Positions 1-64,000 of a stretch of 64,000 bases of DNA are shown piece by piece (the stretch's first letter is position 1; the number at the start of each line of letters is the position of its first letter). Where the stretch lies: NCBI RefSeq assembly GCF_003626635.1, contig NZ_RAZT01000003.1, positions 62,001 through 126,000 of the forward strand, in the 5' to 3' direction. Under the pieces are notes generated by a model that was given only the letters and a program-made list of their open reading frames with translations, was not told the origin of the DNA and made no database searches. Source of the DNA: Micromonospora musae. Lineage in GTDB: Bacteria > Actinomycetota > Actinomycetes > Mycobacteriales > Micromonosporaceae. The position numbers and the translations under genes were made by a program.

Positions 1-1972
1 CGGCGACGGCGACCTGCGGGGTGAAGCCGACGAAGGTCTCGGTCGCGTTCTCCTCCGAGCTACCGGTCTTGCCGGCGACCGGACGGCCGCCCAGGATGTC
101 GTTCACCGAGGTGGCCGTACCCCCGTTGCACTGCCCGAACGCGGACTGCTGCCCGACCGGGCACCGCGCCGCGTCCGTGGCGGCCCGCGCCACGTCGGCG
201 TCCAGCACCCGCTTGCAGGACGGGTCGGCGACCGCGACCCGCTCGCCGTTCGGTGCGGTCACCGACATCACCGGCAGCGGCTTGCAGTACATCCCCTCGG
301 AGGCCACTGTGGCGTACGCGTTGGCCAGGTCGAGCGGCGTGGTCGCGGCGACGCCGAGGGTGAACGACCCCCAGCTGGCCGCGTTCTCCTCGGCGAACCG
401 GGCATCCGCGTCGGCGCGGAAGGTGATGCCGAGCCGCTGCGCCATCTCGACGACCTTGTCCTGGCCGACCTGCTCGGCCAGCCACACGAAGTACGTGTTG
501 ACGGAGCGGCCGAAGCCGTCCCACATCATCCGGTAGCCGTCCATCCAGTCCGGGTTGGCGTTGGCCGGGCACCAGTGGCCGTCGCAGTTGCCCTCGCCGT
601 TGTCCGGGTACCGGGTGGGCAGCTTCGCGGGCGCGTCGAAGCCGGTGGAGAGCGTCTTGCCCGCCTCCAGCGCCGCGAGCATCGTGAAGAGCTTGAAGGT
701 GGAGCCGGCCTGGTAACCCTCGACCCCGCCGCCGCCGGAGACCAGCGGGTTCACGGTGTTCGGGTGGTTCTCCTGCCCCTGCGGGTTCGCGGCGAGGCTG
801 TAGTGCCGGTTCACCGCCATCGCCAGCACCCGGCCGGTGCCCGGCTCGACCGCGGCGATCGGCAGGGCGTTCTTGTTGTCGTACCCGTAAACGTCGGTGG
901 CCTGCTTCTGGGCGGTCGCCTGGATCTTCGGGTCCAGCGAGGTGACGACCGTGTAGCCGCCGCGACGCAGCGCCTGCTCCCGCTCCTCGGTGGTCGCGCC
1001 GAACGCCGGCTGGGTCAGCCACCAGCGGCGCAGGTAGTCGCAGAAGAAGCCCCAGTCGTCGTGCCCCTGCGCGGTGGCCGTGCAGCCGTTGGACTGCGCG
1101 GTCGGGTGCAGGACGAGCTTCTCGGCCTTCGCCTGGGCTGCCTGCTCGGCGGTGATCGCCTTGGTCTGCACCATCGAGTCGAGCACGTACGACCGGCGGG
1201 CCAGCGCCGTGTCCCGGTCACCGTCGATCGGGCTGTACGCGTCCGGCGACTGCACGAGACCGGCGAGCAGGGCCGACTCGGCGAGGGTCAGCTGCCCCGG
1301 ATCCTTGCCGAAGTACCGCTGGCCGGCGGCCGCGATCCCGTACGCACCGGAGCCGAAGTAGGCGATGTTCAGGTACCGGTTGAGGATCTCGTCCTTGCTG
1401 AGCGTCTCCTCCAGCGCCGAGGCGTACCGGATCTCCTGGAGCTTGCGGCCCACGGTCTGCTCGGTGGCCTCCGCGCGCTCCTCGGCGGTGCGGGTCGGGT
1501 CCGTCTTCAGCACGTTGCGGACGTACTGCATGGTCAACGTGGAGCCGCCCTGCTCGGTACCGCCGCCCTTGACGTTCGCCACCACCGCGCGGAAGAGGCC
1601 GCGCAGGTCGGCGCCGCCGTGCTCGTAGAACCGCCGGTCCTCGGCCGCCACGATCGCCTGCCGCATCACCGGGGCGATTTCCGCCAGCGGGACGTCGGTG
1701 CGGTTCACGTCGTAGAACGTGGTGATCAACGTCTTGCCGTCGTTCGCGTAGAGGTAGGAGCGCTGCGGCGTGGCCGGGGTGCGCAGCGCGTCCGGCAGCG
1801 CGGCGTACGCCCCGAGCGCCGACCGGGTGACGAGCCCGAACAGCAGGTTGCCGGGGAGCGCGGCCACCGCGAGGACGAGGCCGGCCAGCACCCCGGCGAG
1901 CAGCACGGTGAACAGCCGGGAGAGCGGCGAACGGAGAGGGGCCATGGTCCCCAGGATTGCCACGAAAGCCAT
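1..1972 (-). CDS. Class A penicillin-binding protein (transglycosylase/transpeptidase), 3' end outside window
   Basis: Bifunctional murein polymerase that polymerises lipid II and cross-links peptidoglycan outside the membrane. My translation from ATG 1972 shows an N-terminal membrane anchor (about residues 16-42). The glycosyltransferase (GT51) domain follows, with EDRRFYEHGG around residues 111-120 and QGGSTLTMQY at 141-150. The transpeptidase domain has the STFK active-site box at 424-427, an SVNTYF (SxN) box and KTGSSEENA (KTG). At least 657 codons are present and the reading frame is still open at base 1, so the C-terminus is missing. ATG 1945 in the same frame, after CTGGGGACC, is an equally plausible start. 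A 22-bp inverted repeat separates it from the upstream gene, so it is probably transcribed separately. Family assignment is secure; the exact PBP subtype is not. Confidence 0.93.
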   Translation of the reverse strand, partial: MAFVAILGTMAPLRSPLSRLFTVLLAGVLAGLVLAVAALPGNLLFGLVTRSALGAYAALPDALRTPATPQRSYLYANDGKTLITTFYDVNRTDVPLAEIAPVMRQAIVAAEDRRFYEHGGADLRGLFRAVVANVKGGGTEQGGSTLTMQYVRNVLKTDPTRTAEERAEATEQTVGRKLQEIRYASALEETLSKDEILNRYLNIAYFGSGAYGIAAAGQRYFGKDPGQLTLAESALLAGLVQSPDAYSPIDGDRDTALARRSYVLDSMVQTKAITAEQAAQAKAEKLVLHPTAQSNGCTATAQGHDDWGFFCDYLRRWWLTQPAFGATTEEREQALRRGGYTVVTSLDPKIQATAQKQATDVYGYDNKNALPIAAVEPGTGRVLAMAVNRHYSLAANPQGQENHPNTVNPLVSGGGGVEGYQAGSTFKLFTMLAALEAGKTLSTGFDAPAKLPTRYPDNGEGNCDGHWCPANANPDWMDGYRMMWDGFGRSVNTYFVWLAEQVGQDKVVEMAQRLGITFRADADARFAEENAASWGSFTLGVAATTPLDLANAYATVASEGMYCKPLPVMSVTAPNGERVAVADPSCKRVLDADVARAATDAARCPVGQQSAFGQCNGGTATSVNDILGGRPVAGKTGSSEENATETFVGFTPQVAVA

Positions 1973-1973
1973 C

Positions 1974-1997
1974 AACCGACCACCCTGCGGGTCGGTT
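1974..1997. promoter_or_regulatory. Short inverted repeat immediately upstream of the PBP start
   Basis: AACCGAC (1974-1980) and GTCGGTT (1991-1997) form a perfect 7-bp inverted repeat with a 10-nt spacer. It lies directly before the ATG at 1972. It could be an operator or an RNA hairpin at the ribosome-binding site; nothing else supports a specific role. Confidence 0.25.
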
Positions 1998-2047
1998 TGT
2001 CAGGAACTTCACCGCCTCCCCCCAGCAACCTCCCACCCCACCTTGCG

Positions 2048-2110
2048 CGGTGATCATGAGGTTGACGGGCCTCCTGGAGATCGAATCCCCCGTCAACCTC
2101 ATGATCACCG
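2048..2110. repeat. Perfect 22-bp inverted repeat (palindromic intergenic element / terminator-like hairpin)
   Basis: Bases 2048-2069 (starting CGGTGATCATGAGG) are the exact reverse complement of 2089-2110, with a 19-nt loop. The element sits 19 bases beyond the stop of the upstream minus-strand membrane protein, so it may terminate that transcript. It lacks a T-tract, and such TGATCATGA-type palindromes look like a dispersed repeat rather than a plain terminator (inference). Confidence 0.7.
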
Positions 2111-2129
2111 GGGACAGGGGGCCGGGGGG

Positions 2130-2936
2130 TTAGGCGGGTGAGAGGGGGCCGCCGCCGGGGGCGGTGGGGGGTGGGGTCGCGGTGGCGACGCTCGCGGAGG
2201 CGGCGTCACGGACGATCTCCCGCGGCACGAGCCGGCCCGAGCGGTAGCCGATGCCGATCCCGGCGATCAGTACGAAGATCGCGCCGAAGGTCTGCAGGGA
2301 GCCGACCAGCGCGCCGCCGAGGCCCAGCAGCGGTGCGGCGATCATCAGCATCACCCCGTCGCCCATGCTGAACGTGCCGGACCGGGACACCGCCCAGCCG
2401 GTGAGGAACCATCCGATGCTGTAGAAGGTCGCGCCGATCAGCACCAGCATCCGGGCGGTGGTGCCGAAGACGGGCGTCTGCTCCTCCAGCCCGGCGAAGG
2501 GGAGCATCAGGACCGTGCCGGCGATGCTCACCAGCAGTCCCGCCGCGGCGCCCCGGCGGCTGCGGGTCGCGGCGAGGAGCCCGGTGAGGGCCAGCAGGGC
2601 GAGCAGTCCGAGCCAGATCGCGGCCACCCAGCCGACCAGGTAGAGCGGCCGGCCGTCGGCCGGGTAAGGGTCGTTGCCCACCCCGCCGTCGCTGGCCATC
2701 GCGACCACGCCGTACAGGACGGCGTAGGCGGGCAGCAGCCAGACCGCGGCGCGGGCGAACCGGCGTACCGACCAGGCCCAGCTCGCGTTGGTCGCCGGTC
2801 CCGCCGGGGTCGGCTCACCGGCGAAGGGCAGCACCCCGAACCCACCGCCGGTACGCCGGGTACCGAGCGGTCCGGTCGGGTCGTGCGCGCCGCGCACCGG
2901 GGCCGAGGACCATATCCGCTTCGCCGGGTCCTTCAT
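2130..2936 (-). CDS. Uncharacterised multi-pass membrane protein
   Basis: 268 residues from ATG 2936, chosen because GCGAGGTG lies just upstream. An earlier in-frame start at 2999 would add a basic tail. The first 60 residues are polar and Pro/Gly-rich. They are followed by about six hydrophobic segments, for example WLLPAYAVLYGVVAMA, GLLALLALTGLLAA, LLVSIAGTVLMLPFAG and IFVLIAGIGIGY. No catalytic motif or named domain is recognised. It is followed by the palindrome at 2048-2110 and the PBP gene on the same strand. Role unknown; reported as a conserved-looking integral membrane protein. Confidence 0.7.
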   Translation of the reverse strand: MKDPAKRIWSSAPVRGAHDPTGPLGTRRTGGGFGVLPFAGEPTPAGPATNASWAWSVRRFARAAVWLLPAYAVLYGVVAMASDGGVGNDPYPADGRPLYLVGWVAAIWLGLLALLALTGLLAATRSRRGAAAGLLVSIAGTVLMLPFAGLEEQTPVFGTTARMLVLIGATFYSIGWFLTGWAVSRSGTFSMGDGVMLMIAAPLLGLGGALVGSLQTFGAIFVLIAGIGIGYRSGRLVPREIVRDAASASVATATPPPTAPGGGPLSPA

Positions 2937-3091
2937 GCGCCACCTCGCTCCCACGAGCGGTGCGGGACACGCCGGGGCGCCCCGATGCCTGGTCACCACC
3001 CGTCCTCGGACCGATCGTGGCAGCGATCCGGGCAGGAATGAGGGGTTTTCGCGTTATTCCTCGACCCGGCACACGAGGTCCGCTCGGGGCT

Positions 3092-3170
3092 TTGATCAAC
3101 TCGACTTCCTGGATGTCGTGGTGTCCCAGGCACGTCGACACCCCGACTTCACCGAGGTCGAGTCGATCAA
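3092..3170. repeat. Long imperfect palindromic element
   Basis: 3092-3126 (TTGATCAACTCGAC...) and 3136-3170 (...GAGTCGATCAA) are inverted copies of 35 bases matching at about 28 positions, around a 9-nt centre. It shares TCAACTCG, GGGGTGTC and CGACTTCA blocks with the palindrome at 50443-50488. The two are therefore likely members of one dispersed repeat family in this genome. Confidence 0.7.
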
Positions 3171-3218
3171 GCCGAAGAGCCCCGGCCGAACGAGCCGAGG
3201 AGAGGCGGCGCAAAAAGA

Positions 3219-3264
3219 GCGGGCCGCCGGGCTGCTTCCCGAGGGAATCAGCCCGGCGGCCCGC
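3219..3264 (-). terminator. Intrinsic terminator of the NfeD-SPFH operon
   Basis: A perfect 16-bp GC-rich stem (3219-3234 with 3249-3264) with a 14-nt loop. On the minus strand it is followed by TCTTTTTG, a classical U-tract, and it starts 16 bases past the SPFH stop codon. Confidence 0.87.
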
Positions 3265-3279
3265 GTGGAAGGTGTTCGC

Positions 3280-4383
3280 TCAGCCGCGCTCGCGCTGGTC
3301 GGCCGGGTCGTTCACCAGGTTCGCCGGGGTGACCGGCTCCGGCGCGGGCAGCCCCTGCGGGGTGCCACCGGTGGCCTGCGCCTCGGCGACGCGTACCTCG
3401 TCGTGGATCTCCTGGGCCGCGGCCGCCGCGGCCTGCGCGGCCTCGGCCGCCTCGCGCTCCACGGCGCTCGCGTGCTCAGCCGCCTCCGGCACGGGCTCGT
3501 CCCCCACCATCCGGCTCAACCCGCCGAGCGCGCCGCCCATCCCTTCCAGGGCCTTGGTCAGCTCGGCCGGCACGATCCAGACCTTGTTGGCGGTGCCGTT
3601 GGCGATCTGCGGCAGGGCCTGGAGGTACTGGTAGGCGAGCACCTTCTGGCTCGGGTTCGCCTGGTGGATGGCGTCGAAGACGGTACGGATCGCCTTGGCC
3701 TGACCCTCGGCCTGGAGGATCCGGGCCTGCCGGTCACCGTCGGCGCGCAACACTGCGGCCTGCTTCTCACCCTCGGCGGTGAGGATCTGCGCCTGCTTGT
3801 GCCCCTCGGCGTTGAGGATGGCGGCCCGGCGGTCCCGCTCGGCGCGCATCTGCTTCTCCATCGAGTCGCGGATGCTGGGCGGCGGCTCGATCGCCTTGAT
3901 CTCGACCCGGGTGACCTTGATCCCCCAGCGGCCGGTCGTCTCGTCCAGCACCCCGGAGAGGTGCCGGTTGATCTCCTCGCGGCTGGTCAGCGCGCGCTCC
4001 AGGTCCAGCGAGCCGATGACGTTACGCAGCGTGGTGACCGTCAGCTGCTCGATGGCCTGGATGAAGTTGGAGATCTCGTAGGTCGCGCGGACCGAGTCGA
4101 TGACCTTGTAGTAGAGGACCGTGTCGATCGAGACGACCAGGTTGTCGGAGGTGATCACCGGCTGCGGCGGGAAGCTGACCACCTGCTCCCGCATGTCGAC
4201 CTTGGTGCGCACCGCGTCGATGAACGGCACCAGCAGGTTGAGGCCCGGGTTGAGGGTCCGCTTGTACTTCCCCAGCCGCTCGACCACGTCCTGGCGCTGC
4301 TGCGGCACGATCCGCACCGCCTTGGCCAGCGTCACCACGGCGATCAACGCCACGGCGATCACCAGCACGGTTATCGCTGTCAT
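3280..4383 (-). CDS. SPFH/stomatin-family membrane protein (paraslipin-like)
   Basis: 367 residues. One N-terminal membrane helix (AITVLVIAVALIAVVTLA) precedes the band-7/SPFH domain, which includes RIVPQQRQDVVERLGKYKRT, PFIDAVRTKVDMREQVV and VIGSLDLERALTSREEIN. A long charged coiled-coil (about 180-240, repeats like AEGHKQAQILTAEGEKQ) and a variable Ala/Glu-rich tail follow. SPFH proteins form oligomers in membrane microdomains and act with membrane proteases or as scaffolds. The gene pairs with nfeD just upstream, the usual partner. ATG 4383 is preferred because GGAGGG lies 9 nt upstream. A GTG at 4392 would overlap the NfeD stop (GTGA), so translational coupling is likely either way. Confidence 0.92.
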   Translation of the reverse strand: MTAITVLVIAVALIAVVTLAKAVRIVPQQRQDVVERLGKYKRTLNPGLNLLVPFIDAVRTKVDMREQVVSFPPQPVITSDNLVVSIDTVLYYKVIDSVRATYEISNFIQAIEQLTVTTLRNVIGSLDLERALTSREEINRHLSGVLDETTGRWGIKVTRVEIKAIEPPPSIRDSMEKQMRAERDRRAAILNAEGHKQAQILTAEGEKQAAVLRADGDRQARILQAEGQAKAIRTVFDAIHQANPSQKVLAYQYLQALPQIANGTANKVWIVPAELTKALEGMGGALGGLSRMVGDEPVPEAAEHASAVEREAAEAAQAAAAAAQEIHDEVRVAEAQATGGTPQGLPAPEPVTPANLVNDPADQRERG

Positions 4384-4388
4384 TCCCG

Positions 4389-4853
4389 TCACCCTCCCGC
4401 TTCCGGCGATTCGCCGGACGTAACGTCATCGTCCTGCCACACCAGGGCGGTCGCGCCCCGGACCTTGATCACCCGCACCCGCCGACCGGGGTCGAACGAC
4501 TGCGTCGCGTCGTACGACCGCGCGGTCCACAACTCGCCGTCGATCTTGACCAGGCCGTGCTCGGCGTCCACCCGCTCCAGCACCAGCGCGGTGGCCCCCT
4601 CGATCGCCTCGACCCCGAAGGGCTGCTCGCCGCTCTCCAGCGCCGAGCGTCGGTGCCGCCGGATCACCGGCCGGACCACCGTCAAGGTGAGCGCGGAGAC
4701 CCCGGCGAACACCAGCGCCTGCACGGGTGTCGGCGCGCCGAGCGCCGCAGCACCGGCCGCGGCGAACGCACCGGCCGCGAACATGATCAGGAACAGCGTC
4801 GTCGTGAAGACCTCGGCGACCGCCAGCAGCACACCCAACACGATCCAGAGCAC
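4389..4853 (-). CDS. NfeD-like membrane protein
   Basis: About 154 residues. Two or three N-terminal membrane segments (LWIVLGVLLAVAEVF, LIMFAAGAFAAAGAAA, ALVFAGVSALTLTVV) are followed by a C-terminal OB-fold domain (GATALVLERVDAEHGLVKID, then GELWTARSYD and VRVIKVRGATALVW). This is the short NfeD type that partners SPFH proteins. GTG 4853 is preferred because GAGGGG sits 8 nt upstream; GTG 4862 is possible but has its SD adjacent. It lies directly upstream of the SPFH gene, so the two form an operon ending at the terminator at 3219-3264. Confidence 0.87.
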   Translation of the reverse strand: MLWIVLGVLLAVAEVFTTTLFLIMFAAGAFAAAGAAALGAPTPVQALVFAGVSALTLTVVRPVIRRHRRSALESGEQPFGVEAIEGATALVLERVDAEHGLVKIDGELWTARSYDATQSFDPGRRVRVIKVRGATALVWQDDDVTSGESPEAGG

Positions 4854-4979
4854 GGCGTCCACCCCTCGATCGTGACACGCAAATGCACGCGCGGCTGCCC
4901 CGCGATGATCAGTAAGCTCGGCGGCGTCCGCGCCGGGCCACCCGGCCGCGCCCACACCCCCCGCGAGCGAGGAGAACCC

Positions 4980-6287
4980 GTGACCCTGCTGCCCGGCACC
5001 GCCCGTCAGGTCGACCTCCTGGTCGCGCAGGCGCAGTCGGCGGGGCGTACGCCGTCGCTGGTGATGGGCGTGGTCCGCGACGGGTCGCTGGCGCACGTCG
5101 CCACCGCCGGCGGGCACCCCGCCGCCCACCCGGACCTGCAGTACCGGATCGGTTCGATCAGCAAGACGATGACCGCCACGCTCGCCATGCAGGAGCGCGA
5201 CGCGGGTCGGCTCAGCCTCGACGACCCGCTGGAGAAGCACCTGCCCGGCACCGGCGTTGGCGCGCTCACCCTGCGCCAGCTCCTCGGGCACGCCGGCGGC
5301 CTGCAGCGGGAGCCGGAGGGGCTGTGGTGGGAGCGGGCCGAGGGCGCCGACCTCGCGACCCTGCTGACCGGGGTGGACGCTGCCAAGATCGCGTACCCGC
5401 CGCACCGCGCGTACCACTACTCGAACCTGGCGTACGGGCTGCTCGGCGGGGTGCTGGAGCGGAGCACGGGAACGCCCTGGGCCGAGCTGCTCCGCCGGCG
5501 GATCCTCGACCCGCTGGGGCTGCGGCGCACCACCTACTCGGCGACCGAGCCGTTCGCGCGCGGGTACGTGGTGCACCCGTGGCACGGCACCCTGCGCGAG
5601 GAGCCGCGTACCGACACCGGCGCGATGGCCCCCGCCGGGCAGCTTTGGTCCACCGTGGAGGATCTCGCCCGCTGGGCGGCGTTCCTCGCCGATCCGGCGC
5701 CCGAGGTGCTCGCCCCGGCCACCCTGACCGAGATGTGCGCACCGGTGGTGATGAGCGACCTCGACTCGTGGACCGGCGGGCACGGCCTCGGGCTGGAGCT
5801 CTACCGCGACGGGGATCGCGTCTACGTCGGCCACGGCGGCTCGATGCCCGGCTACGTCTCCGCCCTGGCGGTGCACCGGCCGAGCCGTACCGCCGTGGTG
5901 GGCTACGCCAACGCGTACGGCTTCGGGATCGGCAGCCTCGGGCGGCGGATCCTCACCACCGTGCTCGACAGCGAACCGCCGCTCCCGCCCCCCTGGCAGC
6001 CGACCGCCGTGGCCCCGGCGACCGGGGTCATCGAGGTGACCGGCCGCTGGTGGTGGATGGGCGTGCCCCTCGACGTCCGCTGGGACGAGGCCGCCGGCGA
6101 GCTGGAGGTGCTGATGCGCGGCGAGCGGAAGAACCGGTTCGTCGCCGAGGGGCCGGACCGGTGGCGGGGCTGCGCCGGCCCGGAGCACGGGGAGGTCCTC
6201 TCGGTGCTGCGGGACGACACCGGCGCCGTGGTGGCGCTCGACATCGCCACCTTCGTCTTCACCCGCACGCCCGACCAGGAGCCCTGA
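4980..6287 (+). CDS. Serine beta-lactamase/DD-peptidase-family hydrolase (class C fold)
   Basis: 435 residues from GTG 4980, 7 nt after GAGGAGAA. The serine-hydrolase signature is complete: SxxK as SISK at residues 59-62, YSN at 147-149 (HYSNLAYG) and a late HGGSMPG replacing KTG. An extra C-terminal domain of about 100 residues (from about 330) resembles the lipocalin-like tail of related enzymes. No signal peptide is visible, so an intracellular esterase or peptidase role is more likely than resistance (inference). It is divergent from nfeD and convergent with the DUF3097 gene. Confidence 0.85.
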   Translation: MTLLPGTARQVDLLVAQAQSAGRTPSLVMGVVRDGSLAHVATAGGHPAAHPDLQYRIGSISKTMTATLAMQERDAGRLSLDDPLEKHLPGTGVGALTLRQLLGHAGGLQREPEGLWWERAEGADLATLLTGVDAAKIAYPPHRAYHYSNLAYGLLGGVLERSTGTPWAELLRRRILDPLGLRRTTYSATEPFARGYVVHPWHGTLREEPRTDTGAMAPAGQLWSTVEDLARWAAFLADPAPEVLAPATLTEMCAPVVMSDLDSWTGGHGLGLELYRDGDRVYVGHGGSMPGYVSALAVHRPSRTAVVGYANAYGFGIGSLGRRILTTVLDSEPPLPPPWQPTAVAPATGVIEVTGRWWWMGVPLDVRWDEAAGELEVLMRGERKNRFVAEGPDRWRGCAGPEHGEVLSVLRDDTGAVVALDIATFVFTRTPDQEP

Positions 6288-6367
6288 CCGCGGGCCTCAG
6301 CCGCGCGGACGGTCGCACCGCAGGCGGCGCCGGGGCTCCAGTGACTGGCGCAGCCGAGGCCGGCGGC

Positions 6368-7186
6368 TCAGTCGGTCGCGGGCTCCGTGACGAAGTCGAT
6401 CAGACGCTCCATCGCGTTGATGAGGGGCGTCTCCACGTCGGCGAAGCTGTCGACCCGGGACAGGATGTGCCGCCACATGTCGGCCGGTTCGGCCACGCCC
6501 AACGCGGCGCAGACCCCTTCCTTCCAGGGCCGGCCCGGCGGCACCACCGGCCACGCCGCGATACCGAGCGCGGCCGGCTTCACCGCCTGCCACACGTCGA
6601 CGTACGGGTGGCCGGTCACGAGCACGTGCGGCGAGGTCACCTTCGCCACGATCCGGCTCTCCTTCGAACCCGGCACCAGGTGATCGACGAGCACACCGAG
6701 CCGTCGACCCGGCCCCGGGGCGAACGCGCGCACCTCCGCGTCGAGGGCGTCGATGCCGTCCAGCGGCTCGACCACCACCCCTTCGATGCGCAGGTCGTCG
6801 CCCCAGATCCGCTCGACCAACGCGGCGTCGTGCACACCCTCGACCCAGATCCGGCTCGCCTTCGCCACCTGCGCCTGCACGTTCTCCAGGGCGATCGAGC
6901 CGGACGCGGTACGGCGGCGCGGCGCGGGGGCCGGCGTCCGGACCGGGCGCCGCAGGGTCACCGCCTCCCCGTCGAGCAGGAACGCGGCCGGCAACAGCGG
7001 GAAGTTGCGTCGGCGACCGTGCCGGTCCTCCAGCACCACCGCACCGGACTCGAAGCCCACCACCGCGCCGCAGAACCCGGAGTCGGCGTCCTCGACCACC
7101 AGGTCGGGCTCCGCGTCGACCTCCGGTACGACCTTGCGCCGCCGCCAGTTCCCCGCCAACACGTCGCTCTCGTACCGCCGCGCCAT
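6368..7186 (-). CDS. DUF3097-family conserved actinobacterial protein
   Basis: 272 residues with the highly conserved look of this actinobacterial family: MARRYESDVLAGNWRRRKVV at the start, then SRIWVEGVHDAALVERIWGD, a VVVEPLDGIDALDAEV block, LGVLVDHLVPGSKE and VLVTGHPYVDVWQAVKP. The central part resembles a Toprim-like fold (an acidic VEGxxD block and DHLVPGSKE), so nucleic-acid work is conceivable but unproven. ATG 7186 has no Shine-Dalgarno. Instead a TAGCGT box lies 7 nt upstream, as for a leaderless mRNA. It is divergent from the leaderless gene at 7451. Confidence 0.8.
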   Translation of the reverse strand: MARRYESDVLAGNWRRRKVVPEVDAEPDLVVEDADSGFCGAVVGFESGAVVLEDRHGRRRNFPLLPAAFLLDGEAVTLRRPVRTPAPAPRRRTASGSIALENVQAQVAKASRIWVEGVHDAALVERIWGDDLRIEGVVVEPLDGIDALDAEVRAFAPGPGRRLGVLVDHLVPGSKESRIVAKVTSPHVLVTGHPYVDVWQAVKPAALGIAAWPVVPPGRPWKEGVCAALGVAEPADMWRHILSRVDSFADVETPLINAMERLIDFVTEPATD

Positions 7187-7193
7187 GTGGATC

Positions 7194-7199
7194 ACGCTA
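7194..7199 (-). promoter_or_regulatory. Leaderless-type -10 box (TAGCGT) for the DUF3097 gene
   Basis: TAGCGT on the minus strand ends 7 nt before ATG 7186, which has no SD. Transcription starting at or next to the A of ATG is predicted. Confidence 0.5.
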
Positions 7200-7438
7200 G
7201 CCGCCGCCCCGGCGCTCGACACGCCGACACACCGGCCCGGGCGCACGCCACCGGCCGGCACCACACCGTTCCCGGCGCGCCGTAGCACCGGACGACAGGG
7301 ACGAAACGGTCCCGACGGTCCGGCATCAGCGCATGATCGACGGGACCTGACGGGTCGGCACGGAGGCGGCGAAGCGGGCAGTTCGGCGCAGGCCACGCCG
7401 CCGCACCGGCAGCCGAGACACAGCCGGTCGTCACCACG

Positions 7439-7444
7439 TACCCT
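7439..7444 (+). promoter_or_regulatory. Leaderless-type -10 box (TACCCT) for the gene at 7451
   Basis: TACCCT ends 6 nt before ATG 7451, and no SD is present between them. Confidence 0.5.
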
Positions 7445-7450
7445 TTCGGC

Positions 7451-8245
7451 ATGTCCACCCCCGCAACGGGCGCGGCTACGCTGACGCCCCGCCGGTCGAG
7501 CCGGTTCGTTGCCTGGGTACGCGCGTGGCGCGCCGGGTTGGTGCCCTTCGACGAGGTCGCGGACGCGATCGCCGGTGTCGAGGAGCACCTGGTCGCGGAC
7601 GCCCCCGGCACCTGGACCGACGTCCCGCTGGGCGAGGCGCTGCCCGTCCTGGCCAAGATGTCGCCTGACGAGATCCGTCTGGTGCTGCCCGCCCCCGGCG
7701 ATCCGCGTGGGCTGCCCGGTCCGGGCGACTTCACCGGCGCTGCGCTCGTCGTCGGCGAGGCGGTGGTGGCCGGCAGCCTCGGGCTGATCCCGCAGGTGCG
7801 CTCGCACACCTCGGGCTCCGGCGACACCTTCGAGACCGTGCTCTGGCAGGTCTACCCGCTGCCGGCCAACGCGCCGGCGGCCTCGCTGACCCTCCCCGGC
7901 GCTGCCGAGGCGGAGGCCGAACTCGCCGCGGCGCTGGCCGAGACGACCGCCGCGCTGACCCGCCTCGACGTGGCGCAGTGGCGGCCCGAACTGGCCGGCG
8001 CGCTGGAGGCGTTGCGCCGCCCCGACGGCGCCACCGACCTGCCGCCCGGCTTCGACCCGCGCGCCCGCCGGCTCTTCGCTCGGGCCGCCGTCCTGGACCG
8101 GGTGCTCGCCCTGGCCGGTCACGCGGCTCCGGGCGGCGCGATCAACAACTACGAGGCCCAGCAGCGCGACGCCGCGCTGCGCCCGCTGACCACGGCGTGC
8201 CGGCAGGCCCTGGTGGCCGCCTGCAACGCCCCGCTGCGTCCCTGA
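7451..8245 (+). CDS. Conserved actinobacterial protein of unknown function
   Basis: 264 residues with no membrane segment and no recognised catalytic motif. It is Ala/Leu-rich, with recognisable stretches such as RSSRFVAWVRAWRAGLVPFD, TWTDVPLGEALPVLAKM and SGSGDTFETVLWQVYPLP. It probably folds as a soluble alpha-rich protein. The start is leaderless by sequence (TACCCT, 6 nt, ATG). It sits divergent from the DUF3097 gene and convergent with the NagD-type phosphatase. Confidence 0.7.
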   Translation: MSTPATGAATLTPRRSSRFVAWVRAWRAGLVPFDEVADAIAGVEEHLVADAPGTWTDVPLGEALPVLAKMSPDEIRLVLPAPGDPRGLPGPGDFTGAALVVGEAVVAGSLGLIPQVRSHTSGSGDTFETVLWQVYPLPANAPAASLTLPGAAEAEAELAAALAETTAALTRLDVAQWRPELAGALEALRRPDGATDLPPGFDPRARRLFARAAVLDRVLALAGHAAPGGAINNYEAQQRDAALRPLTTACRQALVAACNAPLRP

Positions 8246-8289
8246 GCGACGGCGACGGACTCTGCCGCAGAAGACGTGATCAGGATCCG

Positions 8290-8314
8290 CCGGGGCCGGT
8301 GCTGACCGGCCCGG
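8290..8314. terminator. Bidirectional terminator-like hairpin
   Basis: CCGGGGCCGGT (8290-8300) pairs with ACCGGCCCGG (8305-8314), leaving one bulged G and a GCTG loop. It lies exactly between two convergent stop codons. Confidence 0.6.
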
Positions 8315-9094
8315 TCAGATCTCGTCGATCAGGTCCGCCACCGAGTCGACGATGCGCGACGGGCGGTACGGGTAGCGCTCCGTCTCGGCCCGGGTGCTGA
8401 TCCCGCTCAGCACGAGGATCGTCTCCAGACCGGCCTCCAGGCCGCACAGGATGTCGGTGTCCATCCGGTCGCCGATCATCGCGGTGCTCTCCGAGTGCGC
8501 GTTGATCGTGTTCAACGCCGAGCGCATCATCATCGGGTTCGGCTTGCCGACGAAGTAGGGCTCGATGCCGGTCGCCTTGGAGATCATCGCCGCGACCGAG
8601 CCGGCGGCGGGCAGCGCGCCCTCGACCGACGGACCGGTCACGTCGGGGTTCGTGCAGATGAACCGCGCCCCGTCGTTGATCAGACGGATCGCCTTGGTGA
8701 TCGCCTCGAAGCTGTAGGTGCGGGTCTCCCCCAGCACCACGTAGTCCGGGGCGAAGTCGGTCAGCACGTACCCGACCGCGTGCAGCGCCGTGGTGAGCCC
8801 CGCCTCCCCGATGACGTACGCGGTGCCGCCCGGGCGCTGCTCGCCGAGGAACTGGGCGGTGGCCAGCGCCGACGACCAGATCGCCTCCTCCGGCACGTCC
8901 AGCCCCATCCGACTGAGCCGGGCCTGCAGGTCGCGCGGGGTGTAGATCGAGTTGTTGGTGAGCACCAGGAACGGCTTGCCGGAGGTGCGCAGCCGCTTGA
9001 CGAACTCGGGCGCGCCGGGCACGGGCTGGCCTTCGTGCACCAGCACACCGTCCATGTCGGTGAGCCAGCTCTCCACGGGCTTACGGTCAAGCAT
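8315..9094 (-). CDS. HAD-IIA (NagD-like) phosphatase
   Basis: 259 residues with all four HAD motifs: D13-M-D15-G (nucleophile and acid/base), TNN at 46-48, K184 in GKPNPMM, and GDRMDTD with D209 and D214. The family dephosphorylates small phosphorylated metabolites, but the substrate cannot be read from sequence. ATG 9094 is preceded by GGGAG at about 7 nt. It is the last gene of the leftward run fabG-inhA-hemH, 38 bases after hemH, and is probably co-transcribed. Confidence 0.9.
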   Translation of the reverse strand: MLDRKPVESWLTDMDGVLVHEGQPVPGAPEFVKRLRTSGKPFLVLTNNSIYTPRDLQARLSRMGLDVPEEAIWSSALATAQFLGEQRPGGTAYVIGEAGLTTALHAVGYVLTDFAPDYVVLGETRTYSFEAITKAIRLINDGARFICTNPDVTGPSVEGALPAAGSVAAMISKATGIEPYFVGKPNPMMMRSALNTINAHSESTAMIGDRMDTDILCGLEAGLETILVLSGISTRAETERYPYRPSRIVDSVADLIDEI

Positions 9095-9132
9095 CAGGTG
9101 CTCCCAGGGGATCGGTCGGGGGCGGATCGAGG

Positions 9133-10161
9133 TCAGGGGCGGCGCGGCGGTACGCAGCAGACCGCCGGGCAGGTGTCCCAGAGCGGCAGTTCGCCGAGGC
9201 GTCGGCGCAGCTTCGCCCCGTCCGGGTCGGTCCGCTCGGCGACGAGTTCCCGGACCATGGCGACGAAGCGCGGATCGACACCGGGAGTGGCCGCCCGGGC
9301 GAAGTCCAGCCCGAGCCGCTTCGCCGTCTGCCGCGCCTCCGTGTCCAGGTCCCAGACCACCTCGAGGTGATCGGAGACGAAGCCGATCGGGCTGACCACC
9401 ACACTCGTGGTGCCCGCCTCGGCGAGCGCGGCCAGGTGATCGTTGACGTCCGGCTCCAGCCACGGCACCTGGGGCGGGCCCGAGCGGCTCTGCCAGACCA
9501 GGTCGTACGGAAGGTCGGGCGCGGCGGCCGCGGCCACCAGCCGGGCCGTCTCGCGCAGCTGCGCCTCGTAGCGGCCGCCGTGCGGACCGGCGCTGGCCGC
9601 CATGGAGATGGGCACCGAGTGCGCGGTGAAGACCAGCCGGGTGCTCTCCCGCTTCGCCGGGTCGAGCTGGCCGAGCGCGGCACGTACCGCGTCGGTGTGC
9701 GGCTCGACGAAGCCCGGGTGGTCCCAGAACTGGCGCAGCTTCTCGATCATGGGCGCGTCCGGGCCAACCGCGGCGCGGGCCGCGGCGAGGTCCTCCTGGT
9801 ACTGGCGGCAGGAGGAGTAGCCGCCGTACGCGCTGGTGACGAAGGCGAGGGCGTTGGTGATCCCGTCGTCGCGCATCTGCGTCACGGTGTCGGCGAGCAT
9901 CGGGTGCCAGTTGCGGTTGCCCCAGTAGACCGGAAGATCCACACCATTCGCGACGAAGTCGGCACGGATCGCCGCGAGCAGGTCGCGGTTCTGCTGGTTG
10001 ATCGGGGAGACCCCGCCGAAGTGCTGGTAGTGCTCGGCGACCTCGGCCAGCCGCTCCGGCGGCACGTTACGACCCCGGGTGACGTTCTGCAGGAACGGCA
10101 GCACATCCTCGGGCCGCTCCGGCCCCCCGAAACCGACAAGTAGCACCGCGTCGTACGCCAT
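9133..10161 (-). CDS. hemH: Ferrochelatase (heme biosynthesis)
   Basis: 342 residues. It inserts Fe2+ into the porphyrin; in actinobacteria the substrate is expected to be coproporphyrin III (established for the phylum). Seen here are the N-terminal [27 protein letters not shown], the catalytic His in [10 protein letters not shown] (H181) and the metal-site Glu in [11 protein letters not shown] (E267). C118 and C331, C335, C336 (DTCPAVCC at the C-terminus) are the kind of Cys set that binds a [2Fe-2S] cluster in actinobacterial ferrochelatases. ATG 10170 is an alternative start. It lies downstream of inhA on the same strand. Confidence 0.95.
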
Positions 10162-10250
10162 GGCTCCCATTCTTCCCCGCGGCCCGACGCCGACGACGAC
10201 GGCCCCGCCAACGGGTGCCCCCGGTCGCGGCGGGGGCACCCTACGCCCGG

Positions 10251-11018
10251 TCAGGCGCCGAGGGCGTGGTAGCCACCGTCGACGTGCACGATCTCGCCCG
10301 TGGTGGCCGGGAACCAGTCCGAGAGCAGCGCCAGGCACGCGCGGGCGGCCGGCTCCTGGTCGGTGAGGCTCCAGCCCAGCGGGGCGCGCTCGGTCCAGGC
10401 GTCCTCGAACTGCTCGAAGCCGGGGATCGACTTCGCGGCCATGGTGCGCAGCGGGCCGGCCGAGACGAGGTTGCTGCGGATGCCCTGCTTACCGAGGTGC
10501 ATCGCCAGGTAACGGGAGGCGGACTCCAGCCCGGCCTTGGCCACGCCCATCCAGTCGTAGACCGGCCAGGCCTTCGTCGCGTCGAAGGTGAGGCCGACCA
10601 CCGCGCCGCCCGGGGACATCAGCGGCAGCGCCGCCACCGCCAGGGACTTGTAGGAGTACGTCGAGACGTGGACCGCGGTGGCCACGTCCTCCCACGGCGC
10701 GTCGAGGAAGCCGCCACCGAGGCAGCTCTGCGGGGCGAAGCCGATCGAGTGAACCACCCCGTCCAGGCCGTCGACGTGCTCGCGCACCTTGTCGGCGAGT
10801 CCGGCGAGGTGCTCGGTGTTCGTCACGTCGAGTTCGATCACCGGGGCCGGCTCGGGCAGCCGCTTGGCGATCCGCTCCACCAGGGAGAGCCGTCCGAAGC
10901 CGGTCAGCACGACCTGGGCCCCGTTCTCCTGCGCGAGCTTCGCCACCGAGAAGGCGATCGAGGCGTCGGTGATGACGCCGGTGACCAGCAGCCGCTTACC
11001 GGCCAGCAGTCCGGACAT
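10251..11018 (-). CDS. inhA: Enoyl-[acyl-carrier-protein] reductase, InhA/FabI type
   Basis: 255 residues, SDR fold. It performs the NADH-dependent last reduction of fatty-acid elongation. It is clearly closer to mycobacterial InhA than to E. coli FabI in its wording: start [32 protein letters not shown], and YDWMGVAK giving the Tyr154-x6-Lys161 catalytic pair. [20 protein letters not shown] and the DGGYHALGA end follow the same pattern. It is 33 bases downstream of fabG and upstream of hemH, as in mycobacteria. Confidence 0.96.
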
Positions 11019-11051
11019 GCCGGGTTCCTCCGTCCTGTGTGGTGATCGGGG

Positions 11052-11756
11052 TCAGTGGCCCATGCCCAGGCCACCGTCGACCGGGATCACGGCGCCGGAC
11101 ACGTAGCCGGCGCCGTCCCCGGCGAGCCAGGTGACCACGGACGCGACCTCGTCCGGGTGGGCCATCCGGCCGGCCGGGATCGACTTGCGGATCTCCGCCT
11201 TGCGCTCGTCGGAGAGCACGGCCGTCATGTCCGTGTCGATGAAGCCCGGCGCCACCACGTTCGCGGTGATGTTGCGGCTGCCCAGCTCGCGGGTGATCGA
11301 GCGGGCCACCCCGACCAGGCCGGCCTTGCTGGCCGCGTAGTTCACCTGACCGGCGCCGCCGGCGAGGGCGACCACCGAGGAGACGAAGATCATGCGGCCC
11401 CACCGGGCGCGGAGCATCTTGGTCGAGGCGCGCTTCGCGCAGCGGAAGGCACCGGTCAGGTTGGTGTCGAGCACCTTGGTGAACTGCTCCTCGGACATCC
11501 GCAGGAGCAGCGTGTCGTCGGTCATGCCGGCGTTGGCGACCAGCACCTCGACCGGCCCGAGCTCCGCCTCGATCGCGGTGAAGGCGGCCTCCACCGACTC
11601 GGCGTCGGTGACGTCGCAGCGCACACCGAAGAAGCCCGCGGGGGCCTCCCCGCTGCGGTAGGTCACCGCCACCCTGTCGCCCTGCTTGGCGAAGGCCTGC
11701 GCGACGGCCAGTCCGATCCCCCGGTTACCACCGGTCACCAGCACGGTACGGGCCAC
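11052..11756 (-). CDS. fabG: 3-oxoacyl-ACP reductase (FabG/MabA)
   Basis: 234 residues, classical SDR. It has TGGNRGIG at 8-15 for NADPH binding, NAG at 75-77, a catalytic Ser at 126/127, Tyr140 and Lys144 (NYAASKAG). It reduces beta-ketoacyl-ACP in FAS-II. The GTG start is preceded by AAGGGGGA. It is the first gene of fabG-inhA-hemH, and the region upstream holds a TAGGCT box and an inverted repeat. Confidence 0.95.
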   Translation of the reverse strand: MARTVLVTGGNRGIGLAVAQAFAKQGDRVAVTYRSGEAPAGFFGVRCDVTDAESVEAAFTAIEAELGPVEVLVANAGMTDDTLLLRMSEEQFTKVLDTNLTGAFRCAKRASTKMLRARWGRMIFVSSVVALAGGAGQVNYAASKAGLVGVARSITRELGSRNITANVVAPGFIDTDMTAVLSDERKAEIRKSIPAGRMAHPDEVASVVTWLAGDGAGYVSGAVIPVDGGLGMGH

Positions 11757-11794
11757 GATTCCCCCTTGCGACGTCGCGAGCGTGGACGGGACGG

Positions 11795-11822
11795 AGCCTA
11801 GGCGTTACCGGCAGGTAAGCGC
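11795..11822 (-). promoter_or_regulatory. Candidate promoter/operator of fabG-inhA
   Basis: Minus-strand TAGGCT (11795-11800) is a good -10 box, 38 bases before the fabG GTG. Immediately behind it GCGTTACC (11802-11809) and GGTAAGCGC (11814-11822) form a near-perfect inverted repeat across the expected -35 region, a likely repressor or activator site (inference). Confidence 0.4.
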
Positions 11823-11901
11823 TAACCGGAGTGCCGTGTCACACCTGGGTACGACCCACGGAGTGGCTCCGTGGGGGCACGACCGGAACACCCCGTCGAA
11901 C

Positions 11902-11907
11902 TACGCT
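11902..11907 (+). promoter_or_regulatory. Leaderless-type -10 box (TACGCT) for the histidine kinase
   Basis: TACGCT ends 7 nt before ATG 11915, with no SD between. No clear -35 box is seen. Confidence 0.45.
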
Positions 11908-11914
11908 GCGTGGG

Positions 11915-13144
11915 ATGGATCGCAGTCCCGTCCGCACCGCCGTGGCGGCCCTCCGCCGCGCCGTGGCCGGGCCGGACTACCCCGCGCTCCGCCCGCCGCT
12001 GCGGCGCTGGCCCCGCGTGGCCGCCGTCGCGCGGACCGTCGGGCTGCTGGCGCTGGTCGGGTTGGCGCTGATCACCGTGTTGTTCCTGCTCGAATCGCGG
12101 AAGCTGACCGTCGGCACCGCCTGGCTGATCGCGATCCTCACCGTCGCGCCGCTGCCGCTGCTGCGGACCCGTCCGCTCTGGGCCTGGCGGGTCATGTTCG
12201 TCGGGCAGCTGTTCGGCACCTTCAACCGGAAGTCGACGGAGGCCTGGCCGTGGAACCCCACCCAGGTCCTCGTCATCCTCGTCGTGTTGATCGTCGTGGC
12301 CGCCCGGGTCGACCGCGCCGTGCTGGTCTGGATCGGCCTGTTCAGCCTCATCCCGGTCTGGATCTTCGTCCCACCGGCCAACCAGGTCGCCATCATCCTG
12401 CTCTTCGTCGTGCTGCTCATCGTCGGCGACCTGGTGCGGCACAACACGCACGCCCGGCGGGCGCTGGCCGAGCAGGCCGAGCTGAGCGAGCTGGAGAAGG
12501 CCCGGCGGGCGGTGCTGGAGGAGCGCACCCGGATCGCCCGGGAGATGCACGACGTGGTCGCCCACCACATGTCGATGATCGCCGTGCAGGCCGAGACCGC
12601 TCCGTACCGGCTCGACGCGGTGCCCGGCCCGGCACGCGACGAGTTCGCCGCCATCGCCGACTCCGCCCGCGCCGCGCTGACCGACATGCGGCGGCTGCTC
12701 GGCGTGCTGCGCAGCGAGACGGAGCAGGCCGGCACCGCGCCACAACCCGACCTCCCGGAGCTGCCCGCCCTGGTGGCGGCCGCCCAGCGCGCCGGCATGA
12801 CGGTCACCCTCGACGACGGCGCGCCGGCCGACCTGCCGGCACCGGTCGGGCTGGCCGCGTACCGGATCGCGCAGGAGGGGCTGGCCAACGCGGCCCGGCA
12901 CGCCGCCGGCGCAGCGGTGCGCGTCACGCTGCGCGCCCACGACGGACGGTTGACGGTACGGGTGTCGAACGCCGCCGGCGGCGCGCCGGCCGCAGCGGAC
13001 CGGGCGGGCGGCGGGCACGGGCTGACCGGCATGCGGGAACGCGCCGTCGCCCTCGGCGGTACGTTCACCGCCGGGCCCCTCGACGACGGCGGCTACGCGG
13101 TCGAGGCGGTGCTGCCGTACGCCGACGAGGAGGAGACGTCATGA
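11915..13144 (+). CDS. Sensor histidine kinase (NarL/DesK-type, HisKA_3)
   Basis: 409 residues. The N-terminal membrane domain has about four or five helices between 38 and 172. The dimerisation/phosphoacceptor helix EERTRIAREMHDVVAHHMS follows, with His212 as the phosphorylated residue. The ATPase domain has YRIAQEGLANAARHA (N-box) and GGGHGLTGMRERAVALGG (G-box). The input signal is unknown because there is no extracytoplasmic sensor loop of note. It overlaps the response-regulator gene by ATGA. Confidence 0.93.
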   Translation: MDRSPVRTAVAALRRAVAGPDYPALRPPLRRWPRVAAVARTVGLLALVGLALITVLFLLESRKLTVGTAWLIAILTVAPLPLLRTRPLWAWRVMFVGQLFGTFNRKSTEAWPWNPTQVLVILVVLIVVAARVDRAVLVWIGLFSLIPVWIFVPPANQVAIILLFVVLLIVGDLVRHNTHARRALAEQAELSELEKARRAVLEERTRIAREMHDVVAHHMSMIAVQAETAPYRLDAVPGPARDEFAAIADSARAALTDMRRLLGVLRSETEQAGTAPQPDLPELPALVAAAQRAGMTVTLDDGAPADLPAPVGLAAYRIAQEGLANAARHAAGAAVRVTLRAHDGRLTVRVSNAAGGAPAAADRAGGGHGLTGMRERAVALGGTFTAGPLDDGGYAVEAVLPYADEEETS

Positions 13145-13803
13145 TCCGGGTGCTGATCGCCGACGACCAGGCGATGGTGCGGCAGGGCTTCGGCGCGCTG
13201 CTCGCCGCCCAGCCGGATCTGCTGGTGGTCGGCGACGCGGCGGACGGCGCGCAGGCGGTCGCCGCCACCCGGCGGCTCGACCCCGACGTGGTGCTGATGG
13301 ACGTCCGGATGCCGGTGCTGGACGGGCTGGCCGCCACCCGCAAACTGCTCGGCGACGGGCCCGCGCAGCGGCCCCGGGTGCTCATCCTCACCACCTTCGA
13401 CCTGGACGACTACGTCTACGAGGCGCTCCGCGCCGGGGCGAGCGGCTTCCTGCTCAAGGACGCGCCGGCCGCCGACCTGGTGCACGCGGTGCGGGTGGTG
13501 GCCGGCGGAGACGCCCTGCTCGCCCCGGCGGTGACCCGCCGGCTGATCGCCGAGTTCGCGGCCCGCCCGGAGCGACACCGGCCCCGCCCCACCGAGCTGG
13601 CCGCGTTGACGCCGCGCGAGACCGAGGTGCTGCGGCTGATCGCCCGCGGCCGGTCCAATCAGGAGATCGCCACCGACCTGGTCGTCGCCGAGCAGACCGT
13701 GAAGACGCACGTGGGCCGCATCCTCATGAAGCTGCACCTGCGGGACCGGGCGCAGGCGGTGGTGCTGGCGTACGAGACCGGTCTGGTCGCCGCCGGCGAG
13801 TAG
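13141..13803 (+). CDS. NarL/FixJ-family response regulator
   Basis: 220 residues. The receiver domain has acidic D8/D9, the phosphoacceptor D54 in VLMDVRMP, T84 and K106. A LuxR-type HTH (LTPRETEVLRLIARGRSNQE, then AEQTVKTHVGRILMKL) occupies about 152-210. Its start overlaps the kinase stop (ATGA), so the two form one two-component system. Target genes are not evident; the following hydrolase gene has its own strong SD. Confidence 0.94.
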   Translation: MIRVLIADDQAMVRQGFGALLAAQPDLLVVGDAADGAQAVAATRRLDPDVVLMDVRMPVLDGLAATRKLLGDGPAQRPRVLILTTFDLDDYVYEALRAGASGFLLKDAPAADLVHAVRVVAGGDALLAPAVTRRLIAEFAARPERHRPRPTELAALTPRETEVLRLIARGRSNQEIATDLVVAEQTVKTHVGRILMKLHLRDRAQAVVLAYETGLVAAGE

Positions 13804-13898
13804 CCCCGCAGTATCGGGGCGGGAATCCCACCCCAGGCTGACGCTCGCCCCGCTCTCCCCCGTGCACTCTCCCCTCCGACAACCGGAGGGAGAACACG

Positions 13899-14801
13899 AT
13901 GCGTTGGACCGACCCCACCCGAGCCGCGCTCGCCGTCCTGCTCGGCGCCGGCCTGCTCCTCGGCCGACCGGCGCCCGGCACGGCGGCGGGCTTCGTCGAG
14001 GCGTACCCGGTCACCGCGGCGGCGATGCGCGCCGCCGGCCCGCCGTACGCCGACTGGGCGGCCCAGGGACGGCGGTTCCTGGTCTTCGACCCCCGTGGTG
14101 ACGGCCGCGCCGTCGAGGTCCTGGGCGACCTGGACACGGCCGACCGCATCGCGGTGCTGGTGCCGGGAGTGGGCACCACGCTGCCCGACTTCGATCGGGG
14201 ACTGGGCGGGATCGCCCGACGCGCCCTCGCCGGGCAGGCCCGTGCGCTGCACGAAGCGGTGCGGGCAGCGGATCCGGGCGCCCGGGTGGCGGTACTGGCC
14301 TGGCTCGGCTACGACGCGCCGGACGGTGTGCTCGCCGCTGCCGGCCCGGCCCCCGCCCACCGGGGCGCCGCCGCGCTGCGGGCGACGCTACGCGGGCTGG
14401 CCGCACAGCACCCGTCGGCCACGGTGACGGTGGTGGGGCACAGCTACGGCGCGCTCGTCGCCGGGCTGGCCGTCGACCACGCGCCGGCCCAGGTCACCGA
14501 CGTGGTCACCCTCGGCGGGGTCGGCACCGGAGTGGATCGGGCCGCCGGGCTCGGCCCGGGCCGACGGATCTGGGCGGCGGAGGCCCCGGACGACTGGATT
14601 CGTCGGGTACCACCGGTGCGGCTGCCCGGCCTCGGACACGGCCGACGCCCCGCCGACCCGGACTTCGGCGCCCGTGCCCTGCCCGCCGCCGACGTGCACG
14701 GGCACGACGGTTACCTCGTCCCGGGCACCAGCACGCTGGCCGCGGTGGCGGCGGTCGTGCTCACCGGAGCCGCCGCCGGCCCGACCGGGGTGGCCCGATG
14801 A
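13899..14801 (+). CDS. Secreted alpha/beta hydrolase (DUF1023-like)
   Basis: 300 residues. The signal-peptide-like N-terminus (hydrophobic LAVLLGAGLLLG, then APGTAAG) suggests export. The nucleophile elbow GHSYGALVAG places the serine at 182. The upstream LVPGVGTTLPDF and VAVLAWLGYDAP blocks are typical of the DUF1023 hydrolase group found in actinobacteria. Substrate unknown. ATG 13899 follows GGAGGGAGAA. It overlaps the acyltransferase gene by ATGA, so the products are made together. Confidence 0.8.
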   Translation: MRWTDPTRAALAVLLGAGLLLGRPAPGTAAGFVEAYPVTAAAMRAAGPPYADWAAQGRRFLVFDPRGDGRAVEVLGDLDTADRIAVLVPGVGTTLPDFDRGLGGIARRALAGQARALHEAVRAADPGARVAVLAWLGYDAPDGVLAAAGPAPAHRGAAALRATLRGLAAQHPSATVTVVGHSYGALVAGLAVDHAPAQVTDVVTLGGVGTGVDRAAGLGPGRRIWAAEAPDDWIRRVPPVRLPGLGHGRRPADPDFGARALPAADVHGHDGYLVPGTSTLAAVAAVVLTGAAAGPTGVAR

Positions 14802-16120
14802 CCCGGGACTGGCCCGTCGACGCGCTGCGCGGGTACGCCGTGGCCGCCGTGGTGCTCGGGCACTGGCTGGTGACCGGTCTGGTGCTCACCGACGACGGGT
14901 CCCTCGGACAGGCCAGCCCGCTCGCCGCGATGCCCGCCCTCGCACCGGCGACCTGGGTGCTGCAGGCGCTCGGCCTCTTCTACTTCACCGCCGGGTACGC
15001 CTCCGCGCGGTCGGCCGCCCGGTACCGGGGCGGCCAGGGCCGCTGGCTCGCCCGCCGCCTGCGCCGGCTGGTGCTGCCCGCCGTCGCGCTGCTCGGCAGC
15101 GGTGCCGCGGTGCTGCTGGCGGCGACCGTGGCCGGTGTCCCGGACCGCACGCTCGCCGTCGCGCTGACCCTCGCGGTGAGTCCCCTGTGGTTCCTGCTGC
15201 CACTCTGCGCCCTGGTGGCGCTGACCGGCCCGCTGCGGGCGGCCGTACGCCGGTGGGGGCCGTGGTGGTGCGTCGTGCCGGCGGTCGCCGCGGTGGCCGG
15301 CGCCGACCTGGCCGACCGACTGCTGCCGGCGGTCGACGGTCTGCTGCCGGTGCGTCTGTTGGCCGCCTGGGCGGTGCCCTACCTGCTCGGCCTGGCGTAC
15401 GCCGACGGGCGGCTCACCGGCCGCAGACCGGCGGCCGCGCTGGCGGCCTGCGGCGTGGGGACGGTCGCCGCCCTGATCTCGGCCGGATACCCGGCCAGCG
15501 CCGTCGGGGTGCCCGGGGCGGCGATGTCCAATTTGAACCCGCCCTCGCTGTTCGCGGTCGGCCTGGCGGTCACCCAGATCGGGCTGGGGCTGCTCGCCCG
15601 CCCGGTACTGCTGCGACTCGCCCGCCGGCCGCGGCCCGCCCGGGCGGTCGAGGTGGTGAACCGGTACGCGCTGCGGATCTACCTCTGCCACCAGCCCGTC
15701 CTGGTCGGGGTCACCGCGCTCGCGGCGCACGTCGGCGGAGCGCTGCCCGGGCTGCACACCGCCCCGGACGGCCCGCGCTGGTTACTGGCCCGCGCGGGTT
15801 GGCTGCCGCTGCTCGTCCTGGTGCTGGCGGCGCTCGTCCACCGGCGCTCGGTGGGCCCGGCCACCTCGACCCGGCCGGGGGGCCGTCGGCGCTCGGTAGA
15901 CCCCGCCACCTCGACCTCTCCGGGCGGCTCCCGGCGCCCGGCGGGCCCCGCCACCTCGGCCCGGCCGGTGGGCCGGCCGGAGGCACCCGCCGGATGTGAG
16001 CCTCTCTCCGCCCGGGTATATGATGTTCATCGTTCCGAGCCCCGCCGACCGCAGGAGGTGATCGCTGTGCGAGATAGCGATCCTCCCAGTCGTGGCCGGG
16101 CCGATCGTCAGCCCCGCTGA
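14798..16120 (+). CDS. Membrane acyltransferase-3-family protein with repetitive C-tail
   Basis: 440 residues. Ten or so hydrophobic segments follow the family hallmark WPVDALRGYAVAAVVLGHW (DxLRG and the catalytic-type His). These enzymes O-acylate extracytoplasmic sugars or lipids; the substrate is unknown. After the last helix the protein ends in three 15-residue repeats (RRSVGPATSTRPGGR and variants, residues about 349-393). It then has 48 more polar residues encoded by a stretch that also looks like an RNA leader (16019-16120), so the functional stop might once have been earlier. Upstream coupling is ATGA with the hydrolase gene. Confidence 0.82.
   Translation: MTRDWPVDALRGYAVAAVVLGHWLVTGLVLTDDGSLGQASPLAAMPALAPATWVLQALGLFYFTAGYASARSAARYRGGQGRWLARRLRRLVLPAVALLGSGAAVLLAATVAGVPDRTLAVALTLAVSPLWFLLPLCALVALTGPLRAAVRRWGPWWCVVPAVAAVAGADLADRLLPAVDGLLPVRLLAAWAVPYLLGLAYADGRLTGRRPAAALAACGVGTVAALISAGYPASAVGVPGAAMSNLNPPSLFAVGLAVTQIGLGLLARPVLLRLARRPRPARAVEVVNRYALRIYLCHQPVLVGVTALAAHVGGALPGLHTAPDGPRWLLARAGWLPLLVLVLAALVHRRSVGPATSTRPGGRRRSVDPATSTSPGGSRRPAGPATSARPVGRPEAPAGCEPLSARVYDVHRSEPRRPQEVIAVRDSDPPSRGRADRQPR
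15842..15976 (+). repeat. Three tandem 45-bp repeats inside the acyltransferase gene
   Basis: Units 15842-15886, 15887-15931 and 15932-15976 each begin CGGCGC and encode 15-aa repeats with a PATST core (PATSTRPGG, PATSTSPGG, PATSARPVG). They form a disordered, basic, Ser/Thr/Pro-rich tail after the last membrane helix. Confidence 0.85.
16054..16086 (+). promoter_or_regulatory. Hairpin sequestering a consensus Shine-Dalgarno
   Basis: AGGAGGTGATC at 16053-16063 is a full match to the 16S rRNA 3' end. GGAGG (16054-16058) pairs with CCTCC (16082-16086), and ATCGCT (16061-16066) with AGCGAT (16076-16081). The loop GTGCGAGAT holds a GTG start codon 8 nt after the SD. A TATGAT box lies at 16019-16024. 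The structure could be a translational switch or the start of a small RNA. Confidence 0.55.
16067..16120 (+). CDS. Possible 17-residue leader peptide
   Basis: GTG 16067 with a perfect SD 8 nt upstream opens 17 codons ending at the same TGA (16120) as the acyltransferase, in the same frame, so protein-level evidence would be needed to separate them. A 12-codon frame (ATG 16023, MFIVPSPADRRR) ends with its TGA inside the SD. No codon bias towards one amino acid suggests classical attenuation. Confidence 0.25.
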   Translation: MRDSDPPSRGRADRQPR

Positions 16121-16319
16121 GCCACGGCTTCAGCAGGTGAGCTGACCCAGCTTCGCTCCCGCACGTCACACACCCGGCTCTCCGGTCGGGGTGACGTCGT
16201 GTGCCGCCCGTCGTCCGAGGCGGCCGGGAGCCCCCCGGTCACGAGTTCGTGTGCGCGTCCTGACCCACCCGACCGCCCCGGCGCGCCCGAGGCTGTCCAG
16301 TCGCCACTCGGAGTCGACC

Positions 16320-16400
16320 ATGAGCCGTTACGTCGCCCCGCTGGGGTTCACCCTCGCCGCCGTCTGGGTGGCGGTCCTCTTCGTCCTCGCCGGGCGCTGA
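16320..16400 (+). CDS. Putative 26-residue single-span membrane peptide
   Basis: ATG 16320 with GGAG 6 nt upstream encodes MSRYVAPLGFTLAAVWVAVL and six more residues ending in AGR. It is one transmembrane helix with a short polar N-terminus. It lies about 200 bases after the SD-hairpin leader, in a region otherwise without genes. Too short for homology judgement; conservation across relatives would decide. Confidence 0.5.
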   Translation: MSRYVAPLGFTLAAVWVAVLFVLAGR

Positions 16401-16521
16401 TCGATCACGCTCGCCGGGCACCGACCGATCACGTCGGCGTTCGCGCACCGCTCCTCGACCCGCCGTGCTCGTGGTCGGCCGAGACACAACCGTCCCGGCC
16501 GATCACGAGGGCGGCCGGCCG

Positions 16522-17472
16522 TCACAGCATCCGGGACGACCAGAGCAGGCTCAGCGCCCCGGCGCAGAGCGCGAGCAGCAGCGCGACACCCGCGTACCAC
16601 TGGGTGATCTCCCGAGGCTCCGTCCGGAACCCGATCGAGCTGCCCATGTCCTGGTAGACCTGCTTCAGTTCGGTCACCGAGGCCGCCTCGTAGAAGTAGC
16701 CCTCGGTCGTCTCGGCCAGCTCCGCCAGGGCCAACCGGTCCACCGGCACCCGTTGCAGCTGCCCGCCGATGTCCACCTGCCCGCCGTCGGTGCCGAAGGC
16801 GATGGTGGAGACCGGCACGTTCGCCGCCTGCGCGGCCGCGGCCGCCTCCTCCACGGCGCGCCCCGCGGTGCGGTAGCCGTCGGAGAGCAGCACGATCCGG
16901 GCCGGCGGGATGCCGGCGGCACCGTCGGCGGGCACCGAGCGGATCGCCTCCAGGCTGGTGAAGACGGCCTCCCCGGTGGCGGTCGCCTCGGCGAGCACCA
17001 GCCCGTCGATCGCGCCGGTCACCGCGCCCCGGTCCTTGGTCGGCGGCACCAGCACGTTCGCCGACTTCGCGAAGGAGACCAGCCCCAGGTTGTAGCTCTC
17101 CGGCAGCTCGTCGACGAACTGCTTCGCCGCCTCCTGGGCGGCCTCCAGCCGGTTCGGCGCCACGTCGTCGGCCTGCATCGACAGCGACACGTCGATGGCG
17201 AGCATGACGGTCGCCCGCTCCAGCGGCTCCTTGGTGTCCACGGCCGGCCGGGCCAGCGCGGTGGCGAGTACGAGCAGGCAGAGCAGGAACGCGGTCGCCG
17301 GCACGTGCCGACGCCAGCCGAGGCCCTTCGGCGCGAGGGTGCGCAGCAGCTCCACGTTGGTGAAGCGCATCGCGTACGCGCGGCGGTTCAGCTGCCGCCA
17401 CACGTAGAACGCGGCGAGGGCGAGCACCGGCAGCACAGCCAGCAGCCACCACGGTTGCACAAAACGGATCAT
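16522..17472 (-). CDS. VWA-domain membrane protein (BatA-like)
   Basis: 316 residues. A membrane helix near the N-terminus (WLLAVLPVLALAAFYVW), a second at about 57-75, and a last one at the C-terminus (WYAGVALLLALCAGALSLLW) enclose an extracytoplasmic von Willebrand A domain. Its MIDAS motif is D94-V-S96-L-S98 with a later LSDGYR. It is the third gene of the MoxR-DUF58-VWA operon and overlaps the DUF58 stop by ATGA. Such operons are thought to make chaperone-like complexes; the client is unknown. Confidence 0.9.
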   Translation of the reverse strand: MIRFVQPWWLLAVLPVLALAAFYVWRQLNRRAYAMRFTNVELLRTLAPKGLGWRRHVPATAFLLCLLVLATALARPAVDTKEPLERATVMLAIDVSLSMQADDVAPNRLEAAQEAAKQFVDELPESYNLGLVSFAKSANVLVPPTKDRGAVTGAIDGLVLAEATATGEAVFTSLEAIRSVPADGAAGIPPARIVLLSDGYRTAGRAVEEAAAAAQAANVPVSTIAFGTDGGQVDIGGQLQRVPVDRLALAELAETTEGYFYEAASVTELKQVYQDMGSSIGFRTEPREITQWYAGVALLLALCAGALSLLWSSRML

Positions 17473-18464
17473 CGTGTCGTCCCTCGGGTGCGGGTGTGCC
17501 GCTGCGCGGCCACGAAACGCACCATGTCCAGCAGCCAGTCTCGGTCGGTACGCAGGCGAAGATGCGCCGCCCCGGCGCCCCGCAGCGCGGCGGAGATCTC
17601 CGCGCGCTGGGCGGCGGCCGCCTCGGCGTAACGGTGGCGCAGCCGCGGGTCGGCCGTCTGCACCTCGTGCAGCTCGCCGCTCTCCGGGTCGACCACCGGC
17701 AGTACACCCACGTCGGGCAGCTCCAGCTCACGCGGGTCGACCACCTCGACGGCCAGCACGTCGTGACGTACCCGCAGCTTGCGCAGCGGCCGGCTCCACT
17801 GCGCGGGCGGGGCGAGGAAGTCGGAGACGACCACCGCCAGACCACGCCGGCGGGGCGGCCGGTTCAGCATCTCGATCAGGGCGCCCAGGTCGCTGCGGCC
17901 CGGCCTCAGTTCGGTGCCGGCGACCGCGCGGAGCAGGCCCTGGGCCTCCCGGCGCCCGGACCGGGCGGGCATCCGGGTCAGTACACCGGGACCGGCGGGT
18001 GGTGGACCGCCGCGACGTCGACCGGCGGGCGCCGCCCCGGCTCCGGTGCCGATCACCGCGCCGACCCGGTTGCCGCCGCGCACGGTCAGGTGGGCCATCG
18101 CGGCCACGGTGGCCACCACCACGTCCCGCTTCAGCCACCTCCCGGTGCCGAAGTCGAGGCTCGCGGAGAGGTCCACCGCCAGCCACGTCTCCAGCTCCCG
18201 GTCGGCGACGGTCCGTCGGACGTGCGCGGTGGTGGTACGCGCGGTCACCGGCCAGTCCATCCGGCGTACGTCGTCGCCGGGGCGGTACTCACGCGACTCC
18301 CCCGCCTCGCTGCCGGGGCCGGGCAGCAGTCCCACGTAGTCGCCCTGCAGGAGCCCGTCGAGCTTGCGGGTGACCAGCAGTTGGAGGCGGGAGAGGACGG
18401 CCTCCGACCGGTCGGCGGGGGCGGGACGAGGGGTGGCTGAGGTCACGGGTGCTGCCCGGGCCAT
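17469..18464 (-). CDS. DUF58-domain protein
   Basis: 331 residues. The family core SREYRPGDDVRRMDWPVTAR lies at about 57-76, followed by a VWA-like half domain (TWLAVDLSASLDFGTGRWLK and LAVVVSDFL). It is the middle member of the MoxR operon, where DUF58 and VWA proteins work with the AAA+ ATPase. ATG 18464 overlaps the ATPase gene by 22 bases. GTG 18446, which forms a GTGA overlap with the ATPase stop, is an equally likely start. Neither has a clear SD, consistent with coupling. Confidence 0.9.
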   Translation of the reverse strand: MARAAPVTSATPRPAPADRSEAVLSRLQLLVTRKLDGLLQGDYVGLLPGPGSEAGESREYRPGDDVRRMDWPVTARTTTAHVRRTVADRELETWLAVDLSASLDFGTGRWLKRDVVVATVAAMAHLTVRGGNRVGAVIGTGAGAAPAGRRRGGPPPAGPGVLTRMPARSGRREAQGLLRAVAGTELRPGRSDLGALIEMLNRPPRRRGLAVVVSDFLAPPAQWSRPLRKLRVRHDVLAVEVVDPRELELPDVGVLPVVDPESGELHEVQTADPRLRHRYAEAAAAQRAEISAALRGAGAAHLRLRTDRDWLLDMVRFVAAQRHTRTRGTTR

Positions 18465-19549
18465 CCGGCGGCCGGGGGCGGCGCGACGGGCGTCGGCGTC
18501 GCCTGCTGTCTCGGCGCCACCGAGGGCAGCGGGATGGTGGCCATCACGCGGTGGACGATGTGGTCGGCCGGTACGTCGTCGGCGAGCGCGTCGTAGCTGA
18601 GGACCAGCCGGTGGCGCAGGATGTCCGGCGCGATGTCCTGCACGTCCTGGGGCAGCGCGTAGTCCCGGCCGCGGAGCAGCGCCAGCGCCCGGCTGGCCCG
18701 GACCAGCCCGAGCGAGGCGCGCGGGCTGGCACCGTACTGGATGAGCTGCGCGACGTCCGGCATGCCGTGCTCGGCCGGGGTTCGGGTGGCGAGCACCAGC
18801 CGGACCGCGTAGTCGACCAGGGCGTTGTGCACGAAGACCTGGTCCGCCTTGCGTTGCAGCGTGACGAGGTCGGTGGCGCTGAACACCGGCGTCGGTTCCG
18901 GCGCGGCCACCCCCATCCGGTAGACGATCTCCCGTTCCTCGGCGTCGGTGGGGTAGCCGACCACGATCTTCATGAGGAAGCGGTCCCGCTGCGCCTCCGG
19001 CAGCGGGTAGACACCCTCCTGCTCGATCGGGTTCTGGGTGGCCATCACCAGGAACGGGTCCGGCACCCGGTGGGTCTCCCCACCGATCGAGACCTGCCGC
19101 TCGCTCATCACCTCGAGCAGCGCCGACTGCACCTTGGCCGGCGCCCGGTTGATCTCGTCGGCGAGCAGGAAGTTCACGAAGACCGGACCGAGTTCGGTGT
19201 CGAACTTCTCGCTCGACTGCCGGTAGATGCGGGTGCCCATGATGTCGGCCGGCACCAGGTCGGGGGTGAACTGCACCCGCGCGAACGAACCTCCGACGAC
19301 CTTGGCGAGGGTCTCCACGGCGAGGGTCTTGGCCACCCCGGGCACCCCTTCGAGCAGGCAGTGACCGCGGGCGAGGAGCGCGACGACCATCCGCTCCACC
19401 ATCCGGTCCTGCCCGACGATCACCCGCTTGATCTCGAAGAGCGCCCGTTCGAGCAGGGTCGCGTCCTCGGCGGGGGTGGTCACCGGCGCGGGCGCCTGCG
19501 GTGCTGTTCCGTTCGGCGTCGGGGCGTCGGGCGTGGTCGGCTGGGCCAC
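18443..19549 (-). CDS. MoxR-family AAA+ ATPase
   Basis: 368 residues. It has Walker A GVPGVAKT (68-75), Walker B LLADEIN (D131-E132), sensor ATQNPIEQEG and the MoxR-typical LPEAQRDRF. Disordered Pro/Ala/Thr-rich ends flank the ATPase. MoxR ATPases act as chaperones for assembling metal centres or envelope complexes together with DUF58 and VWA partners encoded next to them, exactly as here. The GTG start follows GGAGG. It is the first gene of the operon. Confidence 0.94.
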   Translation of the reverse strand: MAQPTTPDAPTPNGTAPQAPAPVTTPAEDATLLERALFEIKRVIVGQDRMVERMVVALLARGHCLLEGVPGVAKTLAVETLAKVVGGSFARVQFTPDLVPADIMGTRIYRQSSEKFDTELGPVFVNFLLADEINRAPAKVQSALLEVMSERQVSIGGETHRVPDPFLVMATQNPIEQEGVYPLPEAQRDRFLMKIVVGYPTDAEEREIVYRMGVAAPEPTPVFSATDLVTLQRKADQVFVHNALVDYAVRLVLATRTPAEHGMPDVAQLIQYGASPRASLGLVRASRALALLRGRDYALPQDVQDIAPDILRHRLVLSYDALADDVPADHIVHRVMATIPLPSVAPRQQATPTPVAPPPAAGWPGQHP

Positions 19550-19566
19550 CGGTCCTCCACAGCATG

Positions 19567-19595
19567 ATCGGTTGTCGCGGCGTGGTGCGTGTCAA
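19567..19595 (-). promoter_or_regulatory. Candidate promoter of the MoxR operon
   Basis: On the minus strand a perfect TTGACA (19590-19595) is followed 17 nt later by ACCGAT (19567-19572), a weak -10. The spacing fits a housekeeping promoter 18 bases before the GTG, but the -10 is poor. Confidence 0.3.
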
Positions 19596-19720
19596 GACTC
19601 GCATGCCCGGCTGAGTACCGAGGTGGGGAGAAGGCGATTTCCGCCACCGCGTCCTGAGCGACCGGATCGCCACCTTCGGGGTGGACAGAAAGGGCACCGG
19701 CGCGTGTACGATTCACCCGT

Positions 19721-19752
19721 CGCCGGGCGGCTCCCCCCGTGGCCGCCCGGCG
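19721..19752. repeat. 11-bp perfect inverted repeat between divergent genes
   Basis: CGCCGGGCGGC (19721-19731) and GCCGCCCGGCG (19742-19752), 10-nt loop. It lies between two divergent genes, 27 bases before a leaderless -10 box, so it is placed as an operator rather than a terminator (inference). Confidence 0.45.
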
Positions 19753-19779
19753 CTCAACCTCTCTCTCCCGTCGCCACCC

Positions 19780-19785
19780 TAGACT
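19780..19785 (+). promoter_or_regulatory. Leaderless-type -10 box (TAGACT)
   Basis: TAGACT ends 7 nt before ATG 19793; no SD is present. Confidence 0.5.
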
Positions 19786-19792
19786 GGCCGGG

Positions 19793-20023
19793 ATGAGCAC
19801 TCCCTTCCCCACCGACGAGCCGCTGATCTGCTCGGCCAAGGGATGCCACGCGCCCGCGACGTGGGAGCTGCGGTGGAACAATCCCCGACTGCACGACCCC
19901 GACCGGCGCAAGACGTGGCTCGCCTGCCCCGCGCACCGCGAGACGCTCGGCGACTTTCTCGACGCACGCGGCTTCCTGCGTGCGGTCGTACCACTGGCCG
20001 GATCGCCTACGCTCGAAGCGTGA
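19793..20023 (+). CDS. Small conserved protein with a Cys/His metal site
   Basis: 76 residues. C13-x4-C18 (ICSAKGC) and C45-x2-H48 (LACPAHRE) make a plausible zinc site, around the conserved core ATWELRWNNPRLHDPDRRK. Similar short actinobacterial proteins exist and have sometimes been mislabelled acetone carboxylase; nothing here supports that activity. The start is leaderless by sequence (TAGACT, 7 nt, ATG). It is followed by two PH-domain membrane proteins on the same strand, linked by very tight junctions. Confidence 0.75.
   Translation: MSTPFPTDEPLICSAKGCHAPATWELRWNNPRLHDPDRRKTWLACPAHRETLGDFLDARGFLRAVVPLAGSPTLEA
20008..20013 (+). promoter_or_regulatory. Leaderless-type -10 box (TACGCT) before a micro-ORF
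   Basis: TACGCT lies inside the 3' end of the small metal-site gene and ends 6 nt before GTG 20020. It may supply extra transcription of the PH-domain genes. Confidence 0.35.
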
Positions 20024-20049
20024 GCGCGCAGAACGGAACACCCCGGTGA
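20020..20049 (+). CDS. Possible 9-residue relay micro-ORF
   Basis: GTG 20020 overlaps the preceding gene's stop as GTGA, runs nine codons (VSAQNGTPR) and ends in a TGA that overlaps the next gene's GTG (20046) again as GTGA. Either a real leader peptide that hands ribosomes to the PH-domain gene, or coincidence. Confidence 0.3.
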   Translation: MSAQNGTPR

Positions 20050-20606
20050 GCGCCGCGGAGTCCCACCAGCCGCCGGCCGTGCCGGGCCCCCTCCCGTCCG
20101 GGCCGGGCCGACCGTCGGCGGGACCGCTGGAGCCGTGGCCGGAGACCGTCCGCTGGCAGCCGATCTCCCGGGACCTGATCTGGGTCGAGTTGCTCCGGCT
20201 CGCCGCCGTGCTGGCGGTCGTCGGGGTGGGCGTGGTGATCGGCTGGGTCCTCAGCGGGCACTGGATCTTCGGGCTCGCCCTCGCGGTCGTCCTGCTGCTG
20301 GGGGTGGGTCGCGCCGTCTCGATCGTCCGCGCGGTCGGGGCCTGGGGCTACGCCGAGCGCTCCGACGATCTGCTGGTGCGGCACGGGCTGCTGGTCCGGC
20401 GGCTCTCCATCGTCCCGTACGCCCGGATGCAGTTCGTCGACGTCAGCGCCGGGCCGCTGGAGCGCGCCTTCGACCTCGCCACCGTCCAGCTGCACACCGC
20501 CGCGGCGGCGAGCGACGCACGGGTGCCGGGGTTGCGGCCGGCCGAGGCGTCCCGGCTGCGCGACCGGCTCACCGCCCTGGGCGAGGATCGGGCGGAGGGG
20601 CTGTGA
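20046..20606 (+). CDS. Bacterial PH-domain (bPH2/YdbS-like) membrane protein
   Basis: 186 residues. A polar Pro-rich start precedes two membrane helices (LLRLAAVLAVVGVGVVIGWV and FGLALAVVLLLGVG). One bPH2 domain then contains the family phrase RHGLLVRRLSIVPYARMQFV and ERAFDLATVQLHTA. YdbS-type proteins are membrane-bound and always occur next to YdbT-type multi-PH proteins, as here. The function of the pair is unsettled. GTG 20046 was chosen because of the GTGA junction; no SD is visible. Confidence 0.82.
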   Translation: MSAAESHQPPAVPGPLPSGPGRPSAGPLEPWPETVRWQPISRDLIWVELLRLAAVLAVVGVGVVIGWVLSGHWIFGLALAVVLLLGVGRAVSIVRAVGAWGYAERSDDLLVRHGLLVRRLSIVPYARMQFVDVSAGPLERAFDLATVQLHTAAAASDARVPGLRPAEASRLRDRLTALGEDRAEGL

Positions 20607-20649
20607 TCGTCCACTCCGGCCCGTGGCCGGTCGCCCCGGAGCGCGCCCG

Positions 20650-22407
20650 ATGAGCGACGGACCGGCCGAGCCGGCCGCCCGCCCACCCGCGCCGCCCCCC
20701 GAGCCGCCGCCCGCCGGCACGCCGGCCCCGCCGGTGCCGACGGCACCACCGGCATCCGCACCCGCAGCTCCGCCGACGACATACCCCGCCGCCCCGCCAT
20801 ACCCGAGCGCGCCGTACCCCGGCGCTGCGCCGTACCCGGATGCCCCGCCCTACCCCGGTCCCCCGCCCCACCCGGGCGCTCCGCAGTACCCGGGCGCGCC
20901 GCAGTACCCCGGTGGTCCGCAGTACCCGGGCGCGCCGCAGTACCCGGGCGCGCCGTCGTACCCCGGGTCGGCGCCGTACCCCGGCGGAACCTGGCCCGCG
21001 GGGCCCTACGGCCCGCCGCAGCCGGCCGGGCCGGGCGGGTACGTCCGACCCGGTCCGCCGGCCTGGAGCAACCCGGTGGAGCCCCGGCAGCGACTGCACC
21101 CGCTGAGCCCCGCCCTGCACGGCGCCAAGTCGCTCGTCGTGGTGATCGCCGGCCTCTCCTGGTCGACCCTGTCCCGGGTGGGCTTCGGCTGGTTCGCCGC
21201 GCTGGTGGTCGCGCTGGCCCTCGGGGCGACCGTGCTCTCGATCATCAGCTGGTACAACACCGGCTACCACGTGGTCGGCCGGGAGCTGCGGGTGTACGAG
21301 GGGTTGCTCTGGCGGCGTACCCGCGCGATCCCGCTGGAGCGGTTGCAGGCCGTCGAGGTGGTCCGGCCGCTGCTCGCCCAGCTGACCGGGCTGGCCGAGC
21401 TACGACTGGAGGTGGTCGGCGGCGGCAAGACCGAGGCGCCGCTGGCGTACCTCACCGTGGCCGACGCGGCCGGGCTGCGGGCCCGACTGCTGGCCCTCGC
21501 CGGCCAGGCCGGGCAGCCCGCGGTCGCGCCGACCCCCGGCGAAGCGGTAGCCGCTCCGGCCGAGCCGGTCACCACGGCGACCCAGGTGCCGCCCGGCCGG
21601 GCGCTGCACACCGTGCGCAACAACGATCTGCTGGTCAGCCAGCTGCTCACCCCGCAGGCGTTCCTGCTGCCGTTCGGCGTGGCGTTCGTGGTGGTGCAGT
21701 TCCTCTCCGAGGACTCCTGGTCGTTCATCGCGGTGGCGAGCACGCTCACCGCGATGGCCGGGGTGGTGCTGCAACCCGTCCGCCGGGTCCTCGACGACTG
21801 GAACTTCCGGATCGCGCGCGACGACGGGACGCTGCGGGTACGCAACGGCCTACTGGAGACCCGGGCGCAGACCGTCCCGCTGCACCGGGTGCAGACCGTA
21901 CGGGCCACCTGGCCGCTGCTCTGGCGGATGAAGGGCTGGCTGCGGCTGCGGTTGGAGGTGGCCGGCTACTCGGTCGGCGAGGGCGACGAACGCAACCGTC
22001 CGGACCGGCTGCTGCCCGTCGGCGACCTGCGCACCGCCGAGTTGATCGTGGGCGAGGTGCTGCCCGGGGTACGCCTGACCGGGCTGCCGCTCACCCCACC
22101 GCCGTCGCGGGCCCGCTGGCTGCACCCCCTCGGGCGCAACGCCCTCGGCGCCGGGCTGCACGAACGGGTCGTGGTGGTCCGCTCCGGGCTGCTCACTCGG
22201 CAGCTGACCGTCGTGCCGTACGCCCGGATCCAGAGCGTGCGCGTGGTGCAGGGGCCGCTGCAGCGCTGGTTGCGGCTCGCCACCGTGCACGCGGACACCG
22301 CCGGCGGTTCGGGTGCGGCGGCCGAGTCCCGTGACGTCGCCGAGGCGTGGGCGCTCGCCGCCGAGCTGGCCGCGCGCACGCACGCCGCCCGCCGGGTCAC
22401 CGGCTGA
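20650..22407 (+). CDS. Multi-PH-domain (YdbT-like) membrane protein with Pro/Tyr-rich N-terminus
   Basis: 585 residues. Residues 1-150 are disordered and dominated by PYPGAP/QYPGAP repeats. Then come paired membrane helices (about 180-210 and 345-385) and three bPH2 domains. Their repeated phrases are YEGLLWRRTRAIPLERLQAV, NGLLETRAQTVPLHRVQTV and RSGLLTRQLTVVPYARIQSV. It follows the YdbS-like gene on the same strand, the standard arrangement. The Tyr/Pro repeats resemble adhesive or condensate-forming tails of actinobacterial membrane proteins (inference). Convergent with the PAP2 gene 12 bases away. Confidence 0.83.
   Translation: MSDGPAEPAARPPAPPPEPPPAGTPAPPVPTAPPASAPAAPPTTYPAAPPYPSAPYPGAAPYPDAPPYPGPPPHPGAPQYPGAPQYPGGPQYPGAPQYPGAPSYPGSAPYPGGTWPAGPYGPPQPAGPGGYVRPGPPAWSNPVEPRQRLHPLSPALHGAKSLVVVIAGLSWSTLSRVGFGWFAALVVALALGATVLSIISWYNTGYHVVGRELRVYEGLLWRRTRAIPLERLQAVEVVRPLLAQLTGLAELRLEVVGGGKTEAPLAYLTVADAAGLRARLLALAGQAGQPAVAPTPGEAVAAPAEPVTTATQVPPGRALHTVRNNDLLVSQLLTPQAFLLPFGVAFVVVQFLSEDSWSFIAVASTLTAMAGVVLQPVRRVLDDWNFRIARDDGTLRVRNGLLETRAQTVPLHRVQTVRATWPLLWRMKGWLRLRLEVAGYSVGEGDERNRPDRLLPVGDLRTAELIVGEVLPGVRLTGLPLTPPPSRARWLHPLGRNALGAGLHERVVVVRSGLLTRQLTVVPYARIQSVRVVQGPLQRWLRLATVHADTAGGSGAAAESRDVAEAWALAAELAARTHAARRVTG
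20782..20994 (+). repeat. Degenerate 18-bp tandem repeats encoding PYPGAP/QYPGAP
   Basis: About a dozen copies of a hexapeptide (consensus xYPGAP) written with near-identical codons such as CAGTACCCGGGCGCGCCG. It forms the N-terminal tail of the YdbT-like protein. Confidence 0.75.
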
Positions 22408-22419
22408 CCGGAAACCGGC

Positions 22420-23502
22420 TCAGCCGGTGATCCGGACCTGGGCCGGGTCGGCGGCCGGCGCGGCGTCGCCGGCCGGCGGCTTCCCAGCGGCCGGACGGTC
22501 GTCGGTCGGCGTCGGGCCACCGCCCGTCGCCGGAGCATCGGCCGGTCCCCGGCGGGCCCGTCGGGCGGCCCACCATCGCTCGGCCAGACCGACGACGAGG
22601 AACGTCACCCCGACGTACGCCCAGCCGACCAGCACGTCGATCACGTAGTGCTCGCCCGAGTAGACCAGGGTGAAGGTCATCGCCAGCGGGTAGGCCAGCA
22701 GCAGCGGCCACCAGCGCTTGCGGGTGGACGTCAGGAAGAACAGCACCACGAAGAGCGCCCAGGCGGTGTGCAGCGACGGCATCGCGGCCACCGGGTTCGA
22801 GGCGATCTGGCCGGCGTTGAGCAGGTTGCCGGCGCCGTGCATGCCGAACTCCTTCCACCCCCGGGTGGAGATGCGGGCCACCTCCTCGATCAGGCCGTTC
22901 TGCGCGGCCCACCACGGCGGGGCCGCCGGGTAGAGGAAGTAGGTGACCAGCCCCGCGGCGCAGAGGAAGCCCCAGCGCCGCATGTACGCCCCCCAACGCG
23001 CCCGGTTGCGCAGCCAGAGCACTGCGGCGGCGCTGAGCGCGACCACGAAGTGGGAGAAGTAGACCCAGCTGGCCGCGACGTCCCACCACTGCACCTCGGG
23101 CCGGTACAGGTGCTGCTGGAGCCAGATGGTGGGCACCTGCCCGCCCGTCGCCCAGCCGAACATGAAGCGGTCGGCGGCGACCAGCTCGTACGCGTGCGGA
23201 ACGGCGCCGTTGTCCGCGAAGCCGCGGGAGAGGTTGTACACGGCGAAGAGCAGCACCACCGGCACCCAGTCCCGGGCGAACCGCAGGTGGCTGCGCCAGG
23301 GCCGGGACGAGTGCCAGGCGATCGTGGCCGCCCAGATCCAGACGAACGCGTACGCCGGGTCGGTGGGTAGCCCGATCAGGAGCCAGCCGGCGACGAAGGC
23401 CACCGCCCAGATCGTCATGGCGACCAGGCGGCGACGCCCGCCGTCCGGCGGCGGGGACGGGTCGGTCCGGGCAGGGGGCTGGGGGTCAGTCACGACGGCC
23501 AT
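22420..23502 (-). CDS. PAP2-superfamily membrane phosphatase/transferase
   Basis: 360 residues, with about six membrane helices. The active-site pieces are near the C-terminal third: PSLHTAWALFVV (motif 2) and YSGEHYVIDVLVGWAYVG (motif 3, GEHYxxD). The PWW loop and overall layout resemble PAP2 enzymes of the inositol-phosphoceramide-synthase/AUR1-like branch, which act on membrane lipids. The exact lipid is unknown. ATG 23502 has no SD but a TAACCT box 8 nt upstream. Divergent from the thioesterase gene. Confidence 0.83.
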   Translation of the reverse strand: MAVVTDPQPPARTDPSPPPDGGRRRLVAMTIWAVAFVAGWLLIGLPTDPAYAFVWIWAATIAWHSSRPWRSHLRFARDWVPVVLLFAVYNLSRGFADNGAVPHAYELVAADRFMFGWATGGQVPTIWLQQHLYRPEVQWWDVAASWVYFSHFVVALSAAAVLWLRNRARWGAYMRRWGFLCAAGLVTYFLYPAAPPWWAAQNGLIEEVARISTRGWKEFGMHGAGNLLNAGQIASNPVAAMPSLHTAWALFVVLFFLTSTRKRWWPLLLAYPLAMTFTLVYSGEHYVIDVLVGWAYVGVTFLVVGLAERWWAARRARRGPADAPATGGGPTPTDDRPAAGKPPAGDAAPAADPAQVRITG

Positions 23503-23510
23503 CGCGGTCA

Positions 23511-23516
23511 AGGTTA
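23511..23516 (-). promoter_or_regulatory. Leaderless-type -10 box (TAACCT) for the PAP2 gene
   Basis: TAACCT on the minus strand ends 8 nt before ATG 23502, with no SD. Confidence 0.4.
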
Positions 23517-23647
23517 ACGGCGGGCGGGACATCGACCGACGCCAGCCACCAGCGCGTCGGCGCACCGGTCGCCGGCCCCGGGCGGAGGCGTCGGCCTCCG
23601 GGGGCCGTCCGCCCGTCGCGGGCATGGCCCCCGAGCCGCCCGGCACC

Positions 23648-23653
23648 TAGGCT
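23648..23653 (+). promoter_or_regulatory. Leaderless-type -10 box (TAGGCT) for the thioesterase gene
   Basis: TAGGCT ends 7 nt before ATG 23661, with no SD. Confidence 0.5.
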
Positions 23654-23660
23654 GTGGGCC

Positions 23661-24065
23661 ATGCAGGAACAGCCCGAGCCCGGTATCGCGCCGGGGCTGA
23701 GCGCCCGGGTGGAGTTGACCGTCACCGACGCGGACACCGCGCAGGCGGTCGGCTCGGGGGACGTGCCGGTGCTGGGCACGCCCCGCGTCCTGGCGCTCGC
23801 CGAGGCGGCGACGGTGGCCGCGACCGCCCGGAGCCTGCCGGCCGGCATGACGACCGTGGGGATCCGCGTCGAGCTCGACCATCGGGCCGCCACCCCGGTC
23901 GGGGGGCGGGTGCAGGCGCAGGCCCGGCTCGCCGAGGTCGACGGGCGGCGGCTGGTGTTCGAGGTGCGGGTGACCGACGGTGAGGAGGTGGTGGCCGACG
24001 GGCGCGTGGAGCGGATGCTCGTCGACCGCCGGCGCTTCGTGGAGCGGGTGACCCGTACCGCATGA
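23661..24065 (+). CDS. FlK-type hot-dog thioesterase
   Basis: 134 residues, single hot-dog domain. T40, E48 and H74 have the same spacing as the catalytic triad I recall for fluoroacetyl-CoA thioesterase FlK (T42, E50, H76), within PVLGTPRVLALAEAAT and VELDHRAATPVG. The broader family hydrolyses short acyl-CoAs, and fluoro-specificity cannot be inferred. The start is leaderless by sequence. It overlaps the metallo-beta-lactamase gene by ATGA, so the two hydrolases are made together. Confidence 0.84.
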   Translation: MQEQPEPGIAPGLSARVELTVTDADTAQAVGSGDVPVLGTPRVLALAEAATVAATARSLPAGMTTVGIRVELDHRAATPVGGRVQAQARLAEVDGRRLVFEVRVTDGEEVVADGRVERMLVDRRRFVERVTRTA

Positions 24066-24895
24066 CCGGCAGCTTCGTCGAGGTCGCCGACGGGGTGCAC
24101 GTCCTCAACGAGCCGCTGCTCGACGTCAACGTCACGCTCGTCGTCGGCGACGGCGCCGCCCTGCTCGTCGACACGCTCTCCACCGCCGGTCAGGCCACCG
24201 AACTCGCGGCCGCCGCCCGGGCGGTGACGACCGCCGGGTGGACGGTGGTGAACACCCACCGCCACTTCGACCACTGCTTCGGCAACGCGGTCCTCGCGGC
24301 GGATCCGCCCCGCCCGGTCTACGCGCACGAGCGGGTGACCGCCGCGCTGCGGGAGCACCCGGACCGGCTGCGCCGGGAGGCGTACGACGAGGTGTCGGCC
24401 GACTGGCCGGCGCTCGCCCCCGGGCTGGCCGACACCGTGCTGCTGGCCCCGACCCACTCGGTGCGCGCGGAGACGGTGTTGGACGTGGGCGGCCGGCGGG
24501 TGCTGCTGCGTCACCCCGGCCCCGGCCACACCGACGGCGATCTGGTGGTGCACGTGCCCGACGCGGCGGTGCTGGTCGCCGGGGACCTGGTCGAGGAGAG
24601 CGGGCCGCCCGCGTTCGAGGACGCGTACCCGCTGCGCTGGCCGGACGCGGTGGCCGACCTCTTGCGGTTGTGCACAGCGGCGACGGTGGTGATCCCCGGG
24701 CACGGCCGGCCGGTGGGCGTGGAGTTCGTCCGGAGCCAGCACCGGCAGCTCACGGAGTTGGCCGGGCTGATCCGGGAGGGGCATCGCGACGGGGTCGCCC
24801 CGGAACGGCTCGCGGTCGACGCCCCGTTCGGCCCGGAGGCCGCGCTGACGGCGATCCGCCGGGGCTACGCCGAACTCGACGCCACCGGCGGCTGA
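24062..24895 (+). CDS. Metallo-beta-lactamase-fold hydrolase
   Basis: 277 residues. The metal motif is NTHRHFDHCFGN (H66, H68, D70, H71), with RHPGPGHTDGD, VLVAGDLVEE and IPGHGRPVG supplying the remaining ligands. This is the glyoxalase-II-like subgroup of small-molecule hydrolases. Coupling to the FlK-type thioesterase (ATGA) suggests both act on acyl thioesters (inference). Confidence 0.87.
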   Translation: MTGSFVEVADGVHVLNEPLLDVNVTLVVGDGAALLVDTLSTAGQATELAAAARAVTTAGWTVVNTHRHFDHCFGNAVLAADPPRPVYAHERVTAALREHPDRLRREAYDEVSADWPALAPGLADTVLLAPTHSVRAETVLDVGGRRVLLRHPGPGHTDGDLVVHVPDAAVLVAGDLVEESGPPAFEDAYPLRWPDAVADLLRLCTAATVVIPGHGRPVGVEFVRSQHRQLTELAGLIREGHRDGVAPERLAVDAPFGPEAALTAIRRGYAELDATGG

Positions 24896-24903
24896 GCGGG
24901 CGG

Positions 24904-25347
24904 TCAGCCGGATTCGCGGAGCAGCTCGGCGAGGCGCTCCAGGTGCGGCACGGCGGCGGTCAGCGCGTCCCGCGCCTCGGGGTCGAGCTGGTTCAGCGCG
25001 TCGGTGAGCAGGGCCACCCGGTGCCGGTGGTGGTCGGCGATCCGCTGCCGCGCGGCCTCGGTGCTCCGCAGCCGCGCCACCCGGCCGTCCACCGGGTCGC
25101 GCTCGCGGAGCACCAGTCCGGCCGCGACCAGGTCGCGGACCAGCGTGCTGACGGTGTTCGGCGCGGTACGCATCCGGGCGGCCGCCTCCTTGACGCTCAC
25201 GCCCGGGTGCGCGTGGACCAGCAGCATCAGCTCCGCCTGCGCGTCGGGCAGCTCGGCGCGGTTCGCCCGCCGGGTCGCCGAGCGGCGCAGCAACCGGTGC
25301 AGATCGCCCACGAGCGCGCCCAGCCGCGCCATGCTCTCGCTCGACAT
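24904..25347 (-). CDS. MarR-family transcriptional regulator
   Basis: 147 residues. It has a winged helix with HPGVSVKEAAARMRTAPNTV (recognition helix) and the wing DPVDGRVARLR, flanked by dimerisation helices. ATG 25347 is chosen because GAGGAAGG precedes it; GTG 25359 is an alternative. Divergent from a Bcr/CflA exporter, with a 20-bp palindrome between, so it probably represses the exporter and itself and is released by a small ligand (inference). Confidence 0.92.
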   Translation of the reverse strand: MSSESMARLGALVGDLHRLLRRSATRRANRAELPDAQAELMLLVHAHPGVSVKEAAARMRTAPNTVSTLVRDLVAAGLVLRERDPVDGRVARLRSTEAARQRIADHHRHRVALLTDALNQLDPEARDALTAAVPHLERLAELLRESG

Positions 25348-25366
25348 GACCTTCCTCACGGGGAAA

Positions 25367-25386
25367 TACCTCTGACTACAGAGCTA
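25367..25386. promoter_or_regulatory. Candidate MarR operator
   Basis: TAC-CTCTG-ACTA-CAGAG-CTA is a 20-bp palindrome with one mismatched pair, located between the divergent marR-type and exporter genes, 19 bases upstream of the regulator's start. Size and position fit MarR-family operators. Confidence 0.55.
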
Positions 25387-25424
25387 AGGTTACCCGCTGG
25401 AGTCGCCGTGCTGGGGGGAGAACC

Positions 25425-26666
25425 GTGGTCCAGGTCGCGCACACACCCGTACCACCGCCGTCGGGCGGCCGCGAGGCGAACGCCGGGCCGGCGCGCGGCG
25501 GTGCGGGCCTGGTGGCGCTGCTCGGCCTCTTGACCGCGTTCGGGCCGCTCTCCCTGGACATGTACCTGCCGGCGTTTCCCGCCATGGCTCGCGACCTCGG
25601 GGCGGATCAGGCGCACATCCAGCTCTCGCTCACCACCTGCCTGGTCGGCACCGCCGTCGGACAGTTCGTGACGGGCCCGCTCAGCGACCGGTTGGGGCGG
25701 CGCCGGCTGGTGCTCGCCGGGGTGCTCGCGTACGCCCTGTTCTCCCTGGTCTGCGCGGTCTCACCGAACGCCTCGGCACTGGCCGTGGCGCGCTTCGCGC
25801 AGGGCTTCGCCGGCGGGATGGGCGTCGTGGTGGCGCGGGCGGTGGTCCGCGACCTGCACTCCGGCCGGGCCGCGGCGAAGTACTTCTCCCAGCTCACGCT
25901 GATCTTCGGCGTCGCCCCGGTCGCCGCACCCGGCATCGGCAGCCTGGTGCTGCGGTTCGGCTCGTGGCGGGCGGTCTTCGTCGTCCTCGCGGTGATCGGC
26001 CTGCTGCTCGCCGTGGCGGTCGCCCGGCGGTTGCCCGAGACCCTCCCGGTCGAGCGGCGCAACGGCGCCGGCCTGGCCAGCACCGTGCGGACGATGCGCA
26101 TGCTCGCCACGGACCGGATCTACGTCGGCTACGTGCTCACCCAGGCGCTCGCCTTCGCCGGGCTGTACGCCTACATCTCCGGCTCGTCCTTCGTCTTCCA
26201 GGACGTCTTCGGCGTCTCCGACACCACCTTCAGCCTGATCTTCGGGCTCAACGCGCTGGGCCTGGTCGCCCTCGGCCAGGCCAACGCGCGGCTGCTCGAC
26301 CACTCGGGCCCACGGACACTGCTGACGCGCACCCTGATGGTCGGCACCGTGGCCGCCGCCGGGCTGCTCGCGGGTGCGGTGGTCGGCAGCCCGTGGACGG
26401 TGGCGGCCTGCCTCTTCGTCTTCGTCGCCTCGCTGGGCATGGTGGCGCCGAACAGCACCGCGCTCGGGCTGGACCGCCATCCCCGGCACGCCGGCAGCGC
26501 GGCAGCGCTGCTCGGCACGGTCCAGTCGGTGATCGGGGCGCTCGCCGCCCCGCTGGTCGGTCTCGGCGGCGAGGGCAGCGGCGTGCCGATGGCTGCGGTG
26601 GTCGCGGGCGCCGTCGTGCTCTCCCTCGGCACCGTCCTGACCCTGACCCGCCGCGCGTCCGACTGA
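25425..26666 (+). CDS. Bcr/CflA-family MFS drug exporter
   Basis: 413 residues, 12 predicted membrane helices after a polar 28-residue start. Family phrases include FGPLSLDMYLPAFPAMA in helix 1 and GQFVTGPLSDRLGRRRL in loop 2-3, plus RFAQGFAGGMGVVVARAVVR. It exports small molecules with proton antiport. The GTG start follows GGGGGAGAA. Its neighbour MarR regulator and the palindrome between them suggest inducible expression. Confidence 0.92.
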   Translation: MVQVAHTPVPPPSGGREANAGPARGGAGLVALLGLLTAFGPLSLDMYLPAFPAMARDLGADQAHIQLSLTTCLVGTAVGQFVTGPLSDRLGRRRLVLAGVLAYALFSLVCAVSPNASALAVARFAQGFAGGMGVVVARAVVRDLHSGRAAAKYFSQLTLIFGVAPVAAPGIGSLVLRFGSWRAVFVVLAVIGLLLAVAVARRLPETLPVERRNGAGLASTVRTMRMLATDRIYVGYVLTQALAFAGLYAYISGSSFVFQDVFGVSDTTFSLIFGLNALGLVALGQANARLLDHSGPRTLLTRTLMVGTVAAAGLLAGAVVGSPWTVAACLFVFVASLGMVAPNSTALGLDRHPRHAGSAAALLGTVQSVIGALAAPLVGLGGEGSGVPMAAVVAGAVVLSLGTVLTLTRRASD

Positions 26667-26680
26667 GGCCACCGTCCACC

Positions 26681-26717
26681 GGGTCGCGCCCGCACCACAC
26701 CGATCCGGCCGCGACCC
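26681..26717. terminator. Weak inverted repeat between convergent genes
   Basis: GGGTCGCG (26681-26688) and CGCGACCC (26710-26717) with a 21-nt loop lie between the exporter and sugar-kinase stops. The long loop makes terminator function uncertain. Confidence 0.3.
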
Positions 26718-26749
26718 GCTCGCGTGCCCAGCCGCCGGGAGGGCGCGAC

Positions 26750-27685
26750 TCAGTCGGCGAAGCGGGCCAGGACGGCGTCGCGGGTCGGCATCGACGTGGC
26801 CCCACCGGGCGACTCGCAGACCAGCCCGGCGACGCGCAGCGCGAACACCACCCGCTCGATCCACTCCGCAGGCTCCGCCGGTTCACCGCCCACGAGCAGG
26901 TCGGCGATGATCGCCGCCATCACCGAGTCGCCCGCGCCGGTGGTGTCCACCGGGTCGATCCGGGGCGCCGGCACCCGGACCGGGTCCGCGTCGGCGGCGG
27001 CGAGCAGGGCGCCGTCGGCCCCGAGGGTCACCACCACCGTCGCCGCACCGAGTTCCCGCAGGTACGCGGCGACGCCCTCGGTCGGTTCGCCGGGATAGAG
27101 CAGCGCGGCGTCGGCCTCGCTGAGCTTGACCACGTGCGCGCCGGCGGCGAACTCGGCCACCACCTCGCGCAGCTCGGTCAGCGCGGCCGTGCCGTCGAGC
27201 AGCCGCGGGCGCACGTTCGGGTCGAAGACCCGCAGGCCGGAGGCGAGCGACCAGGCCCGTCGGGCCGCGGCCAGCACCGTCGGCCGGAGCAGCACCACGG
27301 ACCCGCAGTAGAGCACGTCGGCCCCCTCCACCAGGGCCACGTCGAGGTCGTCGACGTCGAGCAGCCCGTACGAGGGCGGCTCGCCGTAGAAGCGGAAGTC
27401 CGGCTCCGCGCCCGAGTGGGTGATCACCGCGAGCGCGGTCGACGCGGGCACGGTGACCACCCCGTCGAGCCCGACGCCGGCCGAGGCGAGGAAGTCACGG
27501 ATGCGGCCGGCCAGGGCGTCGTCGCCGAGCGAGCCGACGAACTGCGCCGCGCCGCCGAGCCGGGCCACCCCGACCGCGACGTTCAGCGGCCCGCCGCCGA
27601 TCGCCTGCCGGTAGACCGGCGCCCCGTCGTACTCGGTCTCGATCAGGTCGACGAGTGCCTCACCGAGCACCATCGCGTATCCCAT
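26750..27685 (-). CDS. PfkB-family sugar kinase (fructokinase-like)
   Basis: 311 residues. GEALVDLI and the di-glycine sugar-binding AIGGGPLNVAVGVARLG lie near the N-terminus. The anion hole/catalytic motif DTTGAGDSVMAA lies near the C-terminus. It phosphorylates a sugar or nucleoside with ATP; fructose is the likely but unproven substrate. ATG 27685 follows GGGAGGG. Single gene, no sugar transporter nearby. Confidence 0.9.
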   Translation of the reverse strand: MGYAMVLGEALVDLIETEYDGAPVYRQAIGGGPLNVAVGVARLGGAAQFVGSLGDDALAGRIRDFLASAGVGLDGVVTVPASTALAVITHSGAEPDFRFYGEPPSYGLLDVDDLDVALVEGADVLYCGSVVLLRPTVLAAARRAWSLASGLRVFDPNVRPRLLDGTAALTELREVVAEFAAGAHVVKLSEADAALLYPGEPTEGVAAYLRELGAATVVVTLGADGALLAAADADPVRVPAPRIDPVDTTGAGDSVMAAIIADLLVGGEPAEPAEWIERVVFALRVAGLVCESPGGATSMPTRDAVLARFAD

Positions 27686-27798
27686 TCCGGTCCCTCCCGT
27701 TGTCGCAGGCCGCCGCGCCGCCCGACGGAACGGGGTCACCCGCGCCCGACGTCACGCTCGGAGAGATCTTGTCGTACCAGGCTGGCACAGTGCGCACC

Positions 27799-28197
27799 GT
27801 GGCGAATGTCGAAGAGACGGTATTGACGTACTGGGCCGCGTGCGAGAGCCGGGACTGGGCGCGGATGGGCGCGCTGCTCGCCGACGACGTGGTCTACCAC
27901 CTGCCGCAGAGCCGGGAGCGGATCCGGGGCCGCGACGCGTACCTCCAGTTCAACCGGGAGTACCCGGGCCGGTGGCGGTTCTCGGTGACCCGGGTGACCG
28001 GCGCCGGCGCGCGGGTCGCCAGCTGGATCACCGCCACCTCCGACGCCGAGGAGCTGCCGGCGGTGACCTTCTTCGACCTGGACGAGGCGGGCCTGATCAG
28101 CGTCATCACCGAGTTCTGGCCGGAGCCCTACGAGCCGCCACCGGGGCGCGAGCACCTCGTCGAGCGCTACCCGGCCGCCACGGCGCGATCCGCCTGA
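27799..28197 (+). CDS. NTF2/SnoaL-like small protein
   Basis: About 132 residues. The fold phrases are YWAACESRDWARMGALLADD (helical lid), RIRGRDAYLQFNREYPG and an ISVITEFWPEPYEPP end. NTF2-like proteins range from isomerases to binding proteins, so no activity is assigned. The start is uncertain: GTG 27799 has no SD, but CACAGT ends 7 nt before it; GTG 27790 is the other option. Its last 31 bases overlap, tail to tail, the end of the XdhC-type gene. Confidence 0.68.
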   Translation: MANVEETVLTYWAACESRDWARMGALLADDVVYHLPQSRERIRGRDAYLQFNREYPGRWRFSVTRVTGAGARVASWITATSDAEELPAVTFFDLDEAGLISVITEFWPEPYEPPPGREHLVERYPAATARSA

Positions 28198-29345
28198 CCG
28201 GGGCCGTGGATCGGTCCGGCCAGCTCGGCCAACGGCCGTCCACTGCCCCGCCAACGGTCCGCGACGATCTGCGCCGCCACGCTGACCGCGGTCTCCTCGG
28301 GGGTACGACCACCGAGGTCCAGCCCGATCGGCGAGGCGAGCCGGGCGAGCTGTTCCGCGGTCACCCCCGCCTCGCGTAGGCGCTTGCGCCGCTCGTCGTG
28401 GGTACGCCGGGAGCCCATCGCCCCGACGTACGCCATCGGCCGGCGCAGCGCCAACGCGAGCACCGGCACGTCGTACTTCGGGTCGTGGGTCAGCACACAG
28501 ATCGCCGTGCGCCCGTCGATCCGGCCCGCGTCGAGCTCCGCCTGCAGGTAGCGGTGCGGCCAGTCGACCACCACCTCGTCCGCCTCCGGGAAGCGCCGGG
28601 CGGTCGCGAAGACCGACCGCGCGTCGCAGACCGTCACCCGATAGCCGAGGAACGCCCCGATCCGGGTCACCGCCGCGGCGAAGTCGATGGCACCGAAGAC
28701 GATCATCCGGGGTGGGGTGGTGTACGCCGCGACGAAGAGACTGACCCCGCTGCCGCGGCGCTGCCCGTCGTAGCCGTACCGGAGCATTCCGCTGCGGCCG
28801 GCGGTGAGCAGTCCGAGCGCGTCCGCGGCGGCCGCGGCGTCCAGCCGCTCGCTGCCGAGCGAGCCGAGGACCCGCTCCCCGGCGAGCACCAGCCGTCGGC
28901 CCAGCCGCCCCGCCGGATCGGCGGGAGCCGTGCCGGGTTCGTCGCCGGCGTCGGCCCCGACGCAGGTGACGACGGCGGTCGGCGCCCCGCTCCGGCGCGC
29001 CCCGGCGACCGTGCCGAGCTGCGGGAAGCCGATGGGCTCGATCCGCTCGACGAAGACCTCCAGCACTCCGCCGCAGGTCAGGCCGACGGCGAACGCGTCG
29101 TCGTCGCTGACGCCGTAACGGATGAGTTCGGGCGTGCCACCGGCGAGCACCTCGCGTGCCCGCTCGTAGAGGTCCGCCTCGACGCAGCCGCCGGAGACGC
29201 TGCCGGTGACCGCGCCGTCGGCGGTTACGAGCATCGCGGCGCCGGGCGGCTGCGGGGCCGACCGCCAGGTGGCCACGACCGTGGCGAGCGCCACCGCCTC
29301 CCCGGCCCGCCAACGCCGGTGCAGCTCGTCGAAGGCATCCCGCAC
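28167..29345 (-). CDS. XdhC/CoxI-family molybdenum-cofactor chaperone
   Basis: About 392 residues. The N-terminal XdhC domain has VVATWRSAPQPPGAAMLV and SVSGGCVEADLYE. The C-terminal Rossmann-like domain has RMIVFGAIDFAAAVTRIGA, THDPKYDVPVL and YVGAMGSRRTHDERRKRL. Such proteins bind Moco, insert the terminal sulfido ligand and deliver it to xanthine-oxidase-family enzymes. The enzyme they serve is encoded divergently next door (29439-33236). GTG 29345 fits the family N-terminus and has GAGG 8 nt upstream. Confidence 0.9.
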   Translation of the reverse strand: MRDAFDELHRRWRAGEAVALATVVATWRSAPQPPGAAMLVTADGAVTGSVSGGCVEADLYERAREVLAGGTPELIRYGVSDDDAFAVGLTCGGVLEVFVERIEPIGFPQLGTVAGARRSGAPTAVVTCVGADAGDEPGTAPADPAGRLGRRLVLAGERVLGSLGSERLDAAAAADALGLLTAGRSGMLRYGYDGQRRGSGVSLFVAAYTTPPRMIVFGAIDFAAAVTRIGAFLGYRVTVCDARSVFATARRFPEADEVVVDWPHRYLQAELDAGRIDGRTAICVLTHDPKYDVPVLALALRRPMAYVGAMGSRRTHDERRKRLREAGVTAEQLARLASPIGLDLGGRTPEETAVSVAAQIVADRWRGSGRPLAELAGPIHGPGQADRAVAAG

Positions 29346-29438
29346 CCGCACCACCTCACCCCCGGGGCGTCGCCTGCCCGGCACCGCCGGACGGGTTAAG
29401 TCCGACTATGCCCACTAAATCAGTCCTATCCGGAATAT

Positions 29439-30020
29439 ATGGTCGCAACGACGACGAGGGGGTGCGAGTTGGTGAAGTCTCAACAGGCTGTCCAGACCAC
29501 GCCGACCCCGGACAGCGCGGTGGTCCGGGGCCCGGACGAGGTCGAGGTCCGCCTGCGGGTCAACGGAGAGAACCGGAGGATGTCGATCGAGCCCCGGGTC
29601 AGCCTGCTCGACGCGCTCCGGGACCGGCTCGACCTGCACGGCACCAAGAAGGGCTGCAATCAGGGCGCGTGCGGAGCCTGCACCGTCTGGGTGGACCGGC
29701 GCCGGGTCCTGGCCTGCCTGACGCTCGCGATCAGCTGCGAGAACCGCGAGATCACCACCATCGAGGGGTTGGCCGACGGCGACGCGCTGCACCCGATGCA
29801 GGAGGCGTTCCTGGACCTGGACGCCTTCCAGTGCGGCTACTGCACCCCCGGCCAGATCATGTCCGCCGTCGCGTTGCTCACCGAGGGGCACGCCGGCGAC
29901 GACGACGAGATCAAGGAGTGGATGAGCGGCAACCTCTGCCGCTGCGCCGCGTACCCGCACATCCGGGCCGCGATCCGGCGGGTCCGGGACGAGCAGGGAG
30001 GCGATCGTGCGGCCCATTAG
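29439..30020 (+). CDS. [2Fe-2S] subunit of a molybdenum aldehyde oxidoreductase (PaoA/CoxS-like)
   Basis: 193 residues. Plant-type cluster ligands are C73, C78, C81 and C93 (GCNQGACGACTVW). The second, all-helical cluster domain has C132, C135, C167 and C169 (CGYCTPGQ, LCRCAAYPH). It carries electrons from the Mo site to FAD. The N-terminus has no twin-arginine signal, unlike E. coli PaoA, so a cytoplasmic enzyme is predicted. ATG 29439 or GTG 29472. Its 3' end overlaps the FAD subunit by 14 bases. First gene of a three-gene operon. Confidence 0.92.
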   Translation: MVATTTRGCELVKSQQAVQTTPTPDSAVVRGPDEVEVRLRVNGENRRMSIEPRVSLLDALRDRLDLHGTKKGCNQGACGACTVWVDRRRVLACLTLAISCENREITTIEGLADGDALHPMQEAFLDLDAFQCGYCTPGQIMSAVALLTEGHAGDDDEIKEWMSGNLCRCAAYPHIRAAIRRVRDEQGGDRAAH

Positions 30021-31002
30021 CTACTCCCGCGTCTCGGACGTCGGAACCGCCATCGGCACCGTCGCCGCCGACCCCACGAGCGCCTTCCTGGCCGGCGGCA
30101 CCAACCAGGTCGACCTGCTCCGCATCTACGTCGAGCAGCCCCGCCGCCTCGTCGACATCAACGACCTGCCGCTGAAGCAGGTCGAGGAGCTGCCCGGCGG
30201 CGGCCTGCGACTCGGCGGGCTGGCCCGGATGAGCGACGTGGCCGAGCACCCCACGGTGCGCCGGCGCTACCCGATGGTGAGCGAGTCACTGGTGCTGGGC
30301 GCCTCACCGCAGCTACGGCACATGGCGAGCGTCGCCGGCAACCTCATGCAACGGACCCGCTGCACCTACTTCCGGGACACCGAGGTGGCCTGCAACAAAC
30401 GCTCCCCCGGCACCGGGTGCAGCGCCATGGAAGGGGTCAACCGGGGCCACGCGGTGCTCGGCACCAGCGAGTGCTGCATCGCCACCCACCCGTCCGACCT
30501 CGGAGTCGCCCTGATGGCGCTCGACGCGGTGGTGCAGACCGAGAGTCCGGCCGGGCAGCGCAGCATCCCGATCGACGACTTCTACCTGCTGCCGGGCAAG
30601 ACCCCGGAGCGGGAACACCCCCTCAGCCACGGCGAGCTGGTGACCGGCATCGACCTGCCACCGCTGCCCGTCGCGGCCCACTCCCGGTACATCAAGATCC
30701 GCGACCGGGAGTCGTACGAGTTCGCGCTCGCGGCGGTCGCGGTCGCCATGTCGGTCGTCGACGGCCGGATCACGGAGATCCGGCTCGCCCTGGGCGGGGT
30801 GGCCACCAAGCCGTGGCGGGCACGCGCCGCCGAGGCGGCGCTCGACGGTGCGCCGGCCACCACCGACTCCTTCACGCGCGCGGCCGAGGCGGAGCTGGCG
30901 ACGGCGGTGCCGCACGGAATGAACGCCTTCAAGATCGAGCTTGCCAAGCGCACCATCGTGCGCGCCCTGACGGAGATGACGCAGCGGGAGGGATCGGCAT
31001 GA
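30007..31002 (+). CDS. FAD subunit with an extra Cys cluster (PaoB-like)
   Basis: 331 residues. FAD-binding pieces are AFLAGGTNQVDLLR and HMASVAGNLMQRTRC. The insertion with C119, C129, C138, C156 and C157 (TEVACNKRSPGTGCSAM, LGTSECCIATHPSD) closely follows E. coli PaoB/YagS, which holds an additional [4Fe-4S] cluster. This distinguishes it from plain CO-dehydrogenase-type medium subunits. GTG start after GGGAGG; ATGA overlap with the large subunit. Confidence 0.92.
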   Translation: MRPISYSRVSDVGTAIGTVAADPTSAFLAGGTNQVDLLRIYVEQPRRLVDINDLPLKQVEELPGGGLRLGGLARMSDVAEHPTVRRRYPMVSESLVLGASPQLRHMASVAGNLMQRTRCTYFRDTEVACNKRSPGTGCSAMEGVNRGHAVLGTSECCIATHPSDLGVALMALDAVVQTESPAGQRSIPIDDFYLLPGKTPEREHPLSHGELVTGIDLPPLPVAAHSRYIKIRDRESYEFALAAVAVAMSVVDGRITEIRLALGGVATKPWRARAAEAALDGAPATTDSFTRAAEAELATAVPHGMNAFKIELAKRTIVRALTEMTQREGSA

Positions 31003-33236
31003 GCCCGGCTATCGGCGCCACCCTCAACCGGGTGGACGGCCGCTTCAAGGTACGCGGCGAGTCGCGGTACTCGGCCGAGGTCCAGGTGACCAACCTGACG
31101 CACGCCGTGGTGGTGAACTCGAAGATCGCCAGCGGCCGGATCAGCGCGATCGACACCAGCGAGGCGGAGCGGGCGGCGGGCGTGCTGGCCGTGCTCACCC
31201 ACCGCAACATGGGCCGGGTCGCCACCGTGCCGCGCCTGCTCCCCTCCCTCGCGGGGTTGGCGGCACCCGGGCAGAGCTTCTTCCCGATGCAGGACGAGAG
31301 CATCCACTACGGCGGCCAACCGATCGCCGTCGTGGTCGCCGACACCATCGAACGCGCCGACCACGCCGCCACGCTGATCCGGGTCGAGTACGAGACCACC
31401 CCGGCGACCACCCTGCTCGACCAGGACCGCGACCGGGCCTACGTGCCGGAACGGATCTTCGGCGGCCTGCTGCCGGGGCAGAACTCCCGCGGCGACGTCG
31501 CGAAGGCGCTCGCCGCGGCGGAGGTGTGCGTGCAGGCGACCTACCGCTTCGCGCCCAACCACCACAACCCGATCGAGCCGTCGGCGAGCACCGCGGTCTG
31601 GGACGACGTCGACCGGCTGACCATCTACGACTCCACCCAGGGGCCGAACTCCGTCCAGCTCACCGTCGCCGAACTGCTCGGCCTGCCACCGATCTCGATC
31701 CGGGTGGTCAGCCACGCCGTGGGCGGCAGCTTCGGCTCGAAGGCGATGGTCTGGCACCACCCGACCCTCGTGGCGCTCGCCGCCCGGCACGTGGGCCGCC
31801 CGGTCCGGCTGGCGCTCACCCGGGAGCAGATGTTCACCTCCTGCGGGCACCGCGAGGAGCAGGAGCAGCAGATCACCATCGGCGCGGCAGCCGACGGGCG
31901 GATCAGCGCGCTGCGGCACCACAAGTACTCGCTGACCTCGCGCTTCGACGACTGGGCCGAGCCGTCGTTGCAGAGCGCGGCGGTGGCGTACACCAACCCG
32001 AACTACGAGGGCGTCTACCACCTCGTCCGCGGCAACACCATCACCCCCACCTTCATGCGCGCGCCCGGCGAGGCGAGCGGCATGTTCGCGCTCGAGTGCG
32101 CGATGGACGAACTGGCGGAACGGGTCGGAGTCGACCCGCTGGAGCTGCGGATGCGCAACGTCTCCGACACCGACCCGTCGAGCGGGAACCCGTGGTCCAG
32201 CAGCGGGCTACGGGAGTGCTACCAGCGGGCGGCCGAGCTCTTCGGATGGCACGACCGGGACCCGCAGCCCAGGTCCCGGCGGGAGGGGCAGTGGCTGGTC
32301 GGCACGGGCATGGCCAGCGCGCTCTACCCGGTGACCCAGCCGGTCAACCCGCAGCGCGCCAAGGCCCGGCTCTACAACGACGGCACGGCCGTGGTCGAGG
32401 CGGGCGTCTCGGAGTTCGGCACCGGAGTCTTCACCGCGATGACCCAGGTCGCCGCGGACGCGCTGGGCCTCCCGCCCGAGCGGGTGCGGTTCGTGGGCGG
32501 CAGCAGCGACCTGCCGAACATCACCGCCGCCGTGGGCTCGGCCGGCACCAGCGCGGTCGGCTCCGCCGTCCACGTGACGGTCTGCGAGCTGCGCGACCAG
32601 CTGATCCGCCGCGCGGTCGCCGACGACCACTCGCCGCTGCACGGCGCGGATCCGGCCAGAGTGCAGGTGCGCGACGGCAAGATGGTGCTCTCCGACCGCC
32701 CCGACGTCGGCGAGACCTACGCCGACCTGCTGCACCGCACGATGACCCCGGACGTGGAGGTGCTCGGCACCTGGAACCCGCCCCCGCAGGACGCCGGGTA
32801 CGGCATCCACACCTTCGGAGCGCAGATGGCCGAGGTGGTGGTGGATGCGGAGCTGGGCGTGGTCCGCGTCCGACGGATGGTCGGTGTCTTCGCACCGGGG
32901 CGGGTGCTCAACCGCAAGCTGGCGCACAGCCAGCTCATGGGCGGGATGCTCTGGGGGCTGGGGCAGGCGCTGCTCGAGGCCACCCGGATGGACCCGCGGC
33001 TCGGGCGCTGGGCCAACTCCAGCCTCGCCGACTACCTGGTGCCGGTGAACGCGGACGCGCCGGACGTGGTGGTGGACACCATCGAGCAGCACGACGACGT
33101 GGTGAACCCGATCGGGATCAAGGGAGTCGGCGAGATCGGCGTGGTGGGCGCCGCCGCCGCCATCGCCAACGCCGTGCACCACGCGACCGGTCGCCGCATG
33201 TACGAGCTGCCGATCACCCTGGAGAAGCTGCTCTGA
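30999..33236 (+). CDS. Molybdenum-binding large subunit (PaoC/aldehyde oxidoreductase-like)
   Basis: 745 residues. It has the two Mo-cofactor domains of the xanthine-oxidase family: AVGGSFGSKAMVWHH, PTFMRAPGEASGMFALE, VGSAGTSAVGSAVHV and the catalytic Glu (about E712) in GIKGVGEIGVVG near the C-terminus. It hydroxylates or oxidises aldehydes or related compounds; the actual substrate cannot be fixed. Coupled by ATGA to the FAD subunit; the divergent XdhC-type gene is its probable maturation factor. Confidence 0.93.
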   Translation: MSPAIGATLNRVDGRFKVRGESRYSAEVQVTNLTHAVVVNSKIASGRISAIDTSEAERAAGVLAVLTHRNMGRVATVPRLLPSLAGLAAPGQSFFPMQDESIHYGGQPIAVVVADTIERADHAATLIRVEYETTPATTLLDQDRDRAYVPERIFGGLLPGQNSRGDVAKALAAAEVCVQATYRFAPNHHNPIEPSASTAVWDDVDRLTIYDSTQGPNSVQLTVAELLGLPPISIRVVSHAVGGSFGSKAMVWHHPTLVALAARHVGRPVRLALTREQMFTSCGHREEQEQQITIGAAADGRISALRHHKYSLTSRFDDWAEPSLQSAAVAYTNPNYEGVYHLVRGNTITPTFMRAPGEASGMFALECAMDELAERVGVDPLELRMRNVSDTDPSSGNPWSSSGLRECYQRAAELFGWHDRDPQPRSRREGQWLVGTGMASALYPVTQPVNPQRAKARLYNDGTAVVEAGVSEFGTGVFTAMTQVAADALGLPPERVRFVGGSSDLPNITAAVGSAGTSAVGSAVHVTVCELRDQLIRRAVADDHSPLHGADPARVQVRDGKMVLSDRPDVGETYADLLHRTMTPDVEVLGTWNPPPQDAGYGIHTFGAQMAEVVVDAELGVVRVRRMVGVFAPGRVLNRKLAHSQLMGGMLWGLGQALLEATRMDPRLGRWANSSLADYLVPVNADAPDVVVDTIEQHDDVVNPIGIKGVGEIGVVGAAAAIANAVHHATGRRMYELPITLEKLL

Positions 33237-33259
33237 CCGGCGTGATCCGACCGTGGACG

Positions 33260-33299
33260 GTCGAGAGGTTCGAGTCCGCAGGGACCCGAACCTCTCGAC
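33260..33299. terminator. Bidirectional terminator between the Mo-enzyme operon and asnB
   Basis: GTCGAGAGGTTCG (33260-33272) pairs perfectly with CGAACCTCTCGAC (33287-33299). The stem continues as GTCC/GGAC after one mismatch. It sits between two convergent stops. Confidence 0.75.
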
Positions 33300-33320
33300 T
33301 GTCGTGGTGAACGCGGCCGG

Positions 33321-35282
33321 TCAGCGCACCATCGAACCGACCACGGGCTTCGTGAGCAGCGCCGACTGGTTGCGCTGGATGCCCGGGTCGAGGGTCTTCG
33401 CCACGAAGATGGCATGCCAGATGCAGAAGATCAACACGGTCCACACCTTGCGGGAGTGGTCCGCCACCTCCCGCTTGTGCTCGTCGAGCAGCCGCAGCGC
33501 GTACGACAGGTCGAGCAGGTCACCGGCGCCCGAGGTGGAGAGCACGTGCCGCGCCCACTCGTACATCTCGCCGCGCAGCCAGACCCGCGTCGGGGTCGGG
33601 AAGCCCAGCTTCTTCCGGTTGACGATCGCCGGCGGCACCACGCCCTGCAACGCCTGGCGCATCGCGTACTTCGTGGCGTCGGAGCGCGGCGGCAGCTTCA
33701 GGTCCACCGGGATCTTCGCCGCCACGTCGAAGACCGCACGGTCGAGGAAGGGCACCCGCACCTCGAGCGAGTGCGCCATCGAGATCCGGTCGGCCTTCAC
33801 CAGGATGTCGCCGCGCAGCCAGGTGTAGAGGTCGATGTACTGCATCCGGGTGACGTCGTCGAGCTCGGTGCTCTCGGCGTAGATCGGCGCGGTGACGTCG
33901 GTGTAGCGCACCGAGGGGTCGTACCGGCGCAGCAGATGCTGCTTCTCCTCCTCGGTGAACATCCGGGCGTTGCCGTAGTAACGCTCCTCCAGCGGGGTGG
34001 TGCCGCGCTCGAGGAAGCTCTTACCCTTCACCCCCTGCGGGATGGCCTTGGAGACCGCCCGCAGCCCCTTCTGCACCCCGCCCGGCAGGCCGTTGACCGA
34101 GCTGAGCGAGAGCGGCTCCCGGTAGATCGTGTAACCGCCGAAGAACTCGTCCGCGCCCTCACCGGAGAGCACCACGGTGACGTGCTCGGCGGCCTTCTTC
34201 GCCACGAAGTAGAGCGGTACCAGGGCCGGATCGGCGACCGGGTCGTCGAGGTGCCAGACGATCTTCGGCAGCGCCTCGATCATGTCCTGCGGCCCGATCT
34301 TGGTCGGGATCGTCGTGACGTCGAGGTGCCGCGCCGACTCCTGGGCGACGTCGATCTCCGAGTACCCGGGCACGTCGTAGCCGACCGTGAAGGTGAGGAT
34401 GTTCGGGTTGAACTCCCGGGCCAGCGCCACGACCGCCGTGGAGTCGATGCCGCTGGAGAGGAACGAGCCGACCGGCACGTCCGAGCGCATGTGCATCCGG
34501 ACGCTCTCCCGCAGCGTCTCCCGGATCTCGTGGAAGAGCTTCTGCTCGTCGGGCACCGGGGCGGGCCGGAACACCGGCCGGTACCAGCGGCGCACCTCGA
34601 TCCGGCCACCCGGGGTCCAGGTGAGGTACTCCCCCGACCCGACCCGGTGGATCCCCTTGTGCAGCGTCCCGGGCTCGGGAACGTACTGGAGGGTCAGGTA
34701 GTGGCTGAGGTTGGCCGCGTCGACGCCCGCGTCGCCCTCGTAGTTCGAGTGCGCGAAGGGCAGCAGCGCCTTCTTCTCCGAGGCGAGGTAGAGCCCGTCC
34801 GCCGTCTCCAGGAAGTGCAGCGGCTTGATCCCGAAGTAGTCGCGACCGCCGAACGCCTTGCGCTCCTGCCGGTCCCAGATGACGAAGGCGAACATGCCGC
34901 GCAGCCGGGTGAGCACCTGCTCGCCCCAGTAGTGGTAGCCGGCCACGATCACCTCGCCGTCACCGGCCGTGGCGAACTGCGCCCCGAAGTCCCGCACCAG
35001 CTCCTCGCGGAGCTCGATGTAGTTGTAGATCTCACCGTTGAAGGTCAGCAGGTAGCGGCCGTTCGCGTACGGCAGCGGCTCGTGGCTGGACGCCACATCG
35101 ATGATCGCCAGGCGCTTGTGCGCGAAGACCGCGTCGGCGTACCGGCCGGACGCGTCGCCCACCAGCTCGACCCCTGTCTCGTCGGGGCCGCGGTGGTGCA
35201 GGCACTCCAACGCGCCGGCAATGTGGTCGCGGTGCGCGCCGGCGTCACCGCGCGCGCTGAAGAAGGCCAGGAGTCCGCACAT
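33321..35282 (-). CDS. asnB: Asparagine synthase (glutamine-hydrolysing)
   Basis: 653 residues. The class II glutaminase domain begins MCGLLAFF, so the catalytic Cys is residue 2. For that reason ATG 35282 is chosen over 35291, which would add MAT. HHRGPDETG, FNGEIYNYIELR and AGDGEVIV follow. The synthetase domain has the PP-loop SFLSSGIDSTAV and VLSGEGADEFFGGY. It makes Asn from Asp, Gln and ATP. At 653 residues it is longer than E. coli AsnB but normal for actinobacteria. Single gene, divergent from the aminopeptidase. Confidence 0.95.
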   Translation of the reverse strand: MCGLLAFFSARGDAGAHRDHIAGALECLHHRGPDETGVELVGDASGRYADAVFAHKRLAIIDVASSHEPLPYANGRYLLTFNGEIYNYIELREELVRDFGAQFATAGDGEVIVAGYHYWGEQVLTRLRGMFAFVIWDRQERKAFGGRDYFGIKPLHFLETADGLYLASEKKALLPFAHSNYEGDAGVDAANLSHYLTLQYVPEPGTLHKGIHRVGSGEYLTWTPGGRIEVRRWYRPVFRPAPVPDEQKLFHEIRETLRESVRMHMRSDVPVGSFLSSGIDSTAVVALAREFNPNILTFTVGYDVPGYSEIDVAQESARHLDVTTIPTKIGPQDMIEALPKIVWHLDDPVADPALVPLYFVAKKAAEHVTVVLSGEGADEFFGGYTIYREPLSLSSVNGLPGGVQKGLRAVSKAIPQGVKGKSFLERGTTPLEERYYGNARMFTEEEKQHLLRRYDPSVRYTDVTAPIYAESTELDDVTRMQYIDLYTWLRGDILVKADRISMAHSLEVRVPFLDRAVFDVAAKIPVDLKLPPRSDATKYAMRQALQGVVPPAIVNRKKLGFPTPTRVWLRGEMYEWARHVLSTSGAGDLLDLSYALRLLDEHKREVADHSRKVWTVLIFCIWHAIFVAKTLDPGIQRNQSALLTKPVVGSMVR

Positions 35283-35389
35283 GGTCGCCATCTTTTCACG
35301 CGCGGCGAACGGCCGTCGCGGCCGTCCGGCGATCCGGACGGCCGCGGCCCGGCGCCGCGACGGCCCGGGCGGGCGCCCCTGCCCGCGGG

Positions 35390-35419
35390 TTCACGAGGGC
35401 CCCGACGCGCAGGTACCGT
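35390..35419 (+). promoter_or_regulatory. Candidate promoter of the Xaa-Pro aminopeptidase gene
   Basis: TTCACG (35390-35395), 18-nt spacer, TACCGT (35414-35419), 33 bases before the ATG. Confidence 0.4.
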
Positions 35420-35452
35420 CGGCACCAGCATCGACGCGAGAGGAACCGCAGC

Positions 35453-36934
35453 ATGACCGAGGAGCGCGCCGCCGGTAAGCCGACGGACGGTACCGAATCA
35501 CACGATCCGGCCTTCCCTGAGGCGTTTCTGTCCTTCATGCGGCAGGGCTGGCGGGACAGCGAGCTGGCGGTCTCCGCCCTCCCGGCGTCGGCCAACCACG
35601 CCGCGCGCCGAGCCGCCCTCTCCGCGGCCTTCCCCGGCGAGACCCTGGTGGTCCCCACCGGGAACGAGAAGGTACGCGCCAACGACACGGCCTACCCGTT
35701 CCGCCCGGGCAGCGACTTCGCCTACCTGACCGGCGATCTCGAACCGGACAGTGTGCTGGTGATGCGGCCGAACGGCTCGGGGCACGACGCGACGCTGTAC
35801 ATGCGCCCCCGCTCGTCCCGGCAGAACGACGAGTTCTTCCGCAGCCGTCACGGTGAGCTGTGGGTGGGCCGCCGGCCGACGCTGGCGGAGAAGTCGACCG
35901 AGCTGGGTCTGCCGACCGCCGACCTCGCCGAGCTCGACGTGACCCTCGCCGACCTGGCGCCCCGGCGTACCCGGGTGCTGCGCGGCTTCGACCCCCGGGT
36001 CGACGCGGCCGTGCGCCCCTACGACGGCCCGCGCGCCGACGGTCAGCCGGCCCGCGACCGCGAGCTGGCGATCGCGATCTCCGAGCTGAAGCTGGTCAAG
36101 GACGAGTGGGAGATCGCCCAGCTCCAGGAGGCGATCGACGCCACCGTACGGGGCTTCGAGGACGTCGCGCGGGTGCTCCCGGCCGACCGGGGGGTCTCCG
36201 AGCGGCTGCTGGAGGGTGTCTTCGCGCTGCGCGCCCGGCACGACGGCAACGACGTCGGCTACGGCTCGATCGTCGGCGCCGGGGAGCACGCCACGACCCT
36301 GCACTGGGTGCACAACCACGGCACCACCCGCCCGGGTGACCTGCTGCTGATGGACATGGGCGTGGAGAACCGCAACCTCTACACCGCCGACGTCACCCGG
36401 GTGCTCCCGGTCAACGGCCGGTTCACGGCGCTGCAGCGCCAGGTCTACGACATCGTCCACGCCTCGCAGCAGGCCGGCATCGACTTCATCAAGCCGGGGG
36501 TTGAGTTCCGCGAGGTCCACCGGACGTGCATGCGGGTGCTCGCCGAGGGCCTGGCCGACCTGGGCCTGCTGCCGGTGAGCGTGGACGAGGCGATGGACGA
36601 GAACTCGACGGTCTACCGGCGCTGGACGCTGCACGGCTTCGGGCACATGCTCGGCATCGACGTGCACGACTGCTCCAACGCCTCGAAGGAGAAGTACCGC
36701 GAGGGCACGCTCGACGAGGGCTACGTGCTCACCGTGGAGCCGGGGCTCTACTTCCAGCCCGAGGACGAGCTGGTCCCCGAGGAGCTGCGCGGCATCGGCA
36801 TCCGCATCGAGGACGACGTACTGGTCACGGCGTCCGGCGCGGTGAACCTGTCGGCGGGCCTGCCCCGGGCGGCCGACGAGGTGGAGACCTGGCTGGCCGA
36901 GCAGCGGGAGGCGGGTCCGCGCCTGCCGAGCTGA
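35453..36934 (+). CDS. Xaa-Pro aminopeptidase (M24B, PepP-like)
   Basis: 493 residues. The N-terminal aminopeptidase-P domain has YPFRPGSDFAYLTGDLEPDS. The pita-bread catalytic domain supplies dimetal ligands: Asp in LLMDMGVEN and in ADVTRVLPV, His in HGFGHMLGIDVHD, and Glu in VEPGLYF and IRIEDDVLV. It removes N-terminal residues preceding proline; cytoplasmic, with no signal peptide. ATG 35453 follows GAGAGGAA. Single gene with its own terminator. Confidence 0.94.
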   Translation: MTEERAAGKPTDGTESHDPAFPEAFLSFMRQGWRDSELAVSALPASANHAARRAALSAAFPGETLVVPTGNEKVRANDTAYPFRPGSDFAYLTGDLEPDSVLVMRPNGSGHDATLYMRPRSSRQNDEFFRSRHGELWVGRRPTLAEKSTELGLPTADLAELDVTLADLAPRRTRVLRGFDPRVDAAVRPYDGPRADGQPARDRELAIAISELKLVKDEWEIAQLQEAIDATVRGFEDVARVLPADRGVSERLLEGVFALRARHDGNDVGYGSIVGAGEHATTLHWVHNHGTTRPGDLLLMDMGVENRNLYTADVTRVLPVNGRFTALQRQVYDIVHASQQAGIDFIKPGVEFREVHRTCMRVLAEGLADLGLLPVSVDEAMDENSTVYRRWTLHGFGHMLGIDVHDCSNASKEKYREGTLDEGYVLTVEPGLYFQPEDELVPEELRGIGIRIEDDVLVTASGAVNLSAGLPRAADEVETWLAEQREAGPRLPS

Positions 36935-36955
36935 CCCCGCACCTACGACCACAGC

Positions 36956-37013
36956 GGGCCCCCCGCCGACGTCTGCGACGCATCTCGTCGTTACGACGCC
37001 GGCGGTGGGGCCC
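36956..37013 (+). terminator. Terminator-like hairpin after the aminopeptidase gene
   Basis: 36956-36968 pairs with 37000-37013 (GGGCCCC with GGGGCCC, then CCGCCG with CGGCGG, one bulged T), enclosing a 31-nt loop with further pairing, 22 bases past the stop. Confidence 0.6.
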
Positions 37014-37428
37014 GTTGGCGTAGTGGCCTGATCCCGCCCCTTCCACGCCCGACCTGCCCGGCCGGCGGTCCGCTCGACCCGCGAGATGCCATCTGCCCGG
37101 CACTACGACGAGCGTGCCCGACCATCACCCTTGCCCCTCCGGGGTATCCGCCACGAGCTTTCCGCCACCGGCCACGCCCTGGCGGCATCCAGGAGCTTTT
37201 CGCTACCGGCGCGTTCCGAGCACCAGTCATGCCGAGCAGGGCTTGGACGTCCCGACTGGTGCCGTCCGCGCTGCGCATACCGAATGTGGGCTTATCTCAG
37301 GTTCGCCCGCATCGTGAACAACTCTCCCATACGGTCTTATTCAGCAGCTACAACCGATTTGTAGCGAAGGCCGCCTCGCCATGGCGAAGCGACCTTGTCT
37401 GGGTACAAGGAGAGGGCAGAGAGCTCCG
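37014..37428. other. Long non-coding upstream region of the beta-helix gene
   Basis: No gene is supported. From about 37270 to 37370 it is noticeably richer in A and T than the surroundings (for example CATACGGTCTTATTCAGC), as expected for a promoter region. It then carries three successive small hairpins just before the start codon (next entry). Confidence 0.6.
37348..37412 (+). promoter_or_regulatory. Three stacked hairpins in the 5' leader of the beta-helix gene
   Basis: CTACAA/TTGTAG (37348-37353, 37359-37364), the 12-bp palindrome TCGCCATGGCGA (37376-37387), and CCTTGT/ACAAGG (37393-37398, 37405-37410). The last stem covers part of AAGGAG (37407-37412), a candidate ribosome-binding sequence 16 nt before ATG 37429. 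Confidence 0.45.
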
Positions 37429-39903
37429 ATGTCCAACCACCTTCGCAAGAACGATGACGCGACCGGCGAGAAGAACTCGCCGTTCCGCCGGCGCCGGCTC
37501 TGGCTCGTCACAGGCGTTGCGGGCCTCGCGGGAGCGGTCGGCCTCACCGGCGTCGCGTACGCCACCACCGGGGTGACCGGCGCGCACCGACTGGCCGACG
37601 TCAAGTGGTCGACGTCCCAGCTGAGCGACGACGGCCAGGACAAGGCCAAGGACGACAAGGACAAGGACGACAAGGGCAGGGACAAGGACGACCGCGACGA
37701 GGTACGGGAGGTGAAGTGCGACGACGATGACCTCATCGAGGCCCTCGACCTCGCCAACCGTGACGACGGCGGGACGCTGAAGCTGGCCAAGGACTGCACC
37801 TACGAACTCGACAAGAACGACAAGAAGTCCGAGGCGGGCCTGCCGACGATCAAGCAGGACATCACCATCGAGGGCAACGGCTCGACGATCAAGCGGGAGG
37901 CCGAGGAAGGCTTCCGGATCTTCCGGGTCGCCGACGGCGGCAACCTGACCCTGAAGGACGTCACGGTCCGCAACGGCGCCGCCGGCGAAGACCGCAAGGA
38001 CGACAAGGACAAGGACAAGCACGACAAGGACAAGGAGCCGCCGAAGAAGTGGGTTCCCGGCGACCAGTCCGGGAACTGGGGTGGGGCTCCGGCCGCGCCC
38101 GCCGCTCCCGCCGCGGCTCCGGCCAAGGCTGCCGCTCCGGCCCAGGCCGCGGCTCCGGCGGCCGCTCCGGCCAAGGCTGCCGCACCGGCCAAGGCTGCCG
38201 CTCCGGCTGCGGTCGAGGCCGCGGCACCGGCCGCCGCACCGGCCAAGGCTGCCGTTCCGGCCCAGGCCGCGGCACCGGCCGCCGCACCCGCCAAGGCTGC
38301 CGCTCCGGCTGCGGTCGAGGCCGCGGTCGAGGCTGCGGCACCGGCTGCGGCCGTCAAGGCGCCCGCCGCTCCCGCTCCCGCTGCGGCTCCGGCCGAGGTT
38401 GCGGCTCCGGCCGCGGTCGAGGCTGCGGCTCCGGCCGCGGTCGAGGCTGCGGCACCGGCTGCGGCCGTGAAGGCGCCCGCCGCTCCCGCTGCGGCTCCGG
38501 CCGAGGCTGCGGCTCCGGCCGAGGCTGCGGCTCCGGCCGAGGCTGCGGCTCCGGCCGAGGCTGCGGCTCCGGCCGCCACGTCCACCAAGCCGGCCGAGGA
38601 CAAGAAGGAGTGGGACGGCAAGGACAAGAAGGAGTGGGAGGGCAAGGACAAGCACGACGAGGACAAGGACAAGCACGACGAGGACGGCAAGGAGCACGAG
38701 GGCGACGGCGGTGGCCTGCTGGTCGAACGCGGTGGCGAGGCCCACCTGGTGAACGCCAAGTTCGTCCTCAACAGCGCCAAGAACAACGGCGGCGCCATCG
38801 CCAACTTCGGCCGGGTCAAGGCCGAGGGCAGCACCTTCGACAACAACCACGCCGGAGAGGACGGCGGCGCCATCTTCAACGCCGGAGTTCTCGACGTCAA
38901 GGGCTCCGGCGACGGCAAGGGCCCCGAGTCCCGCATCAGCAACAACACCGCGGGCAAGGACGGCGGCGGTATCGCCAACGGCCACAGCGACAAGAAGAAG
39001 GACGAGCACGACAAGAAGAAGGACGAGCACGACAGCACGAACCTCACCAGTGGCGGCTGGCACGGCGAGGAGTCCGGCAAGGACAAGCACGACGAGGACC
39101 GCAAGGACAACAAGGCCGGCACCGTCACGATCGAGAAGACCCTGATCGAGGGCAACACCGCCAAGAAGAACGGCGGCGGCCTGTCCAGCAACGACGGCTT
39201 CGTCGAGGTCCGCTGGACGTTCATCAAGAACAACACCGCCGGCGAGAACGGTGGTGGCATCGCCGCCGTCGACACCGTCCTGACGGTCAAGAACAGCGTC
39301 GTCGAGAAGAACAAGGCCCACAAGGACGGCGGCGGCATCTACAACGTCAGCAGCGACGACGACAAGAAGCGCAACTCCTGGAACGGCAAGGACGAGGACA
39401 AGAACAGGGACGAGGAGAATCGCGCCTCCGCCACCGTCACCGACAGTGAGATCTTCGAGAACAGCGCGGGCCGCTTCGGTGGAGGCATCTTCAACGGCAA
39501 GCCGTTCGAGGACAAGGACAACAAGGACTGGCAGAACGGCGCCAGCATGGCCGGCCCGACCTCTTGGGAGGGCTCTTGGTGGAAGGACAAGGACCACGAG
39601 GACGGCGAGGACCACAAGGACCTCGGCGCCACCCTGGTCCTGCGCGACACCAAGATCAAGGAGAACTTCGCCGGCAAGAACGGCGGCGGCATCTACAACA
39701 ACGAAGGCAAGGTGACCCTGACCAACACCAAGGTCACCAAGAACAAGGCCGACAACGGCAACGACAAGGATGACAAGCACCACAAGGGGATCGCCGGCGG
39801 CATCTTCAACGAAGATGGAAAGGTCAAGCTCGACGACGACTCGACCATCTCCGACAACGACCCCACCAACTGCGCCAACACCGTCGAAGACTGCTTCGAC
39901 TGA
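37429..39903 (+). CDS. Secreted right-handed beta-helix protein with Asp/Lys-rich and Ala/Pro-rich insertions
   Basis: 824 residues. A signal peptide follows an RRRR stretch (LWLVTGVAGLAGAVGLTGVA, cut near AYA). The N-terminal cap is CDDDDLIEALDLAN with ITIEGNGSTIKRE. About nine beta-helix rungs of the chlamydial-POMP type follow, such as NNGGAIAN, EDGGAIFN, KDGGGIYN, RFGGGIFN and KNGGGIYN, and the end is DPTNCANTVEDCFD. Unusual insertions break the helix: Lys/Asp-rich runs (about residues 69-94, 188-204, 390-424, 519-540 and later) and an Ala/Pro/Glu/Lys repeat region at about 220-385. No sorting signal or membrane anchor. Probably an extracellular structural or binding protein; no catalytic site seen. 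An in-frame ATG at 37381 is an alternative start. Confidence 0.82.
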   Translation: MSNHLRKNDDATGEKNSPFRRRRLWLVTGVAGLAGAVGLTGVAYATTGVTGAHRLADVKWSTSQLSDDGQDKAKDDKDKDDKGRDKDDRDEVREVKCDDDDLIEALDLANRDDGGTLKLAKDCTYELDKNDKKSEAGLPTIKQDITIEGNGSTIKREAEEGFRIFRVADGGNLTLKDVTVRNGAAGEDRKDDKDKDKHDKDKEPPKKWVPGDQSGNWGGAPAAPAAPAAAPAKAAAPAQAAAPAAAPAKAAAPAKAAAPAAVEAAAPAAAPAKAAVPAQAAAPAAAPAKAAAPAAVEAAVEAAAPAAAVKAPAAPAPAAAPAEVAAPAAVEAAAPAAVEAAAPAAAVKAPAAPAAAPAEAAAPAEAAAPAEAAAPAEAAAPAATSTKPAEDKKEWDGKDKKEWEGKDKHDEDKDKHDEDGKEHEGDGGGLLVERGGEAHLVNAKFVLNSAKNNGGAIANFGRVKAEGSTFDNNHAGEDGGAIFNAGVLDVKGSGDGKGPESRISNNTAGKDGGGIANGHSDKKKDEHDKKKDEHDSTNLTSGGWHGEESGKDKHDEDRKDNKAGTVTIEKTLIEGNTAKKNGGGLSSNDGFVEVRWTFIKNNTAGENGGGIAAVDTVLTVKNSVVEKNKAHKDGGGIYNVSSDDDKKRNSWNGKDEDKNRDEENRASATVTDSEIFENSAGRFGGGIFNGKPFEDKDNKDWQNGASMAGPTSWEGSWWKDKDHEDGEDHKDLGATLVLRDTKIKENFAGKNGGGIYNNEGKVTLTNTKVTKNKADNGNDKDDKHHKGIAGGIFNEDGKVKLDDDSTISDNDPTNCANTVEDCFD
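38488..38577 (+). repeat. 18-bp tandem repeat (four perfect copies plus one variant)
   Basis: GCTGCGGCTCCGGCCGAG repeated from 38488 to 38559, then a variant to 38577; each encodes AAAPAE. It is the most regular part of a longer degenerate Ala/Pro repeat array (about 38082-38580) within the beta-helix gene. Confidence 0.9.
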
Positions 39904-39937
39904 GCAACACGACAGCGAGACAGCGACGGAGAAGTTC

Positions 39938-39968
39938 GGCCCCCTGCCACCGGAGGTGGCGGGGGGCC
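39938..39968. terminator. Terminator after the beta-helix gene
   Basis: GGCCCCCTGCCACC (39938-39951) pairs with GGTGGCGGGGGGCC (39955-39968) with one G-T wobble and a 3-nt loop. Confidence 0.75.
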
Positions 39969-40049
39969 GACCCGTGCGAACCAGGGCGTGTGTCAAAGTC
40001 GTCGGGCGAGCCGAGGCGGAGTCCAGGCGGCGATCCGGCAAGGCGGGGA

Positions 40050-40082
40050 TTCGTTCGGATACCGGTGTTGTATCCGGACGAA
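40050..40082. terminator. Second hairpin in the convergent region, serving the amylase-pullulanase gene
   Basis: TTCGTTCGGATAC (40050-40062) and GTATCCGGACGAA (40070-40082), 7-nt loop and one wobble, 65 bases past the minus-strand stop at 40147. Confidence 0.6.
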
Positions 40083-40146
40083 GCGCCGAGGCCGCCGGTC
40101 GTCGTCTGGGCCCGCCGCAGGCCGGCCAGGGACTTCGACACCGGCC

Positions 40147-43100
40147 CTATCGCTGCACGAAGACCGTCACGCTGCGAGCCGGCACGGTGAACGTGCCGCT
40201 CGCCCGATCGAACGATGCGGTCCGCAGCGCCGGGTCCGCCGAGGCGCGCAGCACGGGGTGCAGTGACACGTCCGCACCCCGCAGTCCGGGCAACCGTTGC
40301 GTCGCGGTCTGCGGGGTGGCGTTGAAGACCACGGTCACCGACGACCAACGCGAATCCAGCCCCCGGCCGTCCAGCATCATGGTGAGCACGCCGGGCGTCT
40401 CCGCGGCGCCGGAGAGCGGGAACGCCACCCGCCGCTGGACCTGCTCCGCAGTGGCGAGCCCGAAGACCGGCGACGAGGCTCGGATCCGGAGCAGCTCGGC
40501 GTAGCGGGCGTCGGTGGCGCCGATCGCCGCGCAGTCCGGCACCAGCGCCGGATCGGCCAGGAGCGGTCGGGCGTACGACCACTTGTCCTGGTTGTCCGCC
40601 GCCGGCGGCAGGCCGGCACCGAACCCGTTGCCCTGGGCGCAGTCCCAGCGGATCTGGTTGAACCAGTCACCCGAGTCGTACGAGTTGCGGTCCAGCGACT
40701 TCGAGCGCAGCCGCTCGGAGCCCGCGGTGACGAACCCGGTGCCCTGGCTGAACACCACCGTGCTCAACGCCAGCACCTGCATCCGGGACCGGTCCGCGGC
40801 CGAGGTGCCCTGCGGCAGCTTGTACGCCAGCGCGTCGTACAGGATCTCGTTGTCGTGCGCGTCGACGTAGGTGACCGCCTCCCCGGGTGCCGCCGTGTAG
40901 CCGGCCGGCGCACCGTTGTAGTCGACCTCGGCGCCGGTGACCCGCTCCCCCGCCGAGTCGGTGAACCGGTAACCACGCAGGTTCCCCGTCAGCCCCACCT
41001 TGATCAGGTCGTGCTGGTGCAGCAGCCGGGCGCGCTGCTCGTCCGGGCTGCCGTTGACCGGGTCGCCGTTGGGGTCGGTGAAGAGGCCGGACGCGAAGCC
41101 CTGCGACCGTGGGTTGGCGTCGAACGGGCCGCCGCCGCGCACCGCGTCCCGGAGCCGGTCGTTGAAGGTGCCGACCCCGGTGCCGGCCATGTTCGCCTGG
41201 GTGGCCTGGACGAAACGGGCGTCGTCCGCGACCTCGCCGAAGTTCCACCCCTCGCCGTAGAGCAGGACGGACTTGCCGTCCACCCCGTCGCGGGCCGGGG
41301 TCAGCCGGTCCAGCGCCGCCCGTACGGCCAGGATGTTCGCCTTCGGGTGGTGGCCCATCAGGTCGAAGCGGAAGCCGTCCACCTTGTACGCCTTCGCCCA
41401 GGTGACCACCGAGTCCACCACCAGCTTGCCCATCATCGCGTGCTCCGGGGCGGTGTTGGCGCAGCAGGTGGAGGTGGCGATCGTGCCGTCGTCGAGCAAG
41501 CGGTGGTAGTAGCCGGGCACGATCTGGTCGAGCACCGACTTCGGGTCCACGCCGGCGGCCGAGGTGTGGTTGTAGACCACGTCCAGCACCAGCCGCAGGC
41601 CTGCGCCGTTGACGCCGGCGACCATCCGGCGGAACTCGGTGGTCCGCGCCGCTCCGGCCGGGTCGACGGCGTAGCCGCCCTCCGGGACCGTGTAGTGCAG
41701 CGGGTCGTACCCCCAGTTGTAGCCGTCGGAGCCGGCCACCGCCGCGACGCAGCGCTGCTGCTCCTCCGAGTCCGGTGGCAGCGCCGCCAGGTCGCAGGGG
41801 GGCTGCGCCTGGTCGGCGCGGCGCTCGGGGATGGTGGCGAAGTCGAACGCCGGGAGCAGGTGCAGGTGGGTCACCCCGGCGTCGCCGAGGGCCCGCAGGT
41901 GCGTCATTCCGCTGCTCGACGGTTCGGTGAAGGCGAGGAAGGTGCCCCGCCGCTCGGCCGGCACGGTCGGGTCGGCCACCGAGAAGTCCCGCACCGACAG
42001 CTCGGAGATCTGCGCCCGGCTCGGCGGCACGGCCGCCGGCTTGCGCAGCCCGGACCAGCCGGGCGGGGCGAGCGCCGGATCGGCGAGGTCCACGAGCTGG
42101 CTGTGCGTGGAGTCCGGCGCCAGCGCCACCGAGTACGGGTCGGTGACCGAGGCGGTGACCATCTGCTGGGTCGCCGGCTGCCAGGCCTGCACCTGGTAGC
42201 GGTAGAACTCCCCGGTCCACTCCCGAGCGCCGCGCACGGACCAGACGCCGGTGCGGTCGTCCCGCTTCATCGCCACCGTTCGCGGCTGGGCCGTGGGCGT
42301 CTCGAAGAGCTGCAACGCCACCGTCCGGGCGGTCGGGGCCCAGACCGAGAGGGTCGGTGTCCGGCCGGCGTACGTCGGACCGAGGCGCGCCTCGGTGGCC
42401 GGCGCGTACACGTCGTCGAGCACGCCGGGGAGCTGCACGCCGGTGGCCGAGAGCAGCCGCCCTTCGGCGTCCCGCTCGGTGACCAGCAGCTGGCCGCGCA
42501 GCGCGGCCGGCACCTTTGCCAGGTCCTTGCGGTCGAGGGCGAAGCTCCGGTACGCCCACAAATGCGGGAACGCCGCCCGCTGGGCCTCGGTCAGCCCGTT
42601 GCGCCGCGCGTCGAGTGGCAGCGTCGTGTACGTCCCGACCAGCTCGCCGTCGACCACCCGCACGCCGCCGGCCGGGGCGGCCACCAGGGCGTACCGCTTG
42701 CCGTCGGTGGGCCCGGTCTGCCAGGCGACGGTGGACCTGTCGATCCAGTGCGCCCGCTGCTTGGTGACGTCCAACTCCCCGCCGCCGGCGGTGGAGGTCG
42801 GCGGCAGCAGCCGGCCCGGAACGGCGGCGAGCAGCCAGAACTCCCGTCCGGCACCGGTGAGGTCGAGCCGCTGGTCGTCGGGGAGGTCCTTCTCGTCTCC
42901 CTTGTGGAGGATGTAGTTGAGTCCGGTCGCACCGGCCGCGAGCGGTACCCGGAAGAGCGCGCCGAAGGCGTCGAAGCCGGTCGGCTCCATCGGGTCGGAC
43001 CACTCGGTCGGGTGCGCCGCGCCGTCCCAGAGGTGCAGCCCCCAGCCGTCGTAGTTGCCGTCGGCCCGCCGGTAGTGGATGACCGCGGTGCCCTCCTCCA

Positions 43101-45645
43101 CCGGTGGATCGGGTTCACCGGTGGCGGCCTGCCGCGTCGGGTAGATCGCCGGATCGCCCTGCTTGACCCAGATCTCGCCGGTCCGGGTCACGTCGATGGT
43201 CCGGTCCTGGGCGACGTCCTTGTTGCCGTCCTCGTCGACCACGAGGAAGCCGACCGACCTCGCGCCCGGCTTGAGCTTCACCCAGGCGAAGCGTCCGTAG
43301 GAGTCCTCGCCGGCGAACGGCTGCCCCTGCGGCCACTCGGTGACGTACGCCGGGTCGATGTCGCCCCAGGCGTGGAGACGCCAGTCGTCGTACCCGCCGG
43401 CGGGGCGCTGGTAGTGCACCACCGCCCAGTCCCGCGAGGCGTCCTGCGCCGGGGTGCCCACGGCGGCGGTGGACCGGGCCGTGGCGGTGCGGCCCCGCCC
43501 GTCGCGGACCACCGCCTTGTACTCGAGCCGCGTTCCACCGGCCAGCCCGGTCAGATCGTGGTGGACGGTGTACGGCGCCCGCCGGGCGGTGCCGAGCAGC
43601 GTCCACTTTCCGTCGCCCACCCGGGCGGCGATCGTGACGGTGGCCAGCGGGTCGCCGGTGACCTGGGCGGTGACGGCGGCCCGGGTGGCGACCGCCTCGT
43701 CCGGCGCGGGCGTGGTGATGGTGACCGACGGCGCACGGCCGGGCTGCGGGATCGGCGTACCGGCTCGGTGCACCACCGCGGCGAGCGGCGGAACGGTCAC
43801 GGTCAGCCTGCCGTCCGCGCCCGCCGTGGCCGTGCCGGAGGCGCCGTAGACGCCGGTGAAGGTGGCGCCGGCCGACCAGGTGTCCAGGGTGACAGTCTGC
43901 GCGGTGTCCGCGTTGTTCACCGCCACCACGTACTCGATGCGCTCGCTCGGGGCGATCCGGGAGAACGCGAGGACGCCGGGTCCGTCGGCCGCGTACCGGG
44001 TGACCTGGACGCCGTCGCGCAGGGCCGGATGCGTGCGGCGCAGCGCGCCCAGCTCGGCGATGGTCCGGTAGAGCGGGTGGTTCGGCTCGTACTGGTCGTC
44101 GGCGTGGGTGCGGTCGGTGCCGAGCAGGTCGTCGTCGAGGTAGTCGGCCGTCGCCGAGGCGAACATGTCCTGGCGGGCGTCCTTGTCCCCGCCCGGTCCG
44201 GTGAAGCCCTGCTCGTCGCCGGAGTAGACGACCGGTTGGCCGCGGGTGAGGAACATCAGCTGGTGGGCGAGCTGGTCGCGGCCCAGGTGGGTGGCGGGGT
44301 CGGTGCCACCGGCGGCGATGAAGGAGCCGATCCGACCCATGTCGTGGTTGCCGAGGAAGGTGGTCAGCCGGTTGGCGTCGGTGTCCCGGGCGGCATAGAG
44401 GTCGTCGCGGGCGTACACGTCGGCGAGCGCCTTCGCGGAGCCGGCGCCGGCGGTGTAGCCGCGGGCCGCCTCCTGGAAGGCGAAGTCGAGGGTGGCCGGC
44501 AGGCCGCCGCGCCGCACGTACTCCGAGGTGATCTCCGGGTCGGCGCTGTACACCTCGCCGAACATGAAGAAGTCCTTCTTGCCGGCGCGTTCGGCGGCCC
44601 GCTCGACGCCCTGGCTGAACTGCGGCCAGAAGTCCAGGTTGACGTGCTTGACGGTGTCGAGCCGGAAGCCGTCCACACCGGTCTTGCCGATCCAGTCGCC
44701 GTAGACCTTCGTGAGGCCCTGCACCACCTCGGGGCGCTCGGTCCAGAGGTCGTCGAGGCCGAAGAAGTCGCCGTACTCACTGTTCTCGCCGGTGAAGGTG
44801 GAGTCACCCCGGTTGTGGTACATGGTGGTGTCGTTCAGCCACGCCGGCACCTTCGCCGCCGCGTCCGCCGGAGTGGCGAAGGTCGGGGTGTACGGGAAGG
44901 AGCTCTGGTCGACCGGGGGGAAGTCCCGGCTCCCGTCGGCGTGGTTGTGGTCCTCGAAGGCGCGGCCCTGCGCGTCGGCGTACGGGGAGGTCGCCTTGTC
45001 GACGTAGGCGTACCGATCCTCCGCGTACTTGATCACGTCGGCGGTGTGGTTGACGATGACGTCGAGGTAGATCTTGATACCGCGCTGGTGCGCGAGGCGG
45101 ACCAGCGTCCTCAGCTCCTCGTCGGTGCCGAAGTGCGGGTCGACCTGGGTGAAGTCGGTGATCCAGTAGCCGTGGTAGCCGGCAGAGACGTCGGCTCCGC
45201 TGCCCTGCACCGGACGGTTCTTGAAGACCGGGGCGAGCCAGATCGCCGTGGTGCCCAGCCCCTGGATGTAGTCGAGCTTCCGCAGCACGCCCTTGAGGTC
45301 ACCGCCGTGGTAGAAGCCCTTGTCCTTCGGGTCGTACCCGGTGCGCAGCCGGTCGCCCGTCAGCCCGCCCTGGTCGTTGCGCGGGTCGCCGTTGGCGAAC
45401 CGGTCCGGCAGCACGAAGTAGAACTGCTCGGCGCGGGCGTCGTCGGCCCCGGCGGCGAGGAGGGCCTCGGCGGAGGGCTCGCCGCGCCACTGCACCGCTC
45501 CGGCGGCGGTCTCGTCGACGCGGGTCGCCCCGGCGGCGAGGGTCGGCCCGAGCTGGCGGACGACCACCGGCGTACCGACGAGGGTGAGGGCGAGCAGGGC
45601 GACGAGGGCGAGCAGGGCCCTGCGTGGTGGTGGCGGGGATTCCAT
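40147..45645 (-). CDS. Secreted bifunctional alpha-amylase/pullulanase
   Basis: 1832 residues. A signal peptide ([16 protein letters not shown]) leads into a GH13 alpha-amylase domain (about 70-625) with DGFRLD (D330), FGEV (E364) and NHD (D435). Two starch-binding PUD/CBM41-type domains follow (about 739-845 with [14 protein letters not shown], and 852-945 with [14 protein letters not shown]). Then come an N2 and a CBM48 region ([16 protein letters not shown]) and a C-terminal GH13 pullulanase domain with [28 protein letters not shown] and VDAHDNEI. It should cleave both alpha-1,4 and alpha-1,6 bonds of starch outside the cell. ATG 45645 follows AGGAAGG. A promoter with a LacI-type operator lies upstream. 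Confidence 0.95.
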
Positions 45646-45678
45646 CGACGGCCTTCCTCTGGTCGTGGATTGGCCCGC

Positions 45679-45717
45679 ACGCTAGCCCCCACCGAAAGGC
45701 ATTGCAAGACCTTGCAA
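45679..45717 (-). promoter_or_regulatory. Promoter with an overlapping LacI/MalR-type operator
   Basis: On the minus strand TTGCAA (-35, 45702-45707), a 17-nt spacer and TAGCGT (-10, 45679-45684) make a good promoter. The -35 hexamer is one half of TTGCAA-GACC-TTGCAA (45702-45717), a palindromic site of the LacI-family type used by maltose/starch repressors in actinomycetes. Repressor binding would block RNA polymerase directly. Confidence 0.7.
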
Positions 45718-45804
45718 GAACCGCCGGAACATGGCAGCAGCCTTGCGTAAGGACGGCGAAAGGGGCCGGCGGCGCATGCCACCGACCCCTTCCGGCAAGC
45801 GGGA

Positions 45805-46530
45805 TCAGAGACCGCCGCAGGTGACGCCGTTGACGGCGCACTCGGCGGGACGGGTCTCCGCCCGCTCCACATGGAACATGAGGCGCGCCGACTGGCCCGG
45901 CGCGAGATCCGCCCCGCCGCTGTACGTGTAGATGTCGTCGTTCTCGCGCAGTCTCCCCTGTGGAGCGTTCACCACCCAGGCGGTGGTCACCCGACCACCG
46001 GAGAAGCCCAGCCGGACCTGCCACTCCTGACCCGCCCCGGACTCGTTGCTGACCTGCACCTCGGCGATGAAGCCGCCGCTGAAGGTGCTGGTGACCCGGT
46101 ACCGGCCGGTCAGCTCGGGCTGGGCCGGAGGCGCCGGCGGGGCCGGCGGCGCGGTGGAGACCCGCGGACTCGCGGGAACCGACGGCGAGCCGGGGAGCAC
46201 CGACGACGGGCTCGGCGGGGACGCCGGCGCGGACGGGGTCGACGAGAGCGTCGGCGACGACGAAGGCGACGACGAAGGCGAACGCGTGCCGCCGGTCGAG
46301 TCGGCAGAGGCCGAACCGGTCGGCGACGCGGAGAGCCAGGGCGGCGTCGGCATCGGCGCGCCGACCTCCAGCCCCCGCGGCACCTCCGCGTCCGAACGGC
46401 CCCGGTAGGTGCCGAGCACTATGACCAGCAGCACCACCATGACCACCACCCCGGCGAAGACCACGATCCAGGGCGAGGACGCCACGGCCCTGCCATGTCT
46501 GTGTCGTGCGCCCTGACCCGTGCCGGACAT
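45805..46530 (-). CDS. Membrane-anchored protein with a CBM2-like domain (copy 1)
   Basis: 241 residues. A short basic cytoplasmic start precedes one membrane helix (WIVVFAGVVVMVVLLVIVLG, about 21-40). A Ser/Pro/Thr-rich linker (about 55-137) and a carbohydrate-binding CBM2-like beta-sandwich (about 138-241; TGRYRVTSTFSGGFIAEVQV, then EWQVRLGF) follow. It ends in C231-x6-C238 with VNG between the cysteines. It probably displays a polysaccharide-binding module outside the membrane. ATG 46530 follows GAGGGAGA. Tandem with a paralogue 39 bases away, which lies upstream. Confidence 0.8.
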   Translation of the reverse strand: MSGTGQGARHRHGRAVASSPWIVVFAGVVVMVVLLVIVLGTYRGRSDAEVPRGLEVGAPMPTPPWLSASPTGSASADSTGGTRSPSSSPSSSPTLSSTPSAPASPPSPSSVLPGSPSVPASPRVSTAPPAPPAPPAQPELTGRYRVTSTFSGGFIAEVQVSNESGAGQEWQVRLGFSGGRVTTAWVVNAPQGRLRENDDIYTYSGGADLAPGQSARLMFHVERAETRPAECAVNGVTCGGL

Positions 46531-46569
46531 GTCTCTCCCTCTGGTGGTCGCCCGGGGGAGCGTAACGGG

Positions 46570-47244
46570 TCAGTCGAGGGCGCAGTCGCCGCCGTTCACC
46601 CTGCAACCGCTGAGCTGGTCGTCGCGGTCGTCCCGGCTGAACCGCAGGCCCAACTCGACGCTGCGCCCCTGCGCGAGCGGCCCGACGCCACGCAGCACGT
46701 ACCGTCCGTCACCCCGGGGCACCACCCAGACCGGCGCGCCGACGACCCGCAGGTTCCGGACCCGGCCGGTGAAGGTCAGCTCGACCCGCCACGGCTCGGC
46801 CCGGCCGGTGCCGTTGCGCAGCACCAACTCCGCGGCGACGTCGTCGCGATCGGCGTCCCGCACCCGGTAGGTGGCGGTCAACGCCCCGCCGTCGACCGAC
46901 TCCGGTTGGTTCGACCGCGGCGCGGACGAAGTTCGGGACGGCGACGTGACCGTGGCCGGGGGACGCTCACTCCGGGACGGACGCACGTCGCTGCGGGAGC
47001 GGCTCGCCTTCGGCGTGGGCGAGACCGAGGCGGAGGGGGCTGTCGCAGCCGGGGAGACCGGTGGCACCAGCGGAGGCACCGAGGCCGCGGCCGGTTCCGG
47101 CTCACGGACCCGGAAGGAGAGGGACGCGACGAGCAGGAGGACCGCCAACGTGAGCACGCCGAGCAGCACGACGACCCACGGCACCGATGCCACCAGCTTG
47201 GGCGCGTTCCCTGGTTCCGGCGCGCCGGCAGGCCGCACAGGCAT
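46570..47244 (-). CDS. Membrane-anchored protein with a CBM2-like domain (copy 2)
   Basis: 224 residues with the same plan as its neighbour: membrane helix (VPWVVVLLGVLTLAVLLLVA), Ser/Pro/Arg-rich linker (about 50-120), and a CBM2-like domain (ALTATYRVRDADRDDVAAEL, WRVELTFTGRVRNLRVVGAP). It ends with C214-x6-C221 and the VNG motif. Sequence identity with copy 1 is low, so the duplication is old. ATG 47244 follows GGGGAGGGGA. Function unknown beyond probable carbohydrate binding. Confidence 0.76.
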   Translation of the reverse strand: MPVRPAGAPEPGNAPKLVASVPWVVVLLGVLTLAVLLLVASLSFRVREPEPAAASVPPLVPPVSPAATAPSASVSPTPKASRSRSDVRPSRSERPPATVTSPSRTSSAPRSNQPESVDGGALTATYRVRDADRDDVAAELVLRNGTGRAEPWRVELTFTGRVRNLRVVGAPVWVVPRGDGRYVLRGVGPLAQGRSVELGLRFSRDDRDDQLSGCRVNGGDCALD

Positions 47245-47350
47245 GTGTCCCCTCCCCTGAACCGACCCGCCAGCGTAGTCAGCCTCAGAGGGGAGGGGAA
47301 CGGCAGCTCGGTGCGAGCGACCAACCGTCCGGACGGCGGATGCGCTCCGG

Positions 47351-47740
47351 TCAGCCGGTGCGCACGACGGTACAGATGAGCGGGCCGCTGTCGGTGCCGC
47401 GCAGCAGGTAGCGGTAGTGCTCGCCCGGCACCCGCGCGCCGGTGCTGTCCAGGAACTCCCACTCCACCGCCACCATGGTGAGCAGCGCGGAGACCGGCTG
47501 CACGTCCTCGATGAGCGCGTGCGCGGCGATCAGTTCCCGCTCCTGGTAGTCCGGCGCCGCACCCACGAAGGAGAGCGCCACCGCCGCCAGCGAACTGAAG
47601 GAGAAGCTGTACGTGTCGGCGACCACCAGCCCAGGCAGGGCGTAGCAGCCGGCGAGGGCCGGCACGTCGCCGGCGGTCAGCGCCGCGCCGTACCGGTCGA
47701 AGAAGTCGCTCAGCGTACCGAGATCGGTGGAGGCTCTCAC
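47351..47740 (-). CDS. NTF2/SnoaL-like small protein
   Basis: 129 residues. Phrases of the NTF2 cone fold are FFDRYGAALTAGDVPALAGCY at the lid helices, then ALLTMVAVEWEFLD and EHYRYLLRGTD strands. No catalytic residues can be assigned. The start is GTG 47740, without an obvious SD. It lies 37 bases downstream of the gene ending at 47778, on the same strand. Confidence 0.68.
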   Translation of the reverse strand: MRASTDLGTLSDFFDRYGAALTAGDVPALAGCYALPGLVVADTYSFSFSSLAAVALSFVGAAPDYQERELIAAHALIEDVQPVSALLTMVAVEWEFLDSTGARVPGEHYRYLLRGTDSGPLICTVVRTG

Positions 47741-47777
47741 GGCGGAAGCAGTTGCCCGTCGCCGCAGCCGTCAAACC

Positions 47778-48461
47778 TCAGCGCGGCGGCACCCGCACCT
47801 CGATCTCGGCGCCGAGGCGGGCGGCCCCGGAGAGACCGAGGTCGTCGCCGCTCCAGAACCGGCCCGGGTCGTACCAGTTCGGACGCCGACCCGCCGGCAG
47901 CAGACCCATCGCCTCGTAGGTCACCGCCACCACCTCGGCGCAGTACGCCGTCTCCAACGCCCGGTCGGGGACCGTCGCCGGTCGGGGCGTCCTGCCGCCA
48001 TCGGCGCGCGGCAGCAGGTCACGGCCGGCCCGGGGCAGCTGCGGCAGCCGGCCACGCAGCCACCGCCAGGCCAGCTGCGCGGTCGACGGGAACGGCGTGC
48101 CGTCGAGCCGGGCGACCGTACGCAGCACCGCATTCTCCATCTCGGCGTCCGCCGGAGGGTCGAGCTGGCGCAGCCAGGCGCGCTGCCCGTAGCGGTTGGC
48201 CCAGACGCGCACCGCCTCGGCCAGGTCGTGCAGCTGCACACCGCGTTGGTGACCGCCGGACCACAGGTCCGGCAGGGACCTGCCCAGCTCCGCGTGCCAC
48301 ATCAGCGGCGGCATGTCGTCCAGCACCACCGCCATGCCGACATGGTTGACCGGGCTGTTGGTGGTGAGCTGGATGGCCCGGTCCGGCACGCTGCGGCCGC
48401 GGAAGACCCACAGGTCACCGGTGCGGGTCAGCTCCACCGCCTCGTCGAGGCTGACGCTCAT
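47778..48461 (-). CDS. Permuted papain-fold (YiiX/YebB-like) protein
   Basis: 227 residues. GDLWVFRGRSVPDRAIQ followed by SPVNHVGMAVVL (H40) and a late TAYCAEVVAVTYEAMG (C174) gives the His-first, Cys-last order of the permuted NlpC/P60 (YiiX/YebB-like) group. These act as amidases or lipid/peptide hydrolases; no signal peptide is present, so it is likely intracellular. ATG 48461 has no SD; a TAGGGT box lies 8 nt upstream. Divergent from a 60-residue membrane protein through overlapping -10 boxes. Confidence 0.7.
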   Translation of the reverse strand: MSVSLDEAVELTRTGDLWVFRGRSVPDRAIQLTTNSPVNHVGMAVVLDDMPPLMWHAELGRSLPDLWSGGHQRGVQLHDLAEAVRVWANRYGQRAWLRQLDPPADAEMENAVLRTVARLDGTPFPSTAQLAWRWLRGRLPQLPRAGRDLLPRADGGRTPRPATVPDRALETAYCAEVVAVTYEAMGLLPAGRRPNWYDPGRFWSGDDLGLSGAARLGAEIEVRVPPR

Positions 48462-48468
48462 AACCGTC

Positions 48469-48475
48469 TACCCTA
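48469..48475. promoter_or_regulatory. Overlapping divergent leaderless -10 boxes
   Basis: TACCCTA serves both strands: TACCCT (48469-48474) is 6 nt before ATG 48481 on the plus strand. TAGGGT (complement of 48470-48475) is 8 nt before ATG 48461 on the minus strand. Neither gene has an SD. Confidence 0.5.
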
Positions 48476-48480
48476 GATCG

Positions 48481-48663
48481 ATGCGGCGACGGATGCGGTG
48501 GTGGAAGGTGCTCGGGCTGGCCGGTCTCGCCGGCGTGGCGGCCACCGGGGTGGTGATCGCCCGCGCCGAGCGGCGCCGCCGCGCGTACACGCCGGAGGAG
48601 ATCCGGGCGCGGCTGCTCGCCCGGCACGCGGACGCCACGGCCCAGGGCGACGAGCTCCGCTGA
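48481..48663 (+). CDS. Small single-span membrane protein
   Basis: 60 residues. A basic start (MRRRMRWW), one hydrophobic helix (VLGLAGLAGVAATGVVIA) and a charged cytoplasmic tail ending in TPEEIRARLLARHADATA. It looks like a conserved small actinobacterial protein, function unknown. Leaderless start by sequence. Its stop is 10 bases from the convergent beta-helix gene end. Confidence 0.65.
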   Translation: MRRRMRWWKVLGLAGLAGVAATGVVIARAERRRRAYTPEEIRARLLARHADATAQGDELR

Positions 48664-48673
48664 ACGAGCCGGC

Positions 48674-50344
48674 TCACCCCTCGTCGTGGTGGTTGCCCTC
48701 CCAGCGGCCCCCGATCGGCGGGGTGTCCAGCCGCAGGGGGCCTTCGGCGTTGCCGGCGAAGTCGTTGTCCTGAACCCGGCAGTCCACGCAACTACCGTCC
48801 GAGGTGATCCAGAGCCCGTACGTCTGGCCCTGCTCGTCGCGGTGGTCCCAGATCCGGTTACCGCGCACCGTGGCCGAGTCGAAGGCGGCGTTGACCGTGA
48901 TGCCGGCCCGGACGGGCGGCGGCCCCGGCAGCTCGTACCTCGCCCCGGGGGCGGGAACGTCCGCGCTCCAGCCGCTGCTGGCGTCCGGCCGCACCTCGGC
49001 GAGGGCGAGCTCCGTGTCGGTGTTGCCCGCCACCACCGCCGTACGGGGGCCGACCCGTACCACCTTTCCCCGGTGACCGTCGGCGGGCCAGCGCGCCGAC
49101 CGGTCCGTCACGGCCCGCAGGCCGTACCGCACCGCCTCGCCGCTGCCGGAACCGGCCGGGGCGCGCCGCCGGCCGTTGTTGCGGATGCGGTTGTTGACGA
49201 CGACGGCGTCGGCCATCGGACAGTCGATCCGGATCCCGTCGAGGCCGTTGTCCCAGATCTCATTGCTGTCGATGACCACGTGCTCGGCGCGACCCGGGTA
49301 GACCCGGCCGAGAGCGTGCTGGTGGTGGCCGTACGCCCCGTTGCCACTGATCCGGTTGCCCCGCACGGTGTACGGACCCGGCGTGTTGCCGATGCTGACC
49401 CCGTCGCCGACGTTGCGGTCGATGACGCAGTCGGTCACCAGCCCGCCGCGACCGGCGACCCCGGCGGTGCCGTTGCCGGAGACGTCGAAGCCGGCCTCCA
49501 GGTTGCCGGTCAGTGTGCAGGCCGACACGATCAGACCGTCCGCGCCCCAGTCCGAGATGCCGAACCGGTTCGCCTGGCTGTGGCAGCCGATGATGCGAAA
49601 CCCGCGCGGCGGTGGCCAGTAGTCCTTCTGCAGCTCGAGGAAGATGCCGTTGGTGCCGTTGCCGACGGTGGTGCAGTTGGCGATGGTCAGCCGCTCCACC
49701 TCACCCCAGCCCCCGATGCCGACGCCGATTCCGGCGCCGCCGATCTCCTCGCCGTTGTCCAGCCGACCGCAGCCGACCACGACGCAGGCCTCGATGAGGC
49801 TGTCCTGGAGGAAGTCGCAGCCGAGGCCGGTCGCTCCGGTGTGGTGGATGTAGAGGTTGCGGAACACTCCCCGCACCACGTACTGGAGGCCGAGCCCCTT
49901 GGCGAGGTAGCTGTACTCGGCCATCGCCACGCCGGAGCCGTCGATCTGGAAATCGGCGAAGGTGCAGTCGGCGATGTGCCGGTCCCGACCCGCGCCGTGC
50001 TGGACCGTGGTCCAGTACGCCAGCGGCGTCGGATCGGCCCGATTCCCCTCGTTACTGAGTACGAAGCGGGTCGCCGCCGGGCCCGCCCCGATCAGTGACA
50101 CCCCGCTGCGCCAGATGGTGCCCGCGTCACGAATCGAGTAGATGCCCGGCGGACAGTAGATGACCCGAGGCCGGCCGTCGGAGGCGTACCCGGCGCCGAG
50201 GCGGTCGACGAGCGCGGAGAGTGCCGGCTGGTCGTTGGTCACCCCGTCGCCCTGCAAGCCGCACTCCCGCGCGTCGCAGTAAAGCGGTGCGCCGGCGACC
50301 GGCGTGGGCCGTAGCGCGACGGTCGGCAACCCGTGCTGCGACAC
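48674..50344 (-). CDS. Right-handed parallel beta-helix protein (pectate-lyase/GH28-like fold)
   Basis: 556 residues. The N-terminal pectate-lyase-superfamily cap has GLQGDGVTNDQPALSALVDR and VIYCPPGIYSIRDAG. Many rungs then end in NRISGNGAYG, NEIWDNGLDGIRIDCP, NNRIRNNG and NRIWDH. GTG 50344 follows AAGGAGCGCC. No signal peptide or anchor is seen, which is odd for a polysaccharide-cleaving fold. It may act inside the cell, be exported by a non-classical route, or be a structural beta-helix. No catalytic Asp set could be assigned confidently. Confidence 0.8.
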   Translation of the reverse strand: MSQHGLPTVALRPTPVAGAPLYCDARECGLQGDGVTNDQPALSALVDRLGAGYASDGRPRVIYCPPGIYSIRDAGTIWRSGVSLIGAGPAATRFVLSNEGNRADPTPLAYWTTVQHGAGRDRHIADCTFADFQIDGSGVAMAEYSYLAKGLGLQYVVRGVFRNLYIHHTGATGLGCDFLQDSLIEACVVVGCGRLDNGEEIGGAGIGVGIGGWGEVERLTIANCTTVGNGTNGIFLELQKDYWPPPRGFRIIGCHSQANRFGISDWGADGLIVSACTLTGNLEAGFDVSGNGTAGVAGRGGLVTDCVIDRNVGDGVSIGNTPGPYTVRGNRISGNGAYGHHQHALGRVYPGRAEHVVIDSNEIWDNGLDGIRIDCPMADAVVVNNRIRNNGRRRAPAGSGSGEAVRYGLRAVTDRSARWPADGHRGKVVRVGPRTAVVAGNTDTELALAEVRPDASSGWSADVPAPGARYELPGPPPVRAGITVNAAFDSATVRGNRIWDHRDEQGQTYGLWITSDGSCVDCRVQDNDFAGNAEGPLRLDTPPIGGRWEGNHHDEG

Positions 50345-50904
50345 CCGGCGCTCCTTCCGCGGTCGGTCCCGGGAACCACCGCCCGCATTCCCCCTCGCCC
50401 CGGCGGAAAACGCCCCGGCGCGGCGCATGGTCAACTCGGGGTCATTGAAGTCGGGGTGTCCAAGGCTTCGGTTACCGCGACTTCAATGCAGCCGGGTCGA
50501 CCACCTCACTGATCAGCCTCATTCGGCCATATTGTCCGGCTTGATGCACGGTGGTTCAGGATGAGTTATCCGTTATCGGGTGGGCGTCCCGCGTCCCGGG
50601 CCACCCCGGCTCTGGAATCACGCCGGGAGCCGGGTCGTTGAAGATGGGGCCGCGCCAGCACCCCGACGCTCGACGGAATGACCAGCCGGCCCGGACCGTT
50701 ACACCCTCGGGCCGCCGCAGCTCCCACGCCGCGGCAACCCCCGGAAAACCGGGGCCCAGGCGAAATGCCGCACCGGCCCCACCGTTGCACCCCGGACCGC
50801 CCGAGCAGGCCCACGCCGCTGGGCACCCCGTCACGACTTCACCAGTGCGACACCCGTGCGACCTCCCGTGCCGCGCGAACATCCTGAACAGAGAGGCACT
50901 CATC
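50345..50904. other. 560-base intergenic region with a palindromic repeat
   Basis: No gene is supported. It contains the palindrome at 50443-50488 and its extended flanks (about 50429-50505), then an AT-richer patch near 50515-50580 that could hold the promoter of the secreted peptidase. Clear -35/-10 boxes could not be fixed. A long leader of about 300 bases may precede ATG 50905. Confidence 0.55.
50443..50488. repeat. Palindromic element related to the one at 3092-3170
   Basis: CATTGAAGTCG (50443-50453) and CGACTTCAATG (50478-50488) are a perfect 11-bp inverted repeat. The flanks TCAACTCGG and GGGTCGACCA and the internal GGGGTGTCC match blocks of the 3092-3170 palindrome. Confidence 0.6.
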
Positions 50905-51558
50905 ATGCGTACCGATCTGATCCGCAAGACCGTTCTGACCGCCGCTGGTATCGCCGCCGCCGGCGGCGGCATCGCCGGTCCCGCCATCGCCGCCAACGCC
51001 GCCCCCGCCGAGAAGCCCGCGCAGGTCCAGAGCGACCGCAAGGGCCACAGCGAGCGTGAGCTGGACGTGCGCTACGAGGCCCAGCCGAACTTCTTCTACT
51101 GCGGCCCCGCCGCCGCCCGCAACGCCCTCTCCGTCCAGGGCAAGGACATCAGCATCGACGCCATGGCCAAGGAGATGGGCACCAACGTGCACGGCACCAA
51201 CTCGATCTTCGACATCACGCCGGTGCTGAACAAGGAGACCGGCAAGAACGCCTACCACAGCGTCGAGATGTCCAGCCCCACCGCCGACGACAAGCAAACC
51301 GATCAGCTCCAGGCTGACATCGTCCGCACCGTCGACGACGGCCGCGCCGTGGTCGCCAACATCTTCGGCACCGCCACCGACACCGACGGCAACGTCCACT
51401 CCTACGAGGGCGGGCACTACGTCAGCGTCATCGGCTACCGCGACGGCGGCAAGACCGTCACCATCGCCGACAGCGCCAACCCCAACATGGCCTCCTACCG
51501 GATGAGCGTCGAGCACCTCGCCGACTGGATCGCCACCCGCGGCTACTCCACCAACTGA
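50905..51558 (+). CDS. Secreted C39-like cysteine peptidase
   Basis: 217 residues. The signal peptide spans about 1-33 (VLTAAGIAAAGGGIAGPAIA, cut near ANA). The papain-like core is NFFYCGPAAARNALSVQG with Cys66 and the Gln-equivalent region before it, YEGGHYVSVIGYRDGG with His171, and TIADSAN with Asp189. This is the double-glycine-peptidase-like C39 fold without an ABC transporter, so it is an extracellular peptidase, or a binding protein derived from one. ATG 50905 follows AGAGAGG at longer spacing. A strong terminator follows. Confidence 0.82.
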   Translation: MRTDLIRKTVLTAAGIAAAGGGIAGPAIAANAAPAEKPAQVQSDRKGHSERELDVRYEAQPNFFYCGPAAARNALSVQGKDISIDAMAKEMGTNVHGTNSIFDITPVLNKETGKNAYHSVEMSSPTADDKQTDQLQADIVRTVDDGRAVVANIFGTATDTDGNVHSYEGGHYVSVIGYRDGGKTVTIADSANPNMASYRMSVEHLADWIATRGYSTN

Positions 51559-51578
51559 CCTGGAGCAGCCACCCCGAC

Positions 51579-51612
51579 CGAAGGGCCGGCCCCATCCGGG
51601 GCCGGCCCTTCG
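51579..51612. terminator. Strong terminator after the C39-like gene
   Basis: A perfect 15-bp stem (51579-51593 with 51598-51612; CGAAGGGCCGGCCCC core) around a 4-nt ATCC loop. Confidence 0.87.
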
Positions 51613-51809
51613 CCGTCTCCACACCACCCGCGCCCGGACCCACCGGAGGGGCGCCCAGCCACGATCGGGGCCCGACCCGACAAAGCGGACCGGGACCACC
51701 ACGATCAGGACCGACACCCGGCGGGCCGACGCAGGCCTCACGCCCACCGCCGAGGGGGCCGGCTGGCCGCACTCGCGGGGGCCGGCTCCGACCGGGGTCA
51801 GCCCTCGTC

Positions 51810-52454
51810 TCAGCGGCCGCCCGCGGAGACCGTCTCGTCGCGCTCCGGCTGCGGCGTACGGTGCGCGCGTCGCCGCAGCCACCAGGTGCTGCCAACCCCG
51901 GCCAGCAGCGCCAGGGCGAGCCCGGCCCAGGAGAAGCTCTTGAGCCAGTGCTCGGCGACCCGCCCGAGGTGGAAGAGCAGGTACGTGGTGGCGAAGGCCC
52001 AGACCAGGCCGCCGGCCGCGTTCGCGAGCAGGAACCGGCGGTAGGGCACGTGCAGCGCGCCGGCGAGCGGACCGGCGAGGATGCGCAGCAGCGCGACGAA
52101 CCGGCCGAAGAAGACCGCCCAGACGCCGTGCCGGGCGAAGGTCTGCTCGGCCCGGGCGAGTTGGTCCGGCCCGAGGTGCCGGGGGAAGCGCCGGCCGAGC
52201 CGGGCGAGCAACGGTCGACCGCCCCGGCGGCCCACCGTGTAGCCGAGTGAGTCACCGACGATGGCGCCGAGGGCGGCGGCGATAGCCACCCACTCCGGCT
52301 CGACGACTCCGGTCGCGGCCAGCAGCGCCGCGCTGAGCAGGGTGATCTCGCCGGGCAGCGGCACGCCCATGCTCTCGACCCCGATGATGCCGGCGACGGT
52401 CAGGTAGACCGCCAGCGGTGGCAGCGCCCCGAGCCAATGTTGTACGTCCAGCAC
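51810..52454 (-). CDS. DedA-family membrane protein
   Basis: 214 residues, about five membrane segments. Family signatures are GVESMGVPLPGEITLLSAAL and the conserved FFGRFVALLRILAGPLAGAL, with GDSLGYTVGRRGG between. DedA proteins act in lipid-carrier (undecaprenyl-phosphate or phospholipid) translocation and membrane homeostasis. GTG 52454 is preceded by GGGGAGG. Stands alone. Confidence 0.92.
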   Translation of the reverse strand: MLDVQHWLGALPPLAVYLTVAGIIGVESMGVPLPGEITLLSAALLAATGVVEPEWVAIAAALGAIVGDSLGYTVGRRGGRPLLARLGRRFPRHLGPDQLARAEQTFARHGVWAVFFGRFVALLRILAGPLAGALHVPYRRFLLANAAGGLVWAFATTYLLFHLGRVAEHWLKSFSWAGLALALLAGVGSTWWLRRRAHRTPQPERDETVSAGGR

Positions 52455-52782
52455 GCCAGCCTCCCCGGTTCGGCGCTCGAACGCTACCTGCGCCCGGTAA
52501 CGACCGGCGAACCGCATCGGGGCGTTTCCCGTCACGCCGTTCGCTGCTCAGGCGCGGGCCAAATCGGCGTTACGCGGACGCCGCAACCCCGTCGCGGCGC
52601 GGCCGAACCGACCCCTCGCTACGAGCGTGCCGCCGGGAACGACGTGACCCGCCGGCGGGCGGGTTGCTCCCGGCCACGGCCATGTCGTACACGAGACGCC
52701 AAGGCCCACCGGCCACCACGACGCCGTAGCGAGACACCGAGGCCCACCGGCCACCGCGTAGCGAGGCGTGGAGGCTCGTCGG
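52455..52782. other. Intergenic region with a partial tandem duplication
   Basis: No gene supported. The only structure seen is the 26-base direct repeat listed next, adjacent to the frameshifted VOC gene. Confidence 0.6.
52692..52755. repeat. Two 26-base direct repeats, period 38
   Basis: 52692-52717 and 52730-52755 (both CGAGAC..C..AGGCCCACCGG...) match at 24 of 26 positions, and a third degenerate copy may follow (CGAGGCGTGGAGGC). Origin unknown. Confidence 0.6.
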
Positions 52783-53138
52783 TCAGGCCACCGGCGCGAG
52801 GAACTCCAGCCGGTTGCCGTGCGCGTCCTCGGTGTGGAACCGGCGCATCCCGGGCAGTTCGTCGTCGCCCCAGGTCACCGGGGCGCCCGCCGAGGCGAGC
52901 CGGGCGGCCAGCTCGTCCAGGTCGGGGCGGATCAGGGCGGGGTGGGCCTTGCGGGCGGGGCGGAAGTCGTCCTGACACCGAGGTGCAGTTCGGCGCCGTA
53001 CCCGGTGAACCAGCAGCCGCCGCGGGCCGCGAGCACCGGCGGCTTGGCCTTCTCGGTCATGCCGAGCAGGCCGACGTAGTACGCGCGGGAGGCCTCCTCG
53101 GAGCCGCGCGGACAGGCGAGCTGAACGTGGTGGATCAT
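52783..53138 (-). pseudogene. VOC/glyoxalase-family protein, frameshifted
   Basis: The N-terminal half begins at ATG 53138 after GAGGAGG (MIHHVQLACPRGSEEASRAY and GCWFTGYGAELHLGV). The second half continues in another frame (DDFRPARKAHPALIRPDLDE through RFHTEDAHGNRLEFLAPVA, a normal VOC end with the metal-site Glu). The frames meet at about 52973, where inserting one base would restore VEDDFRP, giving a normal length of about 118 residues. It is therefore a single-base deletion, real or a sequencing error. VOC proteins of this size act as dioxygenase-, lyase- or resistance-type enzymes. Confidence 0.8.
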
Positions 53139-53172
53139 TTGGTACCTCCTCGTGCCTCACGGTGGCACGAGG

Positions 53173-53218
53173 TTGCGTTAATAGCAAGACGGACGTACGG
53201 TTTGGTTTGACGTACGGT
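53173..53218 (+). promoter_or_regulatory. Candidate acnA promoter with a direct repeat
   Basis: TTGCGT (53173-53178), 17-nt spacer, TACGGT (53196-53201) fit a promoter. GACGTACGGT occurs at 53192-53201 and again at 53209-53218, 17 bases apart, covering the -10 and start site, so a regulator could bind there. Confidence 0.45.
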
Positions 53219-53306
53219 GCCGGGTAAGTGTCGCCTAACTTCGGCGGCCCCCCTACCGGTGCGACAAACTGCTCAGGACACGGTCGCTGGTGTGAAGGAG
53301 TACGAC

Positions 53307-56147
<2,841 letters not shown>

Positions 56148-56159
56148 CGCGTCACGGAC

Positions 56160-56195
56160 GAGGGCCCCTTCCCGCATCGGCGGGGAGGGGCCCTC
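56160..56195. terminator. Terminator between acnA and the conservon
   Basis: 56160-56175 (GAGGGCCCCTTCCCGC) pairs with 56180-56195 (GCGGGGAGGGGCCCTC), with one wobble and an ATCG loop. Confidence 0.82.
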
Positions 56196-56265
56196 TCGTC
56201 GTCGTACACCCGGGTTCCGCGCCCCCTACCGGCGCACGCGCGCCGGCACCAGGGCGCCGGCCCGG

Positions 56266-56868
56266 TCAGTCGGCCACGCGGCGCGCGTCGCGGGTCTTCA
56301 TGGCGTGCTCCAGCAGGGTGATGAGCACCTCCTTGCTGGACTCCCGCTGCCGGGCGTCGCATAGCAGCACCGGCACACCCGAGTCCAGGTTCAGCGCCGC
56401 CTGCACCTCGTCCAGCCGGTACTGCTTGGCCCCCTCGAAGCAGTTCACCGCCACCACGAAGGGCGTGCCCCGCCCCTCGAAGTAGTCGATGGAGGGGAAG
56501 CAGTCGGCCAACCTCCGGGTGTCGGCGAGCACCACCGCACCGATCGCGCCGAGCGCCAGCTCGTCCCAGACGAACCAGAACCGGTCCTGCCCCGGCGTAC
56601 CGAAGAGGTAGAGCACCAGGTCGTCGCTGATCGTGATGCGACCGAAGTCCATCGCGACGGTGGTGGTGCTCTTGCTCTCCACACCGGAGAGGTCGTCGAT
56701 GCCGACCCCGGACTCGGTCAGCACCTCCTCCGTACGCAACGGGCGTGTCTCGCTGACCGCGCCGACCATGGTGGTCTTGCCCACCCCGAACCCGCCGGCG
56801 ACCAGAATCTTGATCGCGGTGGGCAGTGGGGTGGCTCCCGCCGGCCGCTCAGAGGGCCCGTAGTCCAT
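56266..56868 (-). CDS. cvnD: Conservon small GTPase-like protein (CvnD)
   Basis: 200 residues. P-loop GGFGVGKTT at 25-33, then a switch-like FGTPGQDRFWFVWDEL (a DxPG-type motif as TPGQ) and VVAVNCFEGAKQYRLDEV in place of the NKxD guanine motif. These are bacterial Roc-family/MglA-like ATP/GTP-binding proteins that form a membrane complex with CvnA-C. ATG 56868 overlaps cvnC by 20 bases (in another frame), typical for conservons. Last gene of cvnABCD. Confidence 0.93.
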   Translation of the reverse strand: MDYGPSERPAGATPLPTAIKILVAGGFGVGKTTMVGAVSETRPLRTEEVLTESGVGIDDLSGVESKSTTTVAMDFGRITISDDLVLYLFGTPGQDRFWFVWDELALGAIGAVVLADTRRLADCFPSIDYFEGRGTPFVVAVNCFEGAKQYRLDEVQAALNLDSGVPVLLCDARQRESSKEVLITLLEHAMKTRDARRVAD

Positions 56869-57235
56869 TGATAACCGCCTCGAAAACACTGTTGTCGGGA
56901 AGCCCGGCCGAGGTGCGCGGCTCGCGGACCTGGACCAGGTTGCGGGCCACCAGATCACCCAGCAGGACCCGGATGGTGCCCACCGGGAGGTCCAGGTGGG
57001 CGGCGATCTCGGCGACGGACTGTATGCGCTGGCAGAGTCCCACGATCGCCACGTGCTCCGGCCCCAGGCCGATCTCCGCGCTCACGTCGGCACGGGTAGC
57101 CGTGACCAGCGAGATCAGGTCGAACGTGCCGGTGACCGGGCGGGCCCGGCCGCGCGTGACCGCGTACGGGCGCACGACCGGCCCGGCATGGTCGTCCACC
57201 CACTGCTGCTCCGCGGACTCCCCCTGCACGGTCAT
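56849..57235 (-). CDS. cvnC: Conservon DUF742 protein (CvnC)
   Basis: 128 residues. Family wording includes VVRPYAVTRGRARPV, DLISLVTATRA, IVGLCQRIQSVAEIAAHLDL and VRVLLGDL-type LPVGTIRVLLGDLVARNLVQ, which suggests a winged-helix-like fold. Part of the CvnA-D membrane-associated signalling complex. It begins 5 bases downstream of cvnB. Confidence 0.93.
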   Translation of the reverse strand: MTVQGESAEQQWVDDHAGPVVRPYAVTRGRARPVTGTFDLISLVTATRADVSAEIGLGPEHVAIVGLCQRIQSVAEIAAHLDLPVGTIRVLLGDLVARNLVQVREPRTSAGLPDNSVFEAVINGLRAL

Positions 57236-57240
57236 CGCGG

Positions 57241-57663
57241 CTACTTCTCGCCGGTCGACTGCTCGGCGGTCCGGGTCGGCGAGGCCACGTGCTTGCCGAC
57301 CCGGGTGACCAGCATCGCCATCTCGTAGGCGATCAGCCCGACGTCGGCGTCCTCGGTGGCCAGCACCGCGAGACAGGCGTTGCGCCCGGCGGCTGTGACG
57401 AAGAGGAACGAGGACTGCATCTCGATGATGGTCTGCTGTACCTGACCACCCCCGAACCGCTTCCCCGCACCCCGGGCCAGGCTCTGGATCCCGGCCGCCA
57501 TCGCGGCCAGGTGCTCACCGTCGTCCCGGCTGAGCCCCTGTGAGGAGGCCATCAACAGGCCGTCCGTCGAGAGCGCGACCGCATGTTCGGCCTGCTTCAC
57601 CCGGCCGACCAGGTCATCCAGCAACCACGTCAGGTCGGCACCCGATGCCGTCTTCTGGGCCAC
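57241..57663 (-). CDS. cvnB: Conservon Roadblock/LC7 protein (CvnB)
   Basis: 140 residues. Roadblock/LC7 fold with DLTWLLDDLVGRVKQAEHAV, LSTDGLLMASSQGL, MQSSFLFVTAAGRNACLAVL and YEMAMLVTRVGKHV. In this class the protein is thought to act as a GTPase-activating or adaptor partner of the CvnD G-protein. The GTG start follows GAGGACGA. Confidence 0.93.
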   Translation of the reverse strand: MAQKTASGADLTWLLDDLVGRVKQAEHAVALSTDGLLMASSQGLSRDDGEHLAAMAAGIQSLARGAGKRFGGGQVQQTIIEMQSSFLFVTAAGRNACLAVLATEDADVGLIAYEMAMLVTRVGKHVASPTRTAEQSTGEK

Positions 57664-57754
57664 TCGTCGTCCTCTTCTCCCACGGCTGATGTAGCCGTCT
57701 TCGTCTGGTGCTGACCGTTCCGTCCCGGGCGGACTTCCGCGCCGTCGGCACTGG

Positions 57755-60280
57755 TCAGGTCGTTTGCTGCTCGTCAGCGTCCGGGCCCGGCTCGGGCTCC
57801 GGCGCGTCGTCGTCGCCGAGCAGGCGCGCCGCCTCCGTCCGGCCCCGGCGGGTCCCCTTCTGGTACGAGCTCATCATCCGGCGCACCTGCTCGGGCTGCC
57901 GCACCATCTCCTCGTCCTCGTCAGCGACGGTCGCCGCGGGGTCGTCACGCAGCTCCGGCACGATGTTCGCCTGCCGGACGCGCACCGGCAGGCCGGAGTC
58001 CGTCTGCGGAGGCTCGGTCCGGGACGGAAGCGGACCACCCTCGGGCCGGGTGGGCGCCGGCGCGTCCGCCGCGGCGCGGGGCACGGCCAGCGGCAGCCCG
58101 GTCGGCACCGTCGGCCCCTCCAGCGCCGCTTGCTCCGGCACCCGTCGGGTACGGCTCGGCAGTCCCTCGGCGGTCGCCGGCCCGGACCGGGTCCGGGTGG
58201 GCAGCGAGGCTCCGGCGTCGTCGGCCTGACCGGCCGGCTCGGACACCTCCGGCTGCGGGGCGGGCGGTTCGGCGAGCGCGACCGGGGCCGACGGCTGGGC
58301 GACGGCCGGGGCGGAGGCCAGCGGCGTCGCGCCGGACGACTCGGCGGGTGCCCCGCCGGTGCGGGCGGCCGGCAGGCCACCGGAGATCTCCGGGTCGTCG
58401 CCCGCGTCGGTGACCAGGTCGATCGGGATGAGTACGACGGCGGTCGTGCCGCCGTACGCCGACTCCTTCAGCTGCACCTTGACACCGTGCCGCTCGGTCA
58501 ACCGGCTCACCACGTAGAGACCGAGCCGGGAGGCGTTCGCGAGGTTCAGTTCGGACTGATCGGTGATCCGGTCGTTGGCCGCCGCCAGGTCCTCCGGCGT
58601 CATTCCGAGGCCGCGGTCCTCGATCTCGACGGCGAAGCCGTTCGCCACCATCTGGCCCCGGACCTCGACGGTCGTGTTCGGCGGCGAGAACGACAGTCCG
58701 TTCTCGATCAGCTCGGCGAGCAGGTGGATGATGTCACCGACCGCCCGGCCGGCGAGCGACACCCGTCCGATCGGCAGCACGTTGACCCGGGTGTAGTCCT
58801 CGACCTCGGCGACCGCGCCGCGGATCACGTCCACCATCGGCACGTTGCGCCGCCAGGCACGACCGGGCGTGGAGCCGGAGAGCACGATCAGGTTCTCGGC
58901 GTTACGCCGCATCCGGGTGGCCAGGTGGTCGACCCGGAACAGGTCCTCGAGCTCCTCGGCGTCCTGCTCGCGCCGCTCCATCGCGTCCAGCAGGGTCAGC
59001 TGGCGGTGCACCAGGGCCTGCGTACGCCGGGCCAGGCTGAGGAAGACCTCGCGGACGCCGCGGCGCAGCTCGGCCTGCTCGACGGCGGTCCGGATCGCCG
59101 TCTCCTGCACGGCGTTGAAGGCCTTACCCACCTGGCCGATTTCGTCGTCGCCGAACTCGAGTGGGGGCGCCTCCTTGGCCACGTCGACCTCTTCGCCGTG
59201 GCCGAGCCGCTCCACCACGCTGGGCAGGCGCTCGTTGGCGAGGCGGAAGGCCGCCTCGCGCAGCCGCTCGAGCTGACGCAGCAGGGCGCGCGCCGTGGTG
59301 ATCGACACGATGATCGAGGCGACGACGGCGATCAGGCCGAGACCCGCGGCGAGCACCAGCCGCACGATGACCCCGATCGCGACCGGCATCGCGCGGGAGA
59401 CGACGTCCTCGCCGCCGGCGATGATGACGTCGCGCAGGCTCTGCTCGACGGGTGTGACGGCGCCGTCCCACTCGGCGGCCTGCACCGGTGGGCGTCCGGG
59501 CACGTCGCGCTCCCGGACGATCTCGTCCTCCAGGGCGCGGAACTTGCGGGACGCGTCGCCCGCGATCACCGCGTCGTAGCGCTCCCGGTCGACGCGGGCC
59601 AGGTCGACCGCCGCCTGCGAGACGGTGAACCGCTGCGCGCCGACGAGCTGGGCGAACTGGGCCTGCTCCGCGGCGGTGAGCCGGCCGGCGGCGAGCGCTC
59701 CGGTGAGCAGGGCGTCCTCCTGGGACATCAGCTCCCGGGCGCGGTTCAGGTCGATGAGCGCCGCGGTCTCCTGCGCGATCTGCCGATCGTCGAGACCGCC
59801 GAGCGCGTCGAAGACGTTGAAGATCGAGTCGATCACGCCGACGTACGACGTCATCGTGGTGGTGCGGTCGATGCTGCGGGCGTCCACGCCGGCCCGGGTC
59901 TCGTTCAGCCGGTCCAGGTCGGTGAGGAGGTCGTCGATGCGCAGCTCCAGCTGCGCGCTCGCCGGCACCTCGGTACGCCAGTCCCGTACCGACTCGCGGA
60001 ACGTCGCCGCGTAGCCGTCGGTGCGTCGCCGCTCCGCGGCCAGCTCCTCGAGCTTCGCCGCGTCCGGGCCGCCCAGGTAGGCCAGGGAGAGCCGGCGCTC
60101 CTTCTGCAGCTGCGTCAGCAGCGGGTCGCTCGGCTCGAAGACGCGGGCGTTCAGCGCCTGCACGCCGAGCAGGTTGAACCCGTCCCGGACGGTCACCCAC
60201 GCGGCGAAGGCCCAGAGCGCAACCAGCGAGACGAGCAGGGCAACGACTTTGGTACGGAGATTCGTACTGCGGGAACCCAT
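57755..60280 (-). CDS. cvnA: Conservon sensor histidine kinase-like protein (CvnA)
   Basis: 841 residues. Membrane helix 1 is near 12-34 (VVALLVSLVALWAFAAWVT). An extracytoplasmic nitrate/nitrite-sensor (NIT)-like helical domain spans about 35-300, and membrane helix 2 near 300-330 (VIVRLVLAAGLGLIAVVAS). A HAMP-like stretch and a kinase ATPase domain (IIHLLAELIENGLSFSPPNT, EDRGLGMTPEDL and YGGTTAVVLIP) follow. The last 170 residues are a disordered Pro-rich tail. ATG 60280 is near an AGGA. Leftward, first gene of cvnABCD with its own promoter; a cyclase gene ends 142 bases upstream. Confidence 0.93.
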   Translation of the reverse strand: MGSRSTNLRTKVVALLVSLVALWAFAAWVTVRDGFNLLGVQALNARVFEPSDPLLTQLQKERRLSLAYLGGPDAAKLEELAAERRRTDGYAATFRESVRDWRTEVPASAQLELRIDDLLTDLDRLNETRAGVDARSIDRTTTMTSYVGVIDSIFNVFDALGGLDDRQIAQETAALIDLNRARELMSQEDALLTGALAAGRLTAAEQAQFAQLVGAQRFTVSQAAVDLARVDRERYDAVIAGDASRKFRALEDEIVRERDVPGRPPVQAAEWDGAVTPVEQSLRDVIIAGGEDVVSRAMPVAIGVIVRLVLAAGLGLIAVVASIIVSITTARALLRQLERLREAAFRLANERLPSVVERLGHGEEVDVAKEAPPLEFGDDEIGQVGKAFNAVQETAIRTAVEQAELRRGVREVFLSLARRTQALVHRQLTLLDAMERREQDAEELEDLFRVDHLATRMRRNAENLIVLSGSTPGRAWRRNVPMVDVIRGAVAEVEDYTRVNVLPIGRVSLAGRAVGDIIHLLAELIENGLSFSPPNTTVEVRGQMVANGFAVEIEDRGLGMTPEDLAAANDRITDQSELNLANASRLGLYVVSRLTERHGVKVQLKESAYGGTTAVVLIPIDLVTDAGDDPEISGGLPAARTGGAPAESSGATPLASAPAVAQPSAPVALAEPPAPQPEVSEPAGQADDAGASLPTRTRSGPATAEGLPSRTRRVPEQAALEGPTVPTGLPLAVPRAAADAPAPTRPEGGPLPSRTEPPQTDSGLPVRVRQANIVPELRDDPAATVADEDEEMVRQPEQVRRMMSSYQKGTRRGRTEAARLLGDDDAPEPEPGPDADEQQTT

Positions 60281-60351
60281 CACACCGTCCTGGCCGGATA
60301 TCTGGTCATGTGCCCGAGCATGGGTATCGGCGCACAAATCGACACCGGCGC

Positions 60352-60380
60352 ACGCTAGCAGTGTCGGGTTCTTCACTCAA
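60352..60380 (-). promoter_or_regulatory. Promoter of cvnA
   Basis: On the minus strand TTGAGT (60375-60380), a 17-nt spacer and TAGCGT (60352-60357) make a well-formed housekeeping-type promoter about 72 bases before the cvnA ATG. It lets the conservon be expressed independently of the terpene genes upstream. Confidence 0.6.
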
Positions 60381-60422
60381 GCGGTCCTGATCATGACTGT
60401 GCGGACTACGCTCGGCCGCCGG

Positions 60423-62030
60423 TCAGTCGTCCACATCGGCCGAACGGAGGAGCCACCGGGCCGCCAGCACCGCTGCCTGCACGATCAGGGTCGGCCGGTA
60501 GAGATCCTTGTCGTGCCACAACTCCGGGCCGTCCTCATCGACATCCACTGTGGAGAGCCAGGATTCGGCGCGGGCGAGGGCGGCGGCGATCGGTGCGCTC
60601 CGGCGTTCCGCGGCGAGCAGCGTCTGCACCGCGTACGCGGTCTCCTCCGCGCTGCCCGCCCACCGACCCCAGGACCCGTCCGCCCGCTGACCGGCCAGCA
60701 CCCACGCCACCGCCCGGTCGACCGACTGCCGGGCGGCCTCGGTGCCGCCGTACTCGCTCAGCGCCGCCGCCGCACAGGAGGTGGCGTAGTACGGCGAGGC
60801 GTGCCACCGGTCCGGCCAGCGGCCGTCCGGCTCCTGCTGGTCGAGCAGCCAACGGGTCAGCCGCCGCACCGCGGACCCCAGCCAGGGCGTGGCCGGGCCG
60901 CCGTGGGGCAGCGACTGCCCGAGCGCGTCGAGCACGTGGGCGTTGGTGGTGACCGACGCGCCGTCCTCCCCCGGCCAGGTGCAGAAGTGCTCCCCCGTGT
61001 CGTACGGCCGCAGCACCATCGGATCGACCGGGTGGCCGAGCCGGGCGAGCGCGTAGAGGGTCACCGAGGTCGTGTCCGCGTCCGCCGGCAGGCCGGGTCC
61101 GGTGGGTGTGCCGGCCGGACCGAGGGCGGCGCGCAGCCCGGCGGTGAGCGCGGCGGGCACCCCGATCGGGACACCGGCCCGGGTCAGCGTGCCGAGTACC
61201 CAGGAGCGCTCGAAGACGGTGATCGGGCTGGCGCTGGGCACCGGTCCGCCGTACTGCCGGACCAGGTCCTCCAGGTAGGCCCGGCCCGGCTCCTCGGCGC
61301 CGGGCTCCGGGCCGAGCCAGGCGGCGGTCGCCGCCGGAGAGGCCCCCACCGTGCCCGGGCCGACCGGGCCGAACCCGGCGACCCGCCGCGCGGCCGGGCC
61401 GACCACCTCCAGCGCGTGCGCGAGCTTCTCCGGCAGCGGCCGGCCGCCCGCGAGCAGCATCCGGACCCCCGCCAGCCGGCGATGGTCCATCCCCTCGGGC
61501 AGGGGCAGCCGGGCCGCACGCCAGCGGGTGAGGCCCGGCCGGTCGCGCAGCGCGTCGAGGTTCTCGGCGACGAGTTCGGTCAGGGCGGGCACGATCAGAT
61601 CGGTAGCCGGCAGGTCGGGCGGTGGGGCGGAGGCCGGGCCGGTGAGCGCAGCGTGCAGCGCCCGGAGTCCCCTGTCGACGGCGTCGTCGATCCGGTCGCG
61701 GGTCGCCGGGCCGCCGTCGTCGCGACGCAGGGTCGTCAGCAGCGCCTCAGTGGCGCTGAGCGTCGGCACCAGGGCGTAGCCGTCCGGACCGCCCCAGGCG
61801 CCGTCGGGACGCTGCCGACGCAGCAGCCAGTCGATCCGCTCGTCGTGGCCCGCGAGCCAGGGCGCCAGACTGACCAGGCGCCCGGTCTCGTAGACCGACG
61901 GTGAGGAGCGTCCGGACGGCGCCGCGAGCATCTCCGCCACCAGATCGGACGCCGGTGACCGCTCCGCCACCGCCGCGCCGGCCTGACCTCCACGCTCGGG
62001 TCGGGACAGGTCGTACGAGGGCGCGCTCAC
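60423..62030 (-). CDS. Class II terpene cyclase (diterpene-cyclase type)
   Basis: 535 residues. QW-type repeats of the beta/gamma cyclase fold are seen (QQEPDGRWPDRWHASPYYA, GQRADGSWGRWAGSAEETA and a DGAWGGPDGYALVP near the N-terminus). The acid motif is D317-A-D319-T-T, the DxDTT variant of DxDD known from bacterial halimadienyl/copalyl-type diphosphate synthases. It should protonate and cyclise a polyprenyl diphosphate, most likely GGPP. The GTG start forms a GTGA overlap with the class I synthase stop, so the two enzymes are made together. Confidence 0.85.
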   Translation of the reverse strand: MSAPSYDLSRPERGGQAGAAVAERSPASDLVAEMLAAPSGRSSPSVYETGRLVSLAPWLAGHDERIDWLLRRQRPDGAWGGPDGYALVPTLSATEALLTTLRRDDGGPATRDRIDDAVDRGLRALHAALTGPASAPPPDLPATDLIVPALTELVAENLDALRDRPGLTRWRAARLPLPEGMDHRRLAGVRMLLAGGRPLPEKLAHALEVVGPAARRVAGFGPVGPGTVGASPAATAAWLGPEPGAEEPGRAYLEDLVRQYGGPVPSASPITVFERSWVLGTLTRAGVPIGVPAALTAGLRAALGPAGTPTGPGLPADADTTSVTLYALARLGHPVDPMVLRPYDTGEHFCTWPGEDGASVTTNAHVLDALGQSLPHGGPATPWLGSAVRRLTRWLLDQQEPDGRWPDRWHASPYYATSCAAAALSEYGGTEAARQSVDRAVAWVLAGQRADGSWGRWAGSAEETAYAVQTLLAAERRSAPIAAALARAESWLSTVDVDEDGPELWHDKDLYRPTLIVQAAVLAARWLLRSADVDD

Positions 62031-62920
62031 CGGCTGCCCCAGAAGTCGGTGGAGCCGTAGAAACCGCTCGTGTAACCGAGCTGTCGGGTCAGGTAGGTCG
62101 CCTCCCGGGGGCACCGGTCGGCGAGGTCCGCGAGCGTCTTACGGCAGCTCTGCGTCAACTCGGCTGCCCGCCGCGCCACCTCGGTCGGGTCACCGACCAG
62201 GGTGATGGCGTTCAGATCGCCCCACTCCCGGTCCCGCTCGTGGGTGGCCAGGTCGTTGACCAGGCGCAGCACCTGCTGCACCTGGTCGCTGGCGGCGACC
62301 AGCTCGGGCAGCCGGCGGTGCACGTCGGCGTCTCCGGTACGGATCCAGTGCGCCACGTTGACCACGGTGCAGGCGAGATTGTCCGCGTTGTCGAGGTACT
62401 CCTCGTAGCTCGGCGGCTGCCCGGCCGCCGTCGACTCACGCCAGTCGTACTCGCGCGCCATCGCCGCCAGGGTGCGGTGGACCGCCTCCCGCCACAGCGC
62501 GCGGGCCTCGGGATAGCCCGGCGACCGGGTCAACTCGTCGCACAGTTCGGCCAGGAACCGTCCCAGCGGATCCTCGGCGGCCGGGGCGGCGCCGTCGACG
62601 ACGGCGAGCGTCTCCGCCGTGACCCGGTCGACCTCCTCGCGCGACTTCGCGAGGTAGTCGACCTGGAAGTCGAGCGCGAAGCCCCAGAGCACCATCCGGT
62701 TGGCGAACCTCAACTCCTCCACCGTGCACCACGGGGAGCTGAAGGCCATCGCCATCGCGATGCTGCTGTACAGCGCCGGGTCGAACGGCCGCGCGGAGAA
62801 GAGCTCGGAGTGCTCGGCGGCCCGCCGTTGGAGGTCACGCTGCCCCTTCGCGGCGAGCGCGCAGATGCGGCCCTGCTCGGCCGCGAGGGACAGGTCGTCG
62901 TCAGATCGGTGCATCTCCAT
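62027..62920 (-). CDS. Class I terpene synthase-like protein
   Basis: 297 residues. The metal-binding region near 84-88 is DFQVD rather than DDxxD, and the second motif is N222-D-x2-T226-x3-D230 (VNDLATHERD), an NSE-type triad ending in Asp. The all-helical composition and length fit bacterial class I synthases; the length is short, and the atypical motifs mean activity needs testing. It probably ionises the diphosphate made by the class II cyclase. ATG 62920 lies 2 bases after the P450 stop (TGAGGATG). Alternative start ATG 62914. Confidence 0.75.
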   Translation of the reverse strand: MEMHRSDDDLSLAAEQGRICALAAKGQRDLQRRAAEHSELFSARPFDPALYSSIAMAMAFSSPWCTVEELRFANRMVLWGFALDFQVDYLAKSREEVDRVTAETLAVVDGAAPAAEDPLGRFLAELCDELTRSPGYPEARALWREAVHRTLAAMAREYDWRESTAAGQPPSYEEYLDNADNLACTVVNVAHWIRTGDADVHRRLPELVAASDQVQQVLRLVNDLATHERDREWGDLNAITLVGDPTEVARRAAELTQSCRKTLADLADRCPREATYLTRQLGYTSGFYGSTDFWGSR

Positions 62921-62922
62921 CC

Positions 62923-64000
62923 TCAGGCCGCGTCCGCCGTGCTGGTGAGGGTCAGCTCCACCCGCCTGCGGGGCCGCAGGGCGGCGGCGAGGCGCAGCCC
63001 GGGTACGCCGGATCGGCGCAGCCGGAACCGGTAACGGCTCAGCATGGTGGCGAGGATCAGCTGCGCCTCCAGGTAGAAGAGGTACATGCCGAGGCACTGG
63101 TGCGGGCCACCCCCGAACGGGAAGTGGGCGTAGCGGTGCCGGGCGCGGATCCGTTCCGGGGTGAACCGGTCGGGGTCGAACTCGTCCGGCCGGTCCCAGA
63201 ACGCCGTCATCCGCTGGGTGATCAGCGGGCTGGCGACCATCGTTGCGCCGGCCTCCACCTGCACCCCGTCGATGACGTCGTCGGCGACCGCACGCCGCGG
63301 GATGATCCAGCCGATCGGATAGAGCCGCAGCAGCTCGTCCAGGACCATCCGCGTGTAGGGCAGCTGGTTGAGGTGCTCCCGCTTGACGGGCCCGTCGCCG
63401 ACCACCCGCGCGATCTCGTCGTAGAGCCGCTCGGCGACGTCGGGACGGTCGTCGAGGTGCGGCCAGAGCCAGGTGAGCACGTTGATGGTGGTCTCCGTGG
63501 TGGCCGCGAACATGGCCACCGTGTCGTTGCGTACCTGCTGCTCGCTGAGCTGCCGACCGTCCTCGGTACGCGCCTGCCAGAGCGTGGAGATGACATCGTC
63601 TCCCTCGTCGGCCGTCGCCTTGGACGCGCGCACGATCGGCAGCAGGACGTCGTCCACGACCTTCTTCGCCCGCCGGAACGGCCGGTCGCCCGGCATCGGC
63701 AGCGACAGCGGCGCGAACGGCACGACGATGCGGGGAATGACGGCGGTGGCGATGACGTCCTGCGCGTCGACCACCCGCATCGCGTCCGGTACGGAGATCT
63801 TCTCGCCGAAGAGCACCTTCATGATGGCTCGACACACGATGCGGGTCTGCTCGACTCCGATGTCGACGGTGCGGCCGTCCCGGGACGGCTCGTCGAGCTC
63901 GTCGACGGCCTGCCCGATCGCCTCCGCCATCCCGTCGACCAGCGCCTCGACGCGCTTGGCGGTGAACATCGGCTGGAGCATTCGCCGGCTGGCCGACCAG
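62923..64000 (-). CDS. Cytochrome P450 (N-terminus outside window)
   Basis: At least 359 residues; the reading frame is open at base 64000 (WSASRRMLQPMFT at the edge). I-helix oxygen motif AMFAATTETTINVLTW, K-helix ExxR in MVLDELLRLYP, PERF-type FDPDRFTPERI and the heme loop FPFGGGPHQCLGMYLFY with the thiolate Cys are all intact. Expected to oxidise the terpene skeleton. First visible gene of the P450-terpene synthase-cyclase run. Confidence 0.93.
   Translation of the reverse strand, partial: WSASRRMLQPMFTAKRVEALVDGMAEAIGQAVDELDEPSRDGRTVDIGVEQTRIVCRAIMKVLFGEKISVPDAMRVVDAQDVIATAVIPRIVVPFAPLSLPMPGDRPFRRAKKVVDDVLLPIVRASKATADEGDDVISTLWQARTEDGRQLSEQQVRNDTVAMFAATTETTINVLTWLWPHLDDRPDVAERLYDEIARVVGDGPVKREHLNQLPYTRMVLDELLRLYPIGWIIPRRAVADDVIDGVQVEAGATMVASPLITQRMTAFWDRPDEFDPDRFTPERIRARHRYAHFPFGGGPHQCLGMYLFYLEAQLILATMLSRYRFRLRRSGVPGLRLAAALRPRRRVELTLTSTADAA

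Follow-up and report, generated by a model that had tools for sequence, protein, structure and literature searches.

The window, a 64,000-nt stretch of the Micromonospora musae genome (contig NZ_RAZT01000003.1, positions 62,001 to 126,000), ends in a block of seven genes, all on the minus strand, which encode, in this order, a cytochrome P450, a class I terpene synthase, a class II diterpene cyclase and the conservon proteins CvnA, CvnB, CvnC and CvnD. The analysis confirmed this contiguous leftward run, proposed in a first-pass annotation, as well as two junctions described there: a 4-nt overlap (GTGA) between the cyclase genes and a distance of 142 nt between the class II gene and the ATG of cvnA. 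Only the 3′ part of the P450 gene (62923..64000; PF00067, E 4e-70) lies in the window, as the gene runs past its edge; the full-length protein of 459 aa (frame at L002:7923-9302) contains the heme motif FGGGPHQCLG and the sequence ELLR. The P450 stop codon is followed by GG and the ATG of the class I gene (TGAGGATG), i.e. the P450 gene ends 2 nt ahead of the class I start. The class I protein (62027..62920; 297 aa; PF19086, Terpene_syn_C_2) is similar to Sat1646 (PDB 7e4n, E 4.3e-85), and the class II protein (60423..62030; 535 aa; SQHop_cyclase_C) to PtmT2 (5bp8, E 6.7e-117), Tpn2 (7xkx) and Rv3377c (6vpt).

The remaining four genes form a conservon in canonical order: a membrane CvnA with an HATPase_c domain, a roadblock protein CvnB, a DUF742 protein CvnC and a small GTPase CvnD, with spacings of 91, 5 and -20 nt. 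The cvnA gene (57755..60280) encodes a sensor histidine-kinase-like protein of 841 aa with NIT (E 1.9e-46) and HATPase_c (E 1.5e-13) domains and a HAMP match below the cut-off; its start was set at the ATG, an alternative GTG at 60376 being possible. The NIT sensor domain (approximately residues 41-290; 59411..60160, minus strand) lies between two hydrophobic segments (residues 7-33 and 292-335) and is followed by the HAMP/kinase core (residues 336-625; 58406..59275, minus strand). Further along are cvnB (57241..57663; Robl_LC7, PF03259, E 4.8e-27), cvnC (56849..57235; PF05331, E 1e-35) and cvnD (56266..56868; PF03029, E 2.6e-33), the last of which overlaps cvnC by 20 nt and encodes a GTPase-like protein with the P-loop GGFGVGKTT.

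A convergent aconitase gene (53217..56147, plus strand; PF00330, E 3.6e-165), found in all 151 genomes searched within the genus, serves as the conserved right-hand landmark outside the system. A GGPP synthase gene had been suggested just past base 64000, but the next genes there encode a RIO kinase, an HAD hydrolase, a CN hydrolase and a TetR regulator. All four polyprenyl synthase genes of this genome lie away from the block, the one on the same contig at a distance of about 247 kb. A promoter/terminator scan gave no matches. In a search for a common DNA motif upstream of the P450 gene, the best 12-mers were shared by 8 of 21 sequences (6 in one shuffle) and the best 14-mers by 6 (3 in one shuffle), with only 1500 shuffled words scored.

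The three enzymes are predicted to yield an oxidised labdane-related diterpenoid. Like the Salinispora terp1/sat diterpene operon (SaDTS = Sat1646, SaCPS = Sat1645 and CYP1051A1; product isopimara-8,15-dien-19-ol), the window has genes for a P450, a class I and a class II enzyme side by side. The class I metal-binding motifs DFQVD and NDLATHERD match the Sat1646-type pattern D..D and NDxx(S/T)xxx(E/D), as defined in the available part of PMC9814573. In Sat1646 a Tyr183-Tyr288 dyad gives isopimara-8,15-diene; the window protein retains Tyr at position 288 but has Leu in place of the catalytic base Tyr183, so a different product is predicted. The two class I proteins are homologous (E 4e-85), and the window enzyme shares about 50% identity with that of locus L079, itself 98% identical to Sat1646. 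The window trio differs from terp1/sat in its genome position and in the lineage of its conservon. The accessible text of PMC9814573 makes no mention of a conservon beside the sat cluster and reports that fermentations of the sat strain yielded no diterpenoid; in L079 a conservon is located directly behind the trio.

The class II protein has Asp at the labdane-forming position, like PtmT2, and is homologous to PtmT2, Tpn2 and Rv3377c over most of its length. At the DxDD position it carries DADTT (61068..61082, minus strand), whereas PtmT2 and Tpn2 have DxDD; Rv3377c shows DCDTT in the alignment. The central Asp is present in 139 of 139 aligned proteins and the fourth-position Thr in 137, the alignment excluding the DxDD-type relatives L012, L013 and L055. 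DADTT was considered as a marker of sesquiterpene (drimenyl) or halimane cyclases and rejected, since the terp1-type protein of L079 also has DADTT and SaCPS of terp1 is reported, in the part of PMC9814573 available, to make CPP. Our literature search for drimenyl diphosphate synthase together with DXDTT found no paper.

A neighbourhood comparison, recommended in the first-pass annotation, revealed that the block is widely kept. Among 151 genomes searched, 135 besides the window were TPS2-positive, and 110 loci were fetched, one per genome. A conservon adjoins the class II gene in 109 of these, and in 107 it stands behind it in the canonical arrangement (103 with the P450 and class I genes, four with class II alone). 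Given a single PF03936 match and five DUF742 genes over the cut-off in the source genome, and the retention of the arrangement in 107/110 loci, the seven-gene order is far more than chance. In other genera of the same family, at least one cvn gene was found nearby in 20/20 loci (19 genomes, 11 genera). In a second family, where 12 of the 17 genomes having the gene were tested, all 12 have cvnB in the same orientation, 0.7-3.7 kb downstream. The DxDD-type class II relatives L012, L013 and L055, used as a control, have no conservon.

Most genus loci occupy one position, between the RIO-type kinase and aconitase genes. In 17 fetched stretches, among them L079, the trio occurs together with a diverged conservon, and neither the RIO kinase nor the aconitase gene is nearby; locus L155 has a conservon of this diverged type, but at the usual place. 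Gene order is rearranged and the association retained in L074 and L107, while the trio of L068 has no adjoining conservon, the same genome carrying one elsewhere (L103). Where the trio is located elsewhere in the genome, 13 of 14 genomes retain at least three cvn genes at the usual locus. Homologous conservons in relatives lacking the terpene genes had been named in advance, together with unchanged terpenoid output in cvn mutants, as evidence against a link. Such conservons do occur at the RIO-kinase/aconitase locus (6 of 15 TPS2-negative genomes), so a conservon there can exist alone; this counts in part against the link.

To examine inheritance within the block, we used 91 operons, a set from which 18 operons of the alternate conservon lineage, four duplicates of named strains (L046, L126-L128), the truncated L011, four loci without P450/class I (L141, L159, L164, L173) and L068 (no cvn genes) were excluded. 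Mean identity in this set is 89.7% for the kinase core (here residues 330-625) and 51.0% for the NIT domain (residues 41-310). NIT distances correlate with those of P450, TPS1 and TPS2 at r = 0.90 each, against 0.37 for the kinase core of the same protein, and a partial Mantel test gave 0.943 (0/2000 permutations). The flank index originally contained the kinase core, which lowered the partial value of the core (0.10); recomputed without it, the correlations with NIT are 0.88-0.90 for the enzymes, 0.22 for the core and 0.27 for the CvnA tail, which is even more variable.

Close flanks (average identity of the flank proteins 89-98%) characterise 293 pairs of operons, which are not mutually independent. 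Both the sensor and the enzymes have been swapped in 120 of them and kept in 173, and there is no mixed case. A stricter flank cut left 55 pairs, likewise not independent: 15 with both swapped, 40 with both kept and none mixed. Across all 4095 pairs of the 91 operons, 107 were discordant at the thresholds used. Twelve NIT types were distinguished, with 24 changes on the backbone tree; the kinase core follows the backbone, while the NIT domain is exchanged together with the enzymes. Residues that determine the product hardly vary within a type: the Asp/Gly position of the class II enzyme is uniform within 12/12 NIT types and the Tyr183 position of the class I enzyme within 11/12.

The co-segregation was replicated in the alternate conservon lineage (0.96; 0/2000 permutations; 17 of its 18 operons, with L074 left out by hand and L155, at the usual place, kept). 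It was also found in other genera (0.83; 0/2000 permutations; 13 of the 20 family loci, five missing a gene in the search and L202 and L205 being left out by hand). In those genera, NIT correlates also with the kinase core and cvnB-D (0.66-0.77), hence the contrast between sensor and core is weaker there.

In four of the swapped pairs, selected for DNA profiling, identity is mostly 90-98% outside the block and 55-77% inside it. Identity drops upstream of the P450 gene and recovers at the second membrane helix (TM2) of CvnA, where the change point has a median at residue 305 (swapped pairs with a kinase distance < 0.08 only). CvnA is chimeric in L163, L070 and L151, an alternate-lineage NIT domain being joined to the resident kinase core; in L165/L168 the entire cvnA, not the NIT domain alone, is of the other lineage.

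Joint exchange of biosynthetic genes and a sensor domain, with the kinase core conserved, is a feature of polymorphic signal/receptor cassettes such as ComQXP, whose variable stretch ends inside the sensor half of ComP. The block follows this pattern: enzymes and NIT domain are exchanged together and the kinase core is conserved. As in the Bacillus subtilis locus, signal-making genes and a sensor kinase would be combined in one highly polymorphic region; by this analogy, the cassette shows the anatomy of a polymorphic signal/receptor system, built from unrelated parts. ComQXP is described, in the available portions of PMC4408185 and PMC4008528, as polymorphic, forming communication groups and including an isoprenyl transferase. 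The signal-making parts are non-homologous: the Pfam search with the seven proteins matched neither ComQ isoprenyl transferase nor ComX pre-peptide, and in place of a peptide the window has a predicted diterpenoid pathway combined with a G-protein system. The literature search found no description of ComQXP-like signal logic with a Ras-like GTPase switch. Known conservons share with that of the window the four core proteins in canonical order and a CvnA of NIT type; in the window the conservon is joined to a diterpene pathway, and its sensor is polymorphic and co-inherited with the enzymes.

The first-pass annotation suggested a single system that unites signalling and biosynthesis. This is strongly supported by the linkage of the two parts across two families and several genome positions and by sensor-enzyme co-segregation. 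Whether the conservon controls the diterpenoid or is controlled by it had been left undecided; the sensor domain favours the latter. Given that strains exchange the sensor domain of CvnA along with the three enzymes, we consider it reasonably probable that all seven genes make up a single conserved module, whose diterpenoid is the signal read by the matching CvnA. With GGPP provided by genes outside the block, the class II enzyme would carry out a cyclisation to a copalyl-type diphosphate, which the class I enzyme would convert to a diterpene hydrocarbon for oxidation by the P450. The lipophilic product may then exit the cell and bind to CvnA, at its outward-facing NIT domain, either on the producing cell itself or on cells nearby. 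Ligand-bound CvnA might act differently on CvnB/CvnC and thereby shift Ras-like CvnD between its GTP and GDP states, leading to altered gene expression.

The predicted NIT fold matches that of NasR (4akk; TM 0.57/0.61), although sequence similarity is weak. The solved homologue is a nitrate regulatory protein, which counts against diterpenoid sensing. NasR is a transcription antiterminator, whereas the NIT domain of CvnA is hypervariable and placed between two predicted membrane segments. The available part of a 2026 paper (PMC13343842) considers it probable that the NIT domains of CvnA detect a cue other than nitrate/nitrite and describes this as untested. A further step, to which we give roughly even credence, is that strain-type-specific diterpenoids act as pheromones in Micromonospora and related genera, each cassette producing one diterpenoid and encoding the matching NIT receptor, and a strain moving to another communication group when it swaps the cassette on its conserved kinase/Ras-like GTPase core. 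The comparison points to one diterpenoid per strain type as a candidate ligand for conservon sensors. If true, this would be the first ligand class assigned to a conservon, bacterial diterpenoids would act as self-signals, and widespread but silent diterpene clusters would gain a role.

Block recombination alone can make neighbouring genes co-segregate. The conservon might accordingly be a cluster-situated regulator that activates the diterpene genes in response to some other cue. In that case the co-variation of sensor and enzymes would result solely from homologous recombination between the conserved flanks, by which the entire variable block is replaced in one event. This is consistent with swap boundaries lying in conserved sequence at both sides of the block, with the whole foreign cvnA of L165/L168 and with the cvn8 conservon of S. 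coelicolor, which controls specialised metabolism (PMC8510531). Moreover, when all 121 operons are pooled, the class II gene adjoining cvnA tracks NIT slightly more than P450 does (0.55 vs 0.50). However, such recombination does not explain a diverse sensor domain beside a non-diverse kinase core, nor the recurrence of the pattern in operons of a second conservon lineage and outside the genus. It also leaves unexplained that, with the others held fixed, the P450, whose gene is farthest from cvnA, tracks NIT at 0.58 and 0.62, above its own neighbour TPS1 (0.19 and 0.49). We regard this explanation as unlikely.

Co-segregation would fit equally well if the product were an antimicrobial and CvnA a self-immunity sensor that turns protection on in response to the strain's own compound. 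This seems improbable, as the gaps between the P450 gene and cvnD in the window leave no room for a transporter or resistance gene, and conservons persist without the enzymes. Shared ancestry alone, with the seven genes functionally unconnected, could account for the position between the RIO-type kinase and aconitase genes common to most genus loci, but is very doubtful, since the association persists at other genome positions, where the gene order is rearranged (L074, L107), and beyond the genus, both in further genera and in a second family.

Finally, the P450 had been compared with the P450s of cvn/rar-type conservons. A P450 adjoining a conservon is a known arrangement (PMC13343842), and L124 and L089 have both without cyclases; CvnE-type P450s, however, overwhelmingly accompany CvnA proteins without a sensory domain (PMC13343842). 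As the window CvnA carries an extracytoplasmic NIT domain, and the P450 gene is so closely joined to the class I gene, it is scarcely credible that the P450 is a conservon accessory and the cyclases incidental; we assign it to the diterpene pathway (Salinispora terp1 type) and not to CvnE.

As claimed in the first-pass annotation, genes encoding a P450, a class I terpene synthase, a class II cyclase and CvnA, CvnB, CvnC and CvnD (the conservon) follow one another in this order, all leftward, within the window (contig C3:62001-126000 of a 7.07-Mb genome). The intergenic spacings from the P450 gene to cvnD are 2, -4, 142, 91, 5 and -20 nt. On the 5′ side of the P450 gene there are 963 nt and then a RIO kinase gene, while a convergent aconitase gene lies 3′ of cvnD. 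The closest named proteins are those of Micromonospora musae (class I synthase, 98% identity; CvnA, 99% over residues 1-345). A GGPP synthase gene, to be looked for just past base 64000 according to the first-pass annotation, was not found near the block. In several compared loci (e.g. L004, L005, L048 and L053) a recurring stretch like ATGGCATGCTCG precedes the start of the P450 gene by about 100 nt; such 14-mers were present in 6 of 21 sequences, versus 3 in one shuffle.

The seven-gene block is a conserved unit. The class II gene was identified in 136 of 151 genomes of the genus, this one included (aconitase, 151/151), and its locus was fetched for 110 of the other 135. The conservon adjoins the class II gene in 109 of these loci, including the rearranged L074 and L107, and is missing beside it only in L068; the canonical downstream arrangement occurs in 107, four of them with the class II gene alone. 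Comparison of neighbourhoods across the family, as the first-pass annotation had proposed, extended the association to 11 other genera. The class II gene was detected in 64 of 200 genomes of the family (13 of 44 genera, counting this one), and one or more cvn genes lie close to it in all 20 loci fetched from other genera (19 genomes). All four cvn genes were matched downstream on the same strand in 16 of these loci, one of which, L202, has no more than a short piece of cvnA. A search of 394 genomes of the class revealed the gene in 20, 17 of them from a single further family; in all 12 genomes tested there (of the 17; seven genera) the class II gene is followed on the same strand by cvnB, at a distance of 2.4-3.7 kb in 11 and 0.7 kb in one. 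The loci of the DxDD-type class II relatives L012, L013 and L055 lack a conservon. In the reduced loci L141, L159, L164 and L173 the class II gene alone precedes the conservon, and neither P450 nor class I genes were found between the RIO kinase gene and cvnA.

Most loci of the genus are positioned between the RIO kinase and aconitase genes. In 17 fetched stretches (L069, L074, L079, L080, L106-L116, L146 and L153) the trio of enzyme genes and the conservon occur together with neither landmark near, and the conservon there is more diverged (the alternate lineage); L155 has a diverged-type conservon at the usual place. The RIO-aconitase locus was also checked in 14 genomes whose trio lies elsewhere; in 13 of them it retains three or more cvn genes, without cyclases. 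In the 15 class II-negative genomes this locus contains a conservon in six, cvnC and cvnD only in one and none in seven, one contig having ended too soon. A conservon can exist at this locus without the pathway, and gene neighbourhood alone would therefore not settle the tie between signalling and biosynthesis; the first-pass annotation had named such conservons in relatives as evidence against the tie, and their occurrence (6/15 and 13/14) weakens it in part only. In L124, the only one of the 13 trio-elsewhere loci with a P450 gene, and in L089 this gene directly precedes the conservon at the RIO-aconitase locus and no cyclase was found there; L089 also has an open frame reading like an SDR. 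In seven trio-elsewhere loci (L102, L104, L105, L117, L119, L121 and L122) cvnA or cvnC was undetected by tblastn (E 1e-6), and these resident conservons may be decaying. In eight genomes of 5.1-5.9 Mb (L088, L092, L094, L095, L097, L098, L100 and L101) a gap of about 0.5 kb, which contains no conservon, separates the RIO kinase and aconitase genes; L101 is from the genome of L079.

Within the 91 operons at the RIO-aconitase position, the CvnA sensor follows the enzymes, and its own kinase core much less. Mean identities are 79-96% for the TetR, HAD and RIO flanks, 63.7, 60.2 and 56.4% for the P450, class I and class II enzymes, 51.0% for the NIT sensor domain of CvnA, 89.7% for its kinase core, 87-93% for CvnB-D and 92.5% for aconitase. 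NIT distances correlate at 0.90 with each enzyme, 0.37 with their own kinase core and 0.23 with aconitase; once a flank index without the kinase core is held fixed, the correlations become 0.88-0.90 (enzymes) and 0.22 (kinase core). The partial Mantel correlation with the enzyme mean, computed with the kinase core kept in the index, is 0.943 (0/2000 permutations). The C-terminal tail of CvnA (36% identity) is more variable than NIT yet follows the backbone (partial correlation with NIT, 0.27), so this is not simply a correlation of fast regions. In 293 close-flank pairs (flank proteins 89-98% identical on average) both sensor (<65% identity) and enzymes (mean <70%) differ in 120, neither in 173 and one only in 0; a stricter cut (55 pairs) gave 15, 40 and 0. 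In the full set of 4095 pairs, which are not independent of one another, 107 are discordant. Placing the 12 sensor types on the midpoint-rooted backbone tree takes 24 changes (minimum 11; label-shuffled mean 58), and the adjusted Rand index between sensor and cassette types is 0.76-0.95 by threshold, versus 0.34-0.49 for the kinase core.

DNA profiles of four pairs picked as swapped show mostly 90-98% identity up to the RIO-P450 gap, 35-60% within it, 55-77% across the three enzyme genes and most of the sensor, and mostly 90-98% again from approximately the second membrane helix of CvnA through cvnD. Over 109 swapped pairs the CvnA change point has its median at residue 305 (5-95%: 295-369), the helix spanning 292-335. 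The predicted structure of the sensor is that of an all-helical NIT domain, with pLDDT mostly >85, and matches NasR.

Block recombination could yield such co-segregation without function. However, co-segregation recurs in 17 alternate-lineage operons (0.96) and 13 other-genus operons (0.83), although in the latter the correlations of NIT extend to the kinase core as well as cvnB-D (0.66-0.77). With the rest held fixed, the P450, encoded at the far end, tracks NIT at 0.58 (91 operons) and 0.62 (30 others), versus 0.19 and 0.49 for the adjoining class I synthase; pooling all 121 operons gives 0.50 and 0.33 and puts the class II cyclase, whose gene adjoins cvnA, at 0.55, slightly above the P450, as linkage would have it. 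CvnA is chimeric in L163, L070 and L151: the sensor is closest to the alternate lineage (75, 72 and 74% identity, versus 51, 57 and 58% to the best-matching other resident type), the kinase core is of the resident kind (95, 95 and 92% versus 80, 80 and 79%), and the enzymes lean the same way as the sensor, clearly in L163 and slightly in L070 and L151. On the side of linkage, the whole cvnA of L165 and L168 is nearest to the alternate lineage. Recurrence, P450 tracking and chimeric CvnA, as read from sequence comparison, speak against linkage alone.

The best solved relative of the class I synthase is Sat1646 (7e4n; E 4.3e-85), whose Salinispora cluster is described as nearly identical to terp1, which leads to isopimara-8,15-dien-19-ol (PMC9814573); the class I protein of L079 is 98% identical to Sat1646. 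The window enzyme retains both metal motifs but has Leu in place of the base Tyr183, and its product is therefore predicted to differ. The class II cyclase is closest to PtmT2 (5bp8; E 6.7e-117), shares the DADTT motif with the terp1-type protein of L079, and has Asp at the position reported to divide clerodane- from labdane-forming enzymes in Tpn2/PtmT2 (PMC9814783), so a copalyl-type intermediate is predicted. This position is Gly in all 15 operons of sensor types 1 and 2 and Asp in the other 76, and the residue at the Tyr183 position is uniform in 11 of 12 sensor types; sensor type and predicted chemistry go together. Loci with Gly (L081-L085, L074, L163 and relatives) are predicted to form a clerodane-type branch inside the same operon family.

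We propose that GGPP would be converted via a copalyl-type diphosphate to a diterpene and an oxidised diterpenoid, which would reach the outward-facing NIT domain of CvnA; tracking of the P450 by NIT fits a finished, oxidised ligand. Following the scheme put forward for conservons (PMC8510531, PMC13343842), CvnA would then influence CvnD by way of CvnB and CvnC. The outcome would be a self-sensing, strain-typed signal, similar in logic to ComQXP, the signal-making parts of which are not homologous to those of this block. No paper on the combination of conservon and terpene was found among the open-access matches listed, a scope too narrow to establish absence from print; of three papers with both terms, one has them together in the reference list only, as judged from passages, and two have titles on other subjects, and a further match was a paper on CvnF8. 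One genome (G133) carries a conservon without enzymes (L103), whose sensor is 77-80% identical to those of its nearest operons, and, elsewhere, a trio without a conservon (L068), possibly a receptor-only (listener) state.
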